From assembly GCF_900636575.1 (NCBI RefSeq), contig NZ_LR134293.1:2020745-2084744 (forward strand): a stretch of DNA of 64,000 nucleotides. The letters run 5' to 3'. Each line of letters opens with the position of its first letter. Positions within the stretch are counted from its first letter, which is position 1. The notes under the pieces were generated by a model, which did no database searches, was not told the DNA's origin, and saw nothing but the letters and a program-made list of their open reading frames with translations. Made by a program: the position numbers and the translations under genes. Shown in pieces: positions 1-64,000 of this stretch. The stretch is from Streptococcus canis (GTDB taxonomy: Bacteria; Bacillota; Bacilli; Lactobacillales; Streptococcaceae).

Positions 1-1
1 T

Positions 2-541
2 TCCACCACGGTTTCTGCTAAAGGCTACACTTTCCCATTGGCTGCGGGAGCCTCTAAAACAGGCGTCAGTGATGACGGTACCACCATTCAATACCTCAAA
101 CCTGATACCAGCCTTTATTTTACAAAATCTGCCTATCAAAAAGAGATGCGCCAAGAACTCAATAAATATAAAGGTAAGAAACCTGTCACCATTACCACTG
201 AAAATTATATGGAAGTGATGGAGTTAATCTATCTCTATCCTGATGAGTTTGTTGATCGTGACATTCAGTATACTGGTTTTGTTTACAATGAACCTGGACA
301 CGATAGCTACCAATTTCTTTTCCGTTTTGGCATTATTCACTGTATTGCCGATTCAGGGGTATACGGACTTCTGACCACAGGTAGTCAAACCAACTATCCT
401 AACAACACATGGCTAACGGTTAAAGGTCGCCTTCATATGGAATATGACAGCAAGTTGGAACAAAATTTACCTGTTCTTCAAATTGCCGAGGTTCATCAAG
501 TTCAAGAACCTGATAACCCTTATGTTTACCGCGTTTTTTAG
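2..541 (+). CDS. DUF1980/TIGR03943-like protein, C-terminal part
   Basis: The reading frame is open from the first bases of the window, so the 5' end lies outside; the first ATG inside (position 38) is probably internal. About 179 residues are visible. The segment YPDEFVDRDIQYTGFVY, followed by a compact beta-rich domain (RFGIIHCIADSGVYGLL, then WLTVKGRL), resembles the soluble domain of the YcgQ/TIGR03943 family, which usually pairs with a permease-like YcgR partner just upstream. The exact function of that family is not settled (linked to transport or metal homeostasis). The gene ends 10 bp before a strong bidirectional terminator. The family call rests on remembered motifs. Confidence 0.7.
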   Translation, partial: STTVSAKGYTFPLAAGASKTGVSDDGTTIQYLKPDTSLYFTKSAYQKEMRQELNKYKGKKPVTITTENYMEVMELIYLYPDEFVDRDIQYTGFVYNEPGHDSYQFLFRFGIIHCIADSGVYGLLTTGSQTNYPNNTWLTVKGRLHMEYDSKLEQNLPVLQIAEVHQVQEPDNPYVYRVF

Positions 542-550
542 ACATTAACA

Positions 551-587
551 AAAAACCAGCTGTTTTTTATCAAAACAACTGGTTTTT
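551..587. terminator. Bidirectional rho-independent terminator
   Basis: A near-perfect 16-bp stem (AAAAACCAG-c-TGTTTT paired with AAAACA-a-CTGGTTTTT) has a 5-nt loop, with A-rich and T-rich sides. It lies between two convergent genes, the partial gene ending at 541 and the glycosidase ending at 639, and can serve both strands. Confidence 0.85.
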
Positions 588-638
588 GAATTTTCTCAGT
601 TAGCATACGACCAGAGTCTCCTGTTAGGCAGAACCAAT

Positions 639-2081
<1,443 letters not shown>

Positions 2082-3944
2082 TTATAAAATTACTAACAAA
2101 GCATCCTCTTTGCTCACCATTTTGTTATCATCTTGGACAATAATCTCCAACTGCTCAGCCGAATTGGTCACGACCACAGGACTGATGAGTGAATAGCCTT
2201 TTGAAGCAATAAAATCAGTATCCATTCGTAGGAGTGCTTGACCTCGTTTCACGACATCACCAACAGACACTAACTGCTCGAAACCTTGTCCCTTTAACTC
2301 GACCGTATCAATACCAACATGAATCAAGACTTCTACACCAGCTTCATTTCTCAAAACAATAGCGTGTTTGGTAGGGAAAAATGTGATGATTTCGCCATCA
2401 AAAGGAGCATAAACTTCTCCCTGACTTGGCAAAATAGCGAAGCCTTCTCCTAATAACTTGGAAGAAAAGGTCTCATCAGGAACGGCTGCCAAAGGAAGCA
2501 TCTCACCTGTCATTGGAGCATACAGAGTTTGTTTGGTTGACAAACCACTCTTAACTTGGGAAATGTCTGCTGAACCACTTGCTTGCTCTGGGCACTCTTC
2601 ATCAATTCCCAAGAACCAAGTCAAAATGAAGGTTAATACAATCGTTGCTACGGCAGCAATCACAGCATTTCTAAAATTAGCCCCGCCTGCCGGGTTGATG
2701 TACTGTGGTAAACCGATAATAGAAGGAACGACAAAGGTATAAGAAGCAAGATTGACAAAACCAATAAAAGCTCCGACCAAACCACCTGAAATCATGGCTG
2801 CATAAAGCGGCTTTTTAAATTTCAGTGTAACACCATAAAGTGCTGGTTCCGTGATCCCCGCTAGTAAAGCTGAAATCCCCGCGGCAAGGGCAACTTGACG
2901 TGTTTGTTTTTGTTTCGCCTTGAAAGCCACTGCAATCGCTGCTGCTCCTTGAGCCAAGTTAGAAGCTAACATGGCTGGTAAAATCAAAACGTCTGGTGTC
3001 GCAACCGAAGCAGCCAAAAAGATGGGTGCAAAAGCCCAGTGCATCCCTGTCATGACAACAAGCGGCATAATCGCACCTAAAATGGCTAGGGCTAACCACG
3101 GAGCCACATGATAAATAGCAAGCATGGTATTGGATAATCCCTGACCAATAATCACACCAAGAGGACCTACAACCACTAAAGCCAAAAAGCCAGAAACCAA
3201 AATGATTACTGTTGGCTGTAAGAAGCTCTTCATCACGCTTGGCACTAAGCGATTGACCCATTTTTCAATGTATTGCATCAAGTAAACCATGATCAAAATC
3301 GGAATAACAGATGAGCCATAACTCGCCGGAGTGACTGGTGCTCCAAATAGAGCCAACGGTTTACCTTCTGCTACCATTGCGACAAAGGAAGGATGCAATA
3401 AAATCCCTGCGACCGTCGCTGCTAAAACAGGTGTCACCTTAAAGCGCGCTGCTGCTGAATAAGCAATCATCACAGGCATAAAATAATAAGCCGCATCGCC
3501 AAAGAAGTTAATAAAGGCAACAGTTTGAGAATCTGCACTCGCTAAGCCAAGCATAGGAAGCAAGATGCCCACCACTTTCAGCATTCCGCCACCAAGAAGG
3601 GCTGGAATCAGCGGTGTAATCACTCCCGCAATGGTTTCAATCAAACACTCAATAATAGTACCTTTTGCTTTTGAAGGGTGGGCTTCATCTTGATTGTCAA
3701 AATGCCCTAGGCTTAAAAAGGCTTGATAATAATTATTAACATCATTTCCCAAGATAATTTGGTACTGGCCGTTTTTGCGCATCACGCCAATCACATTTGT
3801 AATGGCTTTGACAGTCTGGTCATCTACCAGTTCATCATTTTTGAGGACGAGACGTAGACGCGTCACACAGTGCGTCACCTGTTGAATATTTTTTTCGCCG
3901 CCAACTGCCGCTAAAATAGCCTTGGCAGTTTCTTTATAAGTCAT
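2082..3944 (-). CDS. bglP: PTS beta-glucoside transporter EIIBCA
   Basis: A 620-residue three-domain permease. The EIIB domain at the N-terminus carries the phospho-accepting cysteine in QVTHCVTRLRL (about residue 26). The EIIC membrane domain (roughly 100-450) has many hydrophobic segments, including GGGMLKVVGILLPMLGL and GITEPALYGVTLK. The C-terminal EIIA domain of the glucose type carries the active histidine in VLIHVGIDTVELKG (about residue 542). It imports and phosphorylates beta-glucosides with phosphate from HPr. The EIIB domain of such permeases also phosphorylates and inactivates LicT-type antiterminators when no substrate is present. The start overlaps the end of licT by 11 bp, so the two genes are translationally coupled. 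Confidence 0.95.
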   Translation of the reverse strand: MTYKETAKAILAAVGGEKNIQQVTHCVTRLRLVLKNDELVDDQTVKAITNVIGVMRKNGQYQIILGNDVNNYYQAFLSLGHFDNQDEAHPSKAKGTIIECLIETIAGVITPLIPALLGGGMLKVVGILLPMLGLASADSQTVAFINFFGDAAYYFMPVMIAYSAAARFKVTPVLAATVAGILLHPSFVAMVAEGKPLALFGAPVTPASYGSSVIPILIMVYLMQYIEKWVNRLVPSVMKSFLQPTVIILVSGFLALVVVGPLGVIIGQGLSNTMLAIYHVAPWLALAILGAIMPLVVMTGMHWAFAPIFLAASVATPDVLILPAMLASNLAQGAAAIAVAFKAKQKQTRQVALAAGISALLAGITEPALYGVTLKFKKPLYAAMISGGLVGAFIGFVNLASYTFVVPSIIGLPQYINPAGGANFRNAVIAAVATIVLTFILTWFLGIDEECPEQASGSADISQVKSGLSTKQTLYAPMTGEMLPLAAVPDETFSSKLLGEGFAILPSQGEVYAPFDGEIITFFPTKHAIVLRNEAGVEVLIHVGIDTVELKGQGFEQLVSVGDVVKRGQALLRMDTDFIASKGYSLISPVVVTNSAEQLEIIVQDDNKMVSKEDALLVIL

Positions 3945-4788
3945 ATGAAGTCTCCTTTAAATTTTTCACTAACCGTTTCACATGTACCGTTAGGTACAAT
4001 TGTTCACTTGCATTTAGCTGGTAATGATAGTCTCGTGCCATATCCTTACCGATTTCTTTGACACATTGGTAGGCTTTAGGATATTTTGCCTTGACAACCA
4101 AGAGTAAATCCGCATCATCATCGTCGTAAGTTGTTCCTGACAAGACTCGCTGTGCAAACAGCTTGGCATGGGTCATAAAACGATAATAGTCAATCGAATC
4201 CTCGTCCAATTCTGTCTTAAAGGTCGTCTTCACTTTCTGCTCGATAGAAGACACAATTTCCGTGATTTTCTGGGGCTCATTAAATGGATTATCCAAGCCA
4301 GCGTTGACAAAATGCGTCGCAATAAAGGCCGCCTCATCAAGCGCAAGAGAAATCCCCAAATCACGCCCAATCAGCTCGAGCGCCTTGACCCCAATCGCAT
4401 ATTCATCCGGATAATACCGCTGAATTTCCCACCTCAAGGGATTTTGAATCAGCATCCCTTGCTCGTGCCGTTCGATGGCAGAATGGATATGATCCGTCAA
4501 ATTGATATAGAGAATCTCATCCAGCGTCTTCCCTAGCTTGATTTTCCCTAAATTGATAATCCTTTCCGAACACGCCACAACCTCTGGCGGAACCGTAATA
4601 AACAATTCCGTAAATCGGTTCATATTCTCGCTGTTTTTTAAAACAAATGATGTTTCAATAGCGTTGACATCAATACTATCTCCAACTTTTTTCTTAAATG
4701 CGATACCTTTTCCCATCAACAAAATGTCTAGACCCTGATGGTTGGTCGAAATGGCCGCATTATGGTTTAAAACGCGTTTAATAATCAT
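3934..4788 (-). CDS. licT: BglG/LicT family transcription antiterminator
   Basis: A 284-residue protein with the standard layout: an N-terminal RNA-binding CAT domain (residues 1-55; MIIKRVLNHNAAIS, then LLMGKGIAFKKK) followed by two PRD domains with phosphorylatable histidines (NLTDHIHSAIERH and THFVNAG in PRD1; MTHAKLFAQRVL and LTVHVKRL in PRD2). It binds the RAT in nascent leader RNA as a dimer and prevents the overlapping terminator from forming, so it controls its own operon. Both the RAT and the terminator are readable upstream. Activity should be inhibited by BglP-dependent phosphorylation and promoted by HPr. Length and order match the family. Confidence 0.95.
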   Translation of the reverse strand: MIIKRVLNHNAAISTNHQGLDILLMGKGIAFKKKVGDSIDVNAIETSFVLKNSENMNRFTELFITVPPEVVACSERIINLGKIKLGKTLDEILYINLTDHIHSAIERHEQGMLIQNPLRWEIQRYYPDEYAIGVKALELIGRDLGISLALDEAAFIATHFVNAGLDNPFNEPQKITEIVSSIEQKVKTTFKTELDEDSIDYYRFMTHAKLFAQRVLSGTTYDDDDADLLLVVKAKYPKAYQCVKEIGKDMARDYHYQLNASEQLYLTVHVKRLVKNLKETSYDL

Positions 4789-4817
4789 AAAAGTCCTAGT
4801 CCTTTAGTATCACAATA

Positions 4818-4866
4818 AAAAACGACCCATCCAAAAGCCGCCCAAAAAGCACTTTTCGAATAGGTC
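4818..4866 (-). terminator. LicT-controlled leader terminator
   Basis: On the minus strand the leader RNA folds into a long stem (GACCTATTCGAAAAG against CTTTTGGATGGGTC, with G-U pairs and one bulge) followed by a T-run (GTTTTTTATT). Its 5' arm overlaps the 3' end of the RAT, the arrangement that makes the two structures mutually exclusive. Confidence 0.8.
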
Positions 4867-4893
4867 CCTGCTCACAAAGTTGTGATAACATCC
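4862..4893 (-). promoter_or_regulatory. RAT antiterminator (LicT binding site)
   Basis: On the minus strand the leader reads GGATGTTATCACAACT and then TTGTGAGCAGGGACCT. This matches the ribonucleic antiterminator pattern (GGATTGTTACTG ... GGCAGGCAAACC), with short asymmetric stems and the conserved GGAT/GCAGG-type loops. It lies upstream of licT and overlaps the terminator arm. Confidence 0.78.
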
Positions 4894-4946
4894 TTTAATA
4901 TTCTGATTGTTATGTCTCTAGCCTGCTTACCCAAAGTAATCACATC

Positions 4947-4960
4947 TGAGAACGCTTTAA
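4947..4960 (-). promoter_or_regulatory. cre site (CcpA operator)
   Basis: TTAAAGCGTTCTCA on the minus strand matches the catabolite-responsive consensus TGWAANCGNTNWCA at 13 of 14 positions. It lies just downstream of the -10 box of the licT promoter, the usual position for carbon catabolite repression. A second, weaker cre-like sequence (TGAAAACGCTTGAC) overlaps the -35 box. Confidence 0.75.
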
Positions 4961-4988
4961 TTTTATCATCTCCTTCATTTCCTGTCAA
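4960..4988 (-). promoter_or_regulatory. Promoter of licT-bglP operon
   Basis: Minus strand TTGACA (4988-4983), 17 bp, TAAAAT (4965-4960). The -35 is perfect and the spacing ideal. It drives a leader of about 170 nt containing the RAT and terminator. Confidence 0.78.
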
Positions 4989-5060
4989 GCGTTTTCAAAA
5001 AATTCTCTGAAAGGAGACCTCTTTCCAATCTTATCTCTTCCTTTTACCAAAAGAGACTTT

Positions 5061-5089
5061 CTGACAAGTTTAAGATTCTATGGTACAAT
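5061..5089 (+). promoter_or_regulatory. Promoter of MFS gene
   Basis: CTGACA (5061-5066), 17 bp, TACAAT (5084-5089), followed about 20 bp on by an AAAGGAG ribosome site before the ATG at 5117. The 328-bp gap between licT and this gene is fully accounted for by the licT leader and this promoter. Confidence 0.65.
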
Positions 5090-5116
5090 AACAAACGATT
5101 AGATAAAGGAGTTATC

Positions 5117-6484
5117 ATGTCAAATCATCATCAAACAGTTTCAAAACAAACGATTATGGCCATTGTTGCCATAGCACTCATTGGTTTTTCAGGCATTTTA
5201 TCTGAAACCAGCATGAATGTTACCTTCCCAACCCTGATGTCAGTCTATCAGTTACCCTTAAATAGCTTGCAATGGATGACGACTATTTATTTACTAGCAG
5301 TGGCGATTATGATGACCACTTCGGCTACCCTCAAGAAAAATGTGCGGGAAAGACCCCTCTTTTTTATGGCCACAGGTCTCTTTACCTTTGGAACCATCTT
5401 GGCCGTGCTGACCCAGTCCTTTGCAATCATGTTGTTAGCCCGCATTTTTCAAGGCATTGGGACTGGTATGATTATGCCACAAATGTTTAACATCATCCTT
5501 GAGCGAGTCCCTATGCACAAGATTGGATTTTTCATGGGGTTTGGCGGATTAATTATTAGTCTGGCACCTGCCTTTGGACCTACTTATGGCGGCTTTATGA
5601 TTAGTCATTTTAGCTGGCAATGGATTTTCATCGGTATTTTACCAGTGCCGTTAATAGCTAGTATCCTTGCTTACCTTTACCTTGAAGATTCACCAGCAGG
5701 TGATAAGGTTCCCTTTGATTGGCTTGCTTTTATGGCATTGTCTGTTAGCTTGACATCTGCTTTACTGACCATTACTAGCCTCGAAAGCGGACATATCAAT
5801 TGGCTTTATCTGGGACTATTTCTCATTAGCCTAATCATCTTCCTCTACAAGAATCTCACAGCCAAGCAACCCTTTCTTGATATTCGGATTCTCAAAATTC
5901 CCTCTCTGACCTTTGGTTTAATTCCCTTTTTCGTCTTTCAGCTGATTAATTTAGGCATTAATTTTCTAACACCCAACTTTATTGTGATAGAAAAGATTGC
6001 TAACAGTTCTCAAGCTGGTATGGTACTCCTACCTGGCACCTTACTCGGAGCTCTGCTGGCACCTGCTTTTGGCAAGCTTTATGATCAAAAAGGAGCCAGA
6101 TTATCCCTTTATTTAGGCAACGCTCTTTTTAGCCTGTCTCTACTGATAATGACCTTACAGACCAAACACTTCATGCTTGGAGCCTTCACCTTCTTGTATA
6201 TCCTCTTTACTTTCGGGCGAAACATGGGCTTTAATAATAGCCTAGCCACAGCTATTAGAGAATTGCCTGCCGAGAAAAATGCCGATGCCACGGCCATTTT
6301 TCAGATGATGCAGCAATTTGCTGGCGCTCTAGGAACGGCTTTAGCATCGCTGATAGCTAATAGTCAACCAGAATTCACAAGCGGTGTACAGTCTGTCTAT
6401 CTTCTTTTTACTAATTTTGCTCTGTTTAATTTTATCTTTTTCTTTGCTATGTTTTACCATTTAGGGAAAAAAGGATTAGCCTAA
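5117..6484 (+). CDS. MFS drug:H+ antiporter, DHA2-type
   Basis: A 455-residue integral membrane protein with roughly 12-14 hydrophobic segments along its length. It has the early MFS signature SETSMNVTFPTLMSVYQLPLNSLQWMTTIYLLAVAIMMTTSATL and the RIFQGIGTGMIMPQMFNIILERVP segment typical of the DHA2 (QacA/EmrB) group. It is expected to export small molecules from the cytoplasm using the proton gradient; the substrate is unknown. It stands alone with its own promoter and ends before a bidirectional terminator shared with ftsY. No sign of truncation. Confidence 0.88.
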   Translation: MSNHHQTVSKQTIMAIVAIALIGFSGILSETSMNVTFPTLMSVYQLPLNSLQWMTTIYLLAVAIMMTTSATLKKNVRERPLFFMATGLFTFGTILAVLTQSFAIMLLARIFQGIGTGMIMPQMFNIILERVPMHKIGFFMGFGGLIISLAPAFGPTYGGFMISHFSWQWIFIGILPVPLIASILAYLYLEDSPAGDKVPFDWLAFMALSVSLTSALLTITSLESGHINWLYLGLFLISLIIFLYKNLTAKQPFLDIRILKIPSLTFGLIPFFVFQLINLGINFLTPNFIVIEKIANSSQAGMVLLPGTLLGALLAPAFGKLYDQKGARLSLYLGNALFSLSLLIMTLQTKHFMLGAFTFLYILFTFGRNMGFNNSLATAIRELPAEKNADATAIFQMMQQFAGALGTALASLIANSQPEFTSGVQSVYLLFTNFALFNFIFFFAMFYHLGKKGLA

Positions 6485-6495
6485 AATAACATACC

Positions 6496-6533
6496 AAAAA
6501 CCAGACTCGTTCAATAAAACAAGACTGGTTTTT
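6496..6533. terminator. Bidirectional terminator between MFS gene and ftsY
   Basis: AAAAACCAG and CTGGTTTTT arms (9-bp stem) are separated by a 20-nt loop, with T/A runs on either side. It serves the converging MFS (+) and ftsY (-) transcripts. Confidence 0.75.
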
Positions 6534-6537
6534 ACTG

Positions 6538-8073
6538 TTATAAGATACCTTCCAAAAGGCCTTTCATAAAGTCTTCTGAATGGAATTCTCCAATATCATC
6601 AATTTTTTCACCAAATCCGATGAACTTCACTGGGATGTCTAATTCTTGACGGATAGCCAAGACCACACCACCTTTGGCAGTCCCATCAATTTTCGTTAAA
6701 ATCAAACCTGTCAATGGTGTTATTTTTGAAAATTCCTTGGCCTGGCTAAGCGCATTTTGACCTGTTGAAGCATCTAAAGCCAAGAGCGTTTCATGGGGGG
6801 CATCGGGCAACACACGCTTAATGATACGACCCATTTTTTCCAGCTCTGCCATAAGATTTTCTTTGTTTTGCAGACGACCAGCCGTATCAATCAGAAGAAT
6901 ATCTGCACCTTCTGCCACAGCTTTTTCCACACCGTCAAAAACAACGGACGCTGGGTCAGCCTTTTCAGGACCCGTAATCACTGGCACATCTACTCGACGA
7001 CCCCATTCTACTAGCTGAGCAACAGCGCCGGCACGGAAGGTATCAGCTGCCACTAGCATGACTTTTTTTCCTTCTTGTTTGTAGCGGTAAGCAAGCTTCC
7101 CAATCGAAGTCGTTTTACCAACCCCGTTAACCCCTACAAACAACATAACGGTCAAGCCATCTTGATAATTAATGGCTTCATTATAACACCCGTCTTTTTC
7201 ATAGATGTCCACCAATCTTTCCACAATCACGCGTTTTAAGGCATCTGGTTTTTTAGCATTCTCAAGTTTGGCTTCATAACGCAATTGCTCAGTCAGAGCT
7301 GTTGCCACATGTACACCGACATCTGATAGGATCAACATTTCTTCTAGGTCTTCAAAGAACTCTTCATCCACCCGCCTGAAATTGGCAAAAAAACTGTTTA
7401 GGCGAGCTGACAAGCCTGTCCGTGTTTTTTTTAGGCTACGATTGTATTTTTCTTGTTCTGTCTCAGGAGTGGTAACTTGGGTTGCCTTATCTTGAGGAGC
7501 TTCTGCTGGGGCAAATTCCTGCTTTTCCTGTGAGGCTTCTTCGGGCATTAGTGGCACTGTTGCCGCTGCTTCTTGAAGATTTTTTTCAAGGGCAGTCTTG
7601 CGACGATAGTAGTCTTCCATAACGTGTTGGCTACTGGATTGCTCTTCTGAAGTGTCTGCTGCTGTTTCCTTCGTCGAATCATTTGAGGCATCATCTTGTG
7701 CTGGTGTCGTTGGAAACTGTTCCACAACTGGCTGGTCCCTAACGTCTTTGGTCTCTGATGCAGTCGTTTGGCTCAGTTCACTTATATTAAGTTCTTCTTT
7801 TTCATCAGCAGCAACTAAAAAATCGTCACTACTATCAACCATCTCTTCCTCAACATGTGCATCTACTGAAGCTGTTTTGAAATCATTTTCCACCGAACCG
7901 ACATCCTCCCAAGAAACGACTTCTTGTTGAACCATCTCAATCTTGTCTTGCTCATTGGTTTTCTCTGACAGCCCGTCTTCTCCAACTAGTTTTTCTAAAA
8001 GGTCTTTTTCTACTTTGTCTTCAACAACTTTAGAGGTTTCTTTTTTCCCAAATAAACGATCAAATAATCCCAT
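6538..8073 (-). CDS. ftsY: Signal recognition particle receptor FtsY
   Basis: A 511-residue SRP receptor GTPase. Residues 1-210 are a long acidic, low-complexity A domain (many E, D, S, T) that mediates membrane association. The NG domain follows, with the P-loop GVNGVGKTTSIGKLA, the DTFRAGA motif, the DTAGR switch and the TKIDGTAKGG closing motif. It binds the Ffh-SRP-ribosome complex and hands nascent membrane proteins to SecYEG. It abuts the upstream HAD gene with a 1-bp overlap, so the two are probably co-transcribed. The long acidic domain is normal for streptococci. Confidence 0.97.
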   Translation of the reverse strand: MGLFDRLFGKKETSKVVEDKVEKDLLEKLVGEDGLSEKTNEQDKIEMVQQEVVSWEDVGSVENDFKTASVDAHVEEEMVDSSDDFLVAADEKEELNISELSQTTASETKDVRDQPVVEQFPTTPAQDDASNDSTKETAADTSEEQSSSQHVMEDYYRRKTALEKNLQEAAATVPLMPEEASQEKQEFAPAEAPQDKATQVTTPETEQEKYNRSLKKTRTGLSARLNSFFANFRRVDEEFFEDLEEMLILSDVGVHVATALTEQLRYEAKLENAKKPDALKRVIVERLVDIYEKDGCYNEAINYQDGLTVMLFVGVNGVGKTTSIGKLAYRYKQEGKKVMLVAADTFRAGAVAQLVEWGRRVDVPVITGPEKADPASVVFDGVEKAVAEGADILLIDTAGRLQNKENLMAELEKMGRIIKRVLPDAPHETLLALDASTGQNALSQAKEFSKITPLTGLILTKIDGTAKGGVVLAIRQELDIPVKFIGFGEKIDDIGEFHSEDFMKGLLEGIL

Positions 8074-8897
8074 TAGCTCTCCTCATCTAAAATAAATCTC
8101 TTCACAGCTTCTGCAACTCCAGACTCGTCATTGGTCAAGGTGGTCACAGCATTGGCAATGGCTTTAGCTCCTGCGACACCATTAGCCATAGCTACTCCAA
8201 GTCCTGCCCATTCCAGCATGGTAAAGTCGTTAGCTTCATCTCCCATAGCCATGACATGTCTAGCTTCAAGACCAAGATGTTGGCAGAGCAAGTTTAATCC
8301 AAAAGCCTTATCAATGCCTTTTGGCATGATTTCAAAAATAATATCCCGTGATTTAAAGGTCTCAAACTCTTCAAATAAACTTGGGGATAGCTTCGCAATC
8401 TGCTGGTCCAAAAAGTCCGGATCGGTTACTGTCACAATTTTGTTATAGGTAATGTCTTTTGGTAGTTCAGCTAAGGAGGCCACCTCGATAAAGGTCAACA
8501 GCGGGTTGGCTAGGTGGTATTGCGAATGCCTGCCGTCCTTACTTGGAATGCTATACACATTGCCATCACTGATAATATCTGTTGGTAAGCCAACCGCCTC
8601 TAAGGCTTGTTGAATCTGGCGAACCTGGTCAAAACTGAGAGAACTCTTGTCCAAAATGTCTCCTGTATTTCGCTGGACCAAGCCACCATTAAAGGTAATA
8701 CTATAGTCATCATGGTCAAGCAAGTCCAACTCTTCTAACAGATTGCCAATAGCCTTTAGAGGACGACCTGTTGTAATAACCACCTTAACCCCTTTTTCTC
8801 TAGCAGCTGCCAAGGCTTTTTTATTAGCATCTGTGACAACTTTTTCAGTGTTGTAGAGGGTGCCATCTAAATCAAGCGCCAAAATTCTAATATCCAT
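8073..8897 (-). CDS. Cof-type HAD-IIB family hydrolase
   Basis: 274 residues with HAD motif I (LALDLDGTLYNTEK), motif II (VITTGRPL) and motif IV (AMGDEANDFTMLEWAG), plus a type IIB cap between them. Such enzymes dephosphorylate small sugar phosphates or flavin and pyridoxal phosphates in the cytoplasm; the substrate is unknown. It is adjacent to a second HAD gene and to ftsY in one minus-strand operon, an arrangement common in streptococci next to smc. The smc gene is not in the window because a mobile element occupies that side. Confidence 0.92.
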   Translation of the reverse strand: MDIRILALDLDGTLYNTEKVVTDANKKALAAAREKGVKVVITTGRPLKAIGNLLEELDLLDHDDYSITFNGGLVQRNTGDILDKSSLSFDQVRQIQQALEAVGLPTDIISDGNVYSIPSKDGRHSQYHLANPLLTFIEVASLAELPKDITYNKIVTVTDPDFLDQQIAKLSPSLFEEFETFKSRDIIFEIMPKGIDKAFGLNLLCQHLGLEARHVMAMGDEANDFTMLEWAGLGVAMANGVAGAKAIANAVTTLTNDESGVAEAVKRFILDEES

Positions 8898-8900
8898 TAA

Positions 8901-9698
8901 TTATACTAGTCCTTCTAAATACGTTAATACTGCTCCGTCATTACAATGACCAATAACCTGATCTGAAATTGCTTTGATTTCAGGTCTTGCATTTTCCGTT
9001 GCGATAGCTTTTCCAGCAAACTCCAACATCTGGTAATCGTTAAAATTGTCCCCAAAAGCAATCGTTTCTACTGGTTTAATGCCCAAAGCCTGACAAAGGT
9101 GAGCCATCCCAAAGCCCTTATTGACCTCTTTTAAAATAATATCGATGGAATCAAAGCCGGTGGTCACTGCAGTGGCATAAGGGAGGGCCTGGTTCAGCCA
9201 ATCGCTTCCTTCTAAGACCGTATCGCCAGTGAAGTTGGTAGAGACTTTGAAAATGACATCATTTTCCATAGCTTCAAAACCATCAATCACCTGAACATTA
9301 GCATAGTAATGTTTTGTTTTTTGAATGTACTCTTCTGTCGCACCTTTTAAAACATAAGCTGCCTTTTGCCCCGAAAAAACCATACCTGATTCTACGTAGT
9401 GAGGATTAGCTAAGACCTTTTCTGCAACTTCGATGTACTGCTCTTTGGTCATCACATCTGCAAATAGAATCTCACCACGGCATTGAACCACAGAGCCATT
9501 TTCTGCAATAATAGCAATTTGCTCTAAAAAGGGTTCAAAAAGCTGGGCAATAGCTAAGAGCGAACGGCCACTCGAAACCGTAAATAAAATGCCTTTTTCG
9601 GCTAACTTTGGCAAGAGCGCAGCTAATTGCCCTTGATTATAAGTACCATCTTCAGCTAGGAAGGTACCATCCATATCTGTCGCTATCAATTTAATCAT
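8901..9698 (-). CDS. Cof-type HAD-IIB family hydrolase (second copy)
   Basis: 265 residues from the ATG at 9698 (MIKLIATDMDGTFL). Motif I is ATDMDGTFL, motif II VSSGRSL and motif IV AFGDNFNDYQML. The frame stays open upstream to 9983, but that extension overlaps the recombinase gene antisense to its meaning and has no HAD similarity, so 9698 is the better start. It is a cytoplasmic small-molecule phosphatase of unknown substrate. The prophage joins the chromosome within about 130 bp of its start, so its native promoter may have been replaced; a TATAAT-like -10 sits at about 9780. Confidence 0.9.
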   Translation of the reverse strand: MIKLIATDMDGTFLAEDGTYNQGQLAALLPKLAEKGILFTVSSGRSLLAIAQLFEPFLEQIAIIAENGSVVQCRGEILFADVMTKEQYIEVAEKVLANPHYVESGMVFSGQKAAYVLKGATEEYIQKTKHYYANVQVIDGFEAMENDVIFKVSTNFTGDTVLEGSDWLNQALPYATAVTTGFDSIDIILKEVNKGFGMAHLCQALGIKPVETIAFGDNFNDYQMLEFAGKAIATENARPEIKAISDQVIGHCNDGAVLTYLEGLV

Positions 9699-9795
9699 AC
9701 AATCTAACCTTTTCCCTTTCAAGGGGGTGCAAAACCCGAGTGGGGTGTGCATCTCAAATCCTAATATAACTCCTTCTATTATAACACAGAAACAC

Positions 9796-9830
9796 CAAAA
9801 AAAGACGTGCCGAATTGACACATCTTGTCT
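9796..9830 (-). terminator. Terminator of recombinase operon
   Basis: Minus strand AGAC-aagat-GTG, then a loop, then CACGTCT followed by T7. The stem is bulged but GC-rich at the loop end, and it begins directly after the stop of the last recombinase gene. It also marks the left edge of recognisable prophage DNA. Confidence 0.55.
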
Positions 9831-9831
9831 T

Positions 9832-11397
9832 CTATAAATCAATCCGAACACCATTTTTGAAGGTGAGGCTGATTTTCTTGCCCTCTTTAATATCCAATCG
9901 CTCAACACTAGTCTGCCAGAGTTCTTGATTGAAATCTGTAATGAGGTCTTCCTGCTGTTTGAGTTGTTGAATAAATCCATCAAGACTTAGCTGTTTACTT
10001 TTCTGCTCTTCTAAGGATGACGTAGCTTCCTGCAACTCTTTCTGCCTTTCTTGGTAGGCTGTTACTAGAGTATCGTACTGCTCTTGGTAAAGGTCTTGAT
10101 TCTGAGCCTTCCTTGCATTTCTATCAACCAAGTCTTCAATGTCTTGTCGAATAGTTTCAAGTTGCTGCTCCAAATCATCAATCTTGTTTTCAAGCGGTGA
10201 GGTGTCTTTTGCCAAGTCAATCAAGAGTTCTGTATTAGCGACAATCTCCTCTCGATTACTGAGGAGTTGGTTCATGGCTGATAGGAACCAACCTTTAATC
10301 TCTTCCTCCGTCACATGGGGAGTCTGACATTTATGCTCACCCTTATACTTGGCATTGCACTGGTAGATGGTTCGTTTGTACTTGCTGGTAGAGTGCCACA
10401 CCTTACTTCCAAAGGCTGACCCACAGTCACCGCAGAACAGTCGTCCTGTGAAGATGTTATTGGTTTGCCGTTTCTTTTCTAACTTATCCAATTCAACCTG
10501 AACCAAATCAAAGACTTCACGCTTGATAATGGCTTCATGGTTATTCTCCACATAATACTGTGGGAGTTCCCCTTCATTAGGTTTGGTGCTTTTGGTCAAG
10601 AAGTCCGTTGTAAAACTTTTCTGAAGGAGGGCATCCCCTTTGTATTTTTCATTCCGAAGCATACGCTTAACTGTACCGTAACTCCACTTCCTTTTTCCTT
10701 GTGGGGTTGGAATCCCTTGGGCAGTCAACTCCCTTGCGATTTTATTGGGGTTGTTGCCCAGTAAAACCTGATGGAAAATGTACCTCACGATTTTAGCTTC
10801 TTCTTGGTCAATTTCAAAACCACCCGTGTCACTTTTCTTGAAGCCTAAAACTTGGCTGTAGGAAAAGGTCACTTGCCCTTCAGCCAACTGACGTCGTCTG
10901 CCCCAAGTCACGTTCTCTGAAATGGAACGGCTCTCCTCTTGAGCAAGACTCGACATGATGGTAATCAGAAGCTCCCCTTTAGAATCAAAGGTCCAAATGT
11001 TCTCTTTTTCAAAATAGATTTCAACACCTGCTTCCTTGAGTTTGCGAACCGTTGAAAGGGAGTCCACCGTGTTTCTGGCAAATCGGCTGACTGACTTGGT
11101 TAAAATAAGGTCTACCTTTCCGTCAAGGGCATCTTCCACCATTTCTTGAAACCCAAGTCTCTTTTTGGTGTTTGTTCCAGAAATCCCTTCATCGGAATAC
11201 ATCTTGACAAATTCCCAATCTGAGCGACTGTTGATGTAGTCTGTATAGTATGTCATCTGAGCTTCGTAGGAAGTTGTCTGATCTTCATGGTCAGTGGATA
11301 CTCTGGCATAGCCTGCCACTCGTCGTTTGGTAAAGCTGGGCAGGTCAACCTTATGGGTGACCTGTTTGGCTGGTTCTATCGTGATAACTTTTTTCAT
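9832..11397 (-). CDS. Large serine recombinase (521 aa)
   Basis: An N-terminal resolvase domain contains the catalytic serine in GYARVSTDHEDQ, the SYEAQ stretch and DLILTKSVSRFARN. A recombinase domain (GIPTPQGKRKWSYGTVKRMLRNEKYKG), a zinc ribbon (CGDCGSAF ... CNAKYKGEHKC) and a C-terminal coiled coil (about 395-490) follow. Large serine recombinases integrate and excise phages and conjugative elements by a 2-bp staggered double-strand exchange through a phosphoserine. It lies 2 bp downstream of a second serine recombinase, so the pair is co-translated. Length and domain order are typical. Which of the two acts in integration, or whether both are needed, cannot be read. Confidence 0.93.
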   Translation of the reverse strand: MKKVITIEPAKQVTHKVDLPSFTKRRVAGYARVSTDHEDQTTSYEAQMTYYTDYINSRSDWEFVKMYSDEGISGTNTKKRLGFQEMVEDALDGKVDLILTKSVSRFARNTVDSLSTVRKLKEAGVEIYFEKENIWTFDSKGELLITIMSSLAQEESRSISENVTWGRRRQLAEGQVTFSYSQVLGFKKSDTGGFEIDQEEAKIVRYIFHQVLLGNNPNKIARELTAQGIPTPQGKRKWSYGTVKRMLRNEKYKGDALLQKSFTTDFLTKSTKPNEGELPQYYVENNHEAIIKREVFDLVQVELDKLEKKRQTNNIFTGRLFCGDCGSAFGSKVWHSTSKYKRTIYQCNAKYKGEHKCQTPHVTEEEIKGWFLSAMNQLLSNREEIVANTELLIDLAKDTSPLENKIDDLEQQLETIRQDIEDLVDRNARKAQNQDLYQEQYDTLVTAYQERQKELQEATSSLEEQKSKQLSLDGFIQQLKQQEDLITDFNQELWQTSVERLDIKEGKKISLTFKNGVRIDL

Positions 11398-11399
11398 GT

Positions 11400-12608
11400 C
11401 TACCGTCCTTTCTGAATGATGACGTGTTTTTCTTCTCCATTTCTATAGGTCGCTTTAGCTTCATTGGTCACGCTATTAAAAGAAATATGGTGAATGTCTT
11501 CTGTATTTATGCTCTCACCAAAGGCTTGAAAGAGCTGTTCTTCTGTAACGGTACGTCCTAGACAAGCCTCGACACCCTTGGCATCTCTTGTCCTGCAGTA
11601 ATACCTCACTCGCTTTTCCTGATTAGATTTGGTCTCCAAAGTTAAAATCATGTCTAAACCGCAGTGCTCACAATACACTTTGCCTTGTAACTTTGCTAGG
11701 GCATCATGCTTTGATACTCTCCTCCTAGCACGCCGCTTTTTCTCTTGATTGACCTGTTGGAAATACTCTGGTGTCACAATGGCTTCGTGGGCATTCTCAA
11801 CGATATACTTTGCCATCTGCCCATCGTTTGGAATAGAGCGACTGCCAAAATGATCTCGAAAGGTCTTCTGTAAAATAAGTCGTCCGCAGTAGGCTTCTTG
11901 GTCAAACATGTTATAAATAATTCGCTTAGTAAAGCGATTACCTAGCCTTGTTCGTTCTCCCCTATCATCAAGCCTTTTAGCTATTTTTGGGGCTGAAAGT
12001 CCTTCCATATACCATTCAAAGACCTGTCTGACAATTGAGGCTTCATGGGGTTCAATCACATACTCTTCGCCATTCCATCGATAGCCAAAGATGTCTTGGG
12101 GAATATAAGGTTTTCCATCTTCAAAGCGTTTCTTCACTCGCCATCTGATGTTTTGACTGATAGACTGTGATTCTTCTTGAGCCATGGAGGCAAGCAGGGT
12201 TAAAAGCAACTCCCCTTCAGCGGTTAGGGTGTCAATCTTCTCCTTTTCAAAGCGAACACTGATACCAAGTCGCTTCAGCTCACGAACAGTTTCCAAAAGC
12301 TCCACCGTATTTCGACCAAATCGTGAGATAGATTTGGTTAAAATAAGGTCTACCTTCCCCTTGCGACAATCTTCAAGTAACTGTTGAAAATCTCGTCTAT
12401 GAGCTTGACTACGGCCACTAATGGCTGAATCGCTGTAAACTCCCACATAGTCCCATTCAGGATTTGCCTGTATCATTTGGCTGTAGTAGCTGACTTGATT
12501 GGATAAGGACTGGAGTAAACTCGTATGCGAAACCCTAGTGTATGCGGCCACCTTTAACCTTTTGATGGTAGTTACCTTTTGGGCTTGTATCGTTTTGATT
12601 TGTTTCAT
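11400..12608 (-). CDS. Serine recombinase (402 aa)
   Basis: A resolvase domain with catalytic serine in AAYTRVSHTSLLQSL and DLILTKSISRFGRNTVELL, a recombinase domain (SAPKIAKRLDDRGERTRLGNRFTKRIIYNMF), and a zinc ribbon with CEHCGLDM and a CRTRDAKGVEAC second half. The C-terminus is short and lacks the long coiled coil of its downstream partner. The start has an AAAGGAGATGT ribosome site. It follows the small SHOCT gene and precedes the 521-aa recombinase, forming a four-gene minus-strand recombination operon. Tandem, non-identical serine recombinases recall ccrA/ccrB-type pairs, but assignment to that family is not claimed. Confidence 0.92.
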   Translation of the reverse strand: MKQIKTIQAQKVTTIKRLKVAAYTRVSHTSLLQSLSNQVSYYSQMIQANPEWDYVGVYSDSAISGRSQAHRRDFQQLLEDCRKGKVDLILTKSISRFGRNTVELLETVRELKRLGISVRFEKEKIDTLTAEGELLLTLLASMAQEESQSISQNIRWRVKKRFEDGKPYIPQDIFGYRWNGEEYVIEPHEASIVRQVFEWYMEGLSAPKIAKRLDDRGERTRLGNRFTKRIIYNMFDQEAYCGRLILQKTFRDHFGSRSIPNDGQMAKYIVENAHEAIVTPEYFQQVNQEKKRRARRRVSKHDALAKLQGKVYCEHCGLDMILTLETKSNQEKRVRYYCRTRDAKGVEACLGRTVTEEQLFQAFGESINTEDIHHISFNSVTNEAKATYRNGEEKHVIIQKGR

Positions 12609-12664
12609 TGATACATCTCCTTTCGCAACTATATATCACTCTAAAGCCCTTATTTATCAAGTTT

Positions 12665-12826
12665 TTAGGCAACTAATTGGCTCAGAAATGGCTCATATTT
12701 TTCGAGCATTTTTGCCTTAAATTCTTGGAAGACGGCTTCAGAAATCAGACCTTGAGACAGGAGCTGCTTGGCCTGTGCCATAGTCAGTTGGTAGGTAAGT
12801 TCTTGTTGAAAGTCTTGTTCTGTCAT
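12665..12826 (-). CDS. Small SHOCT-domain protein (53 aa)
   Basis: The ATG at 12826 overlaps the stop of the upstream HTH/zinc gene (ATGA), which indicates translational coupling. The 53-residue product (MTEQDFQQELTYQ... ending EPFLSQLVA) has the short C-terminal helical hairpin pattern of SHOCT domains (AKQLLSQGLISEAVFQEFKAK). Such small proteins often accompany serine recombinases in Gram-positive elements and may assist the recombinase or act as a directionality factor; that role is inference. Confidence 0.7.
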   Translation of the reverse strand: MTEQDFQQELTYQLTMAQAKQLLSQGLISEAVFQEFKAKMLEKYEPFLSQLVA

Positions 12827-13224
12827 TTCTTGTCTCCAAATCTAGCAGTCACATAGCACTTACGACTACAATATTTTCTCTTAGGATTAGCGTAGGAGGT
12901 AAACTCACCCCCACAAGCCAAACAGACATGCTCGGTATAGGTCTGTCGATTGACTTCCTCCAAATGGCTGTTCCACCAAGTTTGGCGACAGGACGTTCCA
13001 CAAAAGCGTTTCTTTTTCTTACCATCTATATGCGTCAAAACACGACCACAAGCATGACAATAATCTGGTAAAACATCATCTGTTTTCTCACCAGCCTTTA
13101 TCGCCTCACGACGACAAAATGACTTTATGGTGTTAGACGATAGACTGAGCTTTACGCCAATGGCTTTATAACCAAGTCCATGTTCTCGTAAATAACGAAT
13201 AGTTGCTTTTTGTTCTGGGATCAT
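12823..13224 (-). CDS. HTH plus double zinc-ribbon protein, phage regulator candidate
   Basis: 133 residues. The N-terminus is a sigma-region-4-like helix-turn-helix (EQKATIRYLREHGLGYKAIG, then LSLSSNTIKSFCRR). Two cysteine clusters follow: YCHACGRVL with KRFCGTSCRQTWW, and HVCLACGGEF with RKYCSRKCYVTARF. A clear paralogue is encoded at 36664-37119 (shared FGYGTIAQML-type HTH, FCxxSCRxxWW and SYANPxRKxC). It is the first gene of the recombinase operon, directly behind a bipartite promoter element shared with the early replication promoters, so a transcriptional role is likely. Its DNA target is unknown. Confidence 0.78.
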   Translation of the reverse strand: MIPEQKATIRYLREHGLGYKAIGVKLSLSSNTIKSFCRREAIKAGEKTDDVLPDYCHACGRVLTHIDGKKKKRFCGTSCRQTWWNSHLEEVNRQTYTEHVCLACGGEFTSYANPKRKYCSRKCYVTARFGDKK

Positions 13225-13239
13225 GACTTTCCTCCTTCT

Positions 13240-13272
13240 ATCTACTAGGTGACTAAAAGTGATATTTAGTCC
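13240..13272 (-). promoter_or_regulatory. Bipartite phage element, copy C (recombinase operon)
   Basis: Minus strand GGACTAAA, 15 bp, CCTAGTAGAT, ending 16 bp before the ATG at 13224 and just upstream of the AGAAGGAGG ribosome site. The same two boxes at exactly 15 bp occur at 44296-44328 and 44416-44448. Upstream (13275-13380) lie further partial repeats of the ACCTAG...GTAGAGA type. The 221 bp between 13225 and 13445 hold only this promoter region and the lysis terminator. Confidence 0.55.
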
Positions 13273-13404
13273 AAACTAAAGAAAACTTTTTCTCTACATG
13301 ACTAGGTAACTTTTAGAGGAGTTTTTCCGGTTTTTTGAAAAAAACTTCTCTCTACCTTCCTAAGTAAGTTTGAGGAGGAAAATTCCGCCATATGGAAAAA
13401 AAGA

Positions 13405-13437
13405 AAAAAGAAAAAGCCTGATGTTTCCACCAGGCTT
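13405..13437 (-). terminator. Terminator of the late/lysis operon
   Basis: Minus strand AAGCCTG, loop GTGGAAACAT, CAGGCTT followed by TTTCTTTTTTC. It starts 8 bp after the endolysin stop and separates the late operon from the recombinase operon. Confidence 0.85.
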
Positions 13438-13445
13438 GATAACTT

Positions 13446-14915
13446 TTATCCTAATCTGAACCAACCGATGACTTTTCCAAGTTTGACCGTGCCAGTCGCA
13501 TCATAGAGTGAGCCATCTGCCATCCAGACACGTTTTACTCGGCGAGTAATACCGCCTCCACCAATTTCCAATTGGTCATTGATACCATTCTTGTTGTGGT
13601 CAGTATAACCATCGACATTCTGTTCCACACCATCAATGCTTGTACCATCTGAGTCGGTAATACAAATGCCAATGTGGCCATAAGGGTGACTGTCTGTCTT
13701 AATGACATAGAAATCGCCAGCTTTAGGATTTACTCCCCAAGCATCCTTGATGACTGTAAAGCCATTGGCTTTTGCCTTGGTTAAGCAGTCAATGGCATTG
13801 GTGTAAGCCATATCCTTATCGGTCAACTCCTGTACAATCTTATCCACCAGACTGACGCATTGTCCGCCATAAGGGTTGGTAGGAACAGTCACCTTTTGCC
13901 CTACCTTAGACAGGGCAGATGCAACTGCACGTTGAGCAAGGCTTGTCCCCACTGCCTTGATGGAACTGGTTGCCTTATGGACTTTCAAGGTCTGCCCAAT
14001 CTTTAAAACATCCGTTTTCTTCAAGCCATTTAAGGCTAGAAGACTATCAACGGTTGTCCCAAATTTCCGAGAAATCTTCCAATAACTATCCCCTTTTTGA
14101 GCCGTGTAGGTCTGTTCAGAATGTCCAAGGCTTGTTCCCTCTACATCTTGCTCCAACACCCAAGAGGTAATCCCTTCAAGCAGGTAAGCTCTCTTACTCT
14201 GAGACTGCGTTACTCCTTTGACTTGGAGGATTTTGTAGGTGCGACCCTTGACCCAACTCGCCATCGCTTGACCCGTTTGGTAATGAGTCGCATGACCAAG
14301 CACACGAACACTATCCCCAACGTGATAAACAGGGCTGGTAGAAGAATGGGGCTGTCCTCCTTGCTTACTGGGGGTGGCAGAAACAACTGTCTTCACCTCC
14401 TCTTGGGTAATGGCAGATACGAGAGCTTTAGCCAGTTCTTCCTTCTTATTCTCAAAGATGGTCATGTCTTCTTCGTTATCGATAAAGGCAATCTCCACCA
14501 AGCGGTAGGAATATCCACGGTTCTTAGCTTCATTGGCATTATAAAGCCAATCCACCTTCTTAATCCCACGGTTTTGGAAGTGACGGCTCAGGACTGACAA
14601 AATAGCCAAATCCTCCTTATCTGCCGTCAAGGAGGATTGAATAAGAACTTCTGTCCCTCTTGCTGTACCATTGAAAGCATTGAAGTGAAGTTCGGTAATC
14701 GAGTCATAACCCTTACCTAAGCTACCAATACTGCGATAATCATAAACATTTTGATCAGTGATGTAGTCAATGCTTTTTCCACTGTACTTGGACATGAGTT
14801 TGACTAACTCACGAACTTTACCAGCTTCTGTAATGCCTCGTTTGCTATTCATTGCTCCTGGATCATAGGCAGTTCGTCCTTGCCCATGACCACAAATCAC
14901 TAGATGTTTTCCCAT
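13446..14915 (-). CDS. Endolysin: amidase, LysM and CHAP-type domains
   Basis: 489 residues. Residues 1-165 form an N-acetylmuramoyl-L-alanine amidase of the Amidase_3 type (ICGHGQGRTAYDPGA with the zinc histidine; ELHFNAFNG; VEIAFIDNEEDM). An SH3-like linker region follows (HVGDSVRVLGHATHYQTGQ), then a LysM domain (TYTAQKGDSYWKISRKFGTTV ... LALNGL), and a C-terminal CHAP-like domain (NPYGGQCVSLVDKI with catalytic cysteine; HPYGHIGIC with histidine). It cleaves host peptidoglycan at the end of the lytic cycle, released through the holin encoded 1 bp upstream. Two catalytic domains around wall-binding modules are common in streptococcal phages. Confidence 0.9.
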   Translation of the reverse strand: MGKHLVICGHGQGRTAYDPGAMNSKRGITEAGKVRELVKLMSKYSGKSIDYITDQNVYDYRSIGSLGKGYDSITELHFNAFNGTARGTEVLIQSSLTADKEDLAILSVLSRHFQNRGIKKVDWLYNANEAKNRGYSYRLVEIAFIDNEEDMTIFENKKEELAKALVSAITQEEVKTVVSATPSKQGGQPHSSTSPVYHVGDSVRVLGHATHYQTGQAMASWVKGRTYKILQVKGVTQSQSKRAYLLEGITSWVLEQDVEGTSLGHSEQTYTAQKGDSYWKISRKFGTTVDSLLALNGLKKTDVLKIGQTLKVHKATSSIKAVGTSLAQRAVASALSKVGQKVTVPTNPYGGQCVSLVDKIVQELTDKDMAYTNAIDCLTKAKANGFTVIKDAWGVNPKAGDFYVIKTDSHPYGHIGICITDSDGTSIDGVEQNVDGYTDHNKNGINDQLEIGGGGITRRVKRVWMADGSLYDATGTVKLGKVIGWFRLG

Positions 14916-14916
14916 A

Positions 14917-15321
14917 TCAGTCTCCTTCTTTTTCGTTGAATTGTTTTAAGATGGCTCGTAGTTTCTCAGGGATAGGCAAGCCAATCCGCACCGCATTTTC
15001 CAAAATACTCAAACCTTCATTGCTCAAGTAAAAGAAAATAACCATGGTGCGAATCGCTCCACCCTGCTTAATGATTTCAGTATCAATGAGGTGTCCCACG
15101 GATACCAAAAAGAGAATGGCAATCTTTTTAAAGATGCCTTTGAAACCAAGACCGCTTGATAAATTCTTCTCGACGATTGCCGCAAAGACTCCAGTCACAT
15201 AATCAATGATGAGAAAAATAAAAAGGGCATATAAGACCCCATCCACTTCTCCAAAAATCGAACCGATAAGTCCTCCGATTGCTGAAAAGAGAACCTTATT
15301 TGTTGCCAGTAATTCTTTCAT
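14917..15321 (-). CDS. Phage holin (Holin_4/TcdE-like)
   Basis: 134 residues with three to four hydrophobic segments (IGGLIGSIFGEVDGVLYALFIFLIIDYVTGVFAAIV; FKKIAILFLVSVGHLID; AIRTMVIFFYLSNEGLSIL) and a charged C-terminus (KLRAILKQFNEKEGD). The pattern DYVTGVFAAIVEKNLSSGLGFKGIFKKI is characteristic of the Holin_4/TcdE family. It forms membrane lesions that let the endolysin out, and is adjacent to the endolysin gene. Confidence 0.9.
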   Translation of the reverse strand: MKELLATNKVLFSAIGGLIGSIFGEVDGVLYALFIFLIIDYVTGVFAAIVEKNLSSGLGFKGIFKKIAILFLVSVGHLIDTEIIKQGGAIRTMVIFFYLSNEGLSILENAVRIGLPIPEKLRAILKQFNEKEGD

Positions 15322-15338
15322 AATGACGCTTTCCTTTC

Positions 15339-17196
15339 TTATGCTGTCCTACGCCAACGGTAAACCGTGACGTAAGGTTGTAAGTTATTGTGTGGCTTTC
15401 CGCCACCAGTATTTCCTGTGTTATTCCCTTGAGGGTAAAGGCTAGAGCTACCATCTGAAGAATGGTCACGACGAATTGCTCCTGAGCCGTTGTTAGCTGT
15501 CACATACTGAGCGTGTGAGTGAGACGGCATCTCATCAATGGTCAAGGTATGTGCCTTACTACCCCCTGACTTATTAACGCTATTAAACTCACTTTCATTC
15601 TCAGATACACCAACTAAGACCCGACCATTGCCAAATCGTTCCCAAGTCCCACCCATAATGGTGGCTGGACTGGTACTTGACGTGGACTCGTAAATGACGC
15701 CCACTGGGTAAAAGATATCAAGAAGTTTCTTATTCTTCATATAAATCTCACCATCAAAATAAGCAGGTAAACTCCCATCCACATCTAGCACTCCTCTTGT
15801 CCATGCTTTGCCTATCCCCATACCTGATGGACTTAAGCCGTAGACAACCTTTTTCTGGACCAATAGTAAATTCAAAGGTCGTGGAGTAAAAGAGGTCTGC
15901 GAGCGTTCCAATAATGGTGTAGGATTTCGTGGTATCATAGGCGCCACCTAAAATAGCTTGGAAATCTGTTTTTGTGTGTTCCGTTGTCGACGTCCAGTTG
16001 GCAGCACCACCAGCGTTTGTGACCTTCTGGCCACTTGTCAAATCAACCACTTCCCATGTCAAGGTTGCCTTGTTCTTTTGGACACTATTGATGGTTAAAG
16101 GGGCAATCTTAAGCTTTCGTGTCACCGTCACCTGATTCATACTAGAACCAGCACGAACCGCTGAGAATGAAAAGATAGGTTTGAAATACTCTAATAGGGT
16201 TATCTCTACTTCTTTTCGAGCACTTTGTCGCCCTCTCGAATCGGTCACATAGGCAGAGACCTTAGCGCGACCAATCCAGTTGATACCTCCCAAAAGACCG
16301 TTATGACTCGTTACCACATTAGGCAGTTGAACCCACTGATTATTCTCAAATTTAAAGACCTCTGCACGATAACCCGTCGAAGGAATGGTCGAACCGTAAA
16401 TACCTGCTCCTTGATTGAAGGTCACTTTAGGATTAGACACCAACTGGGCAAAACTTGTGCCAGTTAAAATCGTTTTTGCAGTGGCATGTGATTCTGAAAC
16501 AGAAATACTGCCCAAAGTTGGAACAACAGACGTCGGTAGGTTGAGGGTAATGGGAATTGTCATTGAGCCTATCGTCTTTCCACCATAGATAGTGGCTAGC
16601 GTTAAATGCCCATTACCTGAGGTGCTATTTGGTATTTGAGTTGCTAATTGAGAAATCGAAGGCGTCCAAGTTACAGAGGTCGCAATGCCTGATCCAATCG
16701 TGCCGCTTAGACTCCCAAAATGCCAGGTCATGTTATGGGTAAAATCACTACTGGCACGTTTAATCGTAATAGTTACGGCTTGTCCCATCATATTGCCTGA
16801 CACCGTGGCACTAGATGACCGTGGGATATCACTTAAGCGTAGCGTTTGTGACCCCGTATTTAAGGTGCCAGGCGACCAACCCCCAGAGCCTGAAAAAGTC
16901 GCTGAAAAACTGATGGTTTTGGAGCCATTGGAATCATGCGGTACAGTAATGGTCTTATCAATCAAGTGGAGGGAACTATGAGCCGTGTACATATCGGGTC
17001 GCCCTGACCAAGAAAGTGTCTGCCCATTGATGGACACACTCGCCCTACAGTCATACATCCCAAAGGTCGTATAACCATTCTTTAGCCAGAGTTGGACTCG
17101 GACAGTAGATGTATTGTCAGCGGTCGAAGTGCCTGTTTCTTCCACTCGCAAAAGTAGGGTATAGCCCCTATCATTATTTGAACCATAATCTGCCAT
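15339..17196 (-). pseudogene. DUF859-type phage minor structural/receptor-binding protein, frameshifted
   Basis: Two overlapping frames encode one protein of about 618 residues. The 5' frame (ATG 17196, running to 15754) holds a beta-rich tail-fibre region and reads in frame through FTIGPEK. At the A5 run (15850-15854) it leaves the expected frame; the downstream frame continues VVYGLSPSGMGIGKAWTRG and a tail-collar-like C-terminus (YPVGVIYES ... MGGTWERFGNGR ... HNNLQPYVTVYRWRRTA). The span of 1858 bp is one base more than a multiple of three, so one extra A explains it. It lies between the Tal-like gene and the holin, where receptor-binding proteins sit. Either a real inactivating or phase-variable indel, or a homopolymer sequencing error. 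Confidence 0.75.
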
Positions 17197-17208
17197 AAGG
17201 TCTCCTTT

Positions 17209-20139
17209 CTACTTGGCATCAATAAAACGACAAACCAGATGCTTGGCATTATGCCTTGCAGCTTCTAGTCGGTAATATCCAACCTGTAAGGTCTCCACAA
17301 AGACCCCATGATGAATTTTAATCACACCAGCTGTGACAGTCATGACGGCATTCCCAGCTGACTTAATCATCATCCCTTGTGGGGTTAATTCGATATACTC
17401 AGAGTTATCCTTCTTACCGATAATAACCCCATTGTCACCAGCTCTCAGATAGGTATTGACAAAGTTAAGCAAGAGACTGTTGGCTTTAAGATCAGCTTCA
17501 ATCGCTGCGATACGAGCCGTATTATCAATAAAGTCTTGATTAAATTGCGCAAGGACAGCTTCATTATTTTTCTCAAATTCTTTATAAGACTTGAGCCAAT
17601 CGGCCACTTCTTTTGCCAACGCTTTCGCTTCAAGGTCCACTCGGAGAGATTCTGTCTTTTCGGTTAGAAGGTCTAATTGTTGCTTCATGAAGCCATTATC
17701 TGCCTTGGCATCAATCTGGGCGATCAGATCGTTCAAAGACGGTCCTGGAGCTGAAGCAACGTTTCCATCTTCTAGTTGAACATTTCGAAGATAAACCACA
17801 TCTCCCACCGCCCATGTTCCTGACTTCAGGTAAAAGACATAGGAATGATTCTGGGCACTAGTAACCTTCCAAGACACCGAATACCGCTGCCAGCTAGAAC
17901 TAACTTGAACAACCTTAGTCCCGCTCAGTTCATTTCCGATGGTAAGACTAACCGTCTTACTTGCCTTGAGGTCCACACTAAACGTCATATTAGCACCAAT
18001 TCGACTTCTTAAATCATAGAAGTTCCGATGGAAGCCACCAGTACCTGCTTTGGTACAGGTCATCTTAACAGTCACGCCACTGACAGAGCTCGTATCCTCA
18101 ACCACCTCCTTCTTCCACTCAGAGGTTACTGATGAAAAGGTCGTAGCCTTCATGGCATAATCGTCAATGTAATTGCGCCCACCGAGTTCTGTTCCTTCAA
18201 AAAAGGACGACCAGGTATAGTCACTAGGGTTAGTTGAAGGCGTTGCACTCTCCCTGTTGACGGCTAGTCCGAGGTAACGTTTGCCCGTTGAGACGGCAGA
18301 AATCCCATCTCCCTTGTCACTATCTGCGTACATCCTCCAAGTGTAGAGGGTCTTTCCGTCCTTACCAACCTTTCCATCCACACCCTTGTCCCCATAAACA
18401 CCGATAACAACAGGCGTTGTGACTGTCGTTGAGCCATTGGTGAACGTGGTTTTTTCATAATTCCACAAATACTTAAGGGTTGAGGTTAGAGAGGGAATCG
18501 TTTTAGTCCAACCAGTACTTGTTGTCGTAAGACCAGTCTTTTGTGCAGAGACTAAGTAATACTGCTCCCTTGACTGAATACCTACCCCATCTGCTCCAGC
18601 ATCACCCTTTGGTCCAGGAGTTAAAGAGATGGTTTTAAGTTCAGCTTGTGTCGCTAAACTTTCCCCTCTAACCTTTAGAAGTGGCGTATCAATGGAAAGA
18701 TTCCCATCCCTATCCAAACTAAATACTGGGCTGTGCTGACCTGGAATAACCACCTTATCAGCTTCCACCTCTAAACTCTTCACATACTCTGATAGAATCT
18801 GTTGAGAGACAAGCCTTGTCATCCATGCTGAACTAGAGACGGTTAACTCATCAATCTTAGCTTTTTGAAGGGCTGCGACTCGTGCTTCAAGGGCATCTGT
18901 TGCCAGATAATCAAGCGCAGCTTTCTTCCCAGAACGCTCGCCTTCTGCTTTGGCCATAGCGATACCATCTTCAACTTCTGTTTGAAGACGCTCAAACTGC
19001 CTGTCAAAAACCTTGTTAAAGTTTGCTCGCTCCTTAGACGCTCGGTGTTCTGTAACTGATTGATTGACATCAAGAATAGTCTTTGCCGCACTGGCTAGCG
19101 AATGGGTCCCAGATGATCCAGAGCTCGTAAAGCTAACCTCATCATCAAAGGTCACTGAAAGGTACACTTCTTCTAGAGCGTCAAAGGTATAACTAACTGC
19201 CTTTTTCTTAACATCTACCTTGTGCTTCTGGCTTTTAAGAGTAACCGTATCACCCAGATGAACTTCCTGACCGTCTAACTGATAGGCTTCAACAGTTAGC
19301 TGTCTGGAGATACTGTCGATGTGCTCATGTGTGAATTTAGCCATTGCCCATTGTCGCAACTCTTCCTCTGTCTGAAGCGTGTTATTCTCATACCGTGCTT
19401 CATGGACATAAGGGTATTGGGTAATAAGGGGACTTTCCACAACAACAGAAAGAACGGTATCCTCATCACTACCTTCTGCCTGAAAGGTTGAGGTCGCATA
19501 GATGCGCGTAATGACCTTCTCAGAATTATCCTTATCCTCAAAAGCTTTCAGATTGTGATGACTTGTGAGAATAACTTCCTTATCGTTGCCACGGTGTTTC
19601 TTAATCGTCAGCTGAAAGTTAGCACGAACGAGCTCACCTTCCCAGGTTCCAAGGATGGAATGTTTACCATCCATTAGAGCTTGGTAAAGTGTCAAGTCTT
19701 CGTCAGACACATAGGTATGACGCTCCGTCACATCACTGTCAAAGCTAAAAAGTCCTAAATCAGATGGACAAGCTTCAACCAGCCTCATCAGGGCTGATTG
19801 ACAAGTCGTGTTAGTCGCAAAAAAGGGCTTAATCTGACGCTTCATCACATCATCAGAAATGTGATAGCACTCAAGCTCTATCATATCGTCTTGAATATTT
19901 ACCTGCTTAACACGAAAGAGCTGCTTTCCCAAATCAGGAGTTGGACACAAAATCAATTCATCTGCTCTAAGGGTTTCATGGACACCTGAATCCGTAATCG
20001 GATAAGTTAAACGGAGCTGAAAAGTGCCATTCAACTCCTCTTCTACCGTTGCACTCACCGTTTCAAATAATGGTTGGCCATTCCACTTCGGTGTCTTTGT
20101 TTGACCATCAAGAAGGTAAAGCATCACACCCACCCCCAA
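17209..20139 (-). CDS. Tail endopeptidase / tail-associated protein (Tal-like)
   Basis: 976 residues. The first ~370 form the prophage tail endopeptidase/siphovirus Tal N-domain (MLYLLDGQTKTPKWNGQPL, then LFRVKQVNIQDDMIELECYHI). A coiled region follows (KERANFNKVFDRQFERLQTEVEDG), then short collagen-like stretches (GPKGDAGADGVG; GDKGVDGKVGKDGKT), a beta-sandwich carbohydrate-binding-like region (about 670-800) and a terminal coiled coil plus tip. It sits at the tail tip, contacts the cell surface and may help penetrate the wall. The likely start is the internal ATG near MLYLLDG, a few codons into the frame. It overlaps the Dit gene by 16 bp. Confidence 0.85.
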   Translation of the reverse strand: MGVGVMLYLLDGQTKTPKWNGQPLFETVSATVEEELNGTFQLRLTYPITDSGVHETLRADELILCPTPDLGKQLFRVKQVNIQDDMIELECYHISDDVMKRQIKPFFATNTTCQSALMRLVEACPSDLGLFSFDSDVTERHTYVSDEDLTLYQALMDGKHSILGTWEGELVRANFQLTIKKHRGNDKEVILTSHHNLKAFEDKDNSEKVITRIYATSTFQAEGSDEDTVLSVVVESPLITQYPYVHEARYENNTLQTEEELRQWAMAKFTHEHIDSISRQLTVEAYQLDGQEVHLGDTVTLKSQKHKVDVKKKAVSYTFDALEEVYLSVTFDDEVSFTSSGSSGTHSLASAAKTILDVNQSVTEHRASKERANFNKVFDRQFERLQTEVEDGIAMAKAEGERSGKKAALDYLATDALEARVAALQKAKIDELTVSSSAWMTRLVSQQILSEYVKSLEVEADKVVIPGQHSPVFSLDRDGNLSIDTPLLKVRGESLATQAELKTISLTPGPKGDAGADGVGIQSREQYYLVSAQKTGLTTTSTGWTKTIPSLTSTLKYLWNYEKTTFTNGSTTVTTPVVIGVYGDKGVDGKVGKDGKTLYTWRMYADSDKGDGISAVSTGKRYLGLAVNRESATPSTNPSDYTWSSFFEGTELGGRNYIDDYAMKATTFSSVTSEWKKEVVEDTSSVSGVTVKMTCTKAGTGGFHRNFYDLRSRIGANMTFSVDLKASKTVSLTIGNELSGTKVVQVSSSWQRYSVSWKVTSAQNHSYVFYLKSGTWAVGDVVYLRNVQLEDGNVASAPGPSLNDLIAQIDAKADNGFMKQQLDLLTEKTESLRVDLEAKALAKEVADWLKSYKEFEKNNEAVLAQFNQDFIDNTARIAAIEADLKANSLLLNFVNTYLRAGDNGVIIGKKDNSEYIELTPQGMMIKSAGNAVMTVTAGVIKIHHGVFVETLQVGYYRLEAARHNAKHLVCRFIDAK

Positions 20140-20849
20140 TTCGTCTCAAAGGTAAGCGATAATATCCCACTGCCTAAAATCACTCCGACAGATTGTGTTG
20201 GATGACTGACATCAATCGTGATAAAGTCCCCAGACCACTTAACAGCTTTCCCTGATAGGGTCTTAAAACTAGGACGGTCTGGATGATTAACCATAAGGAG
20301 AGGTTCTGTAAATTTCTCAATACGGATCACTTGGTCACCTACTGTGAATGAGGTTTCTGACACCGATTGACCGGTGATGGTGATGGTAGGAAAGGCAAGA
20401 GCAGAGCCTTGTGTTTTTAACACACCATTGGCACTCAAAACTTGCCTATCCACACTCTTAAAAAAGCGAGTGGGGTGGCAGATAAAGGTCACATCAATCA
20501 CATACACATCATGGTCATCCTGCTTGATGTCAAAGCTATCCGTACGGTAACACCAAAATCGAGTAAGCTTAAGCCGTTCACTTTCTAACCAAAACCCTTC
20601 CTGCATCAGAAAGGCCGAGAACTCATTGACTTCTTTCTCACTCGCACCAATAAGATACAAGCGGTAAGGTTTCTCAATCACATCACGATGCTTATTGGTT
20701 TGAACAATCGCCCCACTCAACCCACGATGGTCTAAGAGTTGCGTTTTAGACCGTGGCACTTGAATACTCGGTCTATCTTCCACAAGCACTTTAAAAGGAA
20801 AAGACGAGGTGCCTTTTCCATTCAGTACCAATTCATTATGTTTAATCAC
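20124..20849 (-). CDS. Distal tail protein (Dit)
   Basis: 241 residues with the siphovirus Dit pattern: N-terminal half with RPSIQVPRSKTQLLDHRGLSGAIVQTNKHRDV and KPYRLYLIGASEKEVNEF, then DVTFICHPTRFFK, then a C-terminal galectin-like half (LAFPTITITGQ ... WSGDFITIDVS). Dit hexamers join the tail tube to the baseplate and Tal. The gene lies between tape measure and Tal, with overlaps of 4 and 16 bp, as usual. Confidence 0.88.
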   Translation of the reverse strand: MIKHNELVLNGKGTSSFPFKVLVEDRPSIQVPRSKTQLLDHRGLSGAIVQTNKHRDVIEKPYRLYLIGASEKEVNEFSAFLMQEGFWLESERLKLTRFWCYRTDSFDIKQDDHDVYVIDVTFICHPTRFFKSVDRQVLSANGVLKTQGSALAFPTITITGQSVSETSFTVGDQVIRIEKFTEPLLMVNHPDRPSFKTLSGKAVKWSGDFITIDVSHPTQSVGVILGSGILSLTFETNWGWV

Positions 20850-23800
20850 ACTGTTCCTCCTCTCAGTAAGGCTTGTCGTGCCATTTCATCAGCTAATCGA
20901 CCAGCCACATAATCGGCTAGTTTTTTCATATCCGCTTCTTCACGAATCACAACATCTGTGATATTGACCGTTATGGTTGTTCCTTTGTTAGGCATGGTGG
21001 CTGCGATGCTGCGTCCGATACTTCCAAGAGTTTGGTTATTAAGAGGTAGAACTGCTTCACGTCCTGCTTCTCCTCCAACCATCAAGCTATTCCCTGTCAT
21101 ACCAAATGCCGTTGGCTTAGTCAGAATCCCACCCTTGGCGTACCACTGAATGGAAATCTTAGGTAAGCTACCTTTTAACCAATCAAGGGGATTCGCAGAA
21201 CCTGACACACTAAAGTGCGGAAGAGGAATATGCGGCCACTTAATCTTGAAGTTAAAGAGATTCTTAATGGCATTGATGGCTGAAGAGACTGCATTTTTTG
21301 CCCCATTGATAGCATTTGTAATGGTCGATTTGACCCCATTCCAGACAGAGGACACTGTGTTTGAAATACCACTTAGGACACCTGAGATAGTAGCCTTCAT
21401 TCCGTTCCAAACGGAAGATACCGTTGCGCCAATACTCGATAGAATGGAACTAATCGTGGACTTAATGCTATTCCAGACATTACTAACGACAGATTTGATG
21501 CTATTGAGTAAGTTTGTCATGATGCCTTTAATGCCATTCCAGGAATTGGAAATGAACTGAGCAATGGCACTTAGAACAATCGAAATCAGTGACTTGATGG
21601 CTTCCCAAACTGTAGAGACGACCTGCTTGATGGTTTCCCAGGCACCTGACCAATCACCCGTGATAATCTGCATGACTGCTTCGATAATACCTAAGACAAC
21701 ATTGATGGCTGTTTCAACGACCACTTTAATGATGTCCCAAGCTGTCGTGATAATCAGTTTGATATTCTCCCAACTGGCTTGAAGGTAAGGTCCAAGAATA
21801 GTCATAATGGTCTGAATAACTGTTGAAATGGCTGTCCATACGGTATTTGCGGCATTAAGGATTAGCTGTTGGTTCTCTGTCCACCAAGTAGTCAAGGTTC
21901 CCCATATCGACATAACAAAGCTTGATATCTGTTGGATAATGACAGATAAAAAGGCATAGATGGCATTCCAGATTTCTGTCACAGCTGTCCGAAAGCCTTC
22001 GTGATGTTGCCAAAGTTGTTGAATCCCAACAACCAGTAAGGCAACAACGGCAATGACACCAAGAATAATCCCTACTATTGGTGCTGCCACTGTTATCATC
22101 CCCATGATGGTGGATCCCATAGCCATCGCAGCTGCTTGCAGAGCAATAAAAATCGGTAAGACTAATCCAAGGGCTGCGACCAAACTTCCGACAATAACAA
22201 TAAATTGTTTCACTGGTTCTGATAGACCAGAAAACCAAGTGGCAACAGCTTGAAGTAAACTCGCTAATATTTCCAAGATGGGAGCTAGGGTTGCGGCAAT
22301 AGCGTCTCCCATTTCAGCCATCGCTAACTTCGCCGTGTTTTGAGCAGTTGTAAACTTATCAATAGGATCAAGCGTCCCCTCATAGGTCTGTGTTACAATC
22401 CCAGCTGCCTTATCAGCTGTTCCTGCTAAATCTTCAAAAGATAAAGCCCCACGCTTGATGGCATCAACCATACGTGGAGCTGCTTTACTTCCGAAAATTT
22501 CTGAGGCAAGAGAAAGAGCCTCTGTTTCACTGGTTGAGGTTTTGATTTGCTCAATGGTTCCAGCAAGTCCTTCTTGAAGCGTAATCCCATCGCCCGCATA
22601 CTTAACAGCTGCCTTTGAGAGTGACGAAAGTGCTGCAGAAGAATCAACCCCTGCTTTTTCAAACTGTCCCATCAAGGTGACACCCTCATCAAAGGAAAGG
22701 CCAAAGGCTTTGATTTGTGGTGCTCCCGCTACTGCCTTGTCCATTAACTCTTGGACACCAACACCTGTCGCTTGGCTGGTATAAGTAACCGTGTCTAAAA
22801 CACTTGATAAATCAGTCGCTTCAAGTCCATAGGCTTCAATCGCTTGTTTGGCTGAAATGGCAGAGCTCGTCACATCACTCCCATTGATCTCTGAGAACTG
22901 AATCAACTGGGTAGAGGCTGATTTAAGGGCATCTCCTGTTAACCCAAATTGCGTATTCAACTCCCCTACGGCACTTCCTGCCGTATTAAAATCCGTTGGC
23001 AGTTCAGTGGCTAGGGTTTTGGCGATGTCAGTCATCTCTTCAAGGGCAGAACCAGTCGCTCCAGTTTTTGTGACAATGATATCCATACCCTCATCAACTT
23101 CAAGAAATGCGTCAAGCGATTGTTGACCAAAGTCAATCAACTTCTGTGACAACTCTCCCAGTTGGTCGCCAAACTCCATGAGAAGGTCAGCCTTTAAGAG
23201 ACTATTTGTCTCTTCCAAAGAAGCCTTGGAACTCGCAGAGCTAGAGGCCAACTCCTCCATCTCATTTTGGAGATTGTTGTAAGCGGTCTTTGTCTCATTA
23301 AGAGTTTTCTCAAGCTTGTTAGCTTCAATCGAATTCTCCCCATACTCGCTCTTTGTCAAAGAGAGTTGTTGTTCCAGATTATGTATCTGTTTCTCAAGGA
23401 TCTCTGAATGAGAAGCAACCTTTTGTTGAGCAAGTGCTAACTTATCAGTCTCACTTGCGGTAGTTGCTAATGCTGATTCTTGTAGCTTAAAGGAACTATT
23501 GAGTTTTTCGCTTTCTGACACCAACTGTGCCTGCTCATTTTGGAGACGATTGAGCTTCGATTGATTGGTTTCAACCTGTGCTCCGTTTTCAGAGAGAGCC
23601 TTGTTAACACTTTCTAGTTTTGATTCATAGCCCTTTAAGATCGTTTGAGTGCTCTCCACCTCACGTTGGAAGGCACGGTATTGGTCTGCACCGATGTTAC
23701 CGGCCTTGAACTGAGCCTCGACTTGGGCTTGAGCTTGACGAAGTGTGGCGAGTTTTTCTTTAGTTGTTTCAACTTGTTTGGCTAAGACTTCCTGCTTCTG

Positions 23801-23965
23801 GGTCAAAAGAGTGACATTGCCAGTATCAAACTTGAGTGCCTTGTCAATCTGACGCAGTTCCTTAGTGGCTTCAGAAGCCTGTTTGTTCACACCCTTTAAG
23901 GCATTTTGTAAGGGCTGGGTATCACCGCCAATTTCAATGGTGATACCTTTGATATTTCCTGCCAT
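20846..23965 (-). CDS. Phage tail tape measure protein
   Basis: About 1039 residues from the ATG at 23965, which has GGAGGAG at correct spacing; the GTG at 23971 is too close to it. Residues 1-270 are coiled-coil (GGDTQPLQNALKGVNKQASEATKELRQIDKALK). A TP901-type core follows (DVTSSAISAKQAIEAYGLEATDLSSVLDTVTYTSQATGVGVQELMD), then hydrophobic segments (about 600-660), then four tandem 22-residue repeats of the form SxVWNxxKxTIxxxLxxIxxxV. It sets tail length and is ejected with DNA. Gene length (3.1 kb) predicts a tail in the 150-nm range. Confidence 0.93.
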   Translation of the reverse strand: MAGNIKGITIEIGGDTQPLQNALKGVNKQASEATKELRQIDKALKFDTGNVTLLTQKQEVLAKQVETTKEKLATLRQAQAQVEAQFKAGNIGADQYRAFQREVESTQTILKGYESKLESVNKALSENGAQVETNQSKLNRLQNEQAQLVSESEKLNSSFKLQESALATTASETDKLALAQQKVASHSEILEKQIHNLEQQLSLTKSEYGENSIEANKLEKTLNETKTAYNNLQNEMEELASSSASSKASLEETNSLLKADLLMEFGDQLGELSQKLIDFGQQSLDAFLEVDEGMDIIVTKTGATGSALEEMTDIAKTLATELPTDFNTAGSAVGELNTQFGLTGDALKSASTQLIQFSEINGSDVTSSAISAKQAIEAYGLEATDLSSVLDTVTYTSQATGVGVQELMDKAVAGAPQIKAFGLSFDEGVTLMGQFEKAGVDSSAALSSLSKAAVKYAGDGITLQEGLAGTIEQIKTSTSETEALSLASEIFGSKAAPRMVDAIKRGALSFEDLAGTADKAAGIVTQTYEGTLDPIDKFTTAQNTAKLAMAEMGDAIAATLAPILEILASLLQAVATWFSGLSEPVKQFIVIVGSLVAALGLVLPIFIALQAAAMAMGSTIMGMITVAAPIVGIILGVIAVVALLVVGIQQLWQHHEGFRTAVTEIWNAIYAFLSVIIQQISSFVMSIWGTLTTWWTENQQLILNAANTVWTAISTVIQTIMTILGPYLQASWENIKLIITTAWDIIKVVVETAINVVLGIIEAVMQIITGDWSGAWETIKQVVSTVWEAIKSLISIVLSAIAQFISNSWNGIKGIMTNLLNSIKSVVSNVWNSIKSTISSILSSIGATVSSVWNGMKATISGVLSGISNTVSSVWNGVKSTITNAINGAKNAVSSAINAIKNLFNFKIKWPHIPLPHFSVSGSANPLDWLKGSLPKISIQWYAKGGILTKPTAFGMTGNSLMVGGEAGREAVLPLNNQTLGSIGRSIAATMPNKGTTITVNITDVVIREEADMKKLADYVAGRLADEMARQALLRGGTV

Positions 23966-23983
23966 CGTCACTCCTCCTCCCTA

Positions 23984-24567
23984 CTAGAAATTGTCAAAGT
24001 CTGCTTGGGTAGCTTTACGAACACCACTCTCATCTCGGCTTCTTAGCTCCACATAATCCGTCTGATAATCCAGTGCCATGCCAATTGAGATGTGCTTTAA
24101 GTCATCAATGGAAAGGCCAGTCTCCTTACAACAAGAGAGGTAACTCTCTACCGTGAAGATTTCCTCGCTCGCTGTTTCGGAAGTTTCTGCTTTTTTCTGG
24201 TTGTCATCCCTTGGTTAAGCATGGACATCAAGACTGGCCCAACTTCCTGAAGGGGAAATTCCTCCATCGACATAAAGAAATCCTCGAATGGTTTGATTCG
24301 AGGGTTGGCTGACTTGGCAAAGACCCAAAAGAGACGGTGAAAAAAGGTCATGTCGAAATCAGATAAAATAGACAAGTCAATCTGACTAGCCTTTAACTCT
24401 TCCCCCTCTTCCAATTGCTCAAGCTGAGTCATGATGGATTCCGCACTTAACATGTTAAAGAGATCCTGGAAATAATCCTTTCCAAATTGTTCCTTATAAG
24501 CAATCGGTGTATAGGCATTCGTAGCCAAAGGATAGGTTTTCCCAGCAATGGTGATTTTTTGTCGCAT
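23984..24567 (-). CDS. Tail assembly chaperone, -1 frameshift product
   Basis: The short chaperone frame (start 24567) contains the slippery heptamer A AAA AAG at 24196-24190. A -1 slip continues in a frame reading AETSETASEEIFTVESYLSCCKETGLSIDDLKHISIGMALDYQTDYVELRSRD to the stop at 23984, giving a product of about 195 residues. Long and short chaperones in a fixed ratio (the lambda gpG/gpGT arrangement) are a conserved feature of long-tailed phages, always just upstream of the tape measure gene, as here. The extension has no ribosome site of its own. Confidence 0.82.
24148..24567 (-). CDS. Tail assembly chaperone, short form
   Basis: 139 residues with an AGGAGG site before the ATG. The sequence (MRQKITIAGKTYPLATNAYTPIAYKEQFGKDYFQDLF) resembles the gp13/TP901-type chaperones of Gram-positive siphoviruses. 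The basic tail KKQKLPKQRARKSSR is simply the 0-frame read past the slippery site. It binds the tape measure protein during tail assembly and is absent from mature virions in related phages. Confidence 0.82.
   Translation of the reverse strand: MRQKITIAGKTYPLATNAYTPIAYKEQFGKDYFQDLFNMLSAESIMTQLEQLEEGEELKASQIDLSILSDFDMTFFHRLFWVFAKSANPRIKPFEDFFMSMEEFPLQEVGPVLMSMLNQGMTTRKKQKLPKQRARKSSR
24190..24196 (-). promoter_or_regulatory. Programmed -1 frameshift site
   Basis: Minus strand A AAA AAG, in phase with the chaperone frame (aga aaa aag), the most efficient bacterial slippery heptamer. The -1 frame is open for about 70 codons beyond it, while the 0 frame stops after 14 more codons. Confidence 0.8.
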
Positions 24568-24578
24568 GTTCTCCTCCT

Positions 24579-25148
24579 TTAAGCAGCTGGTTCAAAGACA
24601 GATTTAAACCAGTTCTCACGAATCTCATCACTGGTTTCTTCAGTCGTTCTGCGGCGAACAATCTTATCAAGTGGGCGTGGACTTGCCGTAAAGGTCAACT
24701 CTACCTCATTGATATCAGACCCAGACTTGGTTTTAGAGCCTACAGTTGGGCGTGAAGCGTAACAGTAATAAAGCACATGAAGCGTCTCTTTCTTGTCCCC
24801 TTCAAATCGGAACATGAGAGCGAAGTTCTTTTTCTTGCTACTGGCAATTTCTGAAATGGTATTGGTGGTCGCATCAAGCTGCTCGCCCAAAACACGAGTC
24901 AGAAACTCTTGCGACAAGAGAGCAACTTTCAGTGTTCCCTCATAGCCGTCATTAGATTCAGTCGTGTAAAAGTTGATGTTGTCTGCCTTGTAAGACCCTT
25001 TGTCTCCAGTAGGTTCAAGCGTTAGTTCTGCGGCACCACGAAGGCGCTCGACAGTGCCATAGGTTAAAGCCCCGTCAGCTCCTTCACTAGTGACTTCTGC
25101 CCAGTGGACATCTTGTAGGCCAAAGGTGACCTTGTTTTTTTCTGCCAT
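24579..25148 (-). CDS. Major tail protein
   Basis: 189 residues (MAEKNKVTFGLQDVHWAEVTSEGADG ... GYEGTLKVALLSQEFLTRVLGEQLD). The composition and the motif SDINEVELTFTASPRP fit the phi13/TP901-type major tail tube protein of siphoviruses. Hexameric rings form the tail tube around the tape measure. It lies between the tail terminator and the chaperone genes, as in most HK97-like phages. Confidence 0.88.
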   Translation of the reverse strand: MAEKNKVTFGLQDVHWAEVTSEGADGALTYGTVERLRGAAELTLEPTGDKGSYKADNINFYTTESNDGYEGTLKVALLSQEFLTRVLGEQLDATTNTISEIASSKKKNFALMFRFEGDKKETLHVLYYCYASRPTVGSKTKSGSDINEVELTFTASPRPLDKIVRRRTTEETSDEIRENWFKSVFEPAA

Positions 25149-25150
25149 GG

Positions 25151-25477
25151 TTATCCTCCTAATAGTGTGATGGAATAAATGGTTTGGTAGAGTTTCTCAC
25201 TAGTGATGTAAGTCTCTACCTTGTCAAAATAAAGACGGTGGGCATCAAGAAGGGATTCCACCGTTGTTTCTGTTGCTAAATCTTTCTTAGTCGTGTAAAG
25301 CTCAATCTGTACGTTTAGAGCTTTGTGATAAGCCCAGTTATCGGCTCCAAGGTTATCTGAATCAATGACCAAATAAACCATAAAGGGCGGACTGGGGCTG
25401 TGCCCTTCCTCAAAATGGTGATAGGCTACTGGGAGTTTGGTTGCTTTCAAGACACGGAAAAGCTCTTCAAATCGCAT
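25151..25477 (-). CDS. Tail terminator-type protein
   Basis: 108 residues from the ATG at 25477 (MRFEELFRVLKATKLPVAYHHF), preceded by GAGG at workable spacing; a GTG 12 bp upstream is possible. The motif SPPFMVYLVIDSDNLGADNWAYHKALNVQIELYT matches the minor capsid/tail terminator family next to gp10-like genes. It caps the tail tube for joining to the head. Position between the gp10-like and major tail genes supports the call. Confidence 0.75.
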   Translation of the reverse strand: MRFEELFRVLKATKLPVAYHHFEEGHSPSPPFMVYLVIDSDNLGADNWAYHKALNVQIELYTTKKDLATETTVESLLDAHRLYFDKVETYITSEKLYQTIYSITLLGG

Positions 25478-25485
25478 AAGCCACC

Positions 25486-25854
25486 TCACAGTTTCTGTCT
25501 CAATTTGTCCTCAAACGACTGAATCGCCTTTTTCTCGACAGGAGCGATGTGCTTTCGCCCTTCAACCCGACCACCATTTTGTTTAGCATGCCCATCTTCA
25601 AGCAAATGAGTTAGCCCAGGCGTTCGGTTATGAATGGTTTTAGTCAGAGCGGTATTGGTGTCAGTCGTTGCCTTACTCGTCCACCCTTTAGCATATTTCC
25701 CACGTCGTTTTGGGGAAGTAACCTTTAAGGTTTCAACGGCATCGTCTGTCACTTCCTCAACCACCTCACGCATGGTATCCGTGGTGTCTTTGGCATAAGT
25801 CGTTAACTCCTTTTCAATAACTGAAGCTAAATCATCAAGTCCAATTCTAGTCAT
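25486..25854 (-). CDS. HK97 gp10-like tail/neck protein
   Basis: 122 residues from the ATG at 25854, which is preceded by AAGGAGGAAGCTC. The frame is open 7 codons further, but that part overlaps the upstream gene and lacks a ribosome site. The pattern TDDAVETLKVTSPKRRGKYAKGW ... RTPGLTHLLEDGHAKQNGGRV is diagnostic of the HK97 gp10 family. It acts at the head-tail junction. Confidence 0.85.
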   Translation of the reverse strand: MTRIGLDDLASVIEKELTTYAKDTTDTMREVVEEVTDDAVETLKVTSPKRRGKYAKGWTSKATTDTNTALTKTIHNRTPGLTHLLEDGHAKQNGGRVEGRKHIAPVEKKAIQSFEDKLRQKL

Positions 25855-26185
25855 GAGCTTCCTCCTTAGTCGCAACGATATAAATCAAGCTCCGTGGCAC
25901 AGTATCGCTATCAAGGGACTCAATAGCGTAATACTGGTCACGAAAGTAAATCCGAGTCGTTAAAGAGTTAAGAGTAAGAACAGCCTTATCGTAACGCAAG
26001 GTAAACTGCACCTTGTTATGAATCAGTTTTGTCACACTCCCATCACTTTCAGTTAAAGCCAGAGGGCGACAAGAGCACCAACGCATAAAGAGGTCATCCC
26101 AAATGGTTGACTCATTTCCGATGTCATCCTGTCTGATTCGCTTTTCTTGAAAGACTAGCTGTTCTCTTAGAGGGGCAATCTTCAT
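25847..26185 (-). CDS. Phage head closure protein (head-tail adaptor)
   Basis: 112 residues: MKIAPLREQLVFQEKRIRQDDIGNESTIWDDLFMRWCSCRPL, then TKLIHNKVQFTLRYDKAVL and FRDQYYAIESLDSDTV. This is the SPP1 gp16/HK97 gp9-type adaptor pattern. It seals the connector after packaging and receives the tail. It overlaps both neighbours by a few bases, as expected in a compact late operon. Confidence 0.85.
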   Translation of the reverse strand: MKIAPLREQLVFQEKRIRQDDIGNESTIWDDLFMRWCSCRPLALTESDGSVTKLIHNKVQFTLRYDKAVLTLNSLTTRIYFRDQYYAIESLDSDTVPRSLIYIVATKEEAHD

Positions 26186-26442
26186 CAGAACACATCCTTT
26201 CTGTCAGCTAAAAGCAAATGATAGAGAGTTTCCTTTAACTCCTTGTGATTGGCTTCTTCACGGTGTTCATAAAGATAGGCAACCCCGTAGAGGATTGCTG
26301 TCTTTAGAACTTCAGAAGTTGAGGTCTCACGAAGAATATCTTCACAGAGCTGGCGACTAGTTGCCATCAACTGCTCGATAAGGTAGTCCTCCTCACCATT
26401 TTCCACTTTCAGATAAAGCTTGACTTCTTCTAACGTCATCAT
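26185..26442 (-). CDS. Head-tail connector protein
   Basis: 85 residues (MMTLEEVKLYLKVENGEEDYLIEQLMATSRQLCEDIL ... AILYGVAYLYEHREEANHKEL). This is the all-helical HK97 gp6-like connector (Phage_connect) pattern. It binds beneath the portal. The ATG overlaps the stop of the capsid gene (ATGATGA). Confidence 0.88.
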   Translation of the reverse strand: MMTLEEVKLYLKVENGEEDYLIEQLMATSRQLCEDILRETSTSEVLKTAILYGVAYLYEHREEANHKELKETLYHLLLADRKDVF

Positions 26443-27647
26443 GCCGTTTTACCTTTGACAGTCAAAACCTTAACAGCTTCTGGTAGAACAAGTTTTCCAT
26501 CCACACGTTGGCCGGCAAGAAAACCAATCTGGCCATTGTTGGCATAAAGCTCATTGAGACGTTTGAAGGTACGACCCTGACGGTCCGCAATCCAGTAGTA
26601 AGAGAAATCACCAAAGGCAATAGCTTTGTTTCCTGCTTCTGGAAGTGGCGCAAAGGTCGACGTGTAGTAAGGACGGTTGAGAATCAAATCAGGTTGACCA
26701 GCCTGTGTAGATGGTTGCCAGATGTAATTACCATTATTGTCCTTAAGCTTGCGGATAGCTTTTACCGTAGTGTCATGTAAAATCCAGACCGCATTCTTAC
26801 GGTAAGGAGCTGGCAGTGAGTGGTAAAGCTCAATCATGTCATCAAAGGTGATGTCTTTGGTTGCGGTCGTTGGTCCTTCTACATCTGCTTGCGTAAAGAT
26901 ACCTGTTGGCTTTTTAGAACCATCACCCACCAAGAAAGATTTTTCTTCTTCTGTGCCAATACGACGAGCAAATTCAGAAGTCATATAGGACTCAAGATCA
27001 AAGACAGAATCATTGAGCAATTCCTCTGAGATACGGATTGCTGTCCCAATCTTATGTGAATCAAGAGTCACTTGACCAAAAGTCTCATCTGTCTCTGGAT
27101 AGAGCCCATTCTCGTCCATCCAAGAGGCAGAACCGTGACCGGTGACAACTGGAATCTTACGCTCACCACTCGATGTTTTAATAACAGTCGCAAGACTTCT
27201 AAAAAAATTTTCTTCTTGAAGACCTTGCACCAGTTTCTTCTCGTATTCATCTGGAACAAGATGACCACCCTCTGTATCTTCACCAACACGAAGAACATCT
27301 TTCACATCAAAAAAGTGACGTTTACGGACATTGGTCCAGAAGGTTTGAGAATAAACATCCGAAGCAATACCTTTCTTCTCATCTCCTTTTTCCTTACTAA
27401 CATCTACTGTAGGTTGCGAGGTCAATGCTTGTGAAGTCGGTTGCGACAATTCTGTATCCAACTTTTCTTGACGTTCCAAACGTTCGATTTGCTTTGTCAG
27501 ATTAGTAACTTTAGTTTCCATCTCATCATAGCGCTTAGCATCTTCTTCAGACACCATACCATCAGATGTTTCACAGGCATTTAAAAAGGCTTTAGCATCC
27601 TGCCAAGCCTTGTTACGCTGTTCTTTTAATTCAAGTAATTTAGACAT
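26439..27647 (-). CDS. Major capsid protein, HK97 family
   Basis: 402 residues from the ATG at 27647 (MSKLLELKEQRNKAW), preceded by AAGGAG. Residues 1-110 are a charged coiled-coil delta domain (KVTNLTKQIERLERQEKLDTEL) that acts as internal scaffold and is removed by the protease encoded upstream. The HK97 fold follows (GEDTEGGHLVPDEYEKKLVQGLQEENFFRSLATV; ISEELLNDSVFDLESYMTSEFARRIGTEEEKSFLVGDG). Start chosen by ribosome site; the GTG three codons earlier is less suitable. Confidence 0.94.
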   Translation of the reverse strand: MSKLLELKEQRNKAWQDAKAFLNACETSDGMVSEEDAKRYDEMETKVTNLTKQIERLERQEKLDTELSQPTSQALTSQPTVDVSKEKGDEKKGIASDVYSQTFWTNVRKRHFFDVKDVLRVGEDTEGGHLVPDEYEKKLVQGLQEENFFRSLATVIKTSSGERKIPVVTGHGSASWMDENGLYPETDETFGQVTLDSHKIGTAIRISEELLNDSVFDLESYMTSEFARRIGTEEEKSFLVGDGSKKPTGIFTQADVEGPTTATKDITFDDMIELYHSLPAPYRKNAVWILHDTTVKAIRKLKDNNGNYIWQPSTQAGQPDLILNRPYYTSTFAPLPEAGNKAIAFGDFSYYWIADRQGRTFKRLNELYANNGQIGFLAGQRVDGKLVLPEAVKVLTVKGKTA

Positions 27648-27661
27648 ACAATACACTCCTT

Positions 27662-28360
27662 TTATTTTATTAACTGTAATCTTTTTTCCAATTGGTTAAG
27701 CGGAATACTTAACTTGGGTTTTGGTGGCTCAAGTTTAGCTTGCATAGTCACAACAAGGTCTTTCTCAGTAGTCACTCGACTAAAGGTATAGCTGTCAAGA
27801 ACGTTAGTTTCACTAGATTTTCCCTCATCAAAGAGAATTGTATCCGCAAAACCTAGCTCAACAGCCTTTTTAGCATTGAACCAAGTTTCACTATCCATCA
27901 GATGTGAAATCTTCGTTCTTGATAGACCAGTACGTAACTCATAGGCATTGATAATGGACTCCTTGATTTCCCCAAGCATCTCAATGACTCTTGCCATATC
28001 CCTAGCTTCACCTTGTGCTACTGTCCAAGGATTATGAATCATCAGCATAGCTACAGGGCTCATGGTAACAGTTGTCCCTGCCATGGCAATCACGCTGGCA
28101 GCACTTGCGGCTAGGCCATCAATAATCACATTGACATTTCCCTTATAATCCATCAGCATGTTATAGATTTGGGCAGCCGCAAACACATCACCCCCTGGAC
28201 TATTGATCCAGAGGGTGATATCGCCTTTTCCTGCTAACAAATCATTCTTAAAGAGCTGTGGGGTAACTTCATCCCCAAACCAAGTTTCGTCCGCAATCTG
28301 TCCTTCAATCCGAAGAGTGCGGACATCTCCCTCTTCGGTAAAATTCCAAAATTGTCGCAT
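27662..28360 (-). CDS. ClpP-type prohead protease
   Basis: 232 residues of the ClpP/crotonase fold: LWINSPGGDVFAAAQIYNML, catalytic serine in GLAASAASVIAMAG, and histidine in MLMIHNPWTVAQGEARDM. Phage ClpP-like head maturation proteases cut the delta domain of HK97-type capsids. It overlaps the end of the portal gene by 56 bp and directly precedes the capsid gene. Confidence 0.93.
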   Translation of the reverse strand: MRQFWNFTEEGDVRTLRIEGQIADETWFGDEVTPQLFKNDLLAGKGDITLWINSPGGDVFAAAQIYNMLMDYKGNVNVIIDGLAASAASVIAMAGTTVTMSPVAMLMIHNPWTVAQGEARDMARVIEMLGEIKESIINAYELRTGLSRTKISHLMDSETWFNAKKAVELGFADTILFDEGKSSETNVLDSYTFSRVTTEKDLVVTMQAKLEPPKPKLSIPLNQLEKRLQLIK

Positions 28361-29642
28361 TTTCTTCCTCCTCTGGTGTGTCTTCAGCTGGTTCCATTTC
28401 TGTCGGTTGCTTCATGAAACCACCAGCATCTTTTAATTTGGTCATGTTGCCGTTAATCAAGTAGAGGTTCCCGCCTTCTTCATCAGGAAGCAAATTCAAG
28501 TCTTCCAACTCACGAATGTCGTTTGTAGAGAGCCAGCCATTTTGACGTGCGATGGCATAGCCATTCATACGACTTTGGTAGTCTCCACGAAGTAAACCGT
28601 CTACGTTGAACTTGATCAGGTAGCGTTTCTTTTCTTCAGGTAAAAAAAGAGACCTCTTGAAGGCTTGTTCTAAACGAACTACCCAAGGGTCTAAGGTATA
28701 TTTCACAAATTCAAGTGACTGTTGTTCGATATTTGAAAAAGACGACTTTTCCAAATCCCCAACCATGTGTGGTGGGATACGGTAAAGTCGTGCAATTTCG
28801 TTAATCTGAAACTTCCGTGTTTGGAGAAACTGAGCTTCTTCTGGTGGGATACCAACTTGGGTGTACTTCATGCCCTCTTCAAGGACAGCTACCTTATGAG
28901 CATTCGTCGCTCCATTATAGACAGCATTCCATGAGTCACGGACTCGTTTAGGGTCTTTCAAAATCCCTGGGTGTTCTAAGACACCGCCTGGGTTAGCACC
29001 ATTTTTAAAGAATGCGGCTCCGTAATTCTCGGTTGCTAGCGTCATCCCAATCGCATTTTTTGCCATAGCAATCGGTGAGTAGCCAATCAAGCCATCAAAG
29101 CCAAGTCCAGGCACATGAAGAATATCCTCCTGTTTCAATAGAACTGTTCCTTTATCTTTGAAGTTAGGGTTCTCTTCAGTCTGTCGCTGGTATTTGTAGT
29201 AGAGTTTTCCAGAATCATCACGATGAACGGACATCTTATCAGGTAATAGCGGATATAGACTAATCACTCGTCCAGCTTTATCCCTGATAATCTGAATATA
29301 AGCATTTCCCCATATCAGCAAATGACTCATAATTGTCTCTCGAAAGATAAAGGAGGACATCTCTGGATTGGGTTCATCATGAAGGAGAAAGTATAACGGA
29401 TGATCGATCTTTTTCTCTTTTCCATTACTCGTCAACTCATAAACATGAATTGGTAAAGAGGCAACTGCTTCTGCAAGGATTCGCACACAAGCATAGACCG
29501 CCGTCGTCTGCATAGCCTTAAACTCATCCACATTCTCTCCACTAGTCGTGCGACCAAAGAGGTAGGAAAAGTCCTGACCTTCATAACTGTTTTGGGGCTT
29601 ATCTCTGGTCCTTTTTCTTCCAAGTAAATCAAGTAGTCCCAT
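28305..29642 (-). CDS. Phage portal protein, HK97 family
   Basis: 445 residues. Motifs include YACVRILAEAVASLPIHVYE, LLIWGNAYIQIIRDKAGRV, FKNGANPGGVLEHPG, and LYRIPPHMVGDLEKSSFSNIEQQSLEFVKYTLDPWVVRLEQAF, all typical of HK97-like portals. It forms the dodecameric DNA channel at one vertex. It stands upstream of the protease and capsid genes. A terminator for the preceding moron lies immediately upstream. Confidence 0.94.
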   Translation of the reverse strand: MGLLDLLGRKRTRDKPQNSYEGQDFSYLFGRTTSGENVDEFKAMQTTAVYACVRILAEAVASLPIHVYELTSNGKEKKIDHPLYFLLHDEPNPEMSSFIFRETIMSHLLIWGNAYIQIIRDKAGRVISLYPLLPDKMSVHRDDSGKLYYKYQRQTEENPNFKDKGTVLLKQEDILHVPGLGFDGLIGYSPIAMAKNAIGMTLATENYGAAFFKNGANPGGVLEHPGILKDPKRVRDSWNAVYNGATNAHKVAVLEEGMKYTQVGIPPEEAQFLQTRKFQINEIARLYRIPPHMVGDLEKSSFSNIEQQSLEFVKYTLDPWVVRLEQAFKRSLFLPEEKKRYLIKFNVDGLLRGDYQSRMNGYAIARQNGWLSTNDIRELEDLNLLPDEEGGNLYLINGNMTKLKDAGGFMKQPTEMEPAEDTPEEEENATILEFYRRGRCPHSSD

Positions 29643-29664
29643 AATTCCTCCTTATTTTTGGGTA

Positions 29665-29694
29665 TGAAAAAAGCACCTCCGCATTTGGAGATGC
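29665..29694 (-). terminator. Terminator downstream of moron cassette
   Basis: Minus strand GCATCTCC, loop AAATGC, GGAGGTGC, then T6: an 8-bp stem with one G-U pair. It lies just upstream of the portal gene, so it ends transcripts of the 67-aa ORF and the toxin-antitoxin genes, and would also block late read-through from terminase unless antitermination or a further promoter operates. Confidence 0.8.
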
Positions 29695-29711
29695 CTCATG
29701 CTATATTCTTT

Positions 29712-29915
29712 TTAGCTTTCCAGAATAGTCTCAATCAAATCTCGAATGGACGTCACCGAAGAGTGATGTTCGATATCTTTTTCTTCAAGTGAATAAGCAT
29801 AAACACCAGTCTCGTCTGACCAATAGGCCACAGCATCATTCTCTGAAAATTCCCCTGCAGAAACTTTACCACTTAACTCAGCTACGATTTTCTCTTGAAT
29901 TTCTTGAATCGTCAT
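29712..29915 (-). CDS. Small hypothetical protein (67 aa)
   Basis: Not recognised. An acidic 67-residue product (MTIQEIQEKIVAELSGKVSAGEFSENDAVAYWSDETGVYAYSLEEKD) with a predicted alpha-beta-alpha pattern. It follows the type II toxin gene by 80 bp and has its own TATAAT-like -10 (in AACTATAATAGAAC) upstream. It ends before the moron terminator, so it belongs to the inserted cassette rather than to the head operon. Confidence 0.6.
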   Translation of the reverse strand: MTIQEIQEKIVAELSGKVSAGEFSENDAVAYWSDETGVYAYSLEEKDIEHHSSVTSIRDLIETILES

Positions 29916-29995
29916 ATTAAAACCTCGCTTCTTAATAGTTCTATTATAGTTCTATTTTAACTCTAAATTCTAACTTTCGGTCAAAAAATCAATGG

Positions 29996-30355
29996 CTATT
30001 TATTAAATAATTTAGCCCAATTTTGCTTTGAATTCATAATACGAGCAACGTTGACAGTGTGTTGCTCTATAAAATAAAAAGCAATATAGTTTTCGATAGG
30101 CATATAGCGATAGATTTTACTATCGTCAGTCAATTGACCATAACCACGACTTGATACCAAAGGACAAGCCTCAGGAAAAGTTTCTAAGGTTTCAAGAGCA
30201 GATAATATTAAATCAATCTTCCCATCTGCAGATTGTTGGCTATAAAAGTTCACCAAGATATAGTCATGGATATCCCTTAAGTCTTGCTTTGCTTGGTCGG
30301 CAAGAAGAACCTGATAACGTTTGTGATTAGTCAAGACCAAATTCCTTTCTGACAT
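29996..30355 (-). CDS. RelE/ParE-family toxin
   Basis: Up to 119 residues: YQVLLADQAKQDLRDIHDYILVNFYSQQSADGKIDLILSALETLETFPEACPLV, then YRYMPIENYIAFYFIEQHTVNVARIMN, the standard ParE/RelE alpha-alpha-beta-beta-beta pattern. ParE members poison gyrase, while RelE members cut mRNA at the ribosome; which applies here is unclear. The ATG at 30355 lacks a ribosome site, whereas a TTG at 30334 (LTNHKRYQV) has AAAGGAAT at good spacing, so the true start may be that TTG. The start lies inside the antitoxin gene, coupling the two. Confidence 0.82.
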   Translation of the reverse strand: MSERNLVLTNHKRYQVLLADQAKQDLRDIHDYILVNFYSQQSADGKIDLILSALETLETFPEACPLVSSRGYGQLTDDSKIYRYMPIENYIAFYFIEQHTVNVARIMNSKQNWAKLFNK

Positions 30356-30620
30356 CAGAGAGTGCAGTTACATTGCCCTCTAGGATATCTTGATGTCCAA
30401 GTAAAATCTCCTTTTTCAAATCTTCAAAGGCGATTTGATACTGAGATTCTGTTAGATCACTAGAAACGAATTCTTTTGCATCAACTGCCCCTGTCGCAAT
30501 TTTGCGGAGAGCCGCATTGAAAACATCAGAAAGAGTTAGCTTTTCATCTGCTAGAATTGCTTTGGTTTGTTGGTAAAAGGCAGAATCTGCTCTAAAATTG
30601 ACTGGTTGAGTATTTGCCAT
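30327..30620 (-). CDS. RelB/DinJ-family antitoxin
   Basis: 97 residues. The N-terminal ribbon-helix-helix motif (PVNFRADSAFYQQTKAILADEKLTLSDVFNAALRKIA) is the DNA-binding, dimerising part of RelB/DinJ antitoxins; the acidic C-terminal half should wrap the toxin. It should repress its own promoter, where a TGTAAA-N11-TTTACA inverted repeat sits between promoter and start. Located between terminase and portal genes as a moron. Confidence 0.82.
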   Translation of the reverse strand: MANTQPVNFRADSAFYQQTKAILADEKLTLSDVFNAALRKIATGAVDAKEFVSSDLTESQYQIAFEDLKKEILLGHQDILEGNVTALSDVRKEFGLD

Positions 30621-30657
30621 AATAAAGACCTCTTTTGTAAAGATGATTTGTATTTAC

Positions 30658-30686
30658 ACTTTATCAAACTTCTCTTTATACGTCAA
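30658..30686 (-). promoter_or_regulatory. Promoter of type II TA moron
   Basis: Minus strand TTGACG (30686-30681), 17 bp, TAAAGT (30663-30658), starting directly after the stop codon of terL. A TGTAAA-N11-TTTACA inverted repeat follows and is a probable antitoxin operator. Confidence 0.65.
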
Positions 30687-32249
30687 CTAAAAACTTAGGA
30701 TGCCTCTCTCATCATAGACACTACCTTCATCACCTTGGTGGCGAATACAACGGTCAAGCCCCATGATAAGAGCCACAATACCGTCAATCTTCTCAACGGA
30801 TTTTTCCTTGTCTGGCTTGATATTGCCAGCAGGGTCTTGTCGCATAACCACGTTTTGTCCCATCCATTTGAGAACTGGATGACCTCCGTGTTGGATTTTC
30901 CCTTCCATCATGAGCTTGTAAAGTTCCTTGGATGGTGGACTCATATCCTTATAGCCTTGTCCAAAAGGCACCATGGTTAAGCCCATTCCCTCAAGATTCT
31001 GAACCATCTGGGTCGCATTCCAGCGGTCATAGGCAATCTCCTTGATGTGGTAGGTTTCAGAGAGGTGTTCAATAAAGGCTTCGATGAAACCATAGTGAAC
31101 AACGTTTCCTTCGGTTGTCTTGATGTAGCCCTGCTTTTCCCAAACATCATATAAGACGTGGTCACGGCGACATCTCAACTCCAAAGTATCCTCTGGCAAC
31201 CAAAAGAAGGGCAATATAATATAGTTCTCCTCACTATGTCGTGGTGGGAAAACCAAGACAAAGGCTGTAATGTCAGATGTGCTCGATAAGTCAAGCCCTG
31301 CGTAGCAATCTCGCCCCCTAAGAGCCTCATAATCTATTGGGACGTTACCTTTTGCATAGACATGTTCAGGTATCCAAGCCACACTGGAACTCGTCCACAT
31401 ATTGAGACGGAGCTGCTTAAAGACGTTCTCCTCTGCTGGGTTATCAAGTGCCTGTTGGTAGGCTTCACGAACACGGTCAATCCCAATCGTGTGACCAAGT
31501 GAGGGGTTAGCTTTCAGCCAGTTGGCTTCGTCATTCCAATCATCTTCATCAGATAATCCATACACGACTGGATAAAAGGACGTGTCCTTCTTTCGACCTT
31601 TAAGAATGTCAAGTGCCTTGGTATGGAGTTCATAACAGATGGAGTTTTTATCTGTTCCAGCTGTTGTGATGATGAAAAAGAGGGGTTGTTCCCTAGCGTC
31701 ACCTGAACCTTTGGTCAAGACATCATAGAGATGGCGATTGGGTTGGGCATGGATTTCGTCAAAGACTAGTCCAGACACGTTGAGTCCGTGTTTGGTTCCT
31801 GTCTCAGCTGAGAGGACTTGATAGAAACCAGCGTTTGAATAGTTGACTATCCGCTTGGTTGCTCCCATAATCTTGGAGCGTTTTTCAAGTGGTCGGCTCA
31901 TGAGAACCATCTGTTTAGCAACGTCAAATACAATAGAGGCTTGGTTGCGGTCACAAGCAGCACCATAAACTTCCGCACTGGCCTCATTATCAGCGTAAAG
32001 TAGATAAAGAGCAATTGCCGCGGCGAGTTCAGACTTGCCATTTTTCTTTGGTATCTCGATATAGGCTGTTAGAAACTGACGGTTACCATCTTCCTTCACT
32101 ATCCCAAAGAGGTCACGAACAATCTGCTCTTGCCACGGCAACAAATCAAACTTCTTACCTGCCCACTTGCCCTTGGTGTGGGCAAGGTTATTGATAAAAG
32201 TCACTGCCCTATCTGCCTTTGACTTGTCGTAATGAGAAGTCGGAAGCAT
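30687..32249 (-). CDS. terL: Terminase large subunit
   Basis: At least 520 residues. The Walker A region is AYIEIPKKNGKSELAAAIALYLL, Walker B is GLVFDEIHAQPN, and the nuclease domain carries CYAGLDLSSTSDITAFVLVF and YDRWNATQMVQNLE. It is of the Terminase_1/HK97-like type and packages DNA with TerS. The ATG at 32249 has no ribosome site; a CTG at 32279, in frame and overlapping the terS stop as CTGA, has AGGAGG six bases upstream and would add ten residues (LTYHYEPSPI). That CTG is the more likely start. Confidence 0.94.
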   Translation of the reverse strand: MLPTSHYDKSKADRAVTFINNLAHTKGKWAGKKFDLLPWQEQIVRDLFGIVKEDGNRQFLTAYIEIPKKNGKSELAAAIALYLLYADNEASAEVYGAACDRNQASIVFDVAKQMVLMSRPLEKRSKIMGATKRIVNYSNAGFYQVLSAETGTKHGLNVSGLVFDEIHAQPNRHLYDVLTKGSGDAREQPLFFIITTAGTDKNSICYELHTKALDILKGRKKDTSFYPVVYGLSDEDDWNDEANWLKANPSLGHTIGIDRVREAYQQALDNPAEENVFKQLRLNMWTSSSVAWIPEHVYAKGNVPIDYEALRGRDCYAGLDLSSTSDITAFVLVFPPRHSEENYIILPFFWLPEDTLELRCRRDHVLYDVWEKQGYIKTTEGNVVHYGFIEAFIEHLSETYHIKEIAYDRWNATQMVQNLEGMGLTMVPFGQGYKDMSPPSKELYKLMMEGKIQHGGHPVLKWMGQNVVMRQDPAGNIKPDKEKSVEKIDGIVALIMGLDRCIRHQGDEGSVYDERGILSF

Positions 32250-32275
32250 AATAGGACTTGGTTCATAATGATAGG

Positions 32276-32749
32276 TCAGAGAATACCTCCTAGCAAAACT
32301 TCCATCTCATCACCATTACCAACCTCTGCATCCATAGTCGCCAAACGGTTACGGGCTGAGGGGGTCAGACCGAACTGTTCACAGAACTTTAACATAATTT
32401 TTAGGTTCGTTTGACTAATGGATACTTGTGGAACTTGTTGGAGGTAACCATTGGGAGTTTTGATAATCGAACCATGCTTGGATAAAAATTCTTCTGCTTC
32501 CTTCCAACGAGCATAGGCTTGGCAATACCCGGCAAAGGCCGTCATGTCCATCTCCGTTAATAGACCCATCTGTTCTAGAATTTTACCCATCCGTTTCCAT
32601 TCCTTCTTGGCATCGTCTTCGAGCCACTGTGGGCAACGTGGGGCTTTCTGTTTGGGTTTAACCTCATTTGATGGTAGAGGCCGCTTTCCAGGATTTCCTT
32701 CAAGTATTTTCAAATTGGTAGGCTTTGGTTTTCGCCCTCTAACTGCCAC
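32276..32749 (-). CDS. terS: Terminase small subunit, P27 family
   Basis: 157 residues from a GTG at 32749, preceded by AGGAGGTGAGACC; an ATG seven codons upstream overlaps that ribosome site. VRGRKPKPTNLKILEGNPGKRPL, then APRCPQWLEDDAKKEWKRMGKILEQMGLLTEMDMTAFAGYCQAYARWKEAE is the P27-type small terminase signature. It recognises the packaging site and regulates TerL. Confidence 0.92.
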   Translation of the reverse strand: MAVRGRKPKPTNLKILEGNPGKRPLPSNEVKPKQKAPRCPQWLEDDAKKEWKRMGKILEQMGLLTEMDMTAFAGYCQAYARWKEAEEFLSKHGSIIKTPNGYLQQVPQVSISQTNLKIMLKFCEQFGLTPSARNRLATMDAEVGNGDEMEVLLGGIL

Positions 32750-32796
32750 GGTCTCACCTCCTTTTTTCACAAGAAAAAGGCTTCAACAGAAACCTT

Positions 32797-33246
32797 TTAG
32801 TTCTTAACAACACTTTCAATCTCTTCACGAGATAACTTAACACTAGGTTCTAAGTTATGGTAATGACGTTCATCTTCAAAAATATCAATGTCCGTTTTTG
32901 CAGTAGGACTAGTCATTAAGCTCAAAACCTCATCGTGTGATAAGGGGACGGCTTTCTCATCACTATCAAAAACGTACCCATTGTACCCCTGTCTCAGATA
33001 GTTGTAGAGGCCTTGAATAAAGCCTTCACGGTCAATCTCAACCTTGACTACATAATCAATCCCATATAAAACATTCAAGCTCTGCCCATTGTCCCAAGAG
33101 ACAATGAGTGAACCAATATCATCCACATCAAGTACCGTGCCAAGCGTCCCTACTGGAACTGGGCGAGGGTCGTCCATATGAACAAGTCTTACCCTTGTTC
33201 CATTTGGATAGGACAATTTGATTCGTTTCAAAAGTTTGTCGTTCAT
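32797..33246 (-). CDS. DUF4314-domain phage protein
   Basis: 149 residues. The first ~70 (YPNGTRVRLVHMDDPRPVPVGTLGTVLDVDDIGSLIVSWDNGQSLNVLYGIDYV) match the small beta-barrel DUF4314 found in many Gram-positive phages; the second half has RQGYNGYVFDSDEKAVPLSHDEVL. Function unknown. It is 2 bp downstream of another small ORF and 27 bp upstream of the terS frame. Confidence 0.75.
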   Translation of the reverse strand: MNDKLLKRIKLSYPNGTRVRLVHMDDPRPVPVGTLGTVLDVDDIGSLIVSWDNGQSLNVLYGIDYVVKVEIDREGFIQGLYNYLRQGYNGYVFDSDEKAVPLSHDEVLSLMTSPTAKTDIDIFEDERHYHNLEPSVKLSREEIESVVKN

Positions 33247-33247
33247 T

Positions 33248-33499
33248 TTATGCTCCTATTGTTTCAAATGCCCATTTGACTGCGTTACCTTGGTCTTGGA
33301 AGTTTCCTTCTTCTTGGTAAATGCGGTCAAATTTTCTTTCAAAATGGCTGAAGTGGTCAAGGCTGTCTGTTGTTTCGTAAATATCTACACTAACGCCTTT
33401 GTAACCTGTGTAGGCAACAATCACCCAATCCTTGTAAGGAATGATACTTGCGGTTGCTTGGTAGTAGCCGTGAAGTCTTTCAAGTGTTGCGGTTGTCAT
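33248..33499 (-). CDS. Hypothetical phage protein (83 aa)
   Basis: Not assigned to a family with certainty. MTTATLERLHGYYQATASIIPYKDWVIVAYTGYKGVSVDIYETTDSLDHFSHFERKFDRIYQ suggests a compact alpha/beta protein. It is the first gene behind a phage promoter (-10 at 33536-33531) and has an AGAGGAG ribosome site, so it leads the packaging transcript with the DUF4314 and terminase genes. Confidence 0.65.
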   Translation of the reverse strand: MTTATLERLHGYYQATASIIPYKDWVIVAYTGYKGVSVDIYETTDSLDHFSHFERKFDRIYQEEGNFQDQGNAVKWAFETIGA

Positions 33500-33530
33500 G
33501 GTTTTGTTCTCCTCTTCTTTTGTTGGTTAC

Positions 33531-33559
33531 ATATTACCTCTAAAGGAGACTGATATCCA
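33531..33559 (-). promoter_or_regulatory. Phage promoter of shared type, copy 1 (packaging genes)
   Basis: Minus strand TGGATA (33559-33554), 17 bp, TAATAT (33536-33531), within a larger match to 39407-39435: both have AACTGGATA, a CTT core and GGTAATAT followed by ACC/CACC. The -35 departs from TTGACA, suggesting an activator. Confidence 0.5.
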
Positions 33560-33673
33560 GTTAATTCTGCTTATTTTTACAAATTATTTCGGAACTTTTT
33601 GGGCTTCTAAAATAGCTCTGCCAATGGCATAAACAACAGTAACGGTCACCCCATTTCCAGCTTGTTTGTAGAG

Positions 33674-34852
33674 CTAGGCATCTGAGTTAACTGCTTCAGC
33701 TTTTTCAAACAAGTCATCTGAAAAGCCTTGGAGCCTGAAACATTCTCGTGGGGTGAGCCTTCTGATTTTAACCACTCGACCGTTCCAGACAACCGCTCCC
33801 ATCTGTCCACCACAGGAAAGGTTATGAGCGATGCCTTTTCCTACCCTTGCTCGCCTAGTAGGTGATGCTGGGTAGGACAGGTCAACGGAGTCACCAACCT
33901 CTGCGACTTGGTAGCCCTGCTTTGTCCCATTTCTGACCTTGATACCTTCAAGAACACCATGGCGGTCTTGAGAAGTCAGAGTAAACATTGGCTCATCCTG
34001 TTCCTTGAGTCGTCGTCCATTTTGACGTTTGATGACTCTATCTGGTGTCAAAATTGGTTGAACCTCAAGGACACCTGAGTTCATTGCAGTCCGTTTTGTA
34101 GCTCCTGATGTATAGCGTGCCGTGATGTACCTTGCTTCATCAGTTAACTTAGGCTCTGTTAGTGACTGGTCAATCAGATAAAGACCTGTCTTAGCTCCTA
34201 GTCCCCCACCCTCACCAACAAGGGTTGTGGCAATGCCACTAGGGTCGTAGACACGGTAGCTTTGCATACCACCTACAAGTTGCTTAAGATAGCTACCGCC
34301 TTCTCCACTGAGAGGTAATACTTGTCGTCGACCTCGACTTCTAAGATGTCCGAGAGTGTAGATGCGTTCTCGGTTTTGGGGAACACCGTAGTCTTTTGAG
34401 TTGAACACTTGCCATTCAAGGTCGTACCCTGCTTCATCCAAGATAGAGAGATAATCGAGATAATCTCGTCCCCCGCCACTTGATAGAAGTCCCTTAACAT
34501 TTTCAAGGAGAACCCATTCGGGTTTATCTTCTTCTTTTTGGCTTTTGATGAGCTCAACAAATGTAAAAAAGAGTCCACTTCGATCACCGTATAGGCCGGC
34601 TCGCTTTCCTGCGATAGACACATTTTGACAAGGGCTTCCCGCAGTCCATAAATCTGCTTTTGGAAGTTGTGTGGGGTCAATGCTTGTGATGTCGTCATGA
34701 AACCATTCTCCTTCTGTATCGTACATTGCTTCATAGGATTTCCGTGCAAACTTATCCTTTTCACAGTAACCAAGGCAGGTCATACCTGCCAACTCCAACC
34801 CACGACGAAAGCCACCCACTCCTGAAAAGAAATCAAGAAAGGTTAAGGTCAT
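33674..34852 (-). CDS. C5-cytosine DNA methyltransferase, truncated by a nonsense codon
   Basis: 392 residues before a TAG. Motif I FLDFFSGVGGFRRGLELAG, motif IV TAGSPCQNVSIAGKR with the catalytic cysteine, motif VI VLLENVKGLL and motif VIII NRERIYTLGHL are intact. Beyond the TAG the same frame continues LYKQAGNGVTVTVVYAIGRAI to a TAA at 33584. That is motif X (QAGNGV), which helps bind SAM. The TAG therefore replaces the expected glutamine in SDAQLYKQAGN and probably disables the enzyme unless read through. Such phage enzymes protect DNA from host restriction. Confidence 0.88.
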   Translation of the reverse strand: MTLTFLDFFSGVGGFRRGLELAGMTCLGYCEKDKFARKSYEAMYDTEGEWFHDDITSIDPTQLPKADLWTAGSPCQNVSIAGKRAGLYGDRSGLFFTFVELIKSQKEEDKPEWVLLENVKGLLSSGGGRDYLDYLSILDEAGYDLEWQVFNSKDYGVPQNRERIYTLGHLRSRGRRQVLPLSGEGGSYLKQLVGGMQSYRVYDPSGIATTLVGEGGGLGAKTGLYLIDQSLTEPKLTDEARYITARYTSGATKRTAMNSGVLEVQPILTPDRVIKRQNGRRLKEQDEPMFTLTSQDRHGVLEGIKVRNGTKQGYQVAEVGDSVDLSYPASPTRRARVGKGIAHNLSCGGQMGAVVWNGRVVKIRRLTPRECFRLQGFSDDLFEKAEAVNSDA

Positions 34853-35439
34853 GCAATCACCTCACTTTTATTCACTAAAGAATACGCTTGATACTTCACG
34901 CAAATTGATTCAACTTTATGTCGAAGCCACATTGGTGCTTGAGGGACATCATTATATCGACCATATTCACCAAAGAGTAGTTCCATACCGACATTTCTAG
35001 CTTGTGTAGCCTCTAAAAATGTATCGTAATAACCAAGATGGACCTCCTGCTGAGATATTTTTATTCTTGCACGATATTTATTTCTCGGTCGATAAAAGCT
35101 AACCCCCGTAACTCCAGACGTGTTATTTACTTGCAGTCCTTGATTAATTTGATTTTGCTGATGAGTACAAAACCTAATATTTTCAGAGCGATTATCCAAT
35201 GTATCAAGGTTGATATGGTCTACTTCTAAACCTTCCCTATGTCCAAATAAATAACGATGAAGATAATTGCCTCTTGTACAAATAATGTACGATTTAGAAT
35301 CTTCATCGTTATTTTTATTTCGATAAAAGTTTACATCTGCAATCTTTGAAAAGTTTTCCTTATCAAAAATAAACTGTGTTCCATCTTTTAAAGTTCCTGT
35401 ACCAACAGAGCCTATAAATGAATATTGAACATTAGACAT
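34849..35439 (-). CDS. HNH homing endonuclease with AP2-like domain
   Basis: 196 residues. The HNH core has YLHRYLFGHREGLEVDHINLDTLDNRSENIRFCTHQQNQIN (D-H, N and H positions present). The second half, TSGVTGVSFYRPRNKYRARIKISQQEVHLGYYDTFLEATQARN, is an AP2/ERF-type DNA-binding repeat common in phage homing endonucleases. It lies between the ParB-methyltransferase and C5-methyltransferase genes, overlapping both starts by 1-4 bp. That position suggests a free-standing homing gene. Activity is not proven. Confidence 0.85.
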   Translation of the reverse strand: MSNVQYSFIGSVGTGTLKDGTQFIFDKENFSKIADVNFYRNKNNDEDSKSYIICTRGNYLHRYLFGHREGLEVDHINLDTLDNRSENIRFCTHQQNQINQGLQVNNTSGVTGVSFYRPRNKYRARIKISQQEVHLGYYDTFLEATQARNVGMELLFGEYGRYNDVPQAPMWLRHKVESICVKYQAYSLVNKSEVIA

Positions 35440-36692
35440 CAGGATGCCCCCTTCTGTAACAATGCTTCATCAAAACTAATCGTTTCTCCCTCTCGAATTA
35501 CAGTTACGTTAGCTTCACCAGTCGACTCCATGTAGCGTTTGACAATGACATCCACAAACTTTTCATCAAGCTCAATGCCATAACAGACTCGACCAGTCTG
35601 ATCTGCTGCCATGAGGGTTGACCCTGAACCAAGAAAGGGATCAAGGACAAGTGTCCCTCGCATGGATGAGTTTTGGATAGGATATGCCATAAGCTGAATC
35701 GGCTTCATGGTTGGGTGGTCTTTACTAGACTTGGGACGGTCATATTCCCAGATAGTTGTCTGCTTACGGTCACTGAACCATTGGTGTCTTCCCTTTTGTC
35801 GCCAACCAAAGAGGCAGGGTTCATGTTGCCATTGGTAGGGACTGCGTCCTAGAACCAGTGAGTTCTTTTTCCAAATGCAACAACCGCTCAGATAGAAACC
35901 AGCGTCCTTAAAGGCCTTACGGAAATTCAGCCCTTCCGTATCCGCATGGAAAACATAGATTGAAGCATCAGCTTCCATGTGACTTTCCACTTGCGTGAAC
36001 ATGTCATAGAGGAACTGGTAGAAATCACCGTCCGACATATTGTCATTTTGAATTTTACCTGCCGTCTTTTCAACATCGCAATTATACGGCGGGTCTGTCA
36101 CAACAAGATTGACTTTCTTATCACCTAGTAGTTGGTCGTAGGTTTCTACCTTAGTGGAATCACCACAAATGACTCGGTGTTTTCCGAGTTGCCAGATGTC
36201 CCCACGTCTTGCGACCGTTGGTTTCTTCAGCTCCTCCTCCACATCAAAGTCATCTTCAGACAAGTCCTTGTCATGGACATTGGAGAGAATATCATCAATC
36301 TCTGGTGGTTCAAAGCCCGTCAGGTCAAGGTTGAAGTCTGACTCTTGCAAGTCCAAAAGCAAGTCTGCTAGAAGCTGGTCATCCCATTGACCAGTAATTT
36401 TATTGAGGGCAATATTCAGTGCCTTTTCATCTTCCTTGGACAGAGAGACAATGACACACTTAGCCGTTTCATACTTGAGGTCTTTAAGAACCGTCAAACG
36501 TTGATGTCCACCAATGACCGTCAAATCTTCGTTGACAATGATGGGGTCTACATAGCCAAACTTGAGTAGGCTTTGTTTAATCTTTTCGTACTCCTTATCA
36601 CCCTTCTTCAATTTCTTTCGAGGGTTATAAGAAGCAGGTTTTAAGTCACTTAGGGGAAGTTCCTTAATCTCCATGTTGGGTTGCGTTATCAT
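35439..36692 (-). CDS. ParB-domain / DNA N4- or N6-methyltransferase fusion
   Basis: 417 residues. Residues 1-120 are ParB/sulfiredoxin-like (LPLSDLKPASYNPRKKLKKGDKEYEKIKQSLLKFGYVDPIIVNEDLTVIGGHQRL). The methyltransferase follows, with DPPYNCDVEKTAG (catalytic motif IV) and the SAM motif FLGSGSTLMAADQTGRVCYGIELDEKF near the C-terminus. This beta-class fusion is common in Gram-positive phages and may protect packaged DNA or mark replication. The start at 36692 has AGGAGTAAGGA upstream and overlaps the preceding HTH/zinc gene. Confidence 0.92.
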   Translation of the reverse strand: MITQPNMEIKELPLSDLKPASYNPRKKLKKGDKEYEKIKQSLLKFGYVDPIIVNEDLTVIGGHQRLTVLKDLKYETAKCVIVSLSKEDEKALNIALNKITGQWDDQLLADLLLDLQESDFNLDLTGFEPPEIDDILSNVHDKDLSEDDFDVEEELKKPTVARRGDIWQLGKHRVICGDSTKVETYDQLLGDKKVNLVVTDPPYNCDVEKTAGKIQNDNMSDGDFYQFLYDMFTQVESHMEADASIYVFHADTEGLNFRKAFKDAGFYLSGCCIWKKNSLVLGRSPYQWQHEPCLFGWRQKGRHQWFSDRKQTTIWEYDRPKSSKDHPTMKPIQLMAYPIQNSSMRGTLVLDPFLGSGSTLMAADQTGRVCYGIELDEKFVDVIVKRYMESTGEANVTVIREGETISFDEALLQKGAS

Positions 36693-37119
36693 TCCTTACT
36701 CCTTTTCTAAATCGATAATCAATGTAACAAGGGTGTCCACAGAACTTCCTTGTTGGATTGGCATAGGATAAAAAAGACCTGTTACAGTTGTGACAAGTCA
36801 ATTCATCGTACGCAGTTTTAGTTTTATCGTGTTGGCTTTGATTGTCTCTCCACCAAATCGCTCGGCAGCTATTTGAGCAGAACTTTTTAGGTCTGCCTTG
36901 GACAGCATGGTGTAACTTTTTCAGGCAGGTCTTACAATAAATATGTTCTCCTTCATCAAGCTGATACTTGACGAACTGCCCCATTCCTTTTAACTCTGGG
37001 TGTCTACGACAATATTGCTTGACCGAACCAAGAGACAGATTTAACATTTGAGCAATGGTACCATAGCCAAATCCATCTCGCCTAAGTTTCCAAATGTCTC
37101 GACGCTGATTATCGTTCAT
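36664..37119 (-). CDS. HTH plus double zinc-ribbon protein (paralogue of 12823-13224)
   Basis: 151 residues. N-terminal HTH (RRDIWKLRRDGFGYGTIAQMLNLSLGSVKQYCRRH), then YCKTCLKKL with KKFCSNSCRAIWW, and TCHNCNRSF with RKFCGHPCYIDYRF. Same order, spacing and WW motif as the protein leading the recombinase operon, so the two arose by duplication. Often labelled a sigma-70-like subunit in databases, though only the HTH resembles sigma region 4. It is probably a regulator of phage promoters, located upstream of the modification and packaging genes. Confidence 0.78.
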   Translation of the reverse strand: MNDNQRRDIWKLRRDGFGYGTIAQMLNLSLGSVKQYCRRHPELKGMGQFVKYQLDEGEHIYCKTCLKKLHHAVQGRPKKFCSNSCRAIWWRDNQSQHDKTKTAYDELTCHNCNRSFLSYANPTRKFCGHPCYIDYRFRKGVRNDNATQHGD

Positions 37120-37277
37120 TTTTTTTCCTCCAAGAACTAAAAATGATTGATTTCTCTATTTTTCATGTATTTACCCCTTCAAAAACAGGCTAAAACTGAC
37201 ACTAGCAAACGATACTTACCCTGCTAGAAAGATTGACACCATAATGGTTCAATGCACTTTTTATCTATTTTCAGTAT

Positions 37278-37317
37278 GCCCCTAACGAATTTTGCGAAAA
37301 TGCACGTTTGAGGGGGC
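37278..37317. other. Extended hairpin in non-coding gap
   Basis: GCCCCTAACG (37278-37287) pairs with CGTTTGAGGGGGC (37305-37317, two-nt bulge), and inside it ATTTT-GCG-AAAAT forms a further stem. No T-run follows, so it is not a terminator. The rest of the 324-bp gap 37120-37443 contains only the promoter of the plus-strand TA module and no convincing ORF. Confidence 0.45.
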
Positions 37318-37388
37318 GTCGGTCTTAGTTTCCCAAGAGTTTAGAGATTTCATCCTCCCTACCCCTCTTCTATCCCCCTTCTTTTTGG

Positions 37389-37417
37389 TTGCAAATGTTA
37401 AACATTAGTGATACAAT
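37389..37417 (+). promoter_or_regulatory. Promoter and operator of DinJ/YafQ module
   Basis: TTGCAA (37389-37394), 17 bp, TACAAT (37412-37417). AATGTT-A-AACATT (37394-37406) is a perfect inverted repeat between the boxes, placed as expected for antitoxin autorepression. AGGAGG lies before the ATG at 37444. Confidence 0.75.
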
Positions 37418-37443
37418 TAAAGAAACTGTAGGAGGATACTAAA

Positions 37444-37725
37444 ATGGCTAAAACAGCTAACATTAATCTACGCATTGAACCCAGTACAAAAGCTCAAGCT
37501 GAATCTCTCTTTGGTAGCTTTGGTATTTCTGTTACTGACGCTATCAACATTTTTCTCAATACTTCTATCATGGAGGGCGGGTTCCCTTTTCAGATTAAAC
37601 AACCTCGTTACAACCGAGAGACTGAACTTGCCATGGAAGAAGCACGCCAAATCATGGAAGGAAAAGTAACTACTAAATCCTATGCTTCTGTATCAGACCT
37701 AATGGCTGATCTAAATGAGGACTAA
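37444..37725 (+). CDS. RelB/DinJ-family antitoxin
   Basis: 93 residues with the DinJ ribbon-helix-helix (NINLRIEPSTKAQAESLFGSFGISVTDAINIFLNTSIMEGGFPF). The GGxPF ending of the helix pair is typical of DinJ. The acidic C-terminus (EARQIMEGKVTTKSYASVSDLMADLNED) should bind the toxin encoded 3 bp downstream. It represses its own promoter through the inverted repeat noted upstream. It is transcribed against the surrounding minus-strand phage operon, so it is a moron inserted between the HNH and HTH/zinc genes. Confidence 0.92.
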   Translation: MAKTANINLRIEPSTKAQAESLFGSFGISVTDAINIFLNTSIMEGGFPFQIKQPRYNRETELAMEEARQIMEGKVTTKSYASVSDLMADLNED

Positions 37726-37728
37726 GTT

Positions 37729-38001
37729 ATGTTACAACTCGTTACGACCAATCAATTCCGTAAAGATGTCAAGCGTGCAAAAAAGCGTGGACTCAACCTC
37801 AAGAAATTAGAAGCCGTGTTGGACCCATTACAGAAGGAAGAAACTCTCGATGAAAAACACAGAGACCATGCCCTTGTTGGAAATTATATGGGATTTAGAG
37901 AGTGCCACATTGAACCTGACTGGCTTTTAGTTTATGCCATAGATAAGGGACAACTTATTCTGACAGCATCAAGAACTGGTTCTCACTCCGACTTATTCTA
38001 A
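37729..38001 (+). CDS. YafQ-family mRNA interferase toxin
   Basis: 90 residues: RKDVKRAKKRGLNLKKLEAVLDPLQKEETLDEKHRDHALVGNYMGFRECHIEPDWLLVYAID, ending ASRTGSHSDLF. The histidines in HALVG and RECHIEPDWLL and the C-terminal HSDLF are the YafQ catalytic pattern. YafQ cleaves mRNA in the ribosome A site and is neutralised by DinJ. Confidence 0.93.
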   Translation: MLQLVTTNQFRKDVKRAKKRGLNLKKLEAVLDPLQKEETLDEKHRDHALVGNYMGFRECHIEPDWLLVYAIDKGQLILTASRTGSHSDLF

Positions 38002-38007
38002 CTCATC

Positions 38008-38035
38008 AAAGTCACTTTATGCGAGTGGCTTTTTT
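38008..38035 (+). terminator. Terminator of DinJ/YafQ module
   Basis: AAAGTCACT, loop TTATGCG, AGTGGCTTT followed by TTTTTC; one G-U pair. It lies 7 bp after the toxin stop. Confidence 0.75.
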
Positions 38036-38043
38036 CTTATGGT

Positions 38044-38403
38044 TCAATATCTATAAACTTGATATCGGTCAGTCGTCTTGGTCTTTCTATCGTGACAAGA
38101 TTTACAGAGAGCTTGCCAGTTGGATTGATTCCAAAAAAGATCTTGGTCTCCTCGGTGAGGAATGATGTGGTCAACCACCATTGCCTTGGTTAACCTTCCT
38201 TTAGCTTGACAATAGACACAAAGTGGATGCACCTTGAGGTAACGAAGCCGTGCCTTATTCCAGCGAGCGTTATAACCCTTGGCTTTGGTTGATTTGACAT
38301 CCAGTACGTAGTTACTTTTGTGGTCATCACAGTATTTGTTTCCATAGGACACAAGATTCGGGCAACCGTTCTGCTTACAAGGGGTGCTTGGTCGACGTGG
38401 CAT
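38044..38403 (-). CDS. HNH endonuclease, packaging-associated type
   Basis: 119 residues from the ATG at 38403 (MPRRPSTPCKQNGCPNLV). Zinc and HNH elements: CKQNGCPNLVSYGNKYCDDH, LCVYCQAKGRLTKAMVVDHIIPHRGDQDLFWNQSNWQALCKSCHDRKT. HNH proteins of this type stand near terminase genes in HK97-like phages and are needed with the terminase for cos cleavage in some of them. Here the plus-strand TA cassette and five other genes separate it from terS. It starts 1 bp after the MetK-like stop. Confidence 0.9.
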   Translation of the reverse strand: MPRRPSTPCKQNGCPNLVSYGNKYCDDHKSNYVLDVKSTKAKGYNARWNKARLRYLKVHPLCVYCQAKGRLTKAMVVDHIIPHRGDQDLFWNQSNWQALCKSCHDRKTKTTDRYQVYRY

Positions 38404-38404
38404 C

Positions 38405-39157
38405 TTACTGCTCCCAAGGAAGATAAGGCTTGGTGAAATGCCCAAGGCAAGTGGTCTTGGTGTAGTCCACGTCCAAGAGGTTCAGCTCCTTGATAATCCC
38501 TTGTGGGGTTAGGTCGTAGCGTTCACGAACCACTCCTACTAGTTGTTCAAGAGGATAATCACTTGTCCCAAAGGTGTTCACATAAACACCAACTGGTTCT
38601 GCCACACCAATGGCGTAAGCCAGTTGTACTTCACAACGTTTAGCATAACCTTCACGGACAAAGTCCTTGGCAATCTTCCGTGCCATGTAGGCGGCTGAAC
38701 GGTCGACCTTGCTTGGATCTTTCCCCAAGGCAGGGTGACCAAGGTTGGTTAACTTTTCAAGCACTCGAGTCGCAAGCACATAAGGAAGTGGTAAGAACTC
38801 AGGGGTTTCATCGGTCGCATAACCAAACATAATCCCTTGGTCACCTGCACTACCCTTATCCACACCTTGAGCGATGTCTGGGCTTTGAACTCCAAGCAAA
38901 TTCGTCACCATGACATCTCTCATGCCATAAGGTTCCAGGACTTTTTTGACAATCCCTTCGAGGTTAAAGTAGTACTTTGTTGAGACTTCTCCTGCAACAA
39001 CCACTTGGTTATCTTTGATTAAGGTTTCAACCGCCACACGGCTGTTCTTATCGTGCTTGAGACATTCCGTCACAATAGCATCTGAGATTTGGTCACAGAG
39101 CTTGTCTGGGTGTCCACTTGATACTTGTTCACTGGTAAAAATCATGTTTTCCTCCAC
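38405..39157 (-). CDS. Mini S-adenosylmethionine synthetase-like protein
   Basis: 250 residues compared with about 385-400 for cellular MetK. The N-part has MIFTSEQVSSGHPDKLCDQISDAI, LLGVQSPDIAQGVD and GDQGIMFGYATDET. The C-part has GKDPSKVDRSAAYMARKIAKDFV and CEVQLAYAIGVAEPVG ... YGHFTKPYLPWEQ-like ending. About 115 residues that normally lie between them, including the GDxGLTGRK phosphate-binding loop, are absent without loss of frame. It may make or bind SAM for the two phage methyltransferases, but loss of the loop makes normal catalysis doubtful. A genuine deleted form or a divergent family remain open. Confidence 0.88.
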   Translation of the reverse strand: MEENMIFTSEQVSSGHPDKLCDQISDAIVTECLKHDKNSRVAVETLIKDNQVVVAGEVSTKYYFNLEGIVKKVLEPYGMRDVMVTNLLGVQSPDIAQGVDKGSAGDQGIMFGYATDETPEFLPLPYVLATRVLEKLTNLGHPALGKDPSKVDRSAAYMARKIAKDFVREGYAKRCEVQLAYAIGVAEPVGVYVNTFGTSDYPLEQLVGVVRERYDLTPQGIIKELNLLDVDYTKTTCLGHFTKPYLPWEQ

Positions 39158-39192
39158 GCAAAAAGCCCAACCCTTGTGGGCTAGGCTTTAGT

Positions 39193-39375
39193 TTATTTTA
39201 CTGATTGTTGGCCTGCTTCCTAGGCTCGCTCGAGTGCCCTTTTAATTCCCCAAACCGAAACATCGTAGAAATCGAGGTTATCGCTCCAGCGTTGTTCCAA
39301 GGTTTCAACTTGTAGTTACTCTTGAGCAATCCTTGTAAAAATCACATCCAGTTTTTCTTGTTGGCGTTTTGTCAT
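39193..39375 (-). pseudogene. DUF6900-like small phage protein with two in-frame stops
   Basis: From the ATG at 39375 (good GAGGAGG site) the frame reads MTKRQQEKLDVIFTRIAQE, stop (TAA), LQVETLEQRWSDNLDFYDVS, then VWGIKRALERA, stop (TAG), EAGQQSVK, TAA. The pattern LxVETLExRxSDNLDFxDVSVWGIxxALExAYEAG is the DUF6900 signature, and both stops fall where tyrosine is expected (TAC to TAA and TAC to TAG). It is first behind a phage promoter and precedes the MetK-like gene. Confidence 0.6.
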
Positions 39376-39406
39376 GTTGATGACCTCCTCTTGTTTTTGT
39401 AGGTGT

Positions 39407-39435
39407 ATATTACCGTACAAGCGGAAGGTTATCCA
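39407..39435 (-). promoter_or_regulatory. Phage promoter of shared type, copy 2
   Basis: Minus strand TGGATA (39435-39430), 17 bp, TAATAT (39412-39407). It matches the promoter at 33531-33559 in both boxes, in spacing and in flanking AAC and GG. It lies about 65 bp downstream of an array of seven iterons and leads to the DUF6900/MetK/HNH genes. Confidence 0.5.
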
Positions 39436-39501
39436 GTTATTACTGGGACATTTTTTATCTTTTTTGACACTTACAATTCTACCACAAATTTTTACAAAGG
39501 G

Positions 39502-39573
39502 AGTTCAGACATAGTTCAATGTTAGTTCAACATGAGTTCAGCATCAGTTCAAGTTAAGTTCATATATAGTTCA
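39502..39573. repeat. Iteron array: seven AGTTCA at 11-bp period
   Basis: AGTTCA starts at 39502, 39513, 39524, 39535, 39546, 39557 and 39568, exactly 11 bp apart with five variable bases between. The array overlaps the last eight codons of the small regulator gene (39549-40046), covering its NLT end, and lies upstream of the 39407-39435 promoter. Strict helical spacing with free spacers indicates a cooperative protein-binding site on one face of DNA rather than slippage. Confidence 0.85.
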
Positions 39574-40046
39574 ACTGACAAGGGACAACCCATCTTGACG
39601 AAGATTTGGCGAATATGTTCCAATAACTTTCTACGCCAATTATGAACCGTTCCACGGCTAATGTGAAATTCCCTCATCAAACTATCCCAATTACACTCTG
39701 GCTTTAACATTTCTTGTGCAAACTCAGCCAGGTCATCCTTAAGAAATCGAATAGCCATCTCAAAATTATCAAGGTCATTTGCCAGTCGTATATATCGTTG
39801 AATCAAATCTGCTAAGAGCTCTTCATTTTCCTGAATCATCTTGTCACGAAAACTTAGGGCTATCACCTCTGAACGTTGATTTGTCGGAGTAGAGGTGACT
39901 TTAGGTTCATCCGACCGTTCGAAGACAAGTGACCCAATCACTTCATTCTCAGTCACAGGCTTAAAATTCTCCAAGCGATACTTCAACATTTCCAAGTCCC
40001 CCTTGAGTTCATTATAATGCGTTAGGATATATTCCGCTTTATCCAT
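39549..40046 (-). CDS. Phage transcription regulator candidate (DUF1492/ArpU-like)
   Basis: 165 residues. N-terminus MDKAEYILTHYNELKGDLEMLKYRLENF, a middle linker with TPTNQRSEV, and a C-terminal HTH (WDSLMREFHISRGTVHNWRRKLLEHIRQIF) preceded by helices. Size, coiled N-part and C-terminal HTH fit the DUF1492/ArpU-type late regulators that sit near the end of the early region in streptococcal phages. Its 3' end contains part of the iteron array, so it may bind there and control the adjacent late promoter. That link is inference. Confidence 0.65.
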   Translation of the reverse strand: MDKAEYILTHYNELKGDLEMLKYRLENFKPVTENEVIGSLVFERSDEPKVTSTPTNQRSEVIALSFRDKMIQENEELLADLIQRYIRLANDLDNFEMAIRFLKDDLAEFAQEMLKPECNWDSLMREFHISRGTVHNWRRKLLEHIRQIFVKMGCPLSVELYMNLT

Positions 40047-41415
40047 CCGTTCCTCCTACTTGTGCTTTGACGGATTCAATCAGCCGTGACTGTTGAGCAT
40101 CTTTGTTTTCCAGTGCTTTGAGGATTTCCTCGTCAATAGTGCCTTCCGCTACAATATGTTGAATGACCACTGTTTCTGCTTGTTGCCCTTGTCGCCACAG
40201 ACGAGCGTTGGTTTGTTGGTAGAGTTCCAAAGACCAAGTCAAACCGAACCAAACCAAGTGATGACCGCCCTTTTGAAGGTTTAGACCATGTCCGCTACTA
40301 GCTGGATGTAATAAGCCGACAGAAATTTTCCCCTTATTCCACTCACAGATATCCTCCTCAGTTTTAAGGACTGTACCATTAACCTTGAGTTTTGCCAAAC
40401 GTTCCTCGATACGCTGAAGGTCATGTTTGAACCAATAAACAACAAGAACTGGCTCACCGTTGGCAGCTTCAATGATATCTTCCAGAGCATCGATTTTCTG
40501 GTCATGTAGGCTCACCACTTGATGGTCATCTGAGTAGACGGCACCATTTGCCATCTGCACCAGCTTATTTGAAAGGCTTGCCGCATTGGCAGCTGTCACT
40601 TCACCGTCTGCAAGGTCTGCAAGTACGTAATCTTTCTTGAACTGCTTGTAATCAGATTTTTCTTTGTCAGTAAGATAAACTAGCCTCTTGGTCGATATCA
40701 ATTCAGGCATGTCCAGATAATCCATAGCTTTCATGGAAATGGTGATGTCGTCAATCTTGTCATAGATTTGACACTCCGCATAATCCATTGGGATATACTC
40801 GTAGACAATATTGCCGTTCCTACGACCCTCGTCAAAGTATCGACTACGGTATTCTCCGATGAACCGTCCCAAACGTTCCCCACCATCAATAACCTTGAAC
40901 TCTGCGAACAAATCCATAAGTCCATTTGAACTCGGTGTACCAGTCAACCCAACGATACGTTTCATGTAAGGACGCATGGCCATGAAGGCCTTAAAGCGTT
41001 TGGACTGCCAAGATTTGAACGACGAGAGTTCATCAATAACCACCATATCCCACTTGAAGTAGGGGCTACATTGTTCCACCAGCCAGGGGAGGTTCTCACG
41101 GTTGACAATGTAGATGTCCGCATCTTTTTCAAGAGCAGCTCGCCTTTGTTTTGGTGTTCCCACAATCTTGGCATAGCGGAGGTGTCTTAGTTCCTTCCAC
41201 TGCTCAATCTCATCACTCCACACCGTGTTTGCGACACGAAGGGGCGCAATCACCAAGACCTTTGAGACCTCATAACGGTCAAACATCAGCTCGTTGATGG
41301 CTGATAAGGTTGTGGCAGTCTTTCCCATCCCCATGTCTAGGATGACTGCCGCATAAGGTGTCCTTATGATGAAGTCCTTGGTGATTTCTTGATACTCATG
41401 TAAATTCAATTTCAT
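40039..41415 (-). CDS. SNF2/DEAD-like phage helicase
   Basis: 458 residues. Motifs: I ILDMGMGKTATTLSAI, Ia VLVIAPLRVANTVW, II VVIDELSSFK, III GLTGTPSSNGLMDL, V-VI HPASSGHGLNLQKGGHHLVWFGLTWSLELYQQTNARLWRQGQ. A compact SNF2-family ATPase, widely found beside VRR-NUC and VapE-type genes in Gram-positive phages. It likely remodels or unwinds DNA in replication or recombination. It overlaps the VRR-NUC gene by 20 bp. Confidence 0.93.
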   Translation of the reverse strand: MKLNLHEYQEITKDFIIRTPYAAVILDMGMGKTATTLSAINELMFDRYEVSKVLVIAPLRVANTVWSDEIEQWKELRHLRYAKIVGTPKQRRAALEKDADIYIVNRENLPWLVEQCSPYFKWDMVVIDELSSFKSWQSKRFKAFMAMRPYMKRIVGLTGTPSSNGLMDLFAEFKVIDGGERLGRFIGEYRSRYFDEGRRNGNIVYEYIPMDYAECQIYDKIDDITISMKAMDYLDMPELISTKRLVYLTDKEKSDYKQFKKDYVLADLADGEVTAANAASLSNKLVQMANGAVYSDDHQVVSLHDQKIDALEDIIEAANGEPVLVVYWFKHDLQRIEERLAKLKVNGTVLKTEEDICEWNKGKISVGLLHPASSGHGLNLQKGGHHLVWFGLTWSLELYQQTNARLWRQGQQAETVVIQHIVAEGTIDEEILKALENKDAQQSRLIESVKAQVGGTDG

Positions 41416-41677
41416 CTAGCACTTCTCCAATCTTCTCAATACTGTCAAGCACATGAACCTTGAAGCCCAATCGGTCAAACATCCTGTGCCTTGTCATTTG
41501 TAACAAGCGTGGCTTTCCGCTAGGGGCTTTTACTTCCACCATGCCAAAACTACCCTTGGGTAAAAACACCAACCTATCTGGAACTCCGGCAAACGAAGGC
41601 GACACCCATTTGGGACAAATTCCACCACGCTTTTTCACTTCACTCACTAACTTTCTCTCAACAACTTTTTCTCGCAT
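41396..41677 (-). CDS. VRR-NUC domain nuclease
   Basis: 93 residues: REKVVERKLVSEVKKRGGICPKWVSPSFAGVPDRLVFLPKGSFGMVEVKAPSGKPRLLQ. The GVPD ... EVK residues are the PD-(D/E)XK active site of stand-alone VRR-NUC proteins. It is probably a structure-specific nuclease working with the SNF2 helicase downstream. Confidence 0.93.
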   Translation of the reverse strand: MREKVVERKLVSEVKKRGGICPKWVSPSFAGVPDRLVFLPKGSFGMVEVKAPSGKPRLLQMTRHRMFDRLGFKVHVLDSIEKIGEVLDEIEFT

Positions 41678-41718
41678 AACAATCCTTTCGTCAAATTGAA
41701 GTGTGGAGGTATAGTACA

Positions 41719-41789
41719 GTCATTTCTAAAACTCCTCTTACAGGCTTTTTTATAGTAATTTTTGCTTATAGGATAGTTTTAGAAAAGAC
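41719..41789. repeat. 15-bp inverted repeat upstream of VRR-NUC gene
   Basis: GTCATTTCTAAAACT (41719-41733) and AGTTTTAGAAAAGAC (41775-41789) form an inverted repeat with one mismatch, 41 bp apart. The whole non-coding gap 41678-41956 (279 bp) also holds GTGCTAGTC and GACTAGCAC (a perfect 9-bp inverted pair) and CCTCC/GGAGG arms near 41920. No ORF is convincing. Position between primase/helicase and nuclease genes allows an origin or an operator. Confidence 0.5.
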
Positions 41790-41956
41790 CATAATAGACC
41801 TACACAAAATCAAATGATGTTAGTCGTGCTAGTCCTTTTGACTAATCTGTTCTAATGATTAGAGCTCATAAATTCTTGTCATCAGGTCAATGACTAGCAC
41901 ACCTAAAATCCCTCCCCATCTCCCTTGTGGAGGTAGGACATGGAAAATGATGGTCA

Positions 41957-44245
41957 CTAGTCTAGGAAATCATAGTCATCATCAACCAATTTCAAACCTA
42001 GAATGAGGTTGCCTTTACTGGTACGTTTACGTCTAAATCCTGTCTGATCCAGGGCAGAATAAAAATCTGTCGTGCTGCGCGTGTACTCCATATTTTTGGC
42101 ACAGTAGGCACGGTACTGACTGTAGAGTTCTCCAGATTTTTCTGTCAACTGGTTACCAACTTCGCAACAGTCACTAAGGAAGTGCCCTAACCAATCATTG
42201 GCTTCTCGGTAGGCCTTAACGGAATTCGAGACGGCAGCTGGAATCCTTGTCTTGAAGTTTGCCTGGATGGCTTTTTCTGCCCCTTCAATAATCCAAGACA
42301 TAATAGCTGGTGCTGCATGGTCGTACAAATAATCCGCAAAGTTCTTGATATCAGAGCGACCAGTGATTTTGGCGTTAAAAGGAATAACCACCAAACGTCG
42401 CCAAGTACCATCATCGTTCGCTCCCACTTTAGGCAAATGATTGGTGTAAAGAACTAGCGTATGTGATGGCACAAAGTGGAAAGGATCCTTGTACTTCTTC
42501 TCAGCTTGGATTTCATCCGTTGAGGTAATCTGCTTCACAACAGCCGTATTAAGTCGCATCCCTTCTGCCATCTCAGAAGCAATTACGAGACGCTTCCCTT
42601 TAAGCTCCGCAAGCTCAGGACTCACGTTTCGCTTGTTAGACATGGTTAAGGCATCAGCCGATAATTTCCCAGAGTAGCTTCCTAGCACACGAGCGATGGT
42701 ATTCCAAAAGGTAGACTTGCCGTTTGCGCCACCACCATAGGCAATAATCATATGTTCCTGATAAACCTTACCGATTGCGGCCATTCCAATGATTTCTTGA
42801 ACATAGTCAATCAATTCTTGGTCGTTACAGAAAAAGGTAGCCAAGGTTTCCTGCCACAAATCGTGACCTTTGTCACTAGGAGAGACTGCTGTCATTTTAG
42901 TAATGTAGTCATCTGGATTGTGAGCTTGTTGCCCTTTTGTTCCTTTTCGCAAATCATAGGTAGCTTTAGGAGTGTTAAGCAACATGTCATCACTATCCAA
43001 CTCTGATAATTCAACCGTAAGCATAGGCTTGGCTGTATTGTAAACAGCCATTAAATTCTTATAGTCACGGTGTTTCATGACAAATTTGTGGAACTCTTTA
43101 GCCACAAGATAGGCTTTGAGATATTTCAACTGTAGAGGTGTCTCAACAGCATTTTCTAGACGTTTCCCTCCTGCCTTGATGGTCATGTCATCAATACCTG
43201 AAGATTGAAGTTGTTTCTCTGTTGCTTCTAAAAAGGTATTTGCTTCCGCAAGTTGAGCATCGGTAAAGTGTACAACCGCCCCTAATGCTAGCTGCTTATT
43301 CTCACGCCAGTGTGTTCCATCGTAGAAAAGATAGTCTGTCGCATTGGTGTAGGCTAGTTTATTGGCATACTCTCTAGCAAGAACCCCAGCTTCACCAACA
43401 TCTGAATAGTCATCAGGTTTTAGTGATTCCCTTTGAAACTCTTCTGGTGACTTATAATCTTTGGAGTTTTTGATGGTTTTGTTATAAAACCGAACAGCAC
43501 TTCCCCAAATGGTGGCAAGCTCCGCCTTCTCAAGAGGGGGAACACATTTGAGAGCTTGTTCATCAAAGCCGTCTCGTGCTTCCTTTGTAACACCTAATCG
43601 CTTAAGAATCTTCGCCGCAAAAACTGACATGGTTGAGTTACGGCTACCTTCAGTGATTGGCCCTGTTGGTGGCTGATAGAAATCTGCATCAAAGTCCTCT
43701 TCATCATCTGAAGTCGTCGTAGCATCGAATAAATCCTCATCAATGGTCAACCAAGAGTCGTGCCATAGGACTTGTGCGTTGGGATTTCCAAAAAAGAAAC
43801 GGGCCGCATCCTTGGCATTGGTATCAAAGAAACCATAGTGATTAACAAGTTCTTCTTTTAGTAAGGCATAGGTGTCTTTATCCGTGACTTCATTGATTTG
43901 GAAGTAGATATGGAATTTTGGTCTCGCAGCCTTATCTCCTTTTTGAACCATATGGTTTCGACTGGTCACTAAAGCAAAGTTGTAATCCGCAAAGAGTTCT
44001 TTAAGCAATTCCTCAGTTACCCACTCATCAGAGTTGTCCGTATGGTCATTATCAATGTCCATGACCAGTACATCTGAGGTGATGAAGTTGGCATTGGAGC
44101 GAGTGTTGTTTGTAAACAAGCCAGCCACATGGTCAAAGAGTGCTACCTTTTGGAGAGTTGTTTTGTCTGAAATCATTACTTGATGAGGATAGACCGTTGT
44201 CGTTTGAATACCCGTCTGTCCTGAATGAGATAAGGTAAATTGCAT
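41957..44245 (-). CDS. Phage primase/helicase, VapE/P4-D5 type
   Basis: 762 residues. An N-terminal prim-pol-like part (SDVLVMDIDNDHTDNSDEWVTEELLKELFADYNFALVTSRNH ... RPKFHIYFQ) with acidic DID residues, a D5_N-like region (about 420-520), then the SF3 helicase: Walker A YGGGANGKSTFWNTIARVLG, Walker B ELKGKRLVIASEMAEG, and sensor LYTNHLPKVGANDDGTWRRLVVIPF. It primes and unwinds phage DNA for replication. GGAGG lies before the ATG. It is transcribed divergently from the polymerase block. Confidence 0.93.
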   Translation of the reverse strand: MQFTLSHSGQTGIQTTTVYPHQVMISDKTTLQKVALFDHVAGLFTNNTRSNANFITSDVLVMDIDNDHTDNSDEWVTEELLKELFADYNFALVTSRNHMVQKGDKAARPKFHIYFQINEVTDKDTYALLKEELVNHYGFFDTNAKDAARFFFGNPNAQVLWHDSWLTIDEDLFDATTTSDDEEDFDADFYQPPTGPITEGSRNSTMSVFAAKILKRLGVTKEARDGFDEQALKCVPPLEKAELATIWGSAVRFYNKTIKNSKDYKSPEEFQRESLKPDDYSDVGEAGVLAREYANKLAYTNATDYLFYDGTHWRENKQLALGAVVHFTDAQLAEANTFLEATEKQLQSSGIDDMTIKAGGKRLENAVETPLQLKYLKAYLVAKEFHKFVMKHRDYKNLMAVYNTAKPMLTVELSELDSDDMLLNTPKATYDLRKGTKGQQAHNPDDYITKMTAVSPSDKGHDLWQETLATFFCNDQELIDYVQEIIGMAAIGKVYQEHMIIAYGGGANGKSTFWNTIARVLGSYSGKLSADALTMSNKRNVSPELAELKGKRLVIASEMAEGMRLNTAVVKQITSTDEIQAEKKYKDPFHFVPSHTLVLYTNHLPKVGANDDGTWRRLVVIPFNAKITGRSDIKNFADYLYDHAAPAIMSWIIEGAEKAIQANFKTRIPAAVSNSVKAYREANDWLGHFLSDCCEVGNQLTEKSGELYSQYRAYCAKNMEYTRSTTDFYSALDQTGFRRKRTSKGNLILGLKLVDDDYDFLD

Positions 44246-44295
44246 AAATCATAGCCTCCATTTGGGAAAAATAATCTGTGAAGGTTTCCCTTCCT

Positions 44296-44328
44296 ACCTA
44301 TTAGGGGAAGAATGAAGGCATTTAGTCC
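44296..44328 (-). promoter_or_regulatory. Bipartite phage element, copy A (primase side)
   Basis: Minus strand GGACTAAA (44328-44321), 15 bp, CCTAATAGGT (44305-44296), then AGGAAGGGAAA. It faces the primase gene, whose ATG is 50 bp downstream. Copy B lies in opposite orientation at 44416-44448, so the two form an inverted pair in the divergent control region. Confidence 0.6.
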
Positions 44329-44366
44329 AAAAAGTTTCAAAAAATTTTTTCTTCTATAAATAACTA

Positions 44367-44395
44367 TTGAGCGACTTCCCATCGCTCAATTTTTT
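44367..44395 (+). terminator. Terminator in divergent control region
   Basis: TTGAGCGA, loop CTTCCCA, TCGCTCAA followed by T6: a perfect 8-bp stem. It points in the plus direction, yet no plus-strand gene lies upstream of it before the primase start, so it either insulates the early promoter or ends a short RNA. The 247-bp gap 44246-44492 contains this and elements A and B. Confidence 0.7.
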
Positions 44396-44415
44396 ATATT
44401 TTTTTGAATCTGTTT

Positions 44416-44448
44416 AGACTAAAACGCAAAAAAGTCCCCCTAGTAGGT
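44416..44448 (+). promoter_or_regulatory. Bipartite phage element, copy B (polymerase block)
   Basis: AGACTAAA (44416-44423), 15 bp, CCTAGTAGGT (44439-44448), then GTAAGGGAAA. It lies 44 bp before the first plus-strand ATG at 44493. Same boxes and spacing as copies A and C. Confidence 0.6.
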
Positions 44449-44492
44449 GTAAGGGAAAGAATAACCCAAACAAACCTAAAGGAGGACTTTCT

Positions 44493-44606
44493 ATGGAAAA
44501 CACCATAAACCATCAAGAACAAGAAGACTTGACAGACACACTCATCGCCATCAGCGTTATCGCTAGGCTCTTAGCTCGTAAGTTACAAAAGGAGGAAACT
44601 AAATGA
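44493..44606 (+). CDS. Small phage protein (37 aa)
   Basis: ATG at 44493 behind AAAGGAGG, encoding MENTINHQEQEDLTDTL, then IAISVIARLLARKLQKEETK. Acidic N-terminus, hydrophobic centre and basic end suggest an amphipathic or membrane-associated helix. The stop overlaps the ATG of the next gene (ATGA), which supports real translation. Family not recognised. Confidence 0.65.
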   Translation: MENTINHQEQEDLTDTLIAISVIARLLARKLQKEETK

Positions 44607-44926
44607 GTCAACATAAACAACTACTTGAACTAATTACAGAGATGGAAGGCACAGCTAAATACTACCTACGCTTGGTAGATGAGTTCAAGAAACTCCTCTC
44701 TAGCGAGGAAGAAACTGAAACAACTTCTGAAGAACCAAAACCAGAGCCACAAAAGGTACTTAAATTGGAAGATGTTCGAGCCGTTCTTGCGACTAAGGCC
44801 AAAGATGGCTACAAGAATGAGGTTCGTGCTCTTCTCAATAAATATGGAGCTGAATCATTATCTGCTTTAGCCACTGAGCACTACGCAGCTGTTCTTGAAG
44901 AAGCTGGAGGAATTGGTCATGACTAA
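44603..44926 (+). CDS. Small phage replication-block protein (107 aa)
   Basis: MSQHKQLLELITEMEGTAKYYLRLVDEFKKLLSSEEE, an acidic linker rich in E, T and P, then VLKLEDVRAVLATKAKDGYKNEVRALLNKYGAESLSALATEHYAAVLEEAGGIGHD. The C-terminal half resembles the helical rRNA/DNA-associated domain of small phage proteins that precede DUF2800 genes; some are annotated as rRNA biogenesis Rrp5-like. Function unknown. It overlaps the next gene by 8 bp. Confidence 0.72.
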   Translation: MSQHKQLLELITEMEGTAKYYLRLVDEFKKLLSSEEETETTSEEPKPEPQKVLKLEDVRAVLATKAKDGYKNEVRALLNKYGAESLSALATEHYAAVLEEAGGIGHD

Positions 44927-46040
44927 CCATGCCATCCTGTCTGCTTCTGCCTCACACCGTTGGCTCAACTGTCCACCGTCCGTTCGATTGACGGAAGACA
45001 TGCCAGATGTGACCTTAGAGTTTGCTCTTGAAGGATCAGACGCTCACGAGCTATGTGCTTATCTTATTGAGAAGGCATTGGGTAGGAAGGTGCGTGATCC
45101 AACTAAGGACTTATCCTTCTACAATGAAGAAATGCAAAACTGTGCCGAGGAATATCGCAACTACGTCATGGAGCAAGTTGAGAAAGCTAAAGGCTACTCT
45201 CGTGACCCAACAGTTCTGGTTGAGCAACGACTGGACTTCTCTAAATGGGTACCTGAAGGCTTTGGAACAGGCGACTGTCTGATTGTAGCAGACGGACTGC
45301 TTCAAGTTATCGACTACAAACACGGACTTGGCGTTTTAGTTGATGCAGACCACAACCCACAGATGATGTGCTACGCTCTTGGAGCTCTGGAGATGTTTGT
45401 TGGGCTCTATGATTTTGACAAAGTCACTATGACCATCTTTCAACCACGGAAGAACCACATCTCCACCTTTGAGATAGATAAGGTTGAACTGCTTGATTGG
45501 GCGGAAAACGAACTCTCACCCAAAGCTGAACTTGCCTTCAAAGGGGAAGGGGAGATGACCTCCGGTAAACACTGTCAGTTCTGTAAGCTCAAGAATGTCT
45601 GTCGCAAACGTGCAGAGGATAACTTGGCACTCGCCAAGATGGAATTTGCGAACCCTGCTACTCTAGACTATGAGGATATTGCAGAGATTTTACCTAAACT
45701 GGACTTGCTGGTTTCGTGGGCAAATGATGTCAAAGCCTATGCTTTGAAAGAAGCAACTGAAGGATACAATATTCCAGGCTACAAACTGGTAGAAGGACGT
45801 TCCGTTCGTAAGTTTTCAGACGAAGTTGCCGTCAGTCAAGCTGTGATTGAAGCTGGCTTTGACCCTTACGAAAAGAAACTCCTAACTATCACTGCCATGA
45901 CTAAACTCCTTGGCAAGAAAACCTTTAATGACCTACTTGGTGGTCTGATTGTAAAACCAAGCGGTAAACCGACACTCGTTCCTCTTGATGATAGTCGTCA
46001 AGAGATGAACCTAGCAACAAATGAATTTAAAGAGGACTAA
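44919..46040 (+). CDS. DUF2800 protein, RecB/Cas4-like nuclease
   Basis: 373 residues from the ATG at 44919 (MTNHAILSASASHRWLNCPPSVRL), with GGAGG eight bases upstream. Nuclease motifs: EGSDAHELCAYL, GTGDCLIVADGLLQVIDYKHGLG (D...E/DxK type) and NPQMMCYALGAL. A C-terminal cysteine group (GKHCQFCKLKNVCRKRAE) is the Cas4/AddB-like metal-cluster signature. It is probably a single-strand or end-processing exonuclease used in phage recombination. It belongs to the conserved DUF2800-DUF2815-polymerase set. Confidence 0.9.
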   Translation: MTNHAILSASASHRWLNCPPSVRLTEDMPDVTLEFALEGSDAHELCAYLIEKALGRKVRDPTKDLSFYNEEMQNCAEEYRNYVMEQVEKAKGYSRDPTVLVEQRLDFSKWVPEGFGTGDCLIVADGLLQVIDYKHGLGVLVDADHNPQMMCYALGALEMFVGLYDFDKVTMTIFQPRKNHISTFEIDKVELLDWAENELSPKAELAFKGEGEMTSGKHCQFCKLKNVCRKRAEDNLALAKMEFANPATLDYEDIAEILPKLDLLVSWANDVKAYALKEATEGYNIPGYKLVEGRSVRKFSDEVAVSQAVIEAGFDPYEKKLLTITAMTKLLGKKTFNDLLGGLIVKPSGKPTLVPLDDSRQEMNLATNEFKED

Positions 46041-46044
46041 TCTT

Positions 46045-46608
46045 ATGACAATGAAAGCAAAAACAACAAAAGTGATCACTGGTAAAAACACACGCTTCAG
46101 CTACTTGAATGCCAATGAACCAAAATCCATCAATGGAAGTACACCAAAGTACAGTGTCTCCCTCATCATTCCAAAGGATGATATTGAGACCATCGATAAA
46201 ATCAAAGCAGCAATTGAACTTGCCTACAAGGAAGGCGAATCTAAGCTCAAAGGTAATGGAAAATCTGTCCCAGCACTTTCTATCCTTAAAACACCGCTTC
46301 GTGACGGAGACTTAGAACGCCCTGATGACGAGGCTTATCGCAATGCTTACTTCGTCAATGCCAACTCGCCACATAAGCCTGGGATCGTTGACGGTAATCG
46401 CCAAGAGATTATCGATACTTCTGAGCTTTACTCAGGCATCTATGGTCGTGCGTCTATCTCCTTCTATGCCTTTAACTCTAACGGTAACAAGGGAATTGCT
46501 TGTGGACTTAACAACCTGCAAAAACTCCGTGACGGAGAACCACTTGGTGGACGTACTCGTGCAGAAGACGACTTTGCGACCGATGATGACGATGATTTCT
46601 TGAACTAG
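46045..46608 (+). CDS. DUF2815 protein, ssDNA-binding candidate
   Basis: 187 residues from the ATG at 46045. TKVITGKNTRFSYLNANEPKSINGSTPKYSVSLIIPKDD and SGIYGRASISFYAFNSNGNKGIACGLNNLQKLRDGEPLGGR are the DUF2815 pattern. The OB-like beta organisation and acidic tail (DDDDDFLN) resemble phage single-strand DNA-binding proteins. It sits between the DUF2800 nuclease and DNA polymerase genes. Confidence 0.88.
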   Translation: MTMKAKTTKVITGKNTRFSYLNANEPKSINGSTPKYSVSLIIPKDDIETIDKIKAAIELAYKEGESKLKGNGKSVPALSILKTPLRDGDLERPDDEAYRNAYFVNANSPHKPGIVDGNRQEIIDTSELYSGIYGRASISFYAFNSNGNKGIACGLNNLQKLRDGEPLGGRTRAEDDFATDDDDDFLN

Positions 46609-46679
46609 GATGATCGTATCAGATAATACTTCTGGTGGCAGCACTCCTGCCACCTTTTATGAAAGGACAAGAATGGAAA

Positions 46680-48629
46680 ATGAAAGAATTGAGTATTGAT
46701 ATCGAAACATATTCAGAAGTTGATTTACGAAAATCTGGTGTCTACCGCTATGCAGAAGATCCTTCCTTTGAAATCCTTCTTCTTGCCGTATCAATCGACA
46801 ATGGACCAGTGAGGGTTTATGACTTAACCATGGAAGAACTTCCCAAAGAGATTATTCAGGCTCTCGTTGATGACACTATTATTAAGTGGGCTTTTAATGC
46901 TTCCTTTGAGCGTATTTGTCTGTCTAACTGGATGAAAAAACATCACCCTGATTTCTTGACTGAGGAGTTCCTATCTCCAAACTCATGGCGATGCAGTATG
47001 GTTTGGTCAGCATATCTTGGCCTACCACTCTCACTTGAAGGAGTCGGAACTGTCCTCAAGCTAAAAGAACAGAAACTTAAAGAAGGTGGAGACTTAATCC
47101 GCTACTTCTGTCTCCCCTGTAAACCGACCAAGGTCAATGGTGGACGAACACGAAACTTTCCCAGTCACTCACCTGATAAATGGTCTGCTTTTATCGATTA
47201 CAACCAGCGTGATGTTGAGGTGGAATTGGCCATCAAAGACAAACTCCGTAACCACCCTGTTCCTGACTTTGTTTGGGACGAATACCATCAAGACCAGAGC
47301 ATCAATGACCGTGGAATTGGTATTGATGTGGACTTTGTCAAAGCAGCTATTGCCATTGACGGGGAAAGTAAGACTAAAATCCAAGAAGAACTAAAAGAGC
47401 TTACTGGACTTGAAAATCCCAACTCCGTTCTTCAGATGATTGCTTGGTTACGAGAACACGGAGTGACCACCGATTCACTGGATAAAAAAGCTGTTAAAGA
47501 ACTTCTCAAAACCGTCGATGAAAAGACAGCCAAAGTCCTTAAGTTAAGACAACAGGCAGCTAAATCCAGCGTCTCTAAATACCAAGCTATGATGAACTGC
47601 GTCTGTAAGGATGGCAGGGCTAGAGGCATGTTCCAGTTCTATGGAGCCAATCGAACAGGTCGTTGGGCTGGACGCTTAGTGCAACTCCAGAACCTACCTC
47701 AGAACCATCTTCCTGACCTTGAGGAAGCTAGAAAACTTTTCAAAACTGGGGACTTAGGAGCTACTGATCTACTTTACGACACGCAGGATACCCTATCACA
47801 ACTTATTCGAACTGCTTTTGTTCCAAGTAAGGGTAAGAAGTTCATTGTGTGTGACTTCTCTGCTATTGAGGCGCGTGTTTTGTCTCATCTTGCAGGAGAG
47901 GCATGGCGGAGCAAGGTCTTTGAGCAAGGGAAAGACATCTACTGCATATCTGCTTCACAGATGTTTGGAGTTCCAGTCGAGAAACATGGGCAAAACGCAG
48001 ACCTTCGTCAAAAAGGGAAAATTGCGGAGTTGGCTTGTGGATATGGCGGAGCAGTTGGTGCTCTTAAAGCAATGGGAGCTATTGATATGGGACTTGAGGA
48101 ACAGGAGCTGCAACCACTTGTAGATTCATGGCGACAGGCTAACCCCAACATAGTTCTCTTTTGGTGGGACGTGGATAGGGCTGTGAAAACTGCAGTCAAA
48201 GAGCAAGTCCAAACCGAGACGCATGGTATTCAATTCGAAGTTACCAAAGGGATGTTATTCATAACTCTCCCATCTGGACGCAAACTATCCTACGTTAAAC
48301 CTAAAATAAGCGAGAACCAATTTAGTGGAGAATCTGTCACCTACGAAGGTACAGGAACTGCTAAACGCTGGGAACGACTTGAAAGTTATGGTCCAAAGTT
48401 TGTCGAAAATATCGTCCAGGCCATCAGCCGTGATATTCTTGCCTACTCGATGAGACAACTTAGTGAGTTCAAGATTGTTGGTCATGTTCATGATGAAGTC
48501 ATCATTGAGTGTGAGAAAGACCAAAGCCTTGAAGATATAGCAAGTCTAATGGGTATAGCACCTAACTGGATGTCTGATATTAACCTCAGAGCTGATGGGT
48601 ATGAATGCTCATTCTATCAGAAAGACTAG
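46680..48629 (+). CDS. Family A DNA polymerase
   Basis: 649 residues from the ATG at 46680 (MKELSIDIETYSEVDLRKSGV). The 3'-5' exonuclease domain has the DIE motif, WAFNASFERICL and IDYNQRDVEVE. Polymerase motif A is FIVCDFSAIEARVLSHLAGE, motif B RQKGKIAELACGYGGAVGALK, motif C VGHVHDEVIIECE. There is no 5'-3' exonuclease domain. It replicates phage DNA with the VapE-like primase/helicase. It is the last gene of the plus-strand block, followed by a strong terminator. Confidence 0.95.
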   Translation: MKELSIDIETYSEVDLRKSGVYRYAEDPSFEILLLAVSIDNGPVRVYDLTMEELPKEIIQALVDDTIIKWAFNASFERICLSNWMKKHHPDFLTEEFLSPNSWRCSMVWSAYLGLPLSLEGVGTVLKLKEQKLKEGGDLIRYFCLPCKPTKVNGGRTRNFPSHSPDKWSAFIDYNQRDVEVELAIKDKLRNHPVPDFVWDEYHQDQSINDRGIGIDVDFVKAAIAIDGESKTKIQEELKELTGLENPNSVLQMIAWLREHGVTTDSLDKKAVKELLKTVDEKTAKVLKLRQQAAKSSVSKYQAMMNCVCKDGRARGMFQFYGANRTGRWAGRLVQLQNLPQNHLPDLEEARKLFKTGDLGATDLLYDTQDTLSQLIRTAFVPSKGKKFIVCDFSAIEARVLSHLAGEAWRSKVFEQGKDIYCISASQMFGVPVEKHGQNADLRQKGKIAELACGYGGAVGALKAMGAIDMGLEEQELQPLVDSWRQANPNIVLFWWDVDRAVKTAVKEQVQTETHGIQFEVTKGMLFITLPSGRKLSYVKPKISENQFSGESVTYEGTGTAKRWERLESYGPKFVENIVQAISRDILAYSMRQLSEFKIVGHVHDEVIIECEKDQSLEDIASLMGIAPNWMSDINLRADGYECSFYQKD

Positions 48630-48635
48630 ACACAA

Positions 48636-48673
48636 AAAACGGTTCACTACTAATTCAGGTAGTGAACCGTTTT
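48636..48673. terminator. Bidirectional terminator after DNA polymerase gene
   Basis: AAAACGGTTCACTAC, loop TAATTCAG, GTAGTGAACCGTTTT: a perfect 15-bp stem with A/T tracts on both sides. It ends the polymerase operon on the plus strand and the type III toxin gene on the minus strand. Confidence 0.92.
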
Positions 48674-48687
48674 ATATGTGATAAAAA

Positions 48688-49230
48688 CTATTTCCTTAAT
48701 TGATTGATGAAATCTTCCTTGGAAATTGCTATTCCCAATTCATCATGAAAGTTGCGTAGAGTGCTAAATCGGTATGGGGTCAATGTTCTAAAAGTGACAG
48801 TTTCTCCCTTTTCAATCTTTGAACAAATCTCAATATACTTATTTACGTAATTCTTAACTCGTGAGAAAATACGATTTGAATTTCTTAGATAAAAAATCTT
48901 CTCATTTGGATTTTTAAAGTGATATATTCTTGAATTGTCAATATATTTTTCCTCAATAATCGTCAACTTACTGAAATCTAAAGTCTTCAGACACATTCTT
49001 CCATCGTGACGTCTATAGGTTGTGTAAGGAAATAAATGACTTGCATTCCTAAGATGCTCAGGAATACCGGAGCGAAGCGGAATTGCAATCAGTTGATTAT
49101 TGATATCAAGAACCATAACACCATGGCCACGCGCATTATCTTCTTGAAACTCATCTAAATATTGGTAAGTATCGAAATAGTCTTGAGTTAATAGATGAAA
49201 ATACAGACTATTCTTATTGATTTTTGACAT
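48688..49230 (-). CDS. Type III toxin-antitoxin endoribonuclease (ToxN/AbiQ/TenpN-like)
   Basis: 180 residues, the size of AbiQ (about 180) and ToxN (171). Features shared with the superfamily are the N-terminal LYFHLLTQDYFDTYQ, the conserved strand LIAIPLRSGIP, KTLDFSKLTIIEEKYI and the C-terminal helix TLRNFHDELGI. TenpN-like proteins show the same IPxRS...LDFSK order. The toxin would be a sequence-specific endoribonuclease held inactive by its own repeat RNA. Immediately upstream lie a consensus promoter and two 50-nt repeats; AGAGGT precedes the ATG. Family placement is from motif memory and context; catalytic activity is inferred. Confidence 0.72.
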   Translation of the reverse strand: MSKINKNSLYFHLLTQDYFDTYQYLDEFQEDNARGHGVMVLDINNQLIAIPLRSGIPEHLRNASHLFPYTTYRRHDGRMCLKTLDFSKLTIIEEKYIDNSRIYHFKNPNEKIFYLRNSNRIFSRVKNYVNKYIEICSKIEKGETVTFRTLTPYRFSTLRNFHDELGIAISKEDFINQLRK

Positions 49231-49252
49231 AAACTAAACCTCTATCATACGA

Positions 49253-49352
49253 AAAAAGGGCCTTTCTTTTTAGAGTCGCGACCCTTACGACTACATCAAC
49301 TTTAGAGTATTTTCTTTTTAGAGTCGGTATTACTCTCCGACTACTTCTACTT
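49253..49352 (-). ncRNA. Candidate type III antitoxin RNA (two 50-nt repeats)
   Basis: Two tandem repeats on the minus strand start at 49352 and 49302. Each reads AAGTNGANGTAGTCG, a short hairpin loop, CGACTCTAAAAAGAAA. AGTCG pairs with CGACT in both (AGTCGG with CCGACT in the first), leaving an A-rich tail. The second ends in GGCCC then T6, a possible weak terminator that would let some transcripts reach the toxin. Number, length and A-rich single-stranded parts fit type III antitoxins (typically 2-6 repeats of 35-50 nt). Confidence 0.7.
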
Positions 49353-49354
49353 AA

Positions 49355-49382
49355 ATTATACCAAAAACATCGCTAGTGTCAA
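49355..49382 (-). promoter_or_regulatory. Consensus promoter of type III TA locus
   Basis: Minus strand TTGACA (49382-49377), 16 bp, TATAAT (49360-49355). Both boxes are perfect, so antitoxin RNA would be strongly and constitutively made. Transcription would start within the first antitoxin repeat. Confidence 0.82.
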
Positions 49383-49391
49383 ATATAAACA

Positions 49392-49988
49392 CTATTTCGG
49401 ATTTAATTCCTTCAATAAGGCCGCCACCAGAGCACGAGCTTTTGGCAAGCGATAAAATCCTGTAGAACGTTTGACCCCAATCTTAATAAACACATCCTCA
49501 ATGCTCTCATCAAACTCTTTGGCGAGTAAGCCCAAAGTGATATCATACAAATCCTTATCGGCCTGTTTTACTTTCTCAAGTAAATCTTGCAGCATTTCTG
49601 CGAACATGAATTCTTCTAGTTCTTCAGTAGAGCTGTGAAGAGTAGATTCATTCGTATCAATCCATTCTTCGTATGAAATAATCTCTTCAATATTTTTGGA
49701 CTTACGTGTACGAAACTCATTCAAAAAGTTCTCAACAGCATCTTTGTAGATACGCTCTGTTTGATTATATTCTTCAGAATATACTGGGATAAAAGCAACC
49801 AATACATAAACATTTAACCGTTTAGCTGGTCTCCAAGACCGAAGGGTATCTCTTTTGAGACGCATATCCTCAATAACTTGTTGGTTCTCAACCAACATAG
49901 GAGCTAGCACCTGCCCCTCTAAAAGTCCCACTTCTAGCGAGCATTCCTGCTTTTGACATTCGTTATAAATATTGTCCTTGTTTGTCAT
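49392..49988 (-). CDS. Unrecognised acidic protein with C-terminal HTH-like helix
   Basis: 198 residues from the ATG at 49988 (MTNKDNIYNECQKQECSLEVG). Not assignable. A central strand NVYVLVAFIPVYSEEYNQTERIYKDAVENFLNEF, a very acidic linker (STEELEEFMFAEMLQDLLEKVKQADKD), and a C-terminal sequence DITLGLLAKEFDESIEDVFIKIGVKRSTGFYRLPKARALVAALLKEL that resembles sigma-region-4/ArpU helix-turn-helix ends. It stops 10 bp before the -35 of the type III promoter. It could be a phage regulator or part of the conflict cluster. Confidence 0.65.
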   Translation of the reverse strand: MTNKDNIYNECQKQECSLEVGLLEGQVLAPMLVENQQVIEDMRLKRDTLRSWRPAKRLNVYVLVAFIPVYSEEYNQTERIYKDAVENFLNEFRTRKSKNIEEIISYEEWIDTNESTLHSSTEELEEFMFAEMLQDLLEKVKQADKDLYDITLGLLAKEFDESIEDVFIKIGVKRSTGFYRLPKARALVAALLKELNPK

Positions 49989-50139
49989 GTTTTCCACTTT
50001 CTGTCGTAAGCAGAGAAACGTGACAATACAAAGAACTCTTAACAAAATTTTCTGACCACATCAGCAATTCCTCTGCTAATTCATGGTCAACTGACTTTAC
50101 AAGCTGAACTGCACACCTAATTTGTACTCTTAAAGTCAC
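49963..50139 (-). CDS. Possible small ORF (58 aa)
   Basis: GTG at 50139 opens MTLRVQIRCAVQLVKSVDHE, then LAEELLMWSENFVKSSLYCHVSLLTTESG to a stop at 49963, overlapping the start of the next gene by 26 bp. No clear ribosome site and no recognised family. The amphipathic, cysteine-containing sequence is not repetitive, but this may be a chance frame. Confidence 0.25.
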   Translation of the reverse strand: MTLRVQIRCAVQLVKSVDHELAEELLMWSENFVKSSLYCHVSLLTTESGKHDKQGQYL

Positions 50140-50236
50140 GGTAAATTAGATTTACTAATTTACAAAGTATCATCATTAGGCACCAACCATCTCAAATTAC
50201 CTACTAGCGCTATTCGGCAATTGAAGAATTTTACAT

Positions 50237-50300
50237 TCGCAAAACTTTTTATGCGTTCGCAAATATATTTTTGAACATCGCAATCCTGTCATGATATAAT
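50237..50300 (+). promoter_or_regulatory. Promoter and triple operator of ABC-3C operon
   Basis: TTGAAC (50271-50276), 18 bp, TATAAT (50295-50300) with an extended TGA in front. TCGCAA occurs at 50237, 50257 and 50278 in the same orientation (20 and 21 bp apart, two helical turns each); the third lies between the -35 and -10 boxes. They are likely operators for the XRE regulator encoded at the end of the operon. The rest of 50140-50420 shows nothing else convincing. Confidence 0.6.
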
Positions 50301-50420
50301 AAACTTAATCATTAACGATTACTTTGTTCGACTCTATTGTATTAAATGAGATTTTGAATTCGGGGACAGATTAGTACAATACGGTACAGCTTGGTACAAA
50401 AATGAAAAGGAGATAATCAC

Positions 50421-51545
50421 TTGGATTTTCCCACTTATTTTAGAATACTGAAAAAATATCTTGGAGATGGCGCGACTATCCCAGAGTTTTTTCGAGAACT
50501 CATTGAAATGATTACTGATGATGACGCCGAAGATATCATTAGTGCTTCTGGTATTACATCTGACAAAGCAGATAGTACGCTTATCTCTTATACAAAGCCC
50601 AAAAGAGGCTTCACCAAGAAGATGGCAAATCAATTGCTCTACCGGGTCAATTCAGCTAATATGACGGAGTCTATTGAAAGTAGGCCAGATGAAACTATTC
50701 AGTTACTAGCTAATGAATTTAATACTTATTATCCTGATATTACTGCTGAAAATGCCTCGCAAAGAATTCCAGAAATTTTCGTTGACTTCATTAGAGAGAA
50801 AGCTGGGATGGGAATATCAACCACAGCTCAAAAAGCTACATTTATTAACCAGTCGAATCAACTCAAAAAACAATATGGACAATTCTTACTGACGGAAGCA
50901 AATAACTGTTGTGCATTCCCAGGCTGTGATAGACCACTCATTTTAACAAGAGGTGGTTTAGCATCGGAAAACTATGAGGTTTCAACCATTGAAAAAGATA
51001 AGGACGCTGAACCACTGAATCTGATAGCCCTCTGCCCAGATTGTTTTTTAACCTATCAAGCAGAAAGTCGCAAAAAAATTGTAACAGCTCTAAAAAATGT
51101 TAAAAAGATTCTAGTCTCTGCACATAACAGCCAACAATCGATTTCTGATATGAAGTTAGATAGTGGAATTGTCTCAGTTTTGACTAGTCTCAATAAACTA
51201 AAATTTGATGAATATGATATCTCCTATGACCCGAAGCAATTGACTGATAAGATATCACCTGAGAACAATCGTACGCTTTATCAATTGGTTAAGAACCAAG
51301 TTATTGATAACTACTTAACCATTCAAAAAATCATTATAAATTTAGATAAACAAGGAAGAATCGATTACGAGGATATCCAATATCAAATGCGATCGATGTA
51401 CAAAAAGTTAAAGGCTGCCAAGCATGGTAATCTTGAGATTTTCAATACTATTTCGGAAAAACTCCATAAAGCTACACTACAGGACATCTACTTCTGCCAG
51501 ATGATTGTCTCTTACTTTATCCAAAAATGCGAGGTACTTGAATAA
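50421..51545 (+). CDS. ABC-3C system protein: HTH, degenerate HNH and ABC-3C C-terminal region
   Basis: 374 residues from a TTG at 50421 behind AAAAGGAGATAA. Residues 1-130 are helical with an HTH-like stretch (AEDIISASGITSDKADSTLISYTKPKRGF). Residues 150-220 form an HNH-like treble clef (NCCAFPGCDRPLILT ... LNLIALCPDCFLTYQ) with the zinc cysteines kept. The usual catalytic histidines are replaced (EVST for DHI-type, CF for CH), so nuclease activity is unlikely. The C-terminal part (250-374) is helical, as in ABC-three-component C-terminal domains. It overlaps the next ORF by 1 bp. It may sense a nucleic acid or protein trigger and report to the ATPase. Confidence 0.72.
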   Translation: MDFPTYFRILKKYLGDGATIPEFFRELIEMITDDDAEDIISASGITSDKADSTLISYTKPKRGFTKKMANQLLYRVNSANMTESIESRPDETIQLLANEFNTYYPDITAENASQRIPEIFVDFIREKAGMGISTTAQKATFINQSNQLKKQYGQFLLTEANNCCAFPGCDRPLILTRGGLASENYEVSTIEKDKDAEPLNLIALCPDCFLTYQAESRKKIVTALKNVKKILVSAHNSQQSISDMKLDSGIVSVLTSLNKLKFDEYDISYDPKQLTDKISPENNRTLYQLVKNQVIDNYLTIQKIIINLDKQGRIDYEDIQYQMRSMYKKLKAAKHGNLEIFNTISEKLHKATLQDIYFCQMIVSYFIQKCEVLE

Positions 51546-51769
51546 TGCAATTACCAAATAAACTTTATTCCTATCAAAAAAGCACCCTAGCCTATTTACC
51601 TAGAGTGCTACATGAAATTAAAATGGGGAACTCAAATGTGAAAGATATCTTTCATACTATCTCAGAAGAGTTGGAGGATCCGACAGATTTCTTATCCATC
51701 ATGGATTGCTTATATACATTAAACGCCATTGAAATGACCAATGAAGGAGAGGTAACATTATGCTTATAG
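51545..51769 (+). CDS. ABC-3C middle component (74 aa)
   Basis: MQLPNKLYSYQKSTLAYLPRVLHEIKMGNSNVKDIFHTISEELEDPTDFLSIMDCLYTLNAIEM. The LPNKLYSYxxS opening, central helices and LDCLYxLxxIE end match the small middle components (MC6/MC7-type) that bridge ABC-3C genes. These resemble winged-helix adaptors. It starts on the stop codon of the first gene and ends 10 bp into the ATPase gene, which indicates tight coupling and a complex. Confidence 0.75.
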   Translation: MQLPNKLYSYQKSTLAYLPRVLHEIKMGNSNVKDIFHTISEELEDPTDFLSIMDCLYTLNAIEMTNEGEVTLCL

Positions 51770-53418
51770 AAATGTGGTCGCCAGTCTTTAAAAAGGATGG
51801 ACAAACTCGGGAACCGATTCAATTTCACCCTGGATTAAACGTTATCATGGGTATGGACTTAGCTAATAATTCTATCGGCAAATCCTCTTCTTTATTAGCA
51901 ATTGACTTCATATTCGGAGGTAATAGCTATCTAAAATCAATTGCGGTTAAGAAATTAGGTGATCATCCTATCTACTTCTGCTTTCAATTTGAGAAAAAGT
52001 TTTATTTTTCAAGAGATACAGCCAATCCTGATATCATTATAGTGTGTGACAAGAACTACTCTCCAACTGGTGAAATAATGGACCTTGGAACGTTTCTTAA
52101 CAAACTTAAGAAACGATATCATTTGGAATCCTCCGATTTATCATTCCGATTAGCTATGAGTGGTTTCTTTAGAATTGCAGGGAAAAATAATCAAAATACC
52201 GATTTCCCGTTACAAGTTTATGCAAGCCAAAAATCTTCCGAATCCATTACAACCCTTATCCAACTATTTAATTTGTATGATAACATTGCACGATACAAAG
52301 AAAGACTTAAGGATAAGAGTGACCAGTTAACAACGTTTCGCAATGCTCGAAAATATGAATTTATCTCCAACTTAGTTGGTGGTAAAAAGCAATTCGAGCT
52401 CAACGTCTCAGAAATTAAAAGATTGGAATATGGCTTATCACACCTTCAAGATACTTATCAAGACAACATTTGTTCGGATGACATTGAGAAACATCAGCAA
52501 AAACTCCAGCTTAGAAATACTAAGTTGGAGCTAGAAAGTATTCTCCGTGATAAACAAAGACGTCTTAAGCTATTAGATATCAGTATCGAATTTGGTTTAT
52601 ATCCTACTGAATCTGACTTAACAGAGCTTCAGCAATACTTCCCTGATACTAATCTCAAGAAATTATATGAAGTTGAGACCTACCACAAAAAATTGGCAAC
52701 TATTTTAGATTCCGAATTCTCAACCGAACGTGAATCCCTAGTAGGTGAGATTGACGAATTAGAGAGTCAATTAGTAACTCTAAACCAAGAACTTCAAGAA
52801 CTAGGAAGCATCCCAAATCTTTCAACTGAGTTCTTAGAAAACTACTCTAAACTAACAGCAACGATCAATGCACTCAAAGAGCAAAACGAAGCCTATCTGA
52901 AAGAGTCTGCTTTATCAAAAGAAAAGTCAGAAGCAGACTCTGACTTGAAGCGTAGCACCGAAGATATACTAATAGAGTTAGAAGGAAAAATCAATGCTAA
53001 AATGCGAGAGTTCAATAATATTCTGTATCCAGATATTCGCAAAGCCCCTCAAATCAATCTCAAAGCTCATAACAGCTACTCCTTCTACACCCCAGATGAT
53101 GATGGTACAGGAACTAAGTTCAAAGGGATGATTTTATTTGACCTAACCATGCTCTATCTCACTAACCTGCCAGCACTGGCACACGACTCATTACTCTTGA
53201 GTAATATTAGCTACCAAGCAACCGAAGCTCTGTTGAAGCTATATGACCAATCAAAATCACTAAATAAGCAGGTGTTTTTAGCTTTCGATAAAGCAAGCTC
53301 ATACTCTCCAGAAGCTAATCAACTCTTATTAGAAAATACTGTATTGCGACTCTCTAGTAACGGAAATGAACTCTACGGTATTTCATGGAATAAAGGAGAA
53401 AACTCAGATGAAGTTTAG
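51760..53418 (+). CDS. ABC-3C SMC-like ATPase with DUF2326 end
   Basis: 552 residues. The N-terminal ABC half has FHPGLNVIMGMDLANNSIGKSSSLLAIDFIFGG (Walker A NNSIGKSS). A long coiled coil follows (about 180-420; KLQLRNTKLELESILRDKQRRLKLL, then ESLVGEIDELESQLVTLNQELQEL). The C-terminal part carries MREFNNILYPDIRKAP, FKGMILFDLTMLYLTNLPALAHDSLLLSNI and KQVFLAFDKASSYSPEANQLLLENTVLRL, the DUF2326 pattern with Walker B-like acidic residues. Relatives are RecN/SMC-like nucleic-acid or complex sensors in conflict systems. It overlaps the XRE gene by 11 bp. Confidence 0.85.
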   Translation: MLIEMWSPVFKKDGQTREPIQFHPGLNVIMGMDLANNSIGKSSSLLAIDFIFGGNSYLKSIAVKKLGDHPIYFCFQFEKKFYFSRDTANPDIIIVCDKNYSPTGEIMDLGTFLNKLKKRYHLESSDLSFRLAMSGFFRIAGKNNQNTDFPLQVYASQKSSESITTLIQLFNLYDNIARYKERLKDKSDQLTTFRNARKYEFISNLVGGKKQFELNVSEIKRLEYGLSHLQDTYQDNICSDDIEKHQQKLQLRNTKLELESILRDKQRRLKLLDISIEFGLYPTESDLTELQQYFPDTNLKKLYEVETYHKKLATILDSEFSTERESLVGEIDELESQLVTLNQELQELGSIPNLSTEFLENYSKLTATINALKEQNEAYLKESALSKEKSEADSDLKRSTEDILIELEGKINAKMREFNNILYPDIRKAPQINLKAHNSYSFYTPDDDGTGTKFKGMILFDLTMLYLTNLPALAHDSLLLSNISYQATEALLKLYDQSKSLNKQVFLAFDKASSYSPEANQLLLENTVLRLSSNGNELYGISWNKGENSDEV

Positions 53419-53617
53419 CTACAATAAATTATGGAAACTTCTCATTGATAAAGATTGGACAAAAACAAAGCTTAGACAAGAAGCTGGGATTAGTTCTTCC
53501 ACGATCGCAAAATTAGGAAAAGGGGAAAATATCACTACTGATATTTTATTGAAAATTTGTATTACACTTGATTGTAAGATTGAAGATATAGTAGAAATTA
53601 TAGATAATGATGATTAA
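53408..53617 (+). CDS. Small XRE-family regulator (69 aa)
   Basis: MKFSYNKLWKLLIDKDWTKTKLRQEAGISSSTIAKLGKGENITTDILLKICITLDCKIEDIVEI is a complete Cro/CI-type HTH (YozG-like). The ATG at 53408 overlaps the ATPase stop. It probably autoregulates the operon through the three TCGCAA sites at the promoter. The IS66 left end begins 3 bp after its stop, so the gene is not interrupted. Confidence 0.9.
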   Translation: MKFSYNKLWKLLIDKDWTKTKLRQEAGISSSTIAKLGKGENITTDILLKICITLDCKIEDIVEIIDNDD

Positions 53618-53619
53618 TT

Positions 53620-53641
53620 GTAAGCGCCCAATAACAAGGTA
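53620..53641 (+). repeat. IS66 left terminal inverted repeat
   Basis: GTAAGCGCCCAATAACAAGG plus TA, perfectly complementary to 55771-55750. It begins 3 bp after the XRE stop codon. Confidence 0.93.
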
Positions 53642-53704
53642 CCTATCCTCTCTTCCAGTAATTCTGCTATACTGTAGAAAATAAGAATACTGGGGGATAT
53701 CTGA

Positions 53705-53886
53705 ATGACCAAACAACCTATTGTTCCTTTGGAACAACTACCCATTTCTCGAAAATTTGAGAAAAAGCGAAGAATGCTCTTATCTTTCGTTGTAAAGTGA
53801 GAGAGCTTGATCTCTCTTTTTACTCCCCTATCTCATCTGAACAAGCTATCGCTATCTTGGATAAGGTATTGTCCTATGACCATTAA
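53705..53886 (+). pseudogene. tnpA: IS66 accessory gene tnpA, frameshifted
   Basis: The ATG frame reads MTKQPIVPLEQLPISRKFEKK and then goes off after the A5 run at 53762-53766. The -1 frame continues AKNALIFRCKVRELDLSFYSP and ISSEQAIAILDKVLSYDH to the TAA at 53886, which overlaps the tnpB start. One missing A (6 to 5) explains it. Small TnpA-like proteins of about 60 residues precede tnpB in streptococcal IS66 elements. Confidence 0.65.
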
Positions 53887-54226
53887 CTTAAGTGATTTAG
53901 GCCAGGTCTATCTGGTTTGTGGAAAAACAGATATGAGACAGGGCATTGATTCGCTCGCTTATCTTGTTAAAAGTCAATTTGACCTAGATCCCTTCTCAGG
54001 TCAGGTATTCCTCTTTTGTGGGGGGCGGAAGGATCGCTTTAAAGCTCTTTATTGGGATGGTCAAGGATTCTGGCTCCTCTACAAGCGTTTTGAAAAAGGA
54101 AAACTCACTTGGCCAAACAATGAGTATGACGTTAAGGCTCTGACTTCTGAACAATTAAACTGGCTAATGAAAGGATTTTTCATCACTCCTAACATAAACT
54201 GTACAAAAAGTCGTGATTTCTATTGA
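53876..54226 (+). CDS. tnpB: IS66 accessory protein TnpB
   Basis: 116 residues from the ATG at 53876 (MTINLSDLGQVYLVCGKTDMRQGIDSLAYLV); the frame is open further upstream but only inside tnpA. DLDPFSGQVFLFCGGRKDRFKALYWDGQGFWLLYKRFEKGKLTWP is the IS66 Orf2-like signature. TnpB is needed for IS66 transposition, though its biochemical role is not clear. It appears intact. Confidence 0.92.
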   Translation: MTINLSDLGQVYLVCGKTDMRQGIDSLAYLVKSQFDLDPFSGQVFLFCGGRKDRFKALYWDGQGFWLLYKRFEKGKLTWPNNEYDVKALTSEQLNWLMKGFFITPNINCTKSRDFY

Positions 54227-54279
54227 AATCATGGCTTTTCTTTAGGTATAATATAGAAAACATTAGGAGGAGATCATTT

Positions 54280-55708
54280 ATGGAAGAATTACTTAAAATC
54301 ATTAAACAGCAGTCTAATGAGATTGCTCTCCTTCGTGAACAAGTCGTTTATCTGACACAAAAAATTTATGGCAAATCATCTGAGAAAACGATTCAAATTA
54401 ATGGGCAACTCAGTCTTTTTGAAGAAGAACAATTAACTGAAGAAAAAGCGGACTTACCCAGGTGAACTTGAAACCATTACCTATCAGCGTAAGAAGGCTA
54501 AAGGAAAACGTCAAACCATTCTGAACCAATTTAAAGCCGAAGAAAGACATTATCACCTAACAGAATGTGCTTGTCCAGATTGTCATGGGGCTCTCAAAGA
54601 AATTGGTGCAACCGTTCAGCGTCAAGAACTGGTCTTTATTCCAGCACAGCTGAAGAGAGTTGACCATATCCAGCATGCCTACAAATGTCTGGCTTGTAGT
54701 GAGAAGACTCTCAGTGATAAAATTATCAAAGCTCCCGTACCTAAAGCACCACTAGCACATAGTCTAGGGTCTGCTTCAATCATTGCTCATACGATTCATC
54801 AGAAGTTTCATCTTAAAGTACCGAATTATCGTCAGGAAGAAGATTGGACTAAACTTGGTTTGCCTATAACACGCAAAGAAATCGCTAACTGGCATATTAA
54901 GGCAAGTCAGTATTATTTTGAACCACTTTATGAGCTTTTACACCAGAAATTACTAGAACAGCCCGTCCTTCATGCGGATGAAACCAGCTATCGCGTTTTA
55001 GAAAGCGATAGCCAGCTAACTTACTATTGGACCTTCTTATCTGGTAAGGATGAGAAAGAAGTAATCACTCTTTATCATCACGATAAGCGTCGTAGTGGGC
55101 TAGTTGCCCAAGAATTTCTAGGTGATTACGCTGGTTATGTTCATTGCGATATGCATGGGGCTTATCGTCAATTGGAGACTGCCAAGGCAGATAAGAGTTC
55201 TCTGGTGTTCAAAGGGCTGTGCTATTGTGATAAGATGTTTGCCTTAGAGGAGTCATGGGCTGATTTATCTTTACAAGATCGCCTGATGAAACGCCAAGAT
55301 GAGTTAGAACCTTTGATGGCAGAGTTCTTTGACTGGTGTCGCAGGCAGGCTGTTCTTCCAGGCTCTAAGTTGGGACGTGCCATTGACTATAGCCTTAAGT
55401 ATGAAGAAACGTTTAGAACTGTACTTAAAGATGGTAGTCTCGTCTTATCCAATAATATGGCGGAACGTGCGATCAAGTCTTTGGTTATGAGACGTAAAAA
55501 TTGGCTCTTTTCACAAAGCTTTGAGGGTGCTAAATCAAGTGCTATCATTATGTCTCTATTGGCAACAGCTAAACGACATCACTTGGATAGCGAAAAATAT
55601 ATAGGTTACCTACTAGAGAATCTTCCGAATGAGGAGATATTCGCCAAAAAGGAAGTTCTAGAGGCTTATTTGCCATGGGCAGAGAAGGTACAACAAAATT
55701 GTAGATAA
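54280..55708 (+). pseudogene. tnpC: IS66 transposase TnpC, frameshifted
   Basis: The ATG at 54280 has AGGAGGAGATC upstream. The N-terminal leucine-zipper part (MEELLKIIKQQSNEIALLREQVVYLTQKIYGKSSEKT) runs to LTEEKADLP and then stops at 54463. The +1 frame takes over at GELETITYQRKKAKGKRQ and stays open to 55708, through the zinc motif (CACPDCHG ... YKCLAC) and the DDE core (LHADETSYRV; YVHCDMHGAYRQL; LSNNMAERAIKSLVMRRKNWLFSQS). One extra C in CCC at about 54458-54460 explains it. Inactive as sequenced. Confidence 0.85.
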
Positions 55709-55749
55709 CAAAATCTTCCAGAGTCAGTGAACTTTGGAAGATTTTAATA

Positions 55750-55771
55750 TACCTTGTTATTGGGCGCTTAC
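55750..55771 (-). repeat. IS66 right terminal inverted repeat
   Basis: Reverse complement identical to the left end over 22 bp. The next bases, GTTATGAC, do not repeat the left flank. Confidence 0.93.
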
Positions 55772-55828
55772 GTTATGACTGCTAAACAAATTCAAGAACT
55801 CCAAAAACGAAATGCTCTTACAAAATCA

Positions 55829-55863
55829 AAAGTCTATCTAGATTATACATCTAGATAGACTTT
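55829..55863. terminator. Strong hairpin downstream of surface protein gene
   Basis: AAAGTCTATCTAGA, loop TTATACA, TCTAGATAGACTTT: a perfect 14-bp stem, with TTTTGATTTTG on the minus-strand side. It is probably the terminator of the LPXTG gene ending at 55989; the 217 bp between IS66 and that gene contain no other convincing feature. Confidence 0.65.
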
Positions 55864-55988
55864 CCAAGCATGATGCTTGAACATATTGAATACTCTATTT
55901 AGGTTGGAGAGAGATAATTAAACATAGAGCATTCACACCGTAAAACGGAGAAAAGTTTAATGACATTTCAGGTCATAGGTCAAAAGAT

Positions 55989-58900
55989 TTAATCCTCTTT
56001 TTTCTTAGAACCATACATAAGAGTGCTTATTAACAAAACAATTATTCCAAACAACGATAGATGAGTATTGATCTCGCCAGTAGAAGGAAGTTCAACAACA
56101 CCATCTGCTTCAACTTCAGCTTTCTTATCTTTGCCTGCTTGGGCGGCATCTTCGGCTGCTTTCACGGCTGCTTCAGCTGCGGCTTCTGCGGCATCTTGGG
56201 AATCTGGTTTGCCGTTGCTATCCGCATCGTTGACGGTTACTTCTGATGTCGTTACTTGATCAAGACGTGCTTTCAACGCTTCTTTGACTGGGCCTTCTGG
56301 TAAGCTATCGACTAACGGAGTTGCTGTACCTTTCTTCTCAGTTGTGACATCGTTCAAGCCATCTACGGCTGATTTCTCATCTGGATTAACAACACCATCT
56401 GCTTCAACTTCAGCTTTCTTATCTTTGCCTGCTTGGGCGGCATCTTCGGCTGCTTTCACGGCTGCTTCAGCTGCGGCTTCTGCGGCATCTTGGGAATCTG
56501 GTTTGCCGTTGCTATCCGCATCGTTGACGGTTACTTCTGATGTCGTTACTTGATCAAGACGTGCTTTCAACGCTTCTTTGACTGGGCCTTCTGGTAAGCT
56601 ATCGACTAACGGAGTTGCTGTACCTTTCTTCTCAGTTGTGACATCGTTCAAGCCATCTACGGCTGATTTCTCATCTGGATTAACAACACCATCTGCTTCA
56701 ACTTCAGCTTTCTTATCTTTGCCTGCTTGGGCGGCATCTTCGGCTGCTTTCACGGCTGCTTCAGCTGCGGCTTCTGCGGCATCTTGGGAATCTGGTTTGC
56801 CGTTGCTATCCGCATCGTTGACGGTTACTTCTGATGTCGTTACTTGATCAAGACGTGCTTTCAACGCTTCTTTGACTGGGCCTTCTGGTAAGCTATCGAC
56901 TAACGGAGTTGCTGTACCTTTCTTCTCAGTTGTGACATCGTTCAAGCCATCTACGGCTGATTTCTCATCTGGATTAACAACACCATCTGCTTCAACTTCA
57001 GCTTTCTTATCTTTGCCTGCTTGGGCGGCATCTTCGGCTGCTTTCACGGCTGCTTCAGCTGCGGCTTCTGCGGCATCTTGGGAATCTGGTTTGCCGTTGC
57101 TATCCGCATCGTTGACGGTTACTTCTGATGTCGTTACTTGATCAAGACGTGCTTTCAACGCTTCTTTGACTGGGCCTTCTGGTAAGCTATCGACTAACGG
57201 AGTTGCTGTACCTTTCTTCTCAGTTGTGACATCGTTCAAGCCATCTACGGCTGATTTCTCATCTGGATTAACAACACCATCTGCTTCAACTTCAGCTTTC
57301 TTATCTTTGCCTGCTTGGGCGGCATCTTCGGCTGCTTTCACGGCTGCTTCAGCTGCGGCTTCTGCGGCATCTTGGGAATCTGGTTTGCCGTTGCTATCCG
57401 CATCGTTGACGGTTACTTCTGATGTCGTTACTTGATCAAGACGTGCTTTCAACGCTTCTTTGACTGGGCCTTCTGGTAAGCTATCGACTAACGGAGTTGC
57501 TGTACCTTTCTTCTCAGTTGTGACATCGTTCAAGCCATCTACGGCTGATTTCTCATCTGGATTAACAACACCATCTGCTTCAACTTCAGCTTTCTTATCT
57601 TTGCCTGCTTGGGCGGCATCTTCGGCTGCTTTCACGGCTGCTTCAGCTGCGGCTTCTGCGGCATCTTGGGAATCTGGTTTGCCGTTGCTATCCGCATCGT
57701 TGACGGTTACTTCTGATGTCGTTACTTGATCAAGACGTGCTTTCAACGCTTCTTTGACTGGGCCTTCTGGTAAGCTATCGACTAACGGAGTTGCTGTACC
57801 TTTCTTCTCAGTTGTGACATCGTTCAAGCCATCTACGGCTGATTTCTCATCTGGATTAACAACACCATCTGCTTCAACTTCAGCTTTCTTATCTTTGCCT
57901 GCTTGGGCGGCATCTTCGGCTGCTTTCACGGCTGCTTCAGCTGCGGCTTCTGCGGCATCTTGGGAATCTGGTTTGCCGTTGCTATCCGCATCGTTGACGG
58001 TTACTTCTGATGTCGTTACTTGATCAAGACGTGCTTTCAACGCTTCTTTGACTGGGCCTTCTGGTAAGCTATCGACTAACGGAGTTGCTGTACCTTTCTT
58101 CTCAGTTGTGACATCGTTCAAGCCATCTACGGCTGATTTCTCATCTGGATTAACAACACCATCTGCTTCAACTTCAGCTTTCTTATCTTTGCCTGCTTGG
58201 GCGGCATCTTCGGCTGCTTTCACGGCTGCTTCAGCTGCGGCTTCTGCGGCATCTTGGGAATCTGGTTTGCCGTTGCTATCCGCATCGTTGACGGTTACTT
58301 CTGATGTCGTTACTTGATCAAGACGTGCTTTCAACGCTTCTTTGACTGGGCCTTCTGGTAAGCTATCGACTAACGGAGTTGCTGTACCTTTCTTCTCAGT
58401 TGTGACATCGTTCAAGCCATCTACGGCTGATTTCTCATCTGGATTAACAACACCATCTGCTTCAACTTCAGCTTTCTTATCTTTGCCTGCTTGGGCGGCA
58501 TCTTCGGCTGCTTTCACGGCTGCTTCAGCTGCGGCTTCTGCGGCATCTTGGGAATCTGGTTTGCCGTTGCTATCCGCATCGTTGACGGTTACTTCTGATG
58601 TCGTTACTTGATCAAGACGTGCTTTCAACGCTTCTTTGACTGGGCCTTCTGGTAAGCTATCGACTAACGGAGTTGCTGTACCTTTCTTCTCAGTTGTGAC
58701 ATCGTTCAAGCCATCTACGGCTGATTTCTCATCTGGATTAACAACACCATCTGCTTCAACTTCAGCTTTCTTATCTTTGCCTGCTTGGGCGGCATCTTCG
58801 GCTGCTTTCACGGCTGCTTCAGCTGCGGCTTCTGCGGCATCTTGGGAATCTGGTTTGCCGTTGCTATCCGCATCGTTGACGGTTACTTCTGATGTCGTTA

Positions 58901-61900
58901 CTTGATCAAGACGTGCTTTCAACGCTTCTTTGACTGGGCCTTCTGGTAAGCTATCGACTAACGGAGTTGCTGTACCTTTCTTCTCAGTTGTGACATCGTT
59001 CAAGCCATCTACGGCTGATTTCTCATCTGGATTAACAACACCATCTGCTTCAACTTCAGCTTTCTTATCTTTGCCTGCTTGGGCGGCATCTTCGGCTGCT
59101 TTCACGGCTGCTTCAGCTGCGGCTTCTGCGGCATCTTGGGAATCTGGTTTGCCGTTGCTATCCGCATCGTTGACGGTTACTTCTGATGTCGTTACTTGAT
59201 CAAGACGTGCTTTCAACGCTTCTTTGACTGGGCCTTCTGGTAAGCTATCGACTAACGGAGTTGCTGTACCTTTCTTCTCAGTTGTGACATCGTTCAAGCC
59301 ATCTACGGCTGATTTCTCATCTGGATTAACAACACCATCTGCTTCAACTTCAGCTTTCTTATCTTTGCCTGCTTGGGCGGCATCTTCGGCTGCTTTCACG
59401 GCTGCTTCAGCTGCGGCTTCTGCGGCATCTTGGGAATCTGGTTTGCCGTTGCTATCCGCATCGTTGACGGTTACTTCTGATGTCGTTACTTGATCAAGAC
59501 GTGCTTTCAACGCTTCTTTGACTGGGCCTTCTGGTAAGCTATCGACTAACGGAGTTGCTGTACCTTTCTTCTCAGTTGTGACATCGTTCAAGCCATCTAC
59601 GGCTGATTTCTCATCTGGATTAACAACACCATCTGCTTCAACTTCAGCTTTCTTATCTTTGCCTGCTTGGGCGGCATCTTCGGCTGCTTTCACGGCTGCT
59701 TCAGCTGCGGCTTCTGCGGCATCTTGGGAATCTGGTTTGCCGTTGCTATCCGCATCGTTGACGGTTACTTCTGATGTCGTTACTTGATCAAGACGTGCTT
59801 TCAACGCTTCTTTGACTGGGCCTTCTGGTAAGCTATCGACTAACGGAGTTGCTGTACCTTTCTTCTCAGTTGTGACATCGTTCAAGCCATCTACGGCTGA
59901 TTTCTCATCTGGATTAACAACACCATCTGCTTCAACTTCAGCTTTCTTATCTTTGCCTGCTTGGGCGGCATCTTCGGCTGCTTTCACGGCTGCTTCAGCT
60001 GCGGCTTCTGCGGCATCTTGGGAATCTGGTTTGCCGTTGCTATCCGCATCGTTGACGGTTACTTCTGATGTCGTTACTTGATCAAGACGTGCTTTCAACG
60101 CTTCTTTGACTGGGCCTTCTGGTAAGCTATCGACTAACGGAGTTGCTGTACCTTTCTTCTCAGTTGTGACATCGTTCAAGCCATCTACGGCTGATTTCTC
60201 ATCTGGATTAACAACACCATCTGCTTCAACTTCAGCTTTCTTATCTTTGCCTGCTTGGGCGGCATCTTCGGCTGCTTTCACGGCTGCTTCAGCTGCGGCT
60301 TCTGCGGCATCTTGGGAATCTGGTTTGCCGTTGCTATCCGCATCGTTGACGGTTACTTCTGATGTCGTTACTTGATCAAGACGTGCTTTCAACGCTTCTT
60401 TGACTGGGCCTTCTGGTAAGCTATCGACTAACGGAGTTGCTGTACCTTTCTTCTCAGTTGTGACATCGTTCAAGCCATCTACGGCTGATTTCTCATCTGG
60501 ATTAACAACACCATCTGCTTCAACTTCAGCTTTCTTATCTTTGCCTGCTTGGGCGGCATCTTCGGCTGCTTTCACGGCTGCTTCAGCTGCGGCTTCTGCG
60601 GCATCTTGGGAATCTGGTTTGCCGTTGCTATCCGCATCGTTGACGGTTACTTCTGATGTCGTTACTTGATCAAGACGTGCTTTCAACGCTTCTTTGACTG
60701 GGCCTTCTGGTAAGCTATCGACTAACGGAGTTGCTGTACCTTTCTTCTCAGTTGTGACATCGTTCAAGCCATCTACGGCTGATTTCTCATCTGGATTAAC
60801 AACACCATCTGCTTCAACTTCAGCTTTCTTATCTTTGCCTGCTTGGGCGGCATCTTCGGCTGCTTTCACGGCTGCTTCAGCTGCGGCTTCTGCGGCATCT
60901 TGGGAATCTGGTTTGCCGTTGCTATCCGCATCGTTGACGGTTACTTCTGATGTCGTTACTTGATCAAGACGTGCTTTCAACGCTTCTTTGACTGGGCCTT
61001 CTGGTAAGCTATCGACTAACGGAGTTGCTGTACCTTTCTTCTCAGTTGTGACATCGTTCAAGCCATCTACGGCTGATTTCTCATCTGGATTAACAACACC
61101 ATCTGCTTCAACTTCAGCTTTCTTATCTTTGCCTGCTTGGGCGGCATCTTCGGCTGCTTTCACGGCTGCTTCAGCTGCGGCTTCTGCGGCATCTTGGGAA
61201 TCTGGTTTGCCGTTGCTATCCGCATCGTTGACGGTTACTTCTGATGTCGTTACTTGATCAAGACGTGCTTTCAACGCTTCTTTGACTGGGCCTTCTGGTA
61301 AGCTATCGACTAACGGAGTTGCTGTACCTTTCTTCTCAGTTGTGACATCGTTCAAGCCATCTACGGCTGATTTCTCATCTGGATTAACAACACCATCTGC
61401 TTCAACTTCAGCTTTCTTATCTTTGCCTGCTTGGGCGGCATCTTCGGCTGCTTTCACGGCTGCTTCAGCTGCGGCTTCTGCGGCATCTTGGGAATCTGGT
61501 TTGCCGTTGCTATCCGCATCGTTGACGGTTACTTCTGATGTCGTTACTTGATCAAGACGTGCTTTCAACGCTTCTTTGACTGGGCCTTCTGGTAAGCTAT
61601 CGACTAACGGAGTTGCTGTACCTTTCTTCTCAGTTGTGACATCGTTCAAGCCATCTACGGCTGATTTCTCATCTGGATTAACAACACCATCTGCTTCAAC
61701 TTCAGCTTTCTTATCTTTGCCTGCTTGGGCGGCATCTTCGGCTGCTTTCACGGCTGCTTCAGCTGCGGCTTCTGCGGCATCTTGGGAATCTGGTTTGCCG
61801 TTGCTATCCGCATCGTTGACGGTTACTTCTGATGTCGTTACTTGATCAAGACGTGCTTTCAACGCTTCTTTGACTGGGCCTTCTGGTAAGCTATCGACTA

Positions 61901-64000
61901 ACGGAGTTGCTGTACCTTTCTTCTCAGTTGTGACATCGTTCAAGCCATCTACGGCTGATTTCTCATCTGGATTAACAACACCATCTGCTTCAACTTCAGC
62001 TTTCTTATCTTTGCCTGCTTGGGCGGCATCTTCGGCTGCTTTCACGGCTGCTTCAGCTGCGGCTTCTGCGGCATCTTGGGAATCTGGTTTGCCGTTGCTA
62101 TCCGCATCGTTGACGGTTACTTCTGATGTCGTTACTTGATCAAGACGTGCTTTCAACGCTTCTTTGACTGGGCCTTCTGGTAAGCTATCGACTAACGGAG
62201 TTGCTGTACCTTTCTTCTCAGTTGTGACATCGTTCAAGCCATCTACGGCTGATTTCTCATCTGGATTAACAACACCATCTGCTTCAACTTCAGCTTTCTT
62301 ATCTTTGCCTGCTTGGGCGGCATCTTCGGCTGCTTTCACGGCTGCTTCAGCTGCGGCTTCTGCGGCATCTTGGGAATCTGGTTTGCCGTTGCTATCCGCA
62401 TCGTTGACGGTTACTTCTGATGTCGTTACTTGATCAAGACGTGCTTTCAACGCTTCTTTGACTGGGCCTTCTGGTAAGCTATCGACTAACGGAGTTGCTG
62501 TACCTTCTTCTCAGTTGTGACATCGTTCAAGCCATCTACGGCTGATTTCTCATCTGGATTAACAACACCATCTGCTTCAACTTCAGCTTTCTTATCTTTG
62601 CCTGCTTGGGCGGCATCTTCGGCTGCTTTCACGGCTGCTTCAGCTGCGGCTTCTGCGGCATCTTGGGAATCTGGTTTGCCGTTGCTATCCGCATCGTTGA
62701 CGGTTACTTCTGATGTCGTTACTTGATCAAGACGTGCTTTCAACGCTTCTTTGACTGGGCCTTCTGGTAAGCTATCGACTAACGGAGTTGCTGTACCTTT
62801 CTTCTCAGTTGTGACATCGTTCAAGCCATCTACGGCTGATTTCTCATCTGGATTAACAACACCATCTGCTTCAACTTCAGCTTTCTTATCTTTGCCTGCT
62901 TGGGCGGCATCTTCGGCTGCTTTCACGGCTGCTTCAGCTGCGGCTTCTGCGGCATCTTGGGAATCTGGTTTGCCGTTGCTATCCGCATCGTTGACGGTTA
63001 CTTCTGATGTCGTTACTTGATCAAGACGTGCTTTCAACGCTTCTTTGACTGGGCCTTCTGGTAAGCTATCGACTAACGGAGTTGCTGTACCTTTCTTCTC
63101 AGTTGTGACATCGTTCAAGCCATCTACGGCTGATTTCTCATCTGGATTAACAACACCATCTGCTTCAACTTCAGCTTTCTTATCTTTGCCTGCTTGGGCG
63201 GCATCTTCGGCTGCTTTCACGGCTGCTTCAGCTGCGGAAACTCTTAGAGCAACTATACTATCAGTTATAATCTTAACTGCATCATCTACTTTATCTTGGC
63301 TTGTAAAACTATCGTTTACTACTACTTGACCTTTTTTGATAGAATCATCGTAAGCCGTTTGTTTTGTTTTATCTGCATTAACATATATATCAGTTAACTT
63401 CAAATTAGAATCATTATCTAAAAGTCGTTGTAATTCTTCTTCTCAACCTTTTTATAAGTATAGGTAATAGTTTGAATACCTGAATTGAAATTAATTGTGT
63501 TACTGTCCTGATATCCTACTGCAGTAGGAGCATTAGTCCTCTTAAATGTATAATTAGGTAACATCAATTTATCCGACAAATCTAGAGATTGATAAGTCAA
63601 CCTGAGTATAGCTTTTCTTTAATAACATTTCCAGTTGAATCATCAACATACAATAATTTTATATAGCTACCACCTGAAGAATACTCAAACCTAGTTAAAT
63701 CAAATTGTTGTAAATTTGTTCCTGACCCAGTAGAAGCAAAAATCGCAAAGCCCAACTCTTCTCTTCCCTTAGCCTGGTTAGTAGTTAGTCTACTTTTATC
63801 TAAATAGGTTTGAATATTTTTTGTGAATATTTGTCCATCATATGTCACTGTCATAGCCTTTGATTGTCCATTATAATCAACAATCACATTTTTAAATTCG
63901 TTATTATGCGGTTGTGACTCTAATCTTCGAGCATCTTGCAACAATGTAATTGCTTTTCCACTAGCATCTGTGCCATAAAAGGCCACAAAAGCCCCATTTT
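55989..64000 (-). pseudogene. Giant LPXTG-anchored repeat surface protein, 5' end outside window, three frameshifts
   Basis: One gene read from the right edge leftwards. The visible N-part is L-type-lectin-like (GAFVAFYGTDASGKAITL; NVIVDYNGQSKAMTVTYDG). It is followed by a MucBP-like module (YIKLLYVDDSTGNVIKEKLYSG, then NYTFKRTNAP), a FIVAR-like helical module (LKLTDIYVNADKTKQTAYDDSIKKGQ), about 24.3 identical 98-residue repeats, then the sortase signal LPSTGE, a hydrophobic segment and KKKED. Frame is lost at about 63600, 63440 and 62505, each explained by one base missing from a 3-base run. The longest uninterrupted piece is 55989-62450 (2153 residues). If intact it would be a cell-wall-anchored adhesin of well over 2600 residues. 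Confidence 0.88.
56094..63237 (-). repeat. Tandem array of about 24.3 copies of a 294-bp unit
   Basis: Period 294 bp (98 codons), with 25 occurrences of the core KAEVEADGVV. Copies appear identical at base level wherever compared, apart from a single-base deletion near 62505. Each unit encodes an Ala/Lys-rich helical part (AAEAAVKAAEDAAQAGKDKK), then EADGVVNPDEKSAVDGLNDV, LVDSLPEGPVKEALKARLDQV and VNDADSNGKPDSQD. This resembles GA-like domain arrays of large adhesins. The array reaches from the LPSTGE anchor to the FIVAR-like module. Confidence 0.93.

What the first reader, a model, noticed from the sequence alone, without database searches (positions are those of the whole stretch)
48688..49382. 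Candidate type III (RNA-antitoxin) toxin-antitoxin locus beside the prophage polymerase
Seen: a perfect TTGACA-16-TATAAT promoter, two 50-nt tandem repeats each with an AGTCG/CGACT hairpin and an A-rich CTCTAAAAAGAAA tail, then a 180-residue gene and a strong terminator. Known: type III systems (ToxIN, AbiQ, TenpIN, CptIN) have exactly this order, and their toxins share IPxRS and LDFSK-like segments seen here. Inference: phage-defence or stabilisation module; repeat type and toxin divergence may make it a new subgroup.
Basis: partly seen in the sequence, partly recalled or inferred. Interest (0 to 1): 0.8.

Follow-up and report, generated by a model that had tools for sequence, protein, structure and literature searches.

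The report
Phage RNA-antitoxin module with pseudoknot terminator
A streptococcal prophage carries a small toxin gene kept in check by two knotted RNA copies, a known kind of system, but the second knot seems also to be the transcription stop signal, and related phages carry a different toxin at the same spot while keeping the first knot.

Summary
The ORF belongs to a well-supported subgroup of TenpN-like type III toxins (NCBIfam TenpIN E 6e-21, but 75 bits is under the 90-bit cut-off; the better AlphaFold model's top PDB match is ToxN 7d8o, probability 1.00). A public phage record already names a 98% relative 'toxin TenpN protein', so the basic identification is not new.

(2) S2 of unit 2 runs straight into a T-tract; a separate terminator was found in 0 of 9 loci of this group and 15 of 17 other TenpN loci, so the last antitoxin knot probably is the terminator. 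(3) In five viral contigs and four genomes the same promoter and TenpI unit 1 are followed by ToxI-type repeats and a ToxN gene or its remnant: a chimeric antitoxin array. Between two such lineages unit 1 differs at 1 of 38 bases, toxN at 18 of 45 fourfold sites. A two-specificity antitoxin is the boldest reading not excluded. Nothing here is shown by experiment.

The parts
49355..49382 (-). promoter TTGACA-16-TATAAT with a TG before the -10
   Evidence: 12 of 12 consensus matches; kept in the relatives shown, with changes in a few
49304..49342 (-). antitoxin unit 1 (TenpI R1): H-type pseudoknot; S1 AGTCGG 49342-49337 with CCGACT 49327-49322; S2 AGAGTA 49336-49331 with TACTCT 49309-49304; A-rich connecting loop 49321-49310
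49256..49292 (-). antitoxin unit 2 (TenpI R2): pseudoknot; S1 AGTCG 49292-49288 with CGACT 49278-49274; S2 AAGGGTC 49286-49280 with GGCCCTT 49262-49256 (7 pairs, one G-U)
49252..49286 (-). probable pseudoknot terminator: S2 of unit 2 as a 7-pair stem whose 3' strand runs into six T (49257-49252)
   Evidence: found as a 17-nt-loop stem plus T-run in the window; no conventional terminator between array and ORF
49239..49243 (-). ribosome-binding site AGAGG, 8 nt before ATG
   Evidence: read from the sequence; not tested
48688..49230 (-). TenpN-like toxin, 180 aa
   Evidence: NF047358 E 6.2e-21, 75.1 bits; PHROG 8049 E 3.1e-67, unknown function; AF2 model pLDDT 86.9 pTM 0.82, top PDB match 7d8o
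48636..48673 (-). terminator hairpin after the toxin, lying between toxin and the convergent DNA polymerase gene
   Evidence: the empty slot L057 keeps a similar hairpin

Best explanation
A phage-borne type III toxin-antitoxin module of a Gram-positive, TenpIN-like lineage. One promoter makes a short RNA of two pseudoknots; most transcription is expected to stop at the second pseudoknot, whose stem S2 is followed by a T-run, and read-through makes a little toxin mRNA. The toxin, a ToxN/MazF-fold RNase, is expected to cut the A-rich joints of its own antitoxin RNA and be held inactive by the pieces; when transcription falls (phage takeover, loss of the prophage) the RNA decays first and the toxin is freed. 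Likely service: defence against other phages, or keeping the prophage. Shown by computation: homology, predicted fold, pseudoknots with covariation, T-run after unit 2, lack of a separate terminator, optional cargo slot. Inferred: RNase activity, cleavage sites, termination at the knot, trigger, benefit.
For: TenpIN homology E 6.2e-21. Clade of 7 of 22 with local support 1.000. Better AF2 model: top PDB match 7d8o, E. coli ToxIN, probability 1.00, TM 0.47/0.51; top viral match a PemK/MazF toxin, probability 0.99. S2 pairing: 11 representative units score 77, 0 of 100,000 permutations as high (best 75); loop shuffles mean 39, 0 of 2,000. 16 distinct units: 95% of cells paired against 87.1% shuffled (0 of 500 as high) and 38-52% when slid. 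No separate terminator in 0-for-9 (i.e. 0 of 9 have one), 15 of 17 others have one. Same slot empty, TenpIN or ToxIN in related phages.
Against: No expression or activity data. 75.1 bits is under NCBIfam's 90-bit cut-off; Pfam and PADLOC give no family. No TenpN-like protein in the PDB by sequence; fold matches have no E of 0.001 or less. Two covariation measures do not exceed shuffles (pairs changed on both sides 274 of 500, pair types 342 of 500 as high), S2 of L015 unit 2 is weak, folding energies are unremarkable (z -0.69 to -1.12), no Rfam family reaches its cut-off. The terminator role is read from sequence; 2 of 9 loci (L015, L016) fail the long-loop terminator test.
Confidence: 0.85

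Rival explanations
1. An ordinary TenpIN module with nothing special in its terminator: the T-run after unit 2 is incidental, and the toxin/antitoxin ratio is set by read-through, processing or weak translation.
For: Nested folding of unit 2 gives a long-loop stem, not a classic terminator; L015 and L016 fail the long-loop test.
Against: 5-9 T in the 9 bases after S2 in the six unit-2 representatives against 3-4 in the five unit-1 representatives; 0 of 9 of this group but 15 of 17 others have a conventional terminator.
Confidence: 0.2
2. The chimeric TenpI-ToxI arrays are scars of recombination: unit 1 stayed because it lies beside the shared promoter, and does nothing.
For: One ancestral fusion would do: the junction sits at the same place in the nine arrays seen. 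L041 and L042 share upstream sequence with TenpIN phages (0-1 of 60 differences), so exchange goes on there.
Against: Unit 1 differs at 0-1 of 38 bases between lineages whose upstream 60 bases differ at 12-13 and whose toxN differs at 18 of 45 fourfold sites (L042 against G983); Fisher p 0.003-0.046, uncorrected, pairs not independent. S1 and S2 stay paired in nine of nine arrays.
Confidence: 0.4
3. Not a toxin-antitoxin module: a phage gene behind a structured leader (riboswitch or attenuator).
For: A structured 5' leader with a possible terminator before a single gene fits the outline.
Against: TenpIN homology, ToxN-like fold, two separately covarying units, and exchange with a ToxIN module in the same slot.
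Confidence: 0.03

Closest known systems
TenpIN (Photorhabdus type; NCBIfam NF047358; L018, L020, L010, L012 here score 103.6-150.4 bits)
   Same: Order promoter - repeats - toxin; homologous toxin; H-type pseudoknot units with an A-rich loop are visible in their arrays
   Different: Toxin 177-181 aa against 141-171 aa in the others of the tree, 20-33% identical; separate terminator found in 15 of 17 of the others, in 0 of 9 here
CptIN of Eubacterium rectale (PMC4627078, passages and section 14 seen)
   Same: Two units; pseudoknot with a very short L1 and a long A-rich second loop; RNase toxin that cuts its own antitoxin
   Different: Unit 45 nt against 50 nt spacing; toxin not detectably similar by sequence (one search found no type III toxin in the PDB)
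ToxIN/AbiQ (PF13958)
   Same: Overall logic; top PDB matches of the two models are ToxN chains 4ato and 7d8o; ToxIN occupies the same slot in related phages
   Different: Other toxin family by sequence; 34-nt repeats
Pseudo-ToxI of phage PhiTE (PMC3475682, passages seen)
   Same: A phage carrying type III antitoxin RNA not matched to a toxin of its own
   Different: Those are laboratory escape mutants of one family; here a complete TenpI unit sits in front of a ToxIN module in natural phages and genomes

Membership tests
Type III toxin-antitoxin | Toxin homologous in sequence or fold to a type III toxin | tested here: met
   NF047358 E 6.2e-21; top PDB match 7d8o probability 1.00, 4ato with the poorer first model
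Type III toxin-antitoxin | Tandem repeats upstream of the toxin that fold as pseudoknots | tested here: met
Type III toxin-antitoxin | Separate palindromic Rho-independent terminator between repeats and toxin (criterion as told in PMC5086642 section 17) | tested here: not met
   0 of 9 loci of this group; instead S2 of the last unit plus T-run in 7 of 9. Hence filed as a variant, not as a standard member
Type III toxin-antitoxin | Toxin is an RNase inhibited by the RNA it cuts | not testable with these tools
   No experiment
TenpIN (NCBIfam NF047358) | Score at or above the curated cut-off of 90 bits | tested here: not met
   75.1 bits; L017 of the same group 69.2
TenpIN (NCBIfam NF047358) | Significant full-length homology to the family profile | tested here: met
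   Profile 1-141 of 141, E 6.2e-21
ToxIN/AbiQ (PF13958) | Pfam ToxN_toxin match of the window's toxin | tested here: not met
   No ToxN_toxin match up to E 1; the chimeric relative's toxin does match, E 2.6e-33

The most novel reading that the evidence does not exclude
The chimeric arrays are two-specificity antitoxins: phages that carry ToxIN keep one working TenpI pseudoknot so that they can displace, or infect past, elements carrying TenpIN without setting off TenpN; and in the TenpIN form the last antitoxin pseudoknot is itself the terminator, so that folding of the antitoxin directly limits toxin transcription.
Probability: 0.3. Interest if true: 0.8.

Novelty: new variant of a known kind. 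Interest (0 to 1): 0.55.

Why it matters
No TenpN-like protein was found in the PDB by sequence, so this compact, two-unit module is a handle on the third type III family. A pseudoknot that is both antitoxin and terminator would tie antitoxin folding directly to toxin dosage. The chimeric TenpI-ToxI arrays make a clear question testable: do phages keep an antitoxin unit against a rival's toxin?

Tried and rejected
Pfam and PADLOC on the window toxin: no family (Pfam's one hit, PP_kinase_C E 0.043, is below its cut-off). phmmer against the PDB: only glutamate carboxypeptidase at E 0.44 or worse, taken as chance. Rfam on the locus and on the chimeric array: only matches below cut-off. Profiles A1 and A3 against the PDB: one hit at E 0.69, and none. 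First AF2 model (9 rows) gave a weak match to 4ato, TM 0.33, rmsd 11.7; the second (13 rows) was better. A first pattern for the unit had one A too many; its four contigs (L037-L040) were set aside, and a tblastn of the toxin on them gave only E 1.5 or worse. Considered and set down: simple-hairpin reading of the repeats (S2 covariation is against it), and riboswitch/attenuator (toxin homology is against it). Close relatives of the chimeras' ToxN in another setting, which would show its state before fusion, were not found: viral contigs gave the same five contigs, phages one cut copy plus two distant, 233 genomes the two known plus one distant.

Rows left out: the covariation test used 11 chosen representatives of 19 distinct units (30 in all; the 19 also gave 0 of 20,000). 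One search used 16 distinct units of the 22 listed. One search used 9 and 17 loci of those held; near-identical ones (L002, L013, L014, L048, L049, L050) and L021, L023-L028, L032 were not given to it; L051 was given at a match start that is not the gene start. L003 was dropped from protein alignments because its toxin copy has an internal stop, and the broken copies L001, L002, L011 and the short copies L006 and L050 were not put into protein alignments.

Full report
What is there. On the minus strand, in order: a consensus promoter, 12 of 12 positions; two antitoxin units starting 50 nt apart; a ribosome-binding site; an ORF of 180 aa; and a terminator shared with the convergent DNA polymerase gene. 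The neighbourhood is a prophage: polymerase A (PF00476), Enc34-type ssDNA-binding protein, DUF2800, a D5_N/DUF5906 helicase-type protein and a 217-aa gene, which one phage record calls a sigma factor; I call it sigma-like on that label only, since Pfam and NCBIfam give it no family.

The toxin. NCBIfam TenpIN matches over its whole length, E 6.2e-21, but 75.1 bits is under the 90-bit cut-off. PHROG 8049 matches at 3.1e-67, function unknown. In phages, OQ418408 (98.3%) is annotated 'toxin TenpN protein' and PP091924 (97.2%) 'hypothetical protein'; more distant relatives lie on plasmids of Enterococcus (59%), Listeria (50%), Macrococcus (46%) and enterobacteria (33.5%). They are 177-181 aa; the other 15 are 141-171 aa. 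It is rare: a match at E 1e-5 in 5 of 284 genomes of the genus, one of them distant and with an internal stop; 6 of 395 of the order; 3 of 398 of the class. With the TenpIN family, 8 of 398 genomes of the phylum matched, 1 over the cut-off, and none of 14 control genomes.

Fold. With 13 sequences AlphaFold2 gave pLDDT 86.9 and pTM 0.82. The top PDB match is E. coli ToxN 7d8o, probability 1.00, TM 0.47/0.51, E 4.0e-3; the next has probability 0.21. The top match among viral models is a PemK/MazF toxin, probability 0.99, E 4.6e-3. No match reached E 0.001 in either library. A poorer 9-sequence model had ToxN 4ato on top, probability 0.77. This fits the published tie of ToxN to the Kid family (PMC4627078, passages seen).

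The antitoxin is a pseudoknot. S1 is AGTCG(G)/(C)CGACT; the loop then pairs with bases beyond the A-rich stretch (S2). In the window S2 is AGAGTA/TACTCT in unit 1 and AAGGGTC/GGCCCTT in unit 2. Relatives keep the pairing with other letters: GAACA/TGTTC, GGACA/TGTTC, AGGAGG/CCTTCT in unit 1; AGAGCC/GGCTCT, AGAGA/TCTCT, AGAAGG/CCTTCT in unit 2. For 11 representative units the total own-pair score is 77; 0 of 100,000 permutations of partners reached it (best 75), and shuffled loops give a mean of 39, 0 of 2,000 as high; for all 19 distinct units, 0 of 20,000. On an alignment made without the structure, 95% of 160 cells pair against 87.1% in shuffles (0 of 500 as high), 18 cells change on both sides against 8.0 (0 of 500), and sliding the partners drops pairing to 38-52%. 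Against: the number of pairs with a double change (4) and of pair types (9) is no more than in shuffles (274 and 342 of 500 as high); unit 2 of L015 is weak; single-strand folding energies are ordinary (z -0.69 to -1.12).

The second knot as terminator. Published type III loci have a Rho-independent terminator between repeats and toxin (PMC5086642, passages and section 17 seen). A search for a stem with a loop of up to 10 and a T-run in the 110 bases before the toxin found none in 9 of 9 loci of this group and one in 15 of 17 other TenpN loci (L010 and L051 without; L051 was given at a match start that is not the gene start). With loops up to 22 allowed, 7 of 9 of this group show S2 of unit 2 followed by a T-run; L015 and L016 fail that test. 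After S2 there are 5-9 T in 9 bases in the six unit-2 representatives and 3-4 in the five unit-1 representatives. So the last antitoxin pseudoknot is probably the terminator. This is inference from sequence.

A cargo slot with three states. Between the sigma-like gene and the polymerase gene, phi-SsUD.1, phiNJ3, phi-m46.1, phi-SgaBSJ31 and viral contig L057 have 35-56 nt and no toxin. Of 8 viral contigs with the sigma-like gene, 2 have TenpIN, 5 a ToxIN-type module and 1 is empty. Only 6 of the 43 phage records with a relative of that gene were opened.

Chimeric antitoxin arrays. The five ToxIN-type contigs (L041-L045) keep the TenpIN promoter and TenpI unit 1 up to the end of S2, and then run into 34-nt repeats, up to three copies, a separate GGGTTGTC...GGCAACCC terminator, and a toxin with PF13958 E 2.6e-33 whose best PDB match is ToxN 4ato, E 4.9e-24. 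In 284 genomes of the genus the unit pattern hit 8: four with both TenpI units and a TenpN-like gene (G000, G856 with a shortened toxin, G977, G999) and four with unit 1 followed by ToxI-type repeats; of these G983 and G984 have an intact ToxN, G867 and G872 only a remnant. In L045 the slot matches ToxN over 170 residues, yet no ORF of 100 aa was listed there. Unit 1 keeps at least 5 pairs in S1 and in S2 in nine of nine chimeric arrays; in G983/G984 one base change keeps the pair as G-U.

Is unit 1 kept by selection there? Between L042 and G983, unit 1 differs at 1 of 38 bases, the 60 bases upstream at 13, and toxN at 18 of 45 fourfold sites; between L042 and G867, 0 of 38 and 12 of 60. Fisher p is 0.008 and 0.003, and 0.046 for G867 against G983 (uncorrected, not independent). 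This speaks for a function, but exchange with TenpIN phages could also hold unit 1 constant: the upstream bases of L041 and L042 are the same as in TenpIN phages. The broader decay pattern points the same way: in several TenpIN copies the toxin is broken or shortened (L001, L002, L003, G856) while both antitoxin units remain.

How it most likely works. By analogy with ToxIN, CptIN and TenpIN: the RNA is made in excess, the toxin cuts it at A-rich joints and is caught by the pieces; shut-off of host transcription frees the toxin. TenpIN of Photorhabdus aborts phages (PMC5377504 and PMC5449768, passages seen). Next to it this prophage has an ABC-three-component set with LmuA- and LmuB-like hits, so the region looks like a defence cargo block. 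For the chimeras, a kept TenpI unit would protect a ToxIN phage that displaces, or enters beside, a TenpIN element; phage PhiTE escape mutants show that phages can profit from antitoxin RNA (PMC3475682, passages seen).

Print. Searches of the held library (listings with abstract starts) showed no paper on a TenpI-ToxI chimera or on an antitoxin pseudoknot acting as terminator; the founding survey of type III systems (Blower 2012) is not held, and I saw nothing of it beyond what other papers say, so it may hold members of this group. S. aureus TenpIN loci are on record (PMC4885055, passages seen).

Noticed in passing
window 50421-53617: CTD11 + MC7 + DUF2326 genes and an XRE regulator: an ABC-three-component set with LmuA- and LmuB-like PADLOC hits, beside the TA module
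   Followed up: partly
L041-L045, L066, L067, L069, L070: Chimeric TenpI unit 1 + ToxI-type repeats + ToxN (or remnant) in the same promoter context
   Followed up: yes
L044 1199-4096; L057 5702-8584: The phage DNA polymerase ORF is about 960 aa and carries an intein-like insertion (LACIAEGELVLT...HNCGYGG) with an overlapping 257-aa frame
   Followed up: no
window 56094-63237: Tandem array of a 294-bp unit, 24.3 copies, 99% matches
   Followed up: no
L001, L002, L003, L050: Toxin copies with an internal stop or a missing start region, while both antitoxin units are kept
   Followed up: partly
L013 (OQ418408): The phage with the 98% relative is named for fexA and optrA and lists truncated MFS transporter genes near the module
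   Followed up: no
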